Below are positions 1 through 22,981 of a DNA stretch of 22,981 nt, piece by piece. The DNA is taken from IMG/VR virus record IMGVR_UViG_3300025127_000299, positions 1-22,981 of that record. One strand, written 5' to 3'. Source of the DNA: a virus. A model generated the notes under the pieces. That model did not search any database, had not been told where the DNA came from, and saw only the letters and a program-made list of their open reading frames with translations. The translations under genes were made by a program, and so were the position numbers. Numbering within the stretch: the stretch's first letter is position 1; the number at the start of each line of letters is the position of its first letter.

Positions 1-15
1 AATTATTTATTATAA

Positions 16-429
16 TTATCTTGTTTCTTTGACACAATTTAATCCTTTTAATATTTGAGGAGACACTAGTTTATCTAATTTTATCAAATACATCCTACTA
101 GCGTTATGGTCTCCTCCACAAACACTAGGGAAAGCATTCTCTTTTATAAGTTTTTTTAAGTTATCTACTTTTATTAAAATAGAAAGACATAAAAAATCTC
201 CATCACACAAATTATGTAACCAGTAATCAGATTCTGTAGCCATTATACCAGAAGGTTTACCATAGCTTTCATATTCTATAGCTATGTTACCTGTACTCAT
301 CCACATACCTCTTTCACTTTTTACTTCTACTTTTGATTTAGTAAACATATCAGCTATTTTATCTTCAAATATCTGACCATATTCTAAGTCCAAATCAAAT
401 TTTTTTCTGTTTTCTTTAGTGGGTTTCAC
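16..429 (-). CDS. Possible PD-(D/E)XK-type nuclease-like phage protein
   Basis: A 137-aa protein of a type I associate with phage genomes; its function is not certain. The N-terminal half carries acidic residues in a helix (around residues 14-26), then a strand ending in Glu-Tyr-Glu (GNIAIEYE, about residues 47-54) and a Lys in GKPSGI. This spacing resembles the E...(D/E)xK core of PD-(D/E)XK nucleases but is not proof. It starts with GTG and overlaps the end of the DNA polymerase gene by 14 nt, so translation is probably coupled. T7-like phages keep a gp3 endonuclease beside primase and polymerase, so the position fits a DNA-junction or host-DNA nuclease. No close match to T7 gp3 is visible. 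The gene starts at position 429; the 15 bases beyond its stop hold nothing recognisable. Confidence 0.75.
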   Translation of the reverse strand: MKPTKENRKKFDLDLEYGQIFEDKIADMFTKSKVEVKSERGMWMSTGNIAIEYESYGKPSGIMATESDYWLHNLCDGDFLCLSILIKVDNLKKLIKENAFPSVCGGDHNASRMYLIKLDKLVSPQILKGLNCVKETR

Positions 430-2146
430 TCCAATTAACTCCTATTTTATACTCTCCATCTAAAGGACAACGAAGATTAAAGTAGTCTCCGGCTTCTACT
501 AAAGCTTGAACTGCCATTTCGCCTACTCTTCTAGCTTGACAGGCTCTAACTTCAATCTGCCATTCATCGTGAATGTTGGCAACAAACTTATAGTCCATAC
601 CAACAAGTTTTAATTTATCATTAAGTATACATAAAGCTTTCTTCATTACAATAGCACCTCCACCTTGAAGTAAACTATTAAGTGCAGCATGTTGATGTCT
701 TAATATTATTTTACGCCCATCTAATCCTTTGATGTAACCTCTTTTAGACGCATTTTGGACTCTCTCTCTAAGATGTTTAAATGATGGTTGACCAGCAAGA
801 AAACGCTGTTTAAGTTGTTTACCTGATTTTTTATCTCCATCAACGATTTTACCAATTTTTTCATCTCCTGCTCCGTATATAAGGGCATATATGAATGTCT
901 TAGCCTTATCTCTCGATTCAAGTCCAACAAGCTTTTGGTTAGTTCTGTGAATATCTCCACTGATAATTTCGTTTGTGTATCTTTCATCATCCATATAGTG
1001 AGCTAACATTCTTAATTCTAACCCACTTGCGTCTACTCCAACTAGTTTATAACCATCTTCTACTGTCCAGCAAGAACGACACTCTGTACCGAACTCACTT
1101 TTAACACTAGGAACTTGTGCTACATTAGGACCTCTATGTGCCATTCTACCTGTAATAGTTCCTGTGCATATAACAGACCCATGTATTCTATCATCATCTT
1201 CTACAGATTCCAACCAAGATTGAACCTGTGCGAGTCTCTTTTGATAAAGTAAAAAGTTAGCAATTAACTTTGCTTCATGTATATGAGTTATATCTTTTAA
1301 TGTTGTTTCATCTACAATAGGCTGATTTGTAGGAGTAAATTTAGTAGGCTTCCAACCAAAATCTTGTAAGTATTCTCCGATTTGTTTACGAGAACCTAAA
1401 TTAAAGTGTTGTAATGTTTTTCTCATAAAAGGTTCAAAGTTTTTATTCTTTAAACAAGTTGCATACTCTTCTGCTGTCAAGCCTCTTTTTGAAAGTGTGC
1501 CATCTTTTTTGATAAAAGGATTTACCATTTTATCTTCTACCCACCTAGGTTTAAATGTTTTATGAACTTCGTCTTCTGTTTGTTTAATTAGTTTATTTAA
1601 ATTACTAGCTAGAACAGTAGCTTTCTTAGTATCGAATTTAAATCCATTTTTTTGTTGTTGAACTAGTATTTTAGTGGTTTCGTGTTCTATTTCTAAACAT
1701 TGTTTAGTAAAACCTAAACCTTCTTTTTTCAAAAAATTAAATAATATCTTATTTAGTTTAGTGTCAGATATACAATACTGTAACATATCATCAGAATAAC
1801 AAGTAAAGTCAGGAGATTCTTTTTTGTGATAGTTTAATTTTATACCCCATCTTTCTAAACTATGTCCTCCCTCTCTAGTAGGATTAAATAATCTCGATAA
1901 AGTTAAAGTGTCATATATTTTTTTATTCTTAGATAAGTCTACACCTGTTAACTTTTTGATAACAGGTATATCAAAACCTAATATATTATGCCCTATCAAA
2001 GTCTCAGCTGAGTTTAGAAACTTCACTCCCTCGTCAATTAAGTCTGGACCAAAAGTAAATACTTTATTATCATCATTTATAGCTACGATACACCATATTT
2101 TAGTAGCTTTTAAATCATCTGTTTCTATGTCAAATACTAAATTCAT
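416..2146 (-). CDS. polA: T7-like family A DNA polymerase with 3'-5' exonuclease
   Basis: Replicative DNA polymerase, 576 aa. The N-terminal DnaQ-like proofreading domain shows DIET (D6, E8), a second acidic motif around D59 (LGFD) and YCISD (Y124, D128). The polymerase domain has motif A VDASGLELR (D372), the O-helix RDKAKTFIY (R412, K416, Y420) followed by YGAGDEKIG, and motif C with HDE (526-528). These match T7 gp5 closely. The protein is shorter than T7 gp5 (704 aa), and I see no room for the T7 thioredoxin-binding insert, so processivity probably comes from another source (inference). The residue equivalent to E. coli Pol I F762 is Tyr. The gene begins 3 nt after the primase-helicase stop, has no clear Shine-Dalgarno sequence, and probably depends on translation of that gene. 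Confidence 0.97.
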   Translation of the reverse strand: MNLVFDIETDDLKATKIWCIVAINDDNKVFTFGPDLIDEGVKFLNSAETLIGHNILGFDIPVIKKLTGVDLSKNKKIYDTLTLSRLFNPTREGGHSLERWGIKLNYHKKESPDFTCYSDDMLQYCISDTKLNKILFNFLKKEGLGFTKQCLEIEHETTKILVQQQKNGFKFDTKKATVLASNLNKLIKQTEDEVHKTFKPRWVEDKMVNPFIKKDGTLSKRGLTAEEYATCLKNKNFEPFMRKTLQHFNLGSRKQIGEYLQDFGWKPTKFTPTNQPIVDETTLKDITHIHEAKLIANFLLYQKRLAQVQSWLESVEDDDRIHGSVICTGTITGRMAHRGPNVAQVPSVKSEFGTECRSCWTVEDGYKLVGVDASGLELRMLAHYMDDERYTNEIISGDIHRTNQKLVGLESRDKAKTFIYALIYGAGDEKIGKIVDGDKKSGKQLKQRFLAGQPSFKHLRERVQNASKRGYIKGLDGRKIILRHQHAALNSLLQGGGAIVMKKALCILNDKLKLVGMDYKFVANIHDEWQIEVRACQARRVGEMAVQALVEAGDYFNLRCPLDGEYKIGVNWSETH

Positions 2147-2149
2147 AAT

Positions 2150-3814
2150 CTAAAAAGGTATGTCCTTCTCAAAGCTATCTAAAGAACTGAAGTCACTTTC
2201 ATCTATCTCTGTAAGTCTACCTGTATCTTTGTCATAAAGTAAAGAACAAGCCATACCAACATCTCCTGTATATCTAGACTTTAAAACTCTAAGTCTAGTT
2301 GTTCTGGATTCTACATCATCATCAGACTGTTGATTTCTTTCTAAAGCTATAACACAATCTGAAAGCTGTGCAATACTATTAGAACCTCTAAGATGGCTAA
2401 GATTAACTTGTACGCCATTTTCATGACCCTTATTACCATCTACTCTTCTCAGATGAGATACCAATATGATACCAGCTCCTGTTTCTTCAACCATACTTCT
2501 AAGTCTAGTCATAATATTATCAATACCTCTTCTTTCATCATTCTCTGATATAGCATTAACAAGCATGTGCAAGTGGTCCACAACTACCCATTTACAATCA
2601 CAACCTACAATGAGATATCTTAACTTAGAAAATATATCATCAATATCATTAGTCCCAAAGTGAGCATGTATAAAGACTTTATCTTTACTAAACATCTTGT
2701 TATACATTTGTTCTAAAGTATCTTTACTAAATGTATCTCTAATGTTATCTATGTAAATCCTCGCATTAGCTTCTATGGATAAGATACCATCTACTGTTCT
2801 TCTCCAATCCTCTTCCAAAGCAATGATACCTACATTATGCTCTGTCTTATTAACAATCCAATGCTCTAACTCTCTGGTGACACTAGACTTACCTAGCCCT
2901 GTTCCTCCAGTTATAGTTACTAGTTCTCCCTGCCTAAGACCAATAAGCTTTTTATTGAGTCCATCATAAGGATAAGGAACACTATCTTTCTTAGGTCTGT
3001 TAAAGAAATCTTTTTGCTTTTCAGAAACTCTGATAATACCAGAAGGAGTATATACTTCTGCGTCCCACCATGATTTTACAAACTCACTATGTTTGTTTTT
3101 AAGAAGCATATCATTAGCGTCTTTATAACCATTAGGTAAATTTACTATCTTACATTTTCTTGGTTTAAGAATAGAAGCTACTTTTTTAGCAGACTCCATA
3201 CCTTGTTTATCTTTATCAAAACAAAGTATTACATTATCAAAACTTTCAACATACTCTATGCTTTCTTTGATATCTTTAACAGCTGAAGCTGCTCCTCTTT
3301 TGATAGATACTACTGCCCACTTACTACCTAGTAGCTCGTAAGCTGCCATAGCGTCACATTCTCCTTCTGTTATAGTTAGATACTTACCACCACTTTTAAA
3401 TAAGTTTTGACCAAACAAACCGGTGTTCTGTATGGTCCCTTCAAAAGTAAACCTTTTATCCTTAACATATCTAGTCTTAATAGCTGATAGCTCATTATTG
3501 ATATAAAAAGGATATAAGTGCTGGGCTATAGTGCCATCAGTGTTATAAATTATTTTAACACCATAAGTCTTAGCAGTATCTAAAGATATACCCCTGTCAG
3601 TTAACTTAGCATACTTACCACCCTCTGTGTTAAGTGCTCTTTCAGGTTGTTTAAAACTTTGCATACTCTTATTATTAACTCGCATACTACTATACTTAGG
3701 AAAAAATTTATTGCAACTAAAACATTTAGCCGAACCATCTTCATTTATTGATAGTGCGTCACTACTACCACACTCTGAACATGGCAAATGAAATTTTACA
3801 AAATTACTACTCAT
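2150..3814 (-). CDS. T7 gp4-like bifunctional primase-helicase
   Basis: A 554-aa replicative primase-helicase. The N-terminal zinc ribbon has C12-x2-C15 and C31-x2-C34. The TOPRIM core follows, with the catalytic Glu in TITEGE (E150) and the FDKDKQG acidic pair (about 200-202). The RecA-like helicase domain has Walker A GGTGLGKS (303-310), a probable catalytic Glu in LEE (about 334), Walker B VVVD (D413), VSH (H454) and the arginine-finger segment SRYTGD (R514). LRGSNSIAQLSD and ALERNQQ match T7 gp4. The C-terminus is acidic and ends in Phe, as in T7 gp4, where this tail contacts the polymerase. It lies just after an intrinsic-terminator-like hairpin and lacks its own Shine-Dalgarno; a short leader ORF may deliver ribosomes to it. 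Polymerase follows 3 nt downstream. Confidence 0.97.
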   Translation of the reverse strand: MSSNFVKFHLPCSECGSSDALSINEDGSAKCFSCNKFFPKYSSMRVNNKSMQSFKQPERALNTEGGKYAKLTDRGISLDTAKTYGVKIIYNTDGTIAQHLYPFYINNELSAIKTRYVKDKRFTFEGTIQNTGLFGQNLFKSGGKYLTITEGECDAMAAYELLGSKWAVVSIKRGAASAVKDIKESIEYVESFDNVILCFDKDKQGMESAKKVASILKPRKCKIVNLPNGYKDANDMLLKNKHSEFVKSWWDAEVYTPSGIIRVSEKQKDFFNRPKKDSVPYPYDGLNKKLIGLRQGELVTITGGTGLGKSSVTRELEHWIVNKTEHNVGIIALEEDWRRTVDGILSIEANARIYIDNIRDTFSKDTLEQMYNKMFSKDKVFIHAHFGTNDIDDIFSKLRYLIVGCDCKWVVVDHLHMLVNAISENDERRGIDNIMTRLRSMVEETGAGIILVSHLRRVDGNKGHENGVQVNLSHLRGSNSIAQLSDCVIALERNQQSDDDVESRTTRLRVLKSRYTGDVGMACSLLYDKDTGRLTEIDESDFSSLDSFEKDIPF

Positions 3815-3842
3815 AATATTTAAATATAAAAAAGGGAGGCAT
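3807..3842 (-). CDS. Candidate 11-codon leader peptide of primase-helicase
   Basis: The minus strand reads a G-rich GGGGAGG Shine-Dalgarno (3853-3847), a 4-nt spacer and ATG at 3842, then MPPFFIFKYYE and a TAG stop. That stop lies 3 nt beyond the primase ATG (3814), so the two reading frames overlap. The SD is the 5' arm of a terminator hairpin, and the Phe codons are its U-tract. Primase has no SD of its own, so reinitiation after this leader is attractive. With so few codons a chance ORF is quite possible; no homology can be judged. Confidence 0.35.
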   Translation of the reverse strand: MPPFFIFKYYE

Positions 3843-3852
3843 TACACCTCCC
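3828..3852 (-). terminator. Intrinsic terminator or attenuator between the ssb unit and primase
   Basis: On the minus strand there is a six-pair stem GGGAGG/CCTCCC (3852-3847 with 3839-3834), a 7-nt loop and then six T residues (3833-3828). It follows the 81-aa gene downstream of ssb and precedes primase. It would make ssb the most abundant product, with replication genes made by read-through or attenuation. Confidence 0.85.
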
Positions 3853-3875
3853 CACGAAAATTAAAAAACGAAAAA

Positions 3876-4121
3876 TTACTTAGACGATTTTTTATCTTCT
3901 GAATTGTCTACCGAAGCATTCTCCTCAGAAGACGCAACCAATGCTTCATCAGTTAATAGAGGTCTAAGTTCCTCTTGTAACTTATCATTGGATTTTTGAA
4001 GACTAATTTGTGCCTGATTATTAAAAGCCATTTGACTTACATAAGCTCTAATTTGACTTCGATTAGTTTCATCAGAAACTTTTTCGGTATCGTAAGATTT
4101 ACCATCAAATGTAATAATCAT
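3876..4121 (-). CDS. Small protein of unknown function downstream of ssb
   Basis: An 81-aa protein that starts on the ssb stop codon (TAATG overlap), so it is translationally coupled to ssb. The N-terminus is a short beta segment, ITFDGKSYDTEKVSDE, followed by a helix rich in Gln and Lys with coiled-coil potential (about residues 22-55) and a very acidic, Ser-rich C-terminus. The opening (a 'DGK.Y....LSDE' style) resembles small phage proteins sometimes labelled DUF6447, which I could not verify. Being co-expressed with the single-strand binding protein from a strong promoter and closed by a terminator, it may accompany DNA replication, but that is inference from position only. Confidence 0.8.
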   Translation of the reverse strand: MIITFDGKSYDTEKVSDETNRSQIRAYVSQMAFNNQAQISLQKSNDKLQEELRPLLTDEALVASSEENASVDNSEDKKSSK

Positions 4122-4573
4122 TAAAACTCTTCTCCATCTGCAAATGGGTCTAATTCATCACCATCTCCAGCTTTAACAGATACTAAGTCCACAACTTGCA
4201 TAGCCTGAAAATCTAGTCCTTTAAATTGACCATACTTATTTTCAGTCTCCCATTCGTTGTATTGAACTCTAACTGTGGAACCATTTCCAACGATAGTATC
4301 TAATGGGTTCTTATCTTTATCAAAAAGCTTAGGAGCCGGTCTAACCATTCCATTAGTACCATTAACCTTTCTTTTGATAACGACAGCTCTACCGACACTA
4401 TCTTCTGTACCATCTTCATTCTTGATAGTCAGATTTTTAACACGAAAACCTCTAGAATTAAAATCATCAGCGACATCATCACTAACAACTAAGTCTACAG
4501 TATAAACAGGTTCAAAAGTGGTATTAGGTGTAGTAACACTAGCCCAATACGCTTTACCTTCTAAAATTGCCAT
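4121..4573 (-). CDS. ssb: Single-stranded DNA-binding protein (phage replication type)
   Basis: A 150-aa protein, beta-rich with regular hydrophobic/basic alternation (GKAYWASV, YTVDLVVSDD, VRVQYNEWETENKYGQFKGLDFQAMQV in separate strands), consistent with an OB-fold SSB of marine T7-like phages. The C-terminal 20 residues are strongly acidic and end in DPFADGEEF. An acidic tail with terminal Phe is the interaction hook of T7 gp2.5, and the primase-helicase here has one too. It would coat ssDNA at the fork and coordinate polymerase and helicase. It has the best expression signals in the minus block: a near-consensus promoter at 4609-4637, a TTGGAGGA Shine-Dalgarno 6 nt before the ATG and a terminator after the next gene. 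Family assignment rests on composition, tail and position. Confidence 0.85.
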   Translation of the reverse strand: MAILEGKAYWASVTTPNTTFEPVYTVDLVVSDDVADDFNSRGFRVKNLTIKNEDGTEDSVGRAVVIKRKVNGTNGMVRPAPKLFDKDKNPLDTIVGNGSTVRVQYNEWETENKYGQFKGLDFQAMQVVDLVSVKAGDGDELDPFADGEEF

Positions 4574-4608
4574 AAGTAATCCTCCAAGATTCTTAAATTA
4601 ACAACACA

Positions 4609-4637
4609 AATATATATTACGATTTTTAGCTTGTCAA
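4609..4637 (-). promoter_or_regulatory. Sigma-70-type promoter for ssb
   Basis: On the minus strand, TTGACA (4637-4632) is followed by a 17-nt spacer and TATATT (4614-4609), five of six matches. Predicted start near 4602 gives a leader of about 29 nt with a strong Shine-Dalgarno. The -35 overlaps the TGA stop of the upstream 41-aa gene. The -35 context GATTGACAA is shared with three other promoters in the window. Confidence 0.8.
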
Positions 4638-4759
4638 TCATTTTTATCATCTTGTAACAAATGAATATAAGATAAACAGAGCATACACAAAAGCGTAATC
4701 ACAAAAACAATACCTACTAAAGATATTGCTATCACTAAAAGAGTAATACCTACATCCAT
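4634..4759 (-). CDS. 41-aa single-span membrane micro-protein
   Basis: The 41-aa product begins MDVGITLLVIAISLVG and is an uninterrupted hydrophobic helix through about residue 33, then a charged tail QDDKND. It starts on the stop codon of the 87-aa gene (TAATG), with GAGG 7 nt upstream, and its stop codon sits inside the ssb -35 element. The size and one membrane span would suit a holin/antiholin accessory, an exclusion protein or a membrane-targeting peptide; nothing in the sequence distinguishes these. A longer overlapping frame (4647-4835) lacks comparable signals. Confidence 0.7.
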   Translation of the reverse strand: MDVGITLLVIAISLVGIVFVITLLCMLCLSYIHLLQDDKND

Positions 4760-5022
4760 TAGAGCACCTCTTCAAATGCTCTACAAGAATGTAGAAGAAT
4801 ACAATCATAGTTAAATCTTTTAACCGAATCTGCATTTAGTTCAGTACCTATAAGATGAGTAGGGTGAAGTTCCTCAACAGATACAACCCTTTGACTTTCT
4901 TTATATGTCTTACCTGTCGAAGGAAGGTGTTCAACAAGCTTTCTATAAACAAAACTTAATCTCACACCTGTATCTCTATTGTATAGACAATAAGCCATAG
5001 CTTTTTGGTCGTTACTAATCAT
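4759..5022 (-). CDS. Hypothetical protein, 87 aa
   Basis: Not recognised. Soluble, mixed alpha/beta composition. MAYCLYNRDTGVRLSFVYRKL suggests a short beta-hairpin then helix; the middle has VVSVEELHPTHLIGTEL, and the C-terminus has two Cys (CILLHSCRAFEEVL). It overlaps the upstream 70-aa gene by 8 nt and the downstream membrane micro-protein by 3 nt (TAATG), so it belongs to a coupled operon. No SD-independent evidence of function. It is probably an early or middle accessory protein. Confidence 0.7.
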   Translation of the reverse strand: MISNDQKAMAYCLYNRDTGVRLSFVYRKLVEHLPSTGKTYKESQRVVSVEELHPTHLIGTELNADSVKRFNYDCILLHSCRAFEEVL

Positions 5023-5227
5023 CTAACACCTCTACAATATCTGAAACATAAATGCTTCCAATCTCATCAAAAAGTCCTACATCAGAACCTTTGACATCTA
5101 CTAACAGGATATTTTTAAATCCTCTACCTCGCTTAATGCTTTCCATAGCAGTAGCTCTAGTAGGTATACCTAATTGATTAGTAATCAACTTAGTACCTTT
5201 ACGAATATTTTCAAAATTTCTTATCAT
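5015..5227 (-). CDS. Hypothetical protein, 70 aa, possible SH3-like barrel
   Basis: Not recognised. The sequence FENIRKGTKLITNQLG...ILLVDVKGSDVGLFDEIGSIYVSDIVEVLDD has short alternating strands with Gly turns and a final acidic stretch. This looks like a small beta-barrel of the SH3/KOW type, in which a turn residue set (KGT, GLFDEIGSIY) recurs. Such domains often bind nucleic acid or protein, but this is a guess from secondary structure. Overlaps both neighbours by a few nucleotides (4 nt and 8 nt), so it is translated as part of the same chain. Confidence 0.7.
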   Translation of the reverse strand: MIRNFENIRKGTKLITNQLGIPTRATAMESIKRGRGFKNILLVDVKGSDVGLFDEIGSIYVSDIVEVLDD

Positions 5228-5574
5228 AATCCCTCCAAGTAATTATCGTAATAAGTTTCAATCAATGCCCAATTAGCTCGGTATAAATCCCATGAATCAT
5301 AAATATGCTTATCATAGTTTAACCTCTGCTCATTGCACAGCTCTTGAGATAGTGGATTTTTACAACTCCCACCACACAGTTGTTTGTAAAAGTCATTTAA
5401 GAAATTTACAAAGTGATTACGAGCTTTATCATCTTTTACCAACTTGTGATAGAAGGGTGATATTCTCCAATCATATCTCCTCATGAAGTAAATATCCTTC
5501 TGAGGTGTTCCAGCTCTTTTTACTTTTGTTGTAGGTACAAACTTTGCACCCCAACCTTTTTTAGGTCTTGGCAT
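5224..5574 (-). CDS. Hypothetical protein, 116 aa
   Basis: The open frame extends to 5613, but I chose the ATG at 5574 because GGGGAGG lies 8 nt upstream, inside the end of the preceding gene. The product opens with a basic PRPKKGWGAKFV segment and continues as an aromatic-rich helical protein (YDWRISPFYHKL, FLNDFYKQLC, YDSWDLYRANWALIETYYDNYL). It has Cys residues in LCGGSCKNPLSQELC (three Cys), which could bind a metal, although a fourth ligand is not evident. No family recognised. The basic N-terminus hints at nucleic acid contact (inference). Confidence 0.7.
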   Translation of the reverse strand: MPRPKKGWGAKFVPTTKVKRAGTPQKDIYFMRRYDWRISPFYHKLVKDDKARNHFVNFLNDFYKQLCGGSCKNPLSQELCNEQRLNYDKHIYDSWDLYRANWALIETYYDNYLEGL

Positions 5575-5782
5575 TTTCTTTACCTCCCCATCTCCACTCT
5601 GATGGAGATACATCAGGATTTTTTAGACATCTCCAATCTCCATCATTATAGTCAACTTCTTCTGTATCACCACCACCTGAAGTATATATATCTTCTGCCT
5701 CTTTATAAGAATTAGCCCAGATATAAGTTTCTTCTGTAACTTCTACAGTTCTAGTAAATACATATTCTTTCTTCTTACTCAT
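5561..5782 (-). CDS. Hypothetical protein, 73 aa
   Basis: Not firmly recognised. The pattern YVFTRTVEVTEETYIWANSYKEAEDIYTSGG is a beta-strand/helix unit like the C-terminal fold of DpnD/PcfM-type small proteins (strand, a strand with A.SYKEAE, helix), then an acidic loop with EVDYNDGDW and Trp-rich end. ATG overlaps the stop of the upstream gene by 4 nt and its own end overlaps the next gene by 14 nt. Its last codons contain the SD for that next gene. Confidence 0.65.
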   Translation of the reverse strand: MSKKKEYVFTRTVEVTEETYIWANSYKEAEDIYTSGGGDTEEVDYNDGDWRCLKNPDVSPSEWRWGGKENAKT

Positions 5783-6222
5783 TTTTTCTCCTTACTCTTA
5801 AATGGTTTAAGATTTCTAACATAGTTTATCCTATCGACAACTTGCTCTAAACTCTGGTGACTTTGAACATCATAAGGTTCACCACCTTCAAATTCTGGCA
5901 CTGGGAGAAATTTCCCATCAGGACCACGAATAGCAGTCTCAGCAGTAAAGCTACATAAGAACAAACCATATTTCTCTCTTCTCAAATCAAGTTTAAATTG
6001 ATTAGAACAGTAGCTGTATTCTCCAAACTGCACAGAAATAGTCCAACCATTTTCAAAAGTTAGTTGAAACCCATTACCATAATTGCGACCATTCTTTTTA
6101 GAATGATTTATCATAAAGCCATACTCTTTATTTTTCTTTCGTTTAGCTAAACCCTCATAAGTATTAGCTTTACGATTGATAACAGAATCCCATACTGATT
6201 CTATTCCTTTTTCATTTTCCAT
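5779..6222 (-). CDS. Conserved-looking phage protein of unknown function, 147 aa
   Basis: The central part, FQLTFENGWTISVQFGEYSYC (in two strands), followed by 'AETAIRGPDGKFLPVPEF' and a short helix near the end, is a pattern I have seen in several marine phage hypothetical proteins, usually with no assigned function. The Ser-rich basic N-terminus (RKKNKEYGFMINHSKKNGRNYG) and beta-rich middle suggest a soluble protein. SD GAGG lies 9 nt upstream. It starts one base after the gp88-like gene ends, so the two are transcribed together. Confidence 0.7.
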   Translation of the reverse strand: MENEKGIESVWDSVINRKANTYEGLAKRKKNKEYGFMINHSKKNGRNYGNGFQLTFENGWTISVQFGEYSYCSNQFKLDLRREKYGLFLCSFTAETAIRGPDGKFLPVPEFEGGEPYDVQSHQSLEQVVDRINYVRNLKPFKSKEKK

Positions 6223-6223
6223 T

Positions 6224-6928
6224 TTATTTAACCTCCTTAAAATGAATTACAAATCCAGTAGTATCTTTTCGTGCTTTACCTTTAGCACGAAGTCCAACTA
6301 CAACATTTGTTCTGTCTAAAAATCGCAAGTCATGTTTATCACCATCTATAACTTGCACACCTTTAAATTCTTTGGGTAAGTCATGATTGAACACGACAGC
6401 TACATTCATACCCTTGTCTAGTGCAGTATCAAAGTATTCAGCATACTTAGGATTAAAAGCTGAATAGCTCCATGTTAAATTATAGTTTGGAATATCAGCT
6501 ATCTTTCTTGTAGGTATCTTAGTGTAGTCATAGAATTGAACACTAGGAAAGTGTTCAAACAAAGTTTGACCTAGATACTTTTTATACTCCCATTGTATGT
6601 CTGAAGTACCATTGAGCCGGACAGCAGGTTTCCTATCATGTCTAGCACAATGTCTAACAAACTTAGAAATATCTTGATACAGTTGCTCAATGAAACTAGG
6701 CTCATCATCTAAAAACCAATTAGTCTTTTTAAGACGACCTCTTTGCACAACATTCATACCACCTCGACCAGCAGTATTAAGGCAAGGTGCTTTACACCCA
6801 GCTATATCTTGGAATGGACATATTCTAGTATTGATTGGTGACATATACATTATCGCTGTAAGATACTCAGATATCTTATCAGACTTTGCAGTTTTAGTGT
6901 TTCTGCCAACATTTAATAATTTATACAT
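6224..6928 (-). CDS. Gp88-like phage protein of unknown function (Cys-rich N-terminal motif)
   Basis: A 234-aa protein. The N-terminal region (SDKISEYLTAIMYMSPINT, then CPF...GCKAPCLNTAGRGG around residues 38-56) is the signature I recognise from the 'gene product 88' / DUF7227-like family of phage proteins. It is followed by a helix with ARHDRKPAVRLNGTSDIQWE (VRLNGTSD). Three clustered Cys (CP..., GCKAPC) may form a metal or Fe-S site; the biochemical role is unknown. The C-terminal half has an alpha/beta layout (VQFYDYTK, MNVAVVFNHD, GVQVIDGDKHDLRF). SD GAGG 7 nt before ATG. It begins just downstream of a strong terminator, so it needs read-through or an unseen promoter. Confidence 0.85.
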   Translation of the reverse strand: MYKLLNVGRNTKTAKSDKISEYLTAIMYMSPINTRICPFQDIAGCKAPCLNTAGRGGMNVVQRGRLKKTNWFLDDEPSFIEQLYQDISKFVRHCARHDRKPAVRLNGTSDIQWEYKKYLGQTLFEHFPSVQFYDYTKIPTRKIADIPNYNLTWSYSAFNPKYAEYFDTALDKGMNVAVVFNHDLPKEFKGVQVIDGDKHDLRFLDRTNVVVGLRAKGKARKDTTGFVIHFKEVK

Positions 6929-6941
6929 TTTTATTCCTCAC

Positions 6942-6972
6942 AAAAAAAAAGCTCCTCATTTCTAAGGAGCTT
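6942..6972 (-). terminator. Strong intrinsic terminator ending the 6973-7453 noncoding region
   Basis: On the minus strand, AAGCTCCT (6972-6965) pairs with AGGAGCTT (6956-6949) around an 8-nt loop, and the stem runs directly into nine T (6950-6942). It separates the structured noncoding region from the gp88-like gene and gives the proposed RNA a defined 3' end. Confidence 0.9.
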
Positions 6973-7453
6973 CATTCAGGTGTGATTTAGATAGATGAAA
7001 ATAGGCTTAAAATTCTAAGAGCCCAGCTGTGGCTATCTAAATCTTTTAACTATATAAGCTACACCTAACATAACTTATGGGTAGTTCCACAGCAAAATTA
7101 AATTGTGACTAGAACTTCTAAGGAGACCTTAAATAAAAATAATAAAATTTAAGATATAATGTTCTCTCAACCTGTCCTAGCCACAAACTAATTAGGTAGT
7201 CGCATGATGGTTTCTAGCACTTATTTGCGTTTCATCCTTGACTTCCCTCGTCACTCCATGTCCCCGAATTTAATCTAGGATTTATAATGGTTTAGACTTC
7301 AAGATTTTATAAAGGCTCATTACCTACCTAAACTAAGAGCAAGGCGTTGTTTATATGCTTCTTAATCTACTGACAACCTAATGTCTTCAATCTCAAACAA
7401 GCGACTATCATCCTTTAAGTCCCTGTCGTATTTGAGGACACCTTGCAAACTTT
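6973..7453 (-). ncRNA. Candidate large structured noncoding RNA
   Basis: No open frame of note exists here on either strand; stops are dense on the minus strand in all frames. The region is rich in perfect complementarity. An 11-bp stem pairs 6984-6994 with 7033-7043, extended by a 5-bp stem 6979-6983/7061-7065. Others are 7083-7091 with 7104-7116 (5+4 bp with a bulge), 7128-7134 with 7147-7153, 7290-7295 with 7328-7333, and 7392-7397 with 7431-7436. A pseudoknot-like arrangement has TAAGAGC (7334-7340) with 7357-7364 and GTTGT (7346-7350) in its loop with ACAAC (7373-7377). Long-range pairs are 7192-7199 with 7324-7331 or, alternatively, 7195-7203 with 7401-7409. A strong terminator closes the minus-strand side. 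The 5' end is unknown; no consensus promoter was found, so it may be processed from the operon. It is not tRNA, tmRNA or RNase P RNA by their conserved sequences. Large ornate phage RNAs (GOLLD, ROOL) are the nearest kind by size, unverified. Confidence 0.6.
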
Positions 7454-7702
7454 TTAATCGACCTTGATAAAACTAACTAAAGCTTTTTCAAGACAATCAA
7501 TGATTTCTAAATTTGAAAACCCTCTATCAGGGTCATAATCTATATTAGTAAAAGCTATTTCTAATGCTTCTTTTACAACAGCTTCAAACTGTCTATCTGA
7601 CATTCGAGCAGAAATATTATTCATACAACTCATATGTTCAGAAAATATATCAATCCATGATTCATTGGATTGACTTCTATCATCTATTATTTCCCATGTC
7701 AT
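7454..7702 (-). CDS. Hypothetical protein, 82 aa
   Basis: Not recognised. Mostly helical and acidic (WIDIFSEHMSCMNN, RQFEAVVKEALEIAFTNIDYD, LEIIDCLEKALVSF). GAGG lies 8 nt before the ATG, within the end of the 58-aa gene, so it is coupled. It is the last gene before the structured noncoding region, and its stop is adjacent to that region. Confidence 0.65.
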   Translation of the reverse strand: MTWEIIDDRSQSNESWIDIFSEHMSCMNNISARMSDRQFEAVVKEALEIAFTNIDYDPDRGFSNLEIIDCLEKALVSFIKVD

Positions 7703-7703
7703 T

Positions 7704-7880
7704 TTAGCTACCTCTTAATGCTCTGCGTTGTTTAACATACTTTCTAACAAGAAAGTCTTTATTATCAGCAATATACTCAGCAAAGCCTTTTCTTGTATCT
7801 TGCTCATTGTAAGTGACTTTCTCATGACAATACTCATTATAAGTTCTTAAAAAGAATAAATCAATTTTTCTAATCTTCAC
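7704..7880 (-). CDS. 58-aa GTG-start protein of unknown function
   Basis: The 58-aa frame starts at GTG with AGAGG six nt upstream and overlaps the preceding gene's end by 11 nt. The product is helical and charged, starting VKIRKIDLFFLRTYNEY and ending KYVKQRRALRGS with a strongly basic tail that could touch nucleic acid. No family recognised. It fills what would otherwise be a 166-nt gap between two genes and ends 1 nt before the next ATG. Confidence 0.65.
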   Translation of the reverse strand: MKIRKIDLFFLRTYNEYCHEKVTYNEQDTRKGFAEYIADNKDFLVRKYVKQRRALRGS

Positions 7881-8154
7881 GAAGAACCTCTTCTATAATT
7901 TTTTCCAACTCATCTATTACTAGAGAGTCATAGTCTATGTAATATACAGTATTACCTAGTTTAGTTTTATCTATCCTAGCAATACTTGGTTTTAGCATAT
8001 TACTTTTATCCCAATTATCTGGTTCTAATTGGTCTAACATTTCTCTAAACTTAGCGTCTTGTTCAGGTCGTAAAGCATACGCCACTAAAACCGGAGCTTC
8101 AGGGTGTTCTTCTTTAAACCAACCAAGATATCCAAACTTATCATTACTCATCAT
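7870..8154 (-). CDS. Hypothetical protein, 94 aa
   Basis: Not recognised. A soluble alpha/beta protein with APVLVAYALRPEQDAKFREML (strand then helix), a second strand GNTVYYIDYDSLVIDELEKIIEEVL with a terminal helix. Two consecutive ATG codons (8154 and 8151) are possible; the second has better spacing from AAGGA. It overlaps its upstream neighbour by 11 nt and the 58-aa gene by 11 nt. No function inferred. Confidence 0.7.
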   Translation of the reverse strand: MMSNDKFGYLGWFKEEHPEAPVLVAYALRPEQDAKFREMLDQLEPDNWDKSNMLKPSIARIDKTKLGNTVYYIDYDSLVIDELEKIIEEVLRED

Positions 8155-8407
8155 GTTTTCCTTCTATATGTTCCATGAACTCAGGATTATCTAGCCAAAG
8201 CTCCTCAATTCTATCGTTATCAATTACTGCTTTTTTCAGCTGTATTGTTCTACCATATCCATCAACAACTGTGTTGCCAACCTCATCAAGTGTTTTGATG
8301 ATACCTGTATCTAAATAGTCACTAACGAAACCTCTACCAACAGAGCCTTCTAATTGTAAGAAAGTGCCTTTGTTATAAAAATCTAATGCTCTCTCATATA
8401 CACTCAT
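8144..8407 (-). CDS. Hypothetical protein, 87 aa
   Basis: Not recognised. The middle, GSVGRGFVSDYLDTGIIKTLDEVGNTVVDGYGRTIQLKKAV, has Gly-spaced strands like a small SH3/KOW-type barrel, and the ends are helical (VYERALDFYNKG at the start, ELWLDNPEFMEHIEG at the end). It starts in an ATGA overlap with the 29-aa membrane peptide and has a strong AGGAGG site 4 nt upstream located in that peptide's Glu-rich end. Confidence 0.7.
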   Translation of the reverse strand: MSVYERALDFYNKGTFLQLEGSVGRGFVSDYLDTGIIKTLDEVGNTVVDGYGRTIQLKKAVIDNDRIEELWLDNPEFMEHIEGKHDE

Positions 8408-8493
8408 TCTTCCTCCTCACTATTAAACCAAACTACAAAACCTACTGCTATTGATACAAAGAGTAAGAACAATACTATTATCTCAGCATTCAT
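8404..8493 (-). CDS. 29-aa single-span membrane micro-protein
   Basis: The product is 29 aa: an N-terminal MNAE, a hydrophobic span of roughly residues 5-23 (IIVLFLLFVSIAVGFVVWF), then NSEEEE. It overlaps the end of the 70-aa gene at its start and has an ATGA overlap with the 87-aa gene at its end. Its codons for the acid tail double as that gene's AGGAGG SD, so part of the selection on it may be on the SD. Function unknown; membrane insertion is inferred from hydrophobicity. Confidence 0.6.
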   Translation of the reverse strand: MNAEIIVLFLLFVSIAVGFVVWFNSEEEE

Positions 8494-8692
8494 CAAACTC
8501 TCTCCTAAATTCTTCGTCAGACATTAGACCATCATTAATAAAAGCCTGTTCGATACTTTCTAAAATATCATCTCGGTCTGCCTGTTTGTTTACCACAGAA
8601 TGAATAACATCAATAGCATATAGAAGTTTCTCATGAATATCTATATCGTGGCTTCTCAACCATCTACTAACCATTTGTTTAGGTATTCTCAT
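8483..8692 (-). CDS. Hypothetical protein, 69-70 aa
   Basis: Not recognised. Begins with an MRIPKQMVSRWLRSHDIDIHEKLLYAID segment of helix-turn-helix-like length, then DDILESIEQAFINDGLMSDEEFRREFDEC. An upstream ATG at 8695 is also in frame; the one at 8692 has the better spacing from AAGGAG. The gene starts within the last codons of the 57-aa gene (8679-8852). A small DNA-binding protein is possible but not shown. Confidence 0.65.
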   Translation of the reverse strand: MRIPKQMVSRWLRSHDIDIHEKLLYAIDVIHSVVNKQADRDDILESIEQAFINDGLMSDEEFRREFDEC

Positions 8693-8852
8693 CATTCTCC
8701 TTCTTCATTTTAGACCTATCATGATTAGTAATATCAATCAAAGTATCGTTAATTACTTTGGTTAGTAATGGATTTACATAAGACAACTCTGTTATGTTGT
8801 TAATGTAAGTCACATTAAACTCACCCTCTTTCCTAGTTTTAGGTTTACTCAT
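8679..8852 (-). CDS. 57-aa hypothetical protein
   Basis: The 57-aa frame starts with MSKPKTRKEGEFNVTYINN and ends DRSKMKKENDENT; it is hydrophilic with basic termini. ATGA overlap with the upstream gene and AAGGAG 6 nt before the ATG make it convincing, and it closes what would otherwise be a 150-nt gap. It ends 17 nt inside the next gene. No family recognised. Confidence 0.65.
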   Translation of the reverse strand: MSKPKTRKEGEFNVTYINNITELSYVNPLLTKVINDTLIDITNHDRSKMKKENDENT

Positions 8853-9046
8853 TCTTTCTCCTTATCTGTATGTCTTACATTTTCAAATGAATTATGGTCT
8901 AAATTTAATTCATACAAATCTTCCTCTATCTTTATGACAAAGTTTTCTTTCAGTGCTTTATCAAGCAATTCATCTTCATTTAACTCAAAGTTAAAACAAG
9001 GTGCTTGATTAACCCATAACGATTTCTTAGTAAAAGTTATACTCAT
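8849..9046 (-). CDS. Hypothetical protein, 65 aa
   Basis: Not recognised. Acidic, probably mixed alpha/beta: MSITFTKKSLWVNQAPCFNFELNEDELLDKAL, then IKIEEDLYELNLDHNSFENV and a charged tail. It overlaps its upstream partner by 4 nt and begins just beyond the coiled-coil protein's stop. SD is weak (GGGAG several nt upstream). No function inferred. Confidence 0.6.
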   Translation of the reverse strand: MSITFTKKSLWVNQAPCFNFELNEDELLDKALKENFVIKIEEDLYELNLDHNSFENVRHTDKEKE

Positions 9047-9723
9047 TTTTCTCCCTTTAATTCTTTCAAAGCATTATCCATCTCGTGATTTGTAAGTATA
9101 GCAATATCTTTTAGTCTATCTGAACTACTTTCGACTTCATCAAAGAACCAAGATTGTTTATCAACTAAGACATCAATAAACTTTTCAAGAGCTTCAACTT
9201 TAGCTTTTACCACTCCCATATCTTCATCTAGTGCAGATACAAGAGATGTATCAAGTGATTCAACTTTATCCTGTAGTGTTTTAAAGTCAGCTTTTAATAC
9301 ATCAACATCATGACTTAGTTCTGGTTCAAGACTAGCTTCTTGTGTTGCTTCTATATCATTTACTTTATTTAGTAAATCTTCTACATCAGTAAAGACATCA
9401 GTATCATCAATGCTTTCTCTAACCATATCAGGTAGTATATCATCAGCATATTCTCTGACTGCACTAGTGATATCTTCAGAATATTTCTCATCAATACCAT
9501 CACTAAGTTGAGATTCAAGTTCATATTCTAAATCACTTTGAATATCACGACCTTTATCTTCAACTATCTCATCTACTTTCTCATCAATAGTATCAGCATA
9601 TTCATCATGAAGCCTATCAAATTTAGCTTCAAGCATAGTCATTCCTAACCAATGTTTAATAGCATTAGTTAAGCTACGAAGTCCTGTATAAACATACAGA
9701 AAGTTTTTTATTTTATTAATCAT
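9043..9723 (-). CDS. Acidic coiled-coil protein, 226 aa
   Basis: No enzyme motif is visible. Residues 1-30 form a basic, aromatic amphipathic segment (MINKIKNFLYVYTGLRSLTNAIKHWLGM). The rest is strongly acidic with heptad-like hydrophobic spacing (EYADTIDEKVDEIVEDKGRD, LNKVNDIEATQEAS, LKADFKTLQDKVESLDTSL and VKAKVEALEKFIDVLVDK), giving long coiled-coil helices. It could anchor by its basic N-terminus to membrane or DNA and oligomerise through the rest. The SD AAGGAG lies unusually far (about 12 nt) upstream of the ATG, so expression may be low. Function unknown. Confidence 0.75.
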   Translation of the reverse strand: MINKIKNFLYVYTGLRSLTNAIKHWLGMTMLEAKFDRLHDEYADTIDEKVDEIVEDKGRDIQSDLEYELESQLSDGIDEKYSEDITSAVREYADDILPDMVRESIDDTDVFTDVEDLLNKVNDIEATQEASLEPELSHDVDVLKADFKTLQDKVESLDTSLVSALDEDMGVVKAKVEALEKFIDVLVDKQSWFFDEVESSSDRLKDIAILTNHEMDNALKELKGEK

Positions 9724-9795
9724 AACAATATAAGGCTCCTTAAACCTATAATAGTTAATTAAGAAGTTTAATGAGTTTTCTCAGCTCCAAACTTG

Positions 9796-10038
9796 TTAGT
9801 CTTTTAAAGTATTACAGTTGCCTACAATCTCAGCATACTTTTGAGCAGTCTGTAATATCCAAAGATTATCACTAATTAATCTTCTTCTTTGTGAATTATC
9901 ACAACAACAAACAGCACTGTATAAACCTGCCATAGCTTTAGATATATCTTTAGCTCTAGTATCTACCATACCTTTATCCACTAGATACATAGCAAATCTA
10001 TCTCCATTTGCTACACCATAGTCTTTAATATCTTCCAT
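9796..10038 (-). CDS. Hypothetical protein, 80 aa
   Basis: Not recognised. Helical, with a MAGLYSAVCCCDNSQRRRLI segment containing three consecutive Cys followed by a basic run, and a start of MEDIKDYGVANGDRFAMYLVDK. AAGGA lies 5 nt before the ATG. The triple Cys might bind a metal or form disulfides, but there is no second cluster. It is separated from the coiled-coil gene by 72 bases with no clear promoter or terminator. Confidence 0.6.
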   Translation of the reverse strand: MEDIKDYGVANGDRFAMYLVDKGMVDTRAKDISKAMAGLYSAVCCCDNSQRRRLISDNLWILQTAQKYAEIVGNCNTLKD

Positions 10039-10052
10039 AATTTTCCTTATAG

Positions 10053-10295
10053 TTATTGAATTGTTCTATGAGTATTCATATCAGAACTAAAAAACTTTTC
10101 TATTAGTTCTAATATATCACTATCATCTACTTGACCTTTACAGAATAAAATACCTGCAAAGTGAATGTTTACAAAATCTATACAGTTTACATATTCATCT
10201 TTACTAAGACCTAGTGAGTTATCTTCTTTGTATCTCTCTAATATCTTATATATTCTTGATATGTATTCTTCTTGAATAGGTAAGTAATAACTCAT
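10053..10295 (-). CDS. Hypothetical protein, 80 aa
   Basis: Not recognised. Helical protein with an aromatic-rich N-terminus (SYYLPIQEEYISRIYKILERYKED) and a C-terminal DDSDILELIEKFFSSD. Starts in an ATGA overlap with the preceding basic protein. SD is weak (AGAGAATAAG), so coupling to the upstream gene probably supports translation. Confidence 0.6.
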   Translation of the reverse strand: MSYYLPIQEEYISRIYKILERYKEDNSLGLSKDEYVNCIDFVNIHFAGILFCKGQVDDSDILELIEKFFSSDMNTHRTIQ

Positions 10296-10594
10296 CTTAT
10301 TCTCTGTAACTGATATTTAGTAATATCATGTTGTGTAACACCAGCTCTGTTATCGAAGTAAGGCACTCTTACACTTTGTATTTGAAACATAGTATAACCT
10401 TTTTTCCATAACTCACTTCTGTCATTCTTGAACGAAAAAGACTGAGCTTTTCTAAACTTTCTAATAGTTAGATATCTTACAACCTCTGATAGAGTATCAA
10501 ACAGTTTTCCTCTTTCAAACATATTATCTATGTTTTTCTGAGTTTGAGCCAACTTTGTTAGTGGCTTGTGAACGAATTTCTTTTTTCTTTTCAT
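10292..10594 (-). CDS. Basic hypothetical protein, 100 aa
   Basis: The frame is open to 10681, but that upstream part lies over a promoter and its first codons derive from the promoter's repeat. The ATG at 10594 has AAGGA six nt upstream, so I chose it. The product begins MKRKKKFVHKPLTKLAQTQ and stays basic throughout (RYLTIRKFRKAQSF, KKGYTMFQIQ), which suggests a nucleic-acid-associated protein. No family recognised. It is transcribed from the promoter at 10640-10668. Confidence 0.7.
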   Translation of the reverse strand: MKRKKKFVHKPLTKLAQTQKNIDNMFERGKLFDTLSEVVRYLTIRKFRKAQSFSFKNDRSELWKKGYTMFQIQSVRVPYFDNRAGVTQHDITKYQLQRIR

Positions 10595-10639
10595 AAAAAA
10601 TCCTTGTTGATGAAACCGACTCATTCGACTTCGGAAACC

Positions 10640-10668
10640 ATTGAAACAAATCGAAACCGACTTGTCAA
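10640..10668 (-). promoter_or_regulatory. Sigma-70-type promoter for the 10594 gene and downstream genes
   Basis: On the minus strand TTGACA (10668-10663) is followed by a 17-nt spacer and TTCAAT (10645-10640; four of six). The predicted start near 10633 gives a leader of about 39 nt. The -35 and the 34 bases upstream are repeated at 11444-11483. Confidence 0.65.
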
Positions 10669-10702
10669 TCGTAAAACGCATGATAAAGATTATTGTGTTT
10701 TA
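10663..10702 (-). repeat. Promoter-associated dyad, copy A
   Basis: About 40 bases including and upstream of the -35 are nearly the same as 11444-11483, with roughly five mismatches. The element contains ATAA-AGA-TTAT at its centre and flanking AAAAC.C / G.GTTTT arms, so it is a dyad suitable for a regulator or a transcription activator binding just upstream of -35. An alternative is a recently duplicated promoter. Confidence 0.7.
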
Positions 10703-10716
10703 GATAACAAATAAAA

Positions 10717-11112
10717 TTAAAATTTATATGCAACTCCTGTAATAATTTTATCTTCAGGATTAGATTTAAAACCATAATTTTTCCACCATCCTTTTGGTCT
10801 TTTGTATTTACCTGTTTCCACCCTAGCTTTAGAAGAAGCGTCTTGTCTAGCTAAGTAACGCCAATAGATAAAAGCATGATTACAAAAGAGTTTTAAAGAT
10901 AATCTTTTACTGCGATTTTTATAAACTTTAGGTGTCCAACCAGCAATCTCTTTCCATCTAAGAGTTACCCATTTTCTACCAACAGTAATCGTGCATATCT
11001 TTCTACCTTCATGAGTTGGAAACTCACAAGTATACTTATCTCCTGATTTAGGATTAAGTAAATACTTTTGTAGTTTAGTCGAATTAACATCTAGTATTTT
11101 TATCTTTTCCAT
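10717..11112 (-). CDS. Basic Trp-rich hypothetical protein, 130 aa
   Basis: I chose ATG 11112; the frame is open further upstream but that part lies inside the membrane-protein gene. The ATG lies within the end of the membrane-protein gene (13-nt overlap). The product is basic and rich in Trp and Tyr (RKWVTLRWKEIAGWTPKVYKNRSKRLSLK, FIYWRYLARQD, RPKGWWKNYGFKSNP). Strands with alternating basic and aromatic residues look like a DNA- or RNA-binding fold, but I recognise no family. Expressed with the TMEM65-like protein from the 11421-11449 promoter; about 120 bases after its stop hold the next promoter. Confidence 0.65.
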   Translation of the reverse strand: MEKIKILDVNSTKLQKYLLNPKSGDKYTCEFPTHEGRKICTITVGRKWVTLRWKEIAGWTPKVYKNRSKRLSLKLFCNHAFIYWRYLARQDASSKARVETGKYKRPKGWWKNYGFKSNPEDKIITGVAYKF

Positions 11113-11381
11113 AATCTTCTCAGTTTGCCTATATAAACAAACATAGGTATAAATATTAAGCCTATCAAGCAACCAAAGGCAGTTCCGAAAGCTAAGTCCC
11201 ATGAACCACTACCTGCTCCACCTAAAAAGTCTGACAAAGCATTACCAATACCAGCTCCGAACACAGTCCCTAAACCTTTTTGGAATTGCTTAGGTAAATA
11301 CTTTTCAACTTCATAACCTGTCATGGCTCCAAAAATCATGACAGCATTGTCGATTATTCCAAAAACTACATATTCAAACAT
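11100..11381 (-). CDS. TMEM65-like integral membrane protein
   Basis: A 93-aa membrane protein read from ATG 11381, chosen because AAGGAG is 7 nt upstream; the frame is open to 11462 but that portion covers the promoter. Helix 1 VFGIIDNAVMIFGAMTGY and helix 2 GLGTVFGAGIGNALSDFLGG have the DNxxMI...G and GNxxSD.xG signature that I recognise from TMEM65 (human mitochondrial inner-membrane protein and bacterial relatives); helix 3 is FGTAFGCLIGLIFIPMFVYI, followed by a basic KLRRLWKR tail. TMEM65 proteins are linked to ion and membrane physiology in mitochondria. Here it could alter host membrane ion balance or act in lysis timing (inference). It is the first minus-strand gene, with its own promoter. 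Confidence 0.75.
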   Translation of the reverse strand: MFEYVVFGIIDNAVMIFGAMTGYEVEKYLPKQFQKGLGTVFGAGIGNALSDFLGGAGSGSWDLAFGTAFGCLIGLIFIPMFVYIGKLRRLWKR

Positions 11382-11420
11382 TTCAGTTCTCCTTGCCGAC
11401 ACCATTGCCGGACTGCCACC

Positions 11421-11449
11421 ATTAAAACCGAACTCAAACCGATTGTCAA
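11421..11449 (-). promoter_or_regulatory. Sigma-70-type promoter for the TMEM65-like gene
   Basis: On the minus strand TTGACA (11449-11444), 17-nt spacer, TTTAAT (11426-11421; five of six). Predicted start near 11414, leader of about 33 nt. The -35 sits in the GATTGACAA context also seen upstream of ssb, of the 10594 gene and of terS. Confidence 0.8.
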
Positions 11450-11483
11450 TCGTAAAACACACAATAAAGATTATCGTGTTTAT
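11444..11483 (-). repeat. Promoter-associated dyad, copy B
   Basis: Second copy of the element at 10663-10702. The arms AAACAC and GTGTTT flank ATAA-AGA-TTAT, so this copy pairs almost perfectly. The element spans the -35 and about 34 bases upstream, a typical activator or operator position. Confidence 0.7.
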
Positions 11484-11507
11484 ATAAAAACAATATAGAT
11501 TTATTTT

Positions 11508-11551
11508 GCATACTCCTTTAAGTTATCCAAAAAGTACCTAGTTTAGAGGGT
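11508..11551. repeat. 44-bp direct repeat, copy 1
   Basis: Starts GCATACTCCTTTAA, continues through TATCCAAAAAGT and ends GAGGGT. It matches the second copy at 38 of 44 positions. The two starts are 62 bp apart. Confidence 0.9.
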
Positions 11552-11569
11552 TTCGTAGCTATATTGTGT

Positions 11570-11613
11570 GCATACTCCTTTAACCTATCCAAAAAGTTCC
11601 TAGACTACAGGGT
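11570..11613. repeat. 44-bp direct repeat, copy 2
   Basis: Shares the blocks GCATACTCCTTTAA and TATCCAAAAAGT with copy 1; the six differences fall between the blocks and near the end. Identical blocks about six helical turns apart suggest binding sites for a phage regulator or iterons of an origin; neither is shown. Confidence 0.9.
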
Positions 11614-11654
11614 GCGACCTAGCTTCATACACGATAGAGTTTAGAGAAAAAATC

Positions 11655-11674
11655 TATATGCCATTGCATATAGT
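11655..11674. repeat. Perfect 8-bp inverted repeat
   Basis: CTATATGC and GCATATAG separated by CATT, with an A-run before it and a run of eight T about 14 bases after. Could be an operator or a cruciform/hairpin near the origin. Confidence 0.8.
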
Positions 11675-11742
11675 CTATATTAGGGAATTTTTTTTCACTT
11701 TTTGCCCAGAGAGATACTGAATTTTTGTCCAGCAGTTGAGAC

Positions 11743-11761
11743 CATAAATTTTTAATTTATG
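11743..11761. repeat. Perfect hairpin, 8-bp stem
   Basis: CATAAATT and AATTTATG with a TTT loop. In RNA on either strand it would form a tight stem; it lacks a T-tail, so it is not a terminator. Confidence 0.8.
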
Positions 11762-11767
11762 AGGGTG

Positions 11768-11822
11768 ATTCATTCGTGTTTATGCAGGAAGCAAAGCTCG
11801 TAGGAAAAACGCAAGAATGAAT
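11768..11822 (+). repeat. Long bulged stem-loop
   Basis: ATTCATTC (11768-11775) pairs with GAATGAAT (11815-11822), and GTGTTT (11776-11781) with AAACGC (11807-11812), a two-base bulge between them on the 3' side. The apical part contains AGC-AAA-GCT. The G-U pair favours an RNA fold on the plus strand. It lies just before the TTGACA pair. Confidence 0.7.
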
Positions 11823-11897
11823 GAGCCTTGACAGATTTGACATTTCGATTTTTCTGTGCTTCTATAGAAGGGTATTCGGCTCAAAGAGTCGGGACCT

Positions 11898-11934
11898 CAG
11901 CTTTTAGCTGTGATAACTATTAGCCGAAAGGCTA
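11898..11934 (+). promoter_or_regulatory. Leader hairpins abutting the ribosome site of the 11948 gene
   Basis: CAGCT-TTT-AGCTG (11898-11910) and TAGCC-GAAA-GGCTA (11921-11934), the latter with a GNRA tetraloop. Its 3' arm ends at the AGGGAGA SD (11934-11940), 8 nt before the ATG. Such a stem can insulate or control the SD. Confidence 0.65.
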
Positions 11935-11947
11935 GGGAGATTTTGAA

Positions 11948-12367
11948 ATGTCAAAGTCTAAAACCCAGAATCGAAAGATTCTACCGAAGTCTGCCACTAA
12001 AGCAGAGCTTAATGTAGCTTACAACGAGTTGTTAGCTAATCTCGTAAAGTTGGAAGCAAAGCTTTCCAAGAAACCAGCAACTAAAGTTGCTAAAGTCGCT
12101 AAAGTCGATAAGTTTGCTGAAAGCAACAAGGCTCCAGCTACTCCGAAACAGTGCAACAGAGTTGCATGGCATTTATCTCAGCTATCCGGTTTACCGGAAG
12201 GGTTTAGATATCCTAACCTTAGAGCAATAGCTTTACAGCTATCATCGAAGGGTAAGCTAAAGGGTAAAGATATTTCCAATATCTTAACTCTAAAGGCTTG
12301 GAGTAACACAAAGCTGAAAGCTTTTGTGGAGGCTCAGTTAGAATACGAGATTAACCAGAATGGTTAA
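11948..12367 (+). CDS. Lys/Ala-rich hypothetical protein, 139 aa
   Basis: Not recognised. The N-terminus is basic (KSKTQNRKILPKSATKAELN, with a coiled-coil-like helix to about residue 40), then a Lys/Ala/Val linker with repeats of KVAKVAKVDK, then a C-terminal domain (TPKQCNRVAWHLSQL, FRYPNLRAIALQLSSKGKLKGKDISNILTLKAW). The TPKQ...H/L pattern occurs at the start of small helical domains in plasmid and phage proteins, without a known function. Start supported by GGGAG. The coding sequence is richer in G+C and in AAG/GTC codons than the flanking phage genes, suggesting recent acquisition. Overlaps the next gene by 8 nt. Confidence 0.75.
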   Translation: MSKSKTQNRKILPKSATKAELNVAYNELLANLVKLEAKLSKKPATKVAKVAKVDKFAESNKAPATPKQCNRVAWHLSQLSGLPEGFRYPNLRAIALQLSSKGKLKGKDISNILTLKAWSNTKLKAFVEAQLEYEINQNG

Positions 12368-12638
12368 GTCCAGTATTCTACCGGCAGGGTGCAGGGTTCT
12401 ATTGAACCCTGTATCTCCTTCTAGAAAACAGAGAGAAGCTATCATACTTGATAGCTCTAGAGATGTTTTAAGAAGTGTGAAGATACTAGCCATGAATGGC
12501 TATGGAGAAGATGAATATGACATTTATGTCAATGAAATCTGTAAAGCTAAACTTAACAGGTTCAGTAACTTCGTTAAGGTTACTGTTAGCGATAACCATA
12601 AGCTACGCTTATCCAGACTAGGAGTAAGTATGAAATAA
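12360..12638 (+). CDS. Hypothetical protein, 92 aa, possible small beta-barrel
   Basis: Not recognised. The beta-rich pattern ILPAGCRVLLNPVSPSRKQREAIIL, SVKILAMNGYGEDEYDIYVNEICKAKL and NFVKVTVSDNHKLRLSRLG suggests an SH3/Tudor-type barrel. It overlaps the 139-aa gene by 8 nt and ends in a weak hairpin (12633-12649) over the stop codon, followed by a strong terminator. Shares the higher G+C of its partner, so the pair travels as a unit. Confidence 0.7.
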   Translation: MVKSSILPAGCRVLLNPVSPSRKQREAIILDSSRDVLRSVKILAMNGYGEDEYDIYVNEICKAKLNRFSNFVKVTVSDNHKLRLSRLGVSMK

Positions 12639-12657
12639 CAAAGTTATTTTTCCCTAG

Positions 12658-12683
12658 AGGGCTCTTCGGAGCCCTTTTTTTTT
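12658..12683 (+). terminator. Strong intrinsic terminator with UUCG loop
   Basis: A stem of AGGGCTC/GAGCCCT closed by TTCG (12665-12668), a very stable tetraloop, followed by nine T (12675-12683). It ends the 11948-12638 unit and isolates it from the late genes. A weaker hairpin with a short T run (12633-12651) precedes it. Confidence 0.95.
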
Positions 12684-13180
12684 GCCCTCGTAAAGCTATT
12701 CAGCTTTAATTCTTACCAGACAAAACCTAGTTTACAGAGCTCTAAAAGAGCCTGTAAGCCCTTTTAATTTTATCACGCTATAGACTGCACTCTTTGGAGC
12801 TTAAAAAGCTCTCAAAGCCTTACAGAGTCTCGATAACCTTGGGAGCTCTTTAGAGCCTTAGAGTTATCATGTGAGCCCAGCAGGGCTATACAGGCTCTGT
12901 AAACCTCAGCTGAATCTATGTGGTGGTTCCGGAGGAAGTTCTCTATAGATTTATAAGGTCTGTCTAGCTTCGCTAGAGTAACAGAGTTGCAGGGTAGGCA
13001 GGAGCACCCCCACCCCCCCGTATATATATATCTAATGGGCGAACATTTTGACCCAAAAAAGCTTGTTAAGTTGATAAGGATTGCCCCCCCTCAAACAGGT
13101 CCGGAGAGTTGGTTTGCATTTGTTATGGATTTTTAAGCTATATAGAGTTATATAGTATAGGGGTTTAACAGGGCGACCTA
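12684..13180. other. GC-rich, gene-free hairpin array; possible minus-strand RNA
   Basis: No plausible gene in about 500 bases. It contains at least seven stem-loops: 12691-12708; 12732-12757 (6+5 bp, A bulge, AAA loop); 12792-12817 (5+6 bp, T bulge, AAA loop); 12832-12868; 12874-12887; 12913-12951 (7-bp AATCTAT/ATAGATT enclosing TTCC/GGAA); and 12963-12977. TTTACAGAGC (12731-12740) also pairs perfectly with 12894-12903, closing a multibranch domain. The right part holds C5-A-C7 (13007-13019), an AT dinucleotide run and a C7 (13084-13090). A consensus promoter points into it from the right, with no gene before 12638. It may be an RNA, an antisense leader, or a packaging or origin site. Confidence 0.5.
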
Positions 13181-13188
13181 CAAGGGTC

Positions 13189-13217
13189 ATTATACAGTTA
13201 AATTTTGATTCTGTCAA
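13189..13217 (-). promoter_or_regulatory. Perfect consensus sigma-70 promoter, leftward
   Basis: On the minus strand TTGACA (13217-13212), 17-nt spacer, TATAAT (13194-13189): both boxes match consensus at all six positions. Predicted start near 13182. It drives transcription into the hairpin region and away from any supported gene. Confidence 0.85.
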
Positions 13218-13226
13218 GCAAATTGA

Positions 13227-13255
13227 TTGACAATATTAAATTTAACCTATATAAT
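13227..13255 (+). promoter_or_regulatory. Perfect consensus sigma-70 promoter, rightward, for terS
   Basis: TTGACA (13227-13232), 17-nt spacer, TATAAT (13250-13255), both perfect. Mirror image of the leftward promoter around about 13222, and the arms GTTAAATTT (13197-13205) and AAATTTAAC (13238-13246) form an inverted repeat. The predicted start (about 13261-13263) coincides with the terS ATG. Confidence 0.9.
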
Positions 13256-13261
13256 ACACTT

Positions 13262-13684
13262 ATGCAATTAACAACTAGAAACAAAAAAAACTTAACACCT
13301 AAACAGGAATTGTTTTTAGAAAACCTTATAGCAACAAAAGGCGACATACATGAGGCAGCCGAACTTGCTGGATATGCAGGGAACCCCTACCAAGTTATAA
13401 AAAGTTTAAAAGAAGAAATAATAGAGTTAGCCCATAATATCTTAGCAAAGGAAGCACCTAAAGCTGCTTTTAAGTTAGTAGAAATAATGACAGGCAATAA
13501 ACCAATAGCTAATGTCAATACAAAACTACAAGCTGCACAGACCCTTTTAGATAGAGTAGGTGTAGTAAAACAAGAAAAACTTGATATAAACCATAATGTT
13601 CAGGGTGGTATATTTATATTACCTGAAAAAGAAATAATAGATGTAGAAGCAGAGGAAGTTAATGTCGAAGAAGAAAGACCCTAG
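13262..13684 (+). CDS. terS: Terminase small subunit
   Basis: The 140-aa DNA-recognition subunit of the packaging motor. I chose ATG 13262 over the longer frame at 13205 because the latter would cover the promoter. The N-terminal domain begins LTPKQELFLENLIATKGDIHEAAELAGYAG, a helix-turn-helix pattern typical of phage TerS; the middle (EAPKAAFKLVEIMTG, KLQAAQTLLDRVGV) is helical for oligomerisation; and the C-terminus (EKEIIDVEAEEVNVEEERP) is acidic and may contact TerL. The consensus promoter places the transcript start at or within a base or two of the ATG, so no SD-bearing leader exists. Overlaps the next gene by 23 nt. Confidence 0.85.
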   Translation: MQLTTRNKKNLTPKQELFLENLIATKGDIHEAAELAGYAGNPYQVIKSLKEEIIELAHNILAKEAPKAAFKLVEIMTGNKPIANVNTKLQAAQTLLDRVGVVKQEKLDINHNVQGGIFILPEKEIIDVEAEEVNVEEERP

Positions 13685-13949
13685 ATTAGAAAAAGCCGGA
13701 GTTAGTGGTTATAATAAACCCAAAAGAACTCCTAAGCACCCAACAAAATCACATGTAGTTGTGGCTAAAGAAGGCGACAAGATTAAACTTATTCGTTTTG
13801 GACAACAGGGTGTTAGAGGTGCTGGTAAAAATCCTAAAACAGCAAAGGATAAAGCTAGAAGAAAGTCTTATTACGCTAGACATAATGCACAAGATAAAAA
13901 CCCTAGTAAGTTAAGTGCTAGATATTGGTCACATAAAGTAAAATGGTAA
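13662..13949 (+). CDS. Conserved basic marine-phage protein, 95 aa
   Basis: Highly basic protein beginning MSKKKDPRLEKAGVSGYNKPKRTP, then HVVVAKEGDKIKLIRFGQQG, and ending KLSARYWSHKVKW. I recognise this kind of protein as recurrent in marine phages beside terminase or portal genes; function unknown. A strand-turn-strand core (KSHVVVAKEGDKIKLIRFG) suggests a small DNA-binding fold. It starts 23 nt inside terS and its stop overlaps the next ATG. Confidence 0.85.
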   Translation: MSKKKDPRLEKAGVSGYNKPKRTPKHPTKSHVVVAKEGDKIKLIRFGQQGVRGAGKNPKTAKDKARRKSYYARHNAQDKNPSKLSARYWSHKVKW

Positions 13950-14071
13950 ATAGAATATTAGAATGGTTAGGTTTTATCTGGGTTAGAAACAGAGACTCAA
14001 AAGGTCGTTATGTTCCAGATAAAAAGAAAACTAAGTTTAGAAATGAAGCATGGAAGCTTAAAAGAAAGTAA
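13943..14071 (+). CDS. 42-aa basic protein
   Basis: The 42-aa product begins MVNRILEWLGFIWVRNRDSKGRYVPDKKK and ends WKLKRK. It has an amphipathic N-terminal helix and a basic, Lys-rich tail. It starts within the end of the preceding gene and its stop overlaps the next start (TAATG), so it fits the coupled cassette. Function unknown. Confidence 0.65.
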   Translation: MVNRILEWLGFIWVRNRDSKGRYVPDKKKTKFRNEAWKLKRK

Positions 14072-14235
14072 TGCCTCAAATAAATAGCGAAGAACAACCA
14101 ATAAAGTTTAAATCAGGTACAATAGCTGGTAAAGGTTCTAAACCTAGACCCGGAGTATATACAAAAAAGTATAGAGACAATTTCGATAAAATATTTGGAG
14201 GAAATAATGCCAAGAAAAGCAAAGAAGAAAAGTAA
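14071..14235 (+). CDS. 54-aa basic protein
   Basis: The 54-aa product has a Gly/Lys-rich middle (SGTIAGKGSKPRPGVYTKKYRDNF) and ends KKSKEEK. Coupled to the upstream gene by TAATG and overlapping the next by 29 nt. Extended, poor in hydrophobic residues, so probably partly disordered. Function unknown. Confidence 0.6.
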   Translation: MPQINSEEQPIKFKSGTIAGKGSKPRPGVYTKKYRDNFDKIFGGNNAKKSKEEK

Positions 14236-14401
14236 GTCTCGTGTTAATGAAGCTGGTAATTATACCAAGCCGACTATGCGTAAGAGGCTTTTCCAGAGGA
14301 TTAAAGCCGGTTCTAAAGGTGGTAAACCCGGTCAGTGGTCAGCTAGAAAAGCCCAGCTTTTAGCAAGTGAATACAAAAAGAAAGGTGGAGGTTATAAATA
14401 A
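14207..14401 (+). CDS. DUF5872-like basic protein, 64 aa
   Basis: I chose ATG 14207 because GGAGG lies 5 nt upstream. The core KRLFQRIKAGSKGGKPGQWSARKAQLLASEYKKKGGGY has the GGKPGQWSARKAQ.L...Y pattern that I associate with DUF5872, common in phages; no biochemical role is known. The basic N-terminus MPRKAKKKSKSR could bind DNA. Its stop overlaps the next ATG (TAATG). Confidence 0.8.
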   Translation: MPRKAKKKSKSRVNEAGNYTKPTMRKRLFQRIKAGSKGGKPGQWSARKAQLLASEYKKKGGGYK

Positions 14402-14568
14402 TGCCACATTACACTAAAGATTTAAATAAAGTAGTAAAAGCTTTGCGTAAAGCTAGTAAGCTTCATGCTCAACAAGCTGATATATTAGATAAAATTAATA
14501 AGGACCAAAAGACTAGATATGGCACGAAAAAAACGAGACCCAAAAGTAGGAACAGGAAAAAAACCTAA
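14401..14568 (+). CDS. 55-aa basic protein overlapping its neighbour
   Basis: The 55-aa product begins MPHYTKDLNKVVKALRKASKLH with a helical segment to about residue 33 and ends in a strongly basic tail KKTRPKSRNRKKT. It starts on the previous stop codon and its last 50 nt lie inside the next gene in another frame, so its tail and that gene's start share sequence. Function unknown; a DNA-condensing role would suit the tail. Confidence 0.65.
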   Translation: MPHYTKDLNKVVKALRKASKLHAQQADILDKINKDQKTRYGTKKTRPKSRNRKKT

Positions 14569-14812
14569 AGGTAGTGATAGAAGACTATATACTGACGAAA
14601 ATCCAAAAGATACAGTTAGTATAAAGTTCGCTACCCCAGCAGATGCTAGAGCAACTGTTGCTAAAGTAAAAAGAATAAGAAAACCTTATGCTCGTAAAAT
14701 ACAAATACTTACTGTTTTAGAACAACGAGCTAAAGTTGCAGGAAAACATGAACAAGCAAGAATAGCTAAAAAAGGCAAAGAAGCTATTAGAAAGAAACGA
14801 GGAAAAACTTAA
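14519..14812 (+). CDS. Conserved basic marine-phage protein, 97 aa
   Basis: Begins with a basic stretch MARKKRDPKVGTGKKPKGSDRRLYTDENPKDTV, then IKFATPADARATVAKVKRIRKPYARKIQILTVLEQRAKV and a basic C-terminal helix. I recognise this pattern (GTGKKPKGS.RRLYTDENP, followed by a helix-rich basic core) from marine phage genomes near packaging genes. Function unknown. The helices with regular Lys/Arg spacing suggest nucleic-acid contact, and it may accompany DNA into the head (inference). Confidence 0.8.
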   Translation: MARKKRDPKVGTGKKPKGSDRRLYTDENPKDTVSIKFATPADARATVAKVKRIRKPYARKIQILTVLEQRAKVAGKHEQARIAKKGKEAIRKKRGKT

Positions 14813-14853
14813 CTCGCTAAATTTAAGTTATAATTTTAAAAGAGGATAATATT

Positions 14854-14988
14854 ATGCCACATAAACCGGGACATAAAAAAAGAAAATCTATGGCAAAAGG
14901 TAGAAAATCTATGGCTAAAGGTAGAAAATCTATGGCTAAAGGTAGAAAATCTTACGCAAAAGGTAGAAGAGTAACAAGAAGAAGATAA
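14854..14988 (+). CDS. 44-aa protamine-like repeat peptide
   Basis: The 44-aa product contains four tandem heptads: KSMAKGR three times and KSYAKGR once, between MPHKPGHKKR and a RRVTRRR end. AGAGGA is 7 nt before the ATG, and an intrinsic terminator follows. The repeat resembles histone H1/protamine tails and would bind DNA non-specifically; a Tyr replaces Met in the last copy. A role in condensing or packaging DNA is an inference from composition and from the adjacent terminase genes. Confidence 0.75.
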   Translation: MPHKPGHKKRKSMAKGRKSMAKGRKSMAKGRKSYAKGRRVTRRR

Positions 14989-15010
14989 TACTTGTAAAAA
15001 GTATTTTTTT
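14987..15010 (+). terminator. Intrinsic terminator after the repeat peptide
   Basis: AATACTT (14987-14993) pairs with AAGTATT (14999-15005) around GTAAA, followed by a T run to 15010. The stem is AT-rich and weak, so it may be leaky. It separates the terS cassette from the following unit. Confidence 0.65.
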
Positions 15011-15011
15011 C

Positions 15012-15017
15012 TATAAT
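15012..15017 (+). promoter_or_regulatory. Candidate -10 element for the 15026 gene
   Basis: TATAAT directly after the terminator's T run. No good -35 at 16-18 nt was found (TTGTAA lies only 14 nt upstream). The predicted start falls about 2 nt before ATG 15026, as at terS. Confidence 0.35.
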
Positions 15018-15025
15018 ATGTGCTT

Positions 15026-15733
15026 ATGTCATATTTAATGAGTAACATCCCACACTTTTGGTGTTGGGTTCGTAGGGAATTTACCCATAATCACATACAA
15101 TATCATGGTGAGTTTATACATGCTTTAGCTATAGCAGTTAATACTATACCTGATAGGTCATTAAGCTTCCAAGTTGTTTTTACAGGCAATGAGGTTGATA
15201 GAGAAGATTGGAAAGAAGGCAACATTCATGGTGGTGCTATGTGGGCAAGAATGCCTATACAGGCTTTAGTTGCAGATATAGAAGTTGACGAATGGGCTTT
15301 ACCAATGGAAAACCATTTAGTTCAACCTTGGGATTGTGAATCAAGAACACACTCTGTTGTAGTTTTAGATAGAACAAGTTCATCACCTTGGATTGCTAAA
15401 ATAGATAATAATTTTTATAAAGCTAAATATCTATTTACTGTAGATTATACTGACGATGCTATAGCTGACGACCCAGCACAGCATAAACAAAGTCATGTAT
15501 TATATATTACTGAGGATTGTCCTTGGAAAGGTAACTTAGTAGCTTTACCTAACAATAGAGTAAGAGTTACAAATCCTGCATTATGGGCAACAGGAGAGGG
15601 TCCTCCAGATTTTATACCTTCACAATGGTTACATTCAGCTGAAGGACACGAAAGTTATATGGACCCAGATATAACATTTAATAATTTATATAAAGATAAT
15701 GGCAAAGGCAAAATCACAAAGAAGTCTAGATAG
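15026..15733 (+). CDS. Conserved marine-phage protein of unknown function, about 235 aa
   Basis: Two in-frame ATGs (15026 and 15038) and a GTG (15020) are possible; 15026 fits the -10 element. A compact, Trp/aromatic-rich soluble protein (NIPHFWCWVRREFTHNHIQYHGEFIHALAIAVN) followed by alternating strands and acidic loops. The C-terminus contains WATGEGPPDF and LHSAEGHESYMDPD. I recognise the family from marine phages but no function; its position before terL suggests a role in the virion or packaging. It overlaps the next gene by 35 nt. Confidence 0.75.
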   Translation: MSYLMSNIPHFWCWVRREFTHNHIQYHGEFIHALAIAVNTIPDRSLSFQVVFTGNEVDREDWKEGNIHGGAMWARMPIQALVADIEVDEWALPMENHLVQPWDCESRTHSVVVLDRTSSSPWIAKIDNNFYKAKYLFTVDYTDDAIADDPAQHKQSHVLYITEDCPWKGNLVALPNNRVRVTNPALWATGEGPPDFIPSQWLHSAEGHESYMDPDITFNNLYKDNGKGKITKKSR

Positions 15734-15941
15734 ATGGACTAAACAAAAATGGAGAACTGCTAGTGGTAAAAAATCTAGTAAAACAGGTGAAGTTTATGCA
15801 CCTGCTGCTACTATTAGAAAACTAAAATCAACTGCTGCTGGAAGAAAAAAACTAGCAGCTGCTAATAAAAAGAAAAGAGAAGCCACTAGGAGAGGTAAAC
15901 AGTATGCTAAACATGGCTTACATAAAGGCAAAAAAAGATGA
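15699..15941 (+). CDS. Basic marine-phage protein, 80 aa
   Basis: Begins MAKAKSQRSLDRWTKQKWRTASGKKSSKTGE, and the rest is Lys/Ala/Arg-rich (AAGRKKLAAANKKKREATRRGKQYAKHG). The SL.RWTKQKWRT.SGK...YLP-like start is a family I associate with phages (DUF6321-like; not verified). Overlaps the upstream gene by 35 nt and ends ATGA on the terL start. Probably DNA-binding by charge. Confidence 0.8.
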   Translation: MAKAKSQRSLDRWTKQKWRTASGKKSSKTGEVYAPAATIRKLKSTAAGRKKLAAANKKKREATRRGKQYAKHGLHKGKKR

Positions 15942-17812
15942 TAAATTTACCCAAAGGGTATATCAAAAAGAAATCTTCTACAGTTCCTTTTGGTTATCAA
16001 ACATCTGAAATTCATGGTTATCTAAAACCAATTCCTGAACAACAACAAATATTACAAAAATATATTAAATTAGTTTTAGAAGAAAAAGCTTCTTTACGAG
16101 AAGCAGCTGAAGCTATTTCATTAGAATCCGGTAGAAAAATAAGTCATGTTGGATTATCTAAAGTTATTAAAAAAGATTTATGGGAACTATTACCAGATGA
16201 ATATGAAAAAGATGCCGAAGGCAGCTTTATTCTTAATGCTAAAGGTGAGCCTAAAAGAAAAACAGGTAGACCTAAAGGTGTAAAATCTAATTATAATTTT
16301 TCTAAAGAGCAAAGAAAAAAACAAAAACTAGCTAAAGATAAAAAAGAATTAGAAAAATTAAATAAAAAAGTAGCTTATAAAAAACAAAAATTACAGAGAG
16401 AATCTAAAATTTTAGATGCTGTAACAAATAATAAGGCTAATAAAGTTTTAACAGAAGAAGAGATTCATAATAATAATCTTATAAAAGATGCTAATGTTTT
16501 GTTTCATCCTAATGAAGGTCCTCAAACTTCTTTTTTAGCAGCAGATGAAAAAGATGTTCTTTATGGTGGAGCTGCTGGAGGTGGTAAAAGTTTTGCCATG
16601 CTCATTGACCCTTTAAGATATTGCCACAAAAAAGCACATAGAGCTTTAATTCTTAGAAGGTCTATGCCAGAACTAAGAGAACTAATAGATAAATCAAGAG
16701 AAATATATCCTCAAGCTTTTCCGGGTGCTAAATTTAGAGAAGTAGAAAAAGTATGGACTTTTCCTTCAGGTGCTAAAATAGAATTTGGTTTCTTAGAAAA
16801 AGACGCAGATGTTTATAGATATCAAGGACAAGCATACTCGTGGATTGGTTTTGATGAAATAACTCACTTACCTACAGAATTTGGTTGGAATTACTTAGCT
16901 TCTAGACTTAGAACAACAGACTCTACTATAAAAACATATTTGCGTTGTACAGCAAACCCCGGAGGAGTAGGTGCTCATTGGGTTAAAAAAAGATATGTAG
17001 ACCCTGTAGAAAATAATAAATCATTTGTAGGCACAGATGGTTTAACTAGAAAATTTATACCTGCTAAATTATCTGACAACCCTTACTTAGCTAAAGATGG
17101 TGTTTATGAAAAAATGCTTGAATCTTTACCACCTACACAAAGAAAACAACTACTTGAAGGTAACTGGGATGTATCAGAAGGAGCTGCATTTGCAGAGTTT
17201 GATTTAGATATACATGTCGTTGAACCTTTTGAACCTCCTTTTCATTGGGAAAGACTAAAAGGCATAGACTATGGTTATGCATCAGAATCTTGTTGTTTAT
17301 GGGGTTTTGTAGATAGAGATGATGGTACTTTAGTGATATACAGGGAATTGTATCAAAAAGGCTTGACAGGAGAGGAATTAGGCTCTATAATAGCAGATAT
17401 GGAAAAAGAGGACCCTTTTTCTGTGCCGGGTGTTTTAGATACAGCAGCTTGGGCAAAAACAGGGTCAACTGGTCCTACTGTAGGTGAAGCTCTGCAAAAG
17501 ATGGGTCATAAACTTAGACGAGCAGATAAAAATAGAGTACAAGGAAAAGTACAAATACACGAATATTTAAAAGTTCAACAGAATGGAAGACCAAAACTAC
17601 AAATATTTAATACTTGTAGAAATTTAATTAGAGAGTTACAAAGTATACCTCTAGCTAAAAATAATTCTGAAGATGTTGATACTCACGCATCAGACCACGC
17701 TTATGATGCTTTGCGTTATATGATTATGAGTAGACCTTCAGTGTATGGAACATACGAAAGATTAAGAGATATAAAAAAGTTTGTTCCATCTGATTCAACA
17801 TTTGGATATTAA
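15938..17812 (+). CDS. terL: Terminase large subunit with an N-terminal recombinase-like segment
   Basis: The 624-aa packaging motor. Residues 17-78 (VPFGYQTSEIHGYLKPIPEQ, then LREAAEAISLESGRKISHVGLSKVIKK) look like the DNA-binding part of large serine recombinases, followed by a basic coiled-coil linker (about 105-155). The ATPase has Walker A GGAAGGGKS (210-218), Walker B IGFDE (303-307) and TANPGG (338-343). The RNase H-like nuclease has D444 (GIDYG), D501 (VLD) and D586/D590 (HASDHAYDAL). The order matches phage TerL, but the N-terminal 200 residues add an extra DNA-binding module. It follows the 80-aa gene by ATGA overlap and precedes the portal by 2 nt. Confidence 0.95.
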   Translation: MINLPKGYIKKKSSTVPFGYQTSEIHGYLKPIPEQQQILQKYIKLVLEEKASLREAAEAISLESGRKISHVGLSKVIKKDLWELLPDEYEKDAEGSFILNAKGEPKRKTGRPKGVKSNYNFSKEQRKKQKLAKDKKELEKLNKKVAYKKQKLQRESKILDAVTNNKANKVLTEEEIHNNNLIKDANVLFHPNEGPQTSFLAADEKDVLYGGAAGGGKSFAMLIDPLRYCHKKAHRALILRRSMPELRELIDKSREIYPQAFPGAKFREVEKVWTFPSGAKIEFGFLEKDADVYRYQGQAYSWIGFDEITHLPTEFGWNYLASRLRTTDSTIKTYLRCTANPGGVGAHWVKKRYVDPVENNKSFVGTDGLTRKFIPAKLSDNPYLAKDGVYEKMLESLPPTQRKQLLEGNWDVSEGAAFAEFDLDIHVVEPFEPPFHWERLKGIDYGYASESCCLWGFVDRDDGTLVIYRELYQKGLTGEELGSIIADMEKEDPFSVPGVLDTAAWAKTGSTGPTVGEALQKMGHKLRRADKNRVQGKVQIHEYLKVQQNGRPKLQIFNTCRNLIRELQSIPLAKNNSEDVDTHASDHAYDALRYMIMSRPSVYGTYERLRDIKKFVPSDSTFGY

Positions 17813-17814
17813 AT

Positions 17815-20049
17815 ATGGCTGAGGAAAAAGACAATTCATTTTTAACTGCAAACGAAATCTATCAAGATGTAGAAGGTGAAGCAGGAAAAAATTTAAATTT
17901 AATAGAAGACCAAAAATTAAACTTAGTTGGTTTAATACAAAGTCGTTATGCTTTAGCAGAAGAAGCTAGAGACTCAGATGAGACAAGATGGCTAGAAGCT
18001 TATGAAAACTATAGAGGTCTCTATGGTAAAAGAGTTAAATTTAGAGAATCAGAAAAATCTAGAGTTTTTGTTAAAGTTACAAAGACAAAAGTATTAGCTG
18101 CTTTTGGTCAATTAGTAGATGTTCTTTTTGGCACTGGTAAGTTTCCTATAGGTATTAGTGAAACTAAAATACCTGAAGGTGAAAAAGAAAATGCTTACTT
18201 AGATGTTCAAAATCCACAACCCGGTCTTGAAATGTCTGAACCACAAGACATGTTACCAGACAATATTGGTAATCAAATAGGTGGACCTTTTGATGTTGGA
18301 TATCGAGGAGATGGCAGAGTTTTAAAACCCGGAGCTACTTTTGGTGATGGAGTTTTTGAAAATGAAGAACAATCTATAGTAGAACAAGCAGAAAACTTAG
18401 GTATATTACAAGAAGGATTAAGTGCTAATCCACAAACACCTGAGTTATCTCCAGCACAAAAAGCTGCGAGAAAGATGGAAAAATTAATCCATGACCAAAT
18501 AGAAGAATCAAATGGTTCTTCAGAAATAAGAAGTGCTTTATTAGAATCAGCACTTTTAGGAACAGGAATTATTAAGGGACCTTTTAATTTCAACAAAACT
18601 CTTAATAATTGGCAAATGATAGGTGGTGAGAGACAATACTCACCAGTACAAGTTAGAGTACCTAGAATAGAATTTGTTAGCTGTTGGGATTTTTACCCAG
18701 AACCCGGAGCAACAAATGTAGAAGAATGTGAATATGTAGTACATAGACACAAACTGAATACTTCACAACTTAGGGCATTAAAAAATATGCCTTACTTTGA
18801 TAAAGAAGCTATTAGAGAATGTATTCAAGATGGACCTAACTATGTTGAAAAAGACTTTGAAAGTCAGTTGAGAGAAGATTATGATACTGACGAAGCATAC
18901 GCAAATTCATTTGAAGTCTTAGAATATTGGGGGATTATGGATGCTAAGTATGCCGAAGAAGTAGGTATAGAATTAGCAGACGAAATTGATGAGCTTGATG
19001 AAGTGCAGATTAATGCATGGATTTGTGGTGATAAGTTACTAAGAGCAGTAATAAATCCATTTACACCATATAGAATACCTTATCATGCTTTTCCTTACGA
19101 AAGAAACCCATATAATTTCTTTGGTATAGGAGTTGCTGAGAATATGAATGATTCTCAACAAATTATGAATGGTCATGCTAGAATGGCTATTGATAACTTA
19201 GCATTGTCAGGTTCTTTGGTATTTGATGTTGATGAATCAGCATTAGTAGGTGGACAAAATATGGAAATATATCCGGGTAAAATTTTCAGAAGACAAGCTG
19301 GAATGCCGGGACAATCTATATATGGATTGAAGTTTCCTAATACTGCACCTGAAAACATGATGATGTTTGATAGGTTTAGACAACTTGCTGACGAACAAAC
19401 TGGTATACCAAGTTATTCACATGGTCAAACAGGAGTTCAAAGTATGACAAGAACTGCCTCTGGTATGTCTATGTTACTTGGAGCAGCAAGTTTAAATATC
19501 AAAACAGTTGTTAAGAATCTTGACGACTTTTTGTTAAAACCTTTAGGAGAATCATATTTCGCATGGAATATGCAATTCTTTGAAGGTAACTTAGATGTAC
19601 AAGGTGATTTAGAAGTCAAAGCAACAGGTACTAATAGCTTGATGCAGAAAGAAGTTAGAAGTCAAAGACTGACAATGTTCTTACAAACTGCACAAAACCC
19701 AACTATTGCACCATTTGTTAAGATTTCTAAATTGGTCAGTGAACTTGCTTATAGCTTAGATTTAGACCCTGATGAGATTTTAAATGACCCTGAAGAAGCA
19801 GCTATAATGGCACAAATAATAGGAATGCAAAATGCTAGACAAGAAATTAGCGAAGAAGCTGAATCCCTTGGTCAACAACAAGGACCTATGGGAAGCAATG
19901 TTGGAGCACCTCAACAACCTCAAGAGCTTGGACCTACAGGCACTGGTGGTGGCAACATCGGAACCGGAAATGCTCCGGTTGCAGGGGAAGATGCGTTTAG
20001 TGGTACACTTAGAGCAGCTCAAGGAGCAGGTGAAGGAAGCCCTGAATAG
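17815..20049 (+). CDS. Portal protein
   Basis: A 744-aa protein that forms the ring at the capsid vertex through which DNA enters. The N-terminal helical part (ALAEEARDSDETRWLEAYENYRG), a Pro/Gly-rich insertion (about 120-210, with PGLEMSEPQDMLP and PGATFGDGVF), and the core TGIPSYSHGQTG...TRTASGMSMLLGAASLNIKTVVKNLDDFLLKPLG are typical of podovirus portals in marine phages. The C-terminal 70 residues are Gly/Gln-rich and flexible. TerL ends 2 nt upstream, so these are co-translated. A perfect 7-bp hairpin (19962-19980) lies in the C-terminal coding region. Confidence 0.9.
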   Translation: MAEEKDNSFLTANEIYQDVEGEAGKNLNLIEDQKLNLVGLIQSRYALAEEARDSDETRWLEAYENYRGLYGKRVKFRESEKSRVFVKVTKTKVLAAFGQLVDVLFGTGKFPIGISETKIPEGEKENAYLDVQNPQPGLEMSEPQDMLPDNIGNQIGGPFDVGYRGDGRVLKPGATFGDGVFENEEQSIVEQAENLGILQEGLSANPQTPELSPAQKAARKMEKLIHDQIEESNGSSEIRSALLESALLGTGIIKGPFNFNKTLNNWQMIGGERQYSPVQVRVPRIEFVSCWDFYPEPGATNVEECEYVVHRHKLNTSQLRALKNMPYFDKEAIRECIQDGPNYVEKDFESQLREDYDTDEAYANSFEVLEYWGIMDAKYAEEVGIELADEIDELDEVQINAWICGDKLLRAVINPFTPYRIPYHAFPYERNPYNFFGIGVAENMNDSQQIMNGHARMAIDNLALSGSLVFDVDESALVGGQNMEIYPGKIFRRQAGMPGQSIYGLKFPNTAPENMMMFDRFRQLADEQTGIPSYSHGQTGVQSMTRTASGMSMLLGAASLNIKTVVKNLDDFLLKPLGESYFAWNMQFFEGNLDVQGDLEVKATGTNSLMQKEVRSQRLTMFLQTAQNPTIAPFVKISKLVSELAYSLDLDPDEILNDPEEAAIMAQIIGMQNARQEISEEAESLGQQQGPMGSNVGAPQQPQELGPTGTGGGNIGTGNAPVAGEDAFSGTLRAAQGAGEGSPE

Positions 20050-20061
20050 AAAGGAAGAAAA

Positions 20062-21213
20062 ATGAGTAAATTAGCAGGATTAATAAGTAAATTAGGTTTA
20101 AAAAGTTTAGGTAAAGAAGCAGGTGAAAGAGTTCCTGACTTTGCAAAATTTATAACAAGTGATGTTAGTGAAGCATTAGATAGCAGAGCTTTACAAAGAC
20201 TTCAAAGACAATTAGACCCTACAGGAAGCTCTGATGATGCTTTGCGTGGTTTTTATAGTTTTAGAGACGCTAGTGAAGATTTGCGTGATGCATTAGGTAA
20301 AAGTCCTATTGAAGCTAAACAAATTGAAAAAGAAGTTAGAAGAAATTTAGCAGCAAGTGGTTTTAATAAAGATGAAATTGATTTTATTTTTGAAAGTTAT
20401 AAAAAATATGATGTAGAGCTTTCAAAATTAGTAGATTCAGATGCTTTAGTACCTGCTAATGAAGGTGGTCCTATAGGACTATTAGCAGATGAAATGTCTA
20501 GAATGGGTTACAGTAATGGTGATAAAGTTTCAAAACCAGACTTTTTAGATTTAGATGGTGATGGTGATAAAGAAGAACCTATGAAAGAAGCTGCTAAAGA
20601 TAGAAAAGAAATGAGAGTGGGTGGCGACCCAATGGCAGAACTAAGAGCTATGTATGAAGATGGTGGTGAAAGTAAAATGCTACCTGATGAAAAAATGGAA
20701 GAACAATTTGTAGACTTTGTGATAGATGAAGCTCTATCCGAACAAGAAGAGTCTATATTAATGGAACAACTGGAAGCTAATCCTGAGTTGAGTATGATAT
20801 TCGACAAAGTGATTGAAAAAGCTTCAGAGTTTACTGGAGCCGGAGAAGTCGATGGACCCGGCACTGGGACCTCTGATTCGATACCTGCAAGGTTATCGGA
20901 TGGAGAATTTGTCTTTACAGCAAAGGCAGTAAAACAACTTGGTGTTGATAATCTAAATAAAATGATGGATGATGCCGAGGCTGCTTTCGATGCTGGGGAA
21001 GATAGAGAAAAAATGCAAGAAGGAGGTCTTCAAGAAATGTCAATGGACATGGAAAGAGACATGCCTAATAAAAAAGAAGTTGAAGTAACTTATAATGTTA
21101 ATCGACCTGAAACTGTTTCTACAGTGCAACCACTGTTAGCAAGAGAAGAGGAAGAGGACCTTATAACTCAAGAACTTAAAAAAGGCATGTTAGGACCTTC
21201 TAATATGCGTTAA
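20062..21213 (+). CDS. Probable virion protein, 383 aa, with EF-hand-like loop
   Basis: Begins with a helical region (LAGLISKLGLKSLGKEAGE, LQRLQRQL), then a DLDGDGDKEE segment at 163-172 that resembles a calcium-binding EF-hand/dockerin loop, and a strongly acidic helical middle (MEEQFVDFVIDEAL). GPGTGTSDSIPARLSDGEFV at 265-284 is a motif I know from many phage structural proteins. Position between portal and scaffold supports a head or internal virion protein. The EF-hand-like loop lacks the usual acid at position 12, so calcium binding is uncertain. AAGGAAG lies before the start. Confidence 0.75.
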   Translation: MSKLAGLISKLGLKSLGKEAGERVPDFAKFITSDVSEALDSRALQRLQRQLDPTGSSDDALRGFYSFRDASEDLRDALGKSPIEAKQIEKEVRRNLAASGFNKDEIDFIFESYKKYDVELSKLVDSDALVPANEGGPIGLLADEMSRMGYSNGDKVSKPDFLDLDGDGDKEEPMKEAAKDRKEMRVGGDPMAELRAMYEDGGESKMLPDEKMEEQFVDFVIDEALSEQEESILMEQLEANPELSMIFDKVIEKASEFTGAGEVDGPGTGTSDSIPARLSDGEFVFTAKAVKQLGVDNLNKMMDDAEAAFDAGEDREKMQEGGLQEMSMDMERDMPNKKEVEVTYNVNRPETVSTVQPLLAREEEEDLITQELKKGMLGPSNMR

Positions 21214-21303
21214 ATTTAACCGAAAGGCGACCTTTACAAGACAAGCCCTGCATGTACAGCAGCTACCTTGAAAGATTGTTAAAGCACTTAATAGGAGAAT
21301 AAG
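21214..21303 (+). promoter_or_regulatory. Structured leader of the scaffold gene
   Basis: The 90 bases hold AAAGG-CGA-CCTTT (21223-21235) and a CTG...CAG stem around TGTACA, plus CAAG...CTTG arms enclosing it (about 21237-21270). A Shine-Dalgarno AGGAG lies about 7 nt before the ATG. No promoter boxes recognised. It could control translation or mRNA stability. Confidence 0.5.
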
Positions 21304-22161
21304 ATGGCTAAAAAAGAAGAAAAAGCTAACCCATATAATTTAAAAAAAAGTTGGCACAATGTAGAAGATAAACAATTTGTTTCATCTGACTCAATGTACT
21401 TTCCAGACCCCGAAAGTAATAATGTAGAAGAAAATGTTGAAGAGGGGGTAAATGAAGAACAACAAGTTCAAGAAGATTCAAAACAACCCTACAAGCGACC
21501 CAACTATAAAAAAAGATATGACGACTTAAAAAAGCATTACGATAGTAAGCTTAGTGAGTTTAAACAGAGAGAGCTTGAACTTATAGAACAAGCACAACAA
21601 GGTCAGGTAAAATATACCCCACCTAAATCTCAAGAAGAACTTAATGAGTTTAAAGAAAAATATCCTGATGTTTATAATGTAGTAGAAACTGTTGCTAGTA
21701 TGCAAAGCGAAAGCAGAGCAAAAAGTTTAGAAGAAAAAGTAAAACTTCTACAACAAAGAGAGCAAGAGTATGTAAGACTAGATGCTGAGAAAGCTCTACG
21801 AGCTAATCATCCTGATTTTGATGATATCAGAAATAGTGATGATTTTCATAATTGGGCTAAATCTCAACCTGAGTCAATTCAAAACTGGATATACAGTAAT
21901 GCAAGTGACCCAGATTCAGCTAGTCGAGCACTAGATTTATTTAAGTCTGACATGGGAGTTAATAGTAATAAAAAAGAGCCATCAAGAGGCTCTAAATCTA
22001 AAACTTCAGCTGCCGATATGGTGTCTACTAAGACAACTAATGTCGAGCCAAAAGAAGCAAAGATTTGGACACAAAAGGAGATTCTTTCATTATCTCCAGA
22101 AGAGTTCGATAGACTTGAAAAAGAAATCGACAAAGCTTGGGATGAAGGAAGAATTAATTAG
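21304..22161 (+). CDS. Capsid assembly scaffolding protein
   Basis: A 285-aa acidic, helical protein. The first 60 residues are disordered and acidic (ESNNVEENVEEGVNEEQQVQED), followed by long helices (KKRYDDLKKHYDSKLSEFKQRELELIEQ, SLEEKVKLLQQREQEYVRL) with coiled-coil spacing. A second region with KEILSLSPEEFDRLEKEIDKAW ends the protein. This layout and its place directly before the major capsid gene are characteristic of scaffolds, which act inside the procapsid and are lost later. Confidence 0.85.
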   Translation: MAKKEEKANPYNLKKSWHNVEDKQFVSSDSMYFPDPESNNVEENVEEGVNEEQQVQEDSKQPYKRPNYKKRYDDLKKHYDSKLSEFKQRELELIEQAQQGQVKYTPPKSQEELNEFKEKYPDVYNVVETVASMQSESRAKSLEEKVKLLQQREQEYVRLDAEKALRANHPDFDDIRNSDDFHNWAKSQPESIQNWIYSNASDPDSASRALDLFKSDMGVNSNKKEPSRGSKSKTSAADMVSTKTTNVEPKEAKIWTQKEILSLSPEEFDRLEKEIDKAWDEGRIN

Positions 22162-22198
22162 ATTAACTTAATTTTTAACCCAAAGGAGGGACGAAAAA

Positions 22199-22981
22199 AT
22201 GGCACAGTATTTTGAACCTAGTCCAGATACAAATGCAAACTTCGGTAACTCTGTGAGTGGTCAGGCTAATAGTTTCTTTTTACCTCAAATTTATTCTGCT
22301 AAAGTATTAAACTTTTTCAGAAAGGCGAGTGTAGCAGAAGCTATTACAAATACCGATTACTCCGGAGAAATTTCAAACTTTGGTGACTCTGTACTAATTA
22401 TCAAAGAACCTGAAATTAGTGTTTCAGATTACACCAGAGGAAGTGACCCTAGTGCAACAAAATTAACAGACCAAGAAACATCTTTGGTTGTTGATTCAGC
22501 AAAAGCTTTTAAATTCATCGTAGATGATATTGAAAGCAAAATGTCACATGTTAACTTTAAAGAGGTGGCAACATCATCAGCAGCTTATGCTCTAAGAGAT
22601 TCTTTTGACTCAGCAGTATTAGCATCAATGTTTAGTGGTGTTTCATCTTCAAGCCCAGACCACATTTTAGGTGCAGATGCAGCAGCAGCTACACAAACAA
22701 TGGGTCAGCATCAAGGTGGTTCTAATTCTATCGACCTTACAGGTTCTGATGGAACAGGAACAGACCCATTAGATGTTATGGCTTTCATGGCTAGATTACT
22801 TGACGAGCAAAATGTACCTGAAGAAGGTAGATGGTTTGTTGCTCCTCCAAGTTTTTATGAGCAACTATCTCAATCTGGCTCTAAGTTACTAAGTGTTGAC
22901 TTTAACGCAGGTCAAGGTTCTATTAGAAATGGTTTAGTTTCTAGTGGAATGTTAAGAGGCTTTAATATGTACAAATCTAAT
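22199..22981 (+). CDS. Major capsid protein, partial (cut by window end)
   Basis: The first 261 residues are in the window; no stop is reached. It begins MAQYFEPSPDTNANFGNSVSG, includes 'NTDYSGEISNFGDSVLIIKEPEISVSDYTRGS' and 'VPEEGRWFVAPPSFYEQL', the latter a phrase I associate with HK97-fold capsid proteins of the P22-coat type in marine phages. An AAGGAGGG SD lies 10 nt before the ATG, consistent with very high expression. It follows the scaffold by 37 nt. Confidence 0.9.
   Translation, partial: MAQYFEPSPDTNANFGNSVSGQANSFFLPQIYSAKVLNFFRKASVAEAITNTDYSGEISNFGDSVLIIKEPEISVSDYTRGSDPSATKLTDQETSLVVDSAKAFKFIVDDIESKMSHVNFKEVATSSAAYALRDSFDSAVLASMFSGVSSSSPDHILGADAAAATQTMGQHQGGSNSIDLTGSDGTGTDPLDVMAFMARLLDEQNVPEEGRWFVAPPSFYEQLSQSGSKLLSVDFNAGQGSIRNGLVSSGMLRGFNMYKSN

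Follow-up and report, generated by a model that had tools for sequence, protein, structure and literature searches.

A predicted mosaic array of structured RNA domains in uncultured marine, pelagiphage-like phages

REP/BIMEs are intergenic, transcribed mosaics made of many copies of one palindrome type. Among the RNAs of phages and prophages, GOLLD and ROOL each adopt a large, conserved fold (PMC12286853), the put RNA of HK022 represents the nearest cis mechanism (PMC9378689), and the glutamine riboswitch of methylophage Melnitz is an example of a riboswitch in a marine phage (PMC9004378). We looked at an uncultured virus record of 22,981 bases, analysed over its whole length and called here the window. 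Its closest isolates are the SAR11 phages HTVC115P, HTVC103P and HTVC104P, with 62-64% amino acid identity for the terminase and 46-48% for the primase. Between two genes of the minus strand, this phage carries an array of predicted RNA domains that matches no catalogued RNA family, whether GOLLD, ROOL or another family of Rfam. An earlier note on this DNA had proposed a single fold similar to GOLLD or ROOL. This idea was not supported, since cmscan against Rfam gave no GOLLD or ROOL match and nothing of note in the window at E <=1 or in 6900-7500 at E <=5, and since the locus strings together domains that other loci carry independently of one another. Two hits were discarded as chance, DUF3800-I (E 3.8, with 18 bits where the cutoff is 44) and a TLS pseudoknot (E 2.1). 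No sequence reached the Rfam 15 gathering score when the window and 14 module-bearing loci were searched, and no tRNA or tmRNA was detected in the window. The open-access literature that we searched does not describe arrays of this type in pelagiphages; an earlier description in subscription papers is possible. We know of no similar system in which non-coding RNA domains are shuffled at a single locus.

The gap at 6942-7453 and its four domains

The gap is preceded by a co-directional ORF of 82 aa without a family (7454-7702, minus strand) and followed by a gene of the GP88 family (PF17338, phrog_1617; 6224-6928, minus strand). That about 480 bases are devoid of genes, as the earlier note had stated, was confirmed: no ORF of at least 40 aa is present on either strand in 6966-7453. 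The minus strand is predicted to fold at -139.7 kcal/mol, compared with -115.1 +/- 5.5 for dinucleotide shuffles (z -4.5, reached by 0 of 100), and the plus strand gives a fold z of -3.0. The gap is not exceptional as non-coding DNA, contrary to what had been suggested, because the window has further long stretches without genes (~11463-11947 and ~12639-13204). In the latter, the minus strand at 12640-13182, downstream of a leftward promoter, is rich in GAGCTC/AGAGCTC stems and has a fold z of -2.9. At 13189-13255, two perfect divergent sigma70-type promoters lie back to back (TTGACA-17-TATAAT, 12/12 each), and a run of small, very lysine/arginine-rich ORFs is found on the plus strand at 13662-15941, one of them with tandem KGRKSMA repeats (14854-14988).

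Read on the minus strand, the array is a tandem of four RNA domains and a terminator. Domain I (7339-7446) is delimited by a closing stem, GCAAGG/CCTTGC, and contains a hairpin, GTCC/GGAC, whose loop is predicted to form an H-type pseudoknot with a downstream strand (CGAC/GTCG). It carries module B (7363-7394, minus strand), a movable hairpin of sequence GAGATTGAAGACATTAGGTTGTCAGTAGATTA. Domain II, or element A (7192-7331, minus strand), is a predicted three-helix structure with a closing stem P1 (TTAGGTAG/CTACCTAA), a helix P2 (GCCTT/AAGG) and a helix P3 with an insert; a further helix, P4 (CGCA/TGCG), closes the conserved loop AATAAGTGCTAGAAACCATCA. Module C (7256-7290, minus strand) is nested in P3 and organized as CCAT-TATAAAT-CCTAGATTAAATTCGGGG-AC-ATGG around an invariant core of 18 bases (7262-7279, minus strand). 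Domain III (7103-7186, minus strand) is a long hairpin with a 13-bp stem, TTGTGGCTAGGAC/GTTCTAGTCACAA, and an inner helix, GAGA/TCTC.

Domain IV (6974-7102, minus strand) is an extension of the array in this phage, described from its sequence and its fold (z -2.6); relatives of this domain were sought and none was found. It comprises an 11-bp stem (6984-6994/7033-7043), an extension (AGGTGT/ACACCT) and a possible pseudoknot (GCTGTGG/CCACAGC). The pairings listed in the earlier note are indeed present, namely this perfect 11-bp stem with its extension, a pseudoknot-like pairing (7026-7032/7087-7093) and an alternative long-range pairing of 8 bp (7028-7035/7178-7185). They mostly fall in domain IV, whereas the conserved structure corresponds to domains I to III. 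The array ends with an intrinsic terminator (6942-6973, minus strand), made of an 11-bp stem (6948-6973) and the remainder of a nine-T run (6942-6950), and GP88 starts about 20 nt beyond the terminator stem. The strong minus-strand terminator announced at the 3' end is thus real. That the RNA has its own terminator holds for this phage and not for the family, in which 2 of 150 arrays, the window among them, have one on their 3' side. Another strong terminator (GGGGAGGTGTAATGCCTCCC followed by a T-run; 3833-3853, minus strand) stands directly before the primase gene of the window, and the site before primase carries modules in three relatives (L001, L013 and L018).

Covariation in the RNA modules

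Relatives were first gathered as contigs via GP88, and partial matches to the gap revealed the segments A, B and C. By scanning viral contigs, module B was found in 30 of them and the 18-base core of C in 107, while the loop of A was present in at least 120; the loop of a variant, Ab, was found in 59, some of these matches lying inside ORFs and looking like chance. Searches of named phages gave no meaningful similarity, and an A element and the array of L063 likewise had no match there. To examine element A, we used a covariance model, R1, built from nine relatives with the window sequence left out. R1 recovered the element A of the window with 63.6 bits (E 4.7e-12). Applied together with a second model, R2, for domain I, to seven related isolates (HTVC103P, 104P, 115P, 033P, CRP-3, CRP-738 and CRP-13), it gave nothing significant, the best E being 0.63. 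A non-coding region of HTVC115P (L448, 2738-2874) has a fold z of -4.0 with mononucleotide shuffles and holds a CTAGGACA..TTCCT stretch, with a faint resemblance to domain III. In bacterial and archaeal genomes, the C core had a single match in 257 Gb, in a hairpin after rplQ (L449), which is at or below the chance expectation for an 18-mer.

Over 74 distinct sequences of element A, 97.1% of cells were paired, as compared with 78.5% in shuffled and at most 48% in slid alignments, these two controls being the safeguard for an alignment fitted to the model and hence biased towards the structure. Double changes were seen in 16 of the 17 pairs, and the covariation score was 0.564 versus 0.195, none of 500 shuffles attaining 0.564. 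The unpaired parts are also strongly conserved (UGUAAAAUCC; AAUGAGAACUAAACC or AAGUGCUAGAAACC). An extra pseudoknot between J1/2 and loop 4, judged by eye, was dropped, its covariation being inconsistent.

Relatives of domain I were found at more than 25 loci. In 13 sequences, the closing stem, the hairpin and the H-type pseudoknot between the hairpin loop and the downstream strand were all supported, with 91.9% of cells paired (at most 49% when slid) and double changes in 12 of 23 pairs, pseudoknot included. In this alignment the CGAC/GTCG pseudoknot of the window is shifted by one column and is therefore partly counted as unpaired. Seven aligned sequences of domain III showed double changes in 6 of 16 pairs. 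For module C, we considered 23 non-redundant, unrelated contexts, in which the flanking stems vary in sequence and stay complementary with a nearly fixed spacing, mostly 7 bases before the core and 2 after. Stems of at least 7 bp were present in 11 of the 23, for 2.5 expected and a maximum of 6 in 200 permutations. Judged from these patterns of substitution, element A, domain I, domain III and module C are RNA structures under selection. The structured non-coding RNA of the earlier note is borne out in this respect, since compensatory changes were found in element A, domain I and domain III.

Mosaic organization and genomic context

Of 1,263 intergenic regions between co-directional genes, 151 contained recurrent modules, of which at least 17 were distinguished; they form 62 arrangements and are nearly all on the sense strand. 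For modules other than A, B, C, I and III, the counts come from single-sequence searches and small alignments, and the loci were partly selected for carrying motifs, with many contigs being fragments and record stretches being annotated piece by piece. Modules F, G and E also display double changes, and the remaining ones are represented by few sequences. None of the modules is present in every array. Domain I is followed by element A in the window and in five other loci (L170, L180, L187, L188 and L279). In L279, module B sits inside element A and domain I contains a different insert. Module B is likewise nested in element A in L001 and stands alone in L228 and L171; both B and C occur alone, nested in A or within other stems. 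In the intergenic regions of the loci gathered, a short string, URUAAANCC, recurs in A, C, domain I and E, with 84 sense and 38 antisense occurrences for about 16 expected, known modules included.

These modules are rarely repeated within a locus. None of the loci has two copies of A, Ab or B, and 3 of 123 have two copies of C, while L063 combines one A and one Ab. Whole records contain one A each, two of them with an extra weak match, and R2 detected one domain I per record where it is present. A single module-bearing intergenic region was found in 143 of 147 module-bearing loci, and five whole records had mostly one array apiece, one showing an added weak match to module M elsewhere. The view that there is one such locus therefore stood in part, as whole records mostly carry one array. 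Altogether, the comparison of these sequences shows that the minus strand from 7446 to 7103 encodes a mosaic RNA, formed of autonomous domains in tandem that belong to a set of 17 or more recurrent modules. It likewise shows uncultured marine, pelagiphage-like phages as shuffling, nesting and exchanging these modules, usually as one array per genome, between co-directional genes and on the coding strand.

About 95% of A and C matches are intergenic and mostly co-directional with both neighbours; for element A, both flanking genes had the same orientation in 64 cases and the opposite one in 1. The genes found downstream belong to 34 clusters for A, 25 for C and 10 for B, and the median distance from motif to next ORF is about 94-192 nt. 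A sigma70-like promoter (at least 10/12) is located just upstream of 12 of 110 element-A copies, where shuffled sequences predict 2.4 and the 5.4% background of intergenic regions predicts about 5.9. The enrichment is moderate, and several of the 12 copies are closely related. In 11 of the 12, P1 begins -1 to 5 nt beyond the end of the -10 box, and the RNA would therefore start at element A. No dedicated promoter was found directly upstream of the array in the window, so that the transcript of 480-510 nt expected in the earlier note stays a prediction. Among 73 relatives, GP88 is mostly close behind its upstream gene (median gap 15 nt), without an array, and is preceded by a terminator in only two. 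The array and terminator before GP88 are thus a local arrangement.

Possible functions and comparison with known RNA systems

We propose, with even confidence for and against, that the array is a mosaic RNA locus carried on early operon transcripts and acting mainly in trans. It would be transcribed within an early or replication operon and its domains would fold independently, then work chiefly in trans as non-coding RNA parts whose partners would be proteins of host or phage, ligands or further RNAs, and may in this way serve takeover of the host or evasion of it. Trans action would explain the single copy with its changing position and content, and one array of variable place and content among unrelated neighbours fits an accessory trans locus better than a regulator of a single gene. 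In this phage the terminator ends the RNA, so that GP88 would be reached only by read-through or from an unrecognised promoter. However, the low copy number could also stem from deletion between repeats, and placement on the sense strand suits cis action equally well. A more ambitious version, which we advance tentatively, is a combinatorial RNA locus, in which 17 or more autonomous domains, held in common by marine phages, would supply each phage with one mosaic array of diversified trans-acting tools against its host.

Cis control stays a serious rival in view of the co-directional placement and of the copies close to promoters, above all in the window, where the terminator lies just before the GP88 start. 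The modules would then act on their own transcript as leader or intercistronic elements, for instance as put-like antitermination RNA or regulated leaders, and in this phage the array would control how far transcription passes the terminator and reaches GP88 and the replication genes. Arrays are always between genes, mostly co-directional with them, and some copies begin immediately behind a sigma70-like promoter. We nevertheless hold this explanation doubtful, as terminators so seldom follow the arrays, downstream genes are unrelated across phages, and GP88 directly follows its neighbour in most relatives with neither array nor terminator. An attenuator was rejected as the mechanism of the family because of the same rarity of terminators. 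The domains could also be passive, only stabilising or insulating segments of polycistronic mRNA like intercistronic REP/BIME. Their intercistronic, mosaic, sense-strand character and the copies that start at a predicted transcript 5' end agree with this, but invariant unpaired bases, as in the 18-base C core and the A loop, and single copies go beyond what stability needs, which makes it unlikely. Finally, the same modules recur at many gene boundaries and closing-stem sequences such as GTGGCTAG are common to A, C and III, as would be expected if they acted as DNA, being linkers or recombination sites with palindromes through which gene modules are exchanged. The strong strand bias towards transcription, and pseudoknot and three-helix pairings kept while the sequence changes, make this highly improbable.

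At least four structures supported by covariation (element A, domain I with B, domain III and module C) are without an Rfam entry, and they occur in a group of uncultured marine phages with SAR11 phages as relatives. Because entire domains are shuffled, with B in different host domains and yet single-copy, the arrays offer a natural system to study the evolution of structured RNAs by domain exchange. If the trans proposal is true, the arrays would be a new, RNA-carried layer of phage-host conflict; if cis control is true, phages would have in them a previously undescribed class of control over their transcripts.

Like GOLLD and ROOL, the arrays are large structured phage non-coding RNAs with pseudoknots and of unknown function, and the less conserved 5' part of GOLLD can be counted as a further likeness (PMC12286853). 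In contrast to both, they share no core and consist of many independent domains in changing order: the 3' region of GOLLD is conserved in all members and no module of the arrays is universal. ROOL is often near tRNA islands, whereas the window is without tRNA. GOLLD itself forms a homo-oligomeric RNA cage. HK022 put may be likened to the arrays as a phage RNA structure acting on early transcription, a likeness that would matter when a terminator stands in line behind the array, as it does in this phage. Yet put, which by itself suppresses termination in cis, is of one kind, and the arrays have many folds, mostly without terminators. Put-type RNA sits at the start of the early transcript; a promoter of at least 10/12 precedes 12 of 110 A copies, and none was found directly upstream in the window. 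The Melnitz riboswitch is similar in being a structured RNA of a phage whose hosts are streamlined bacteria of the sea. The arrays differ from riboswitches and attenuators in that they match no riboswitch family, have no fixed downstream gene or consistent downstream function (34, 25 and 10 clusters for A, C and B), and do not as a rule precede a terminator platform (2 of 150). As with REP/BIME, the structured units are intergenic, would be transcribed and are combined into mosaics (REP survey, PMC12306157), but the modules of the arrays are different folds, each nearly single-copy.
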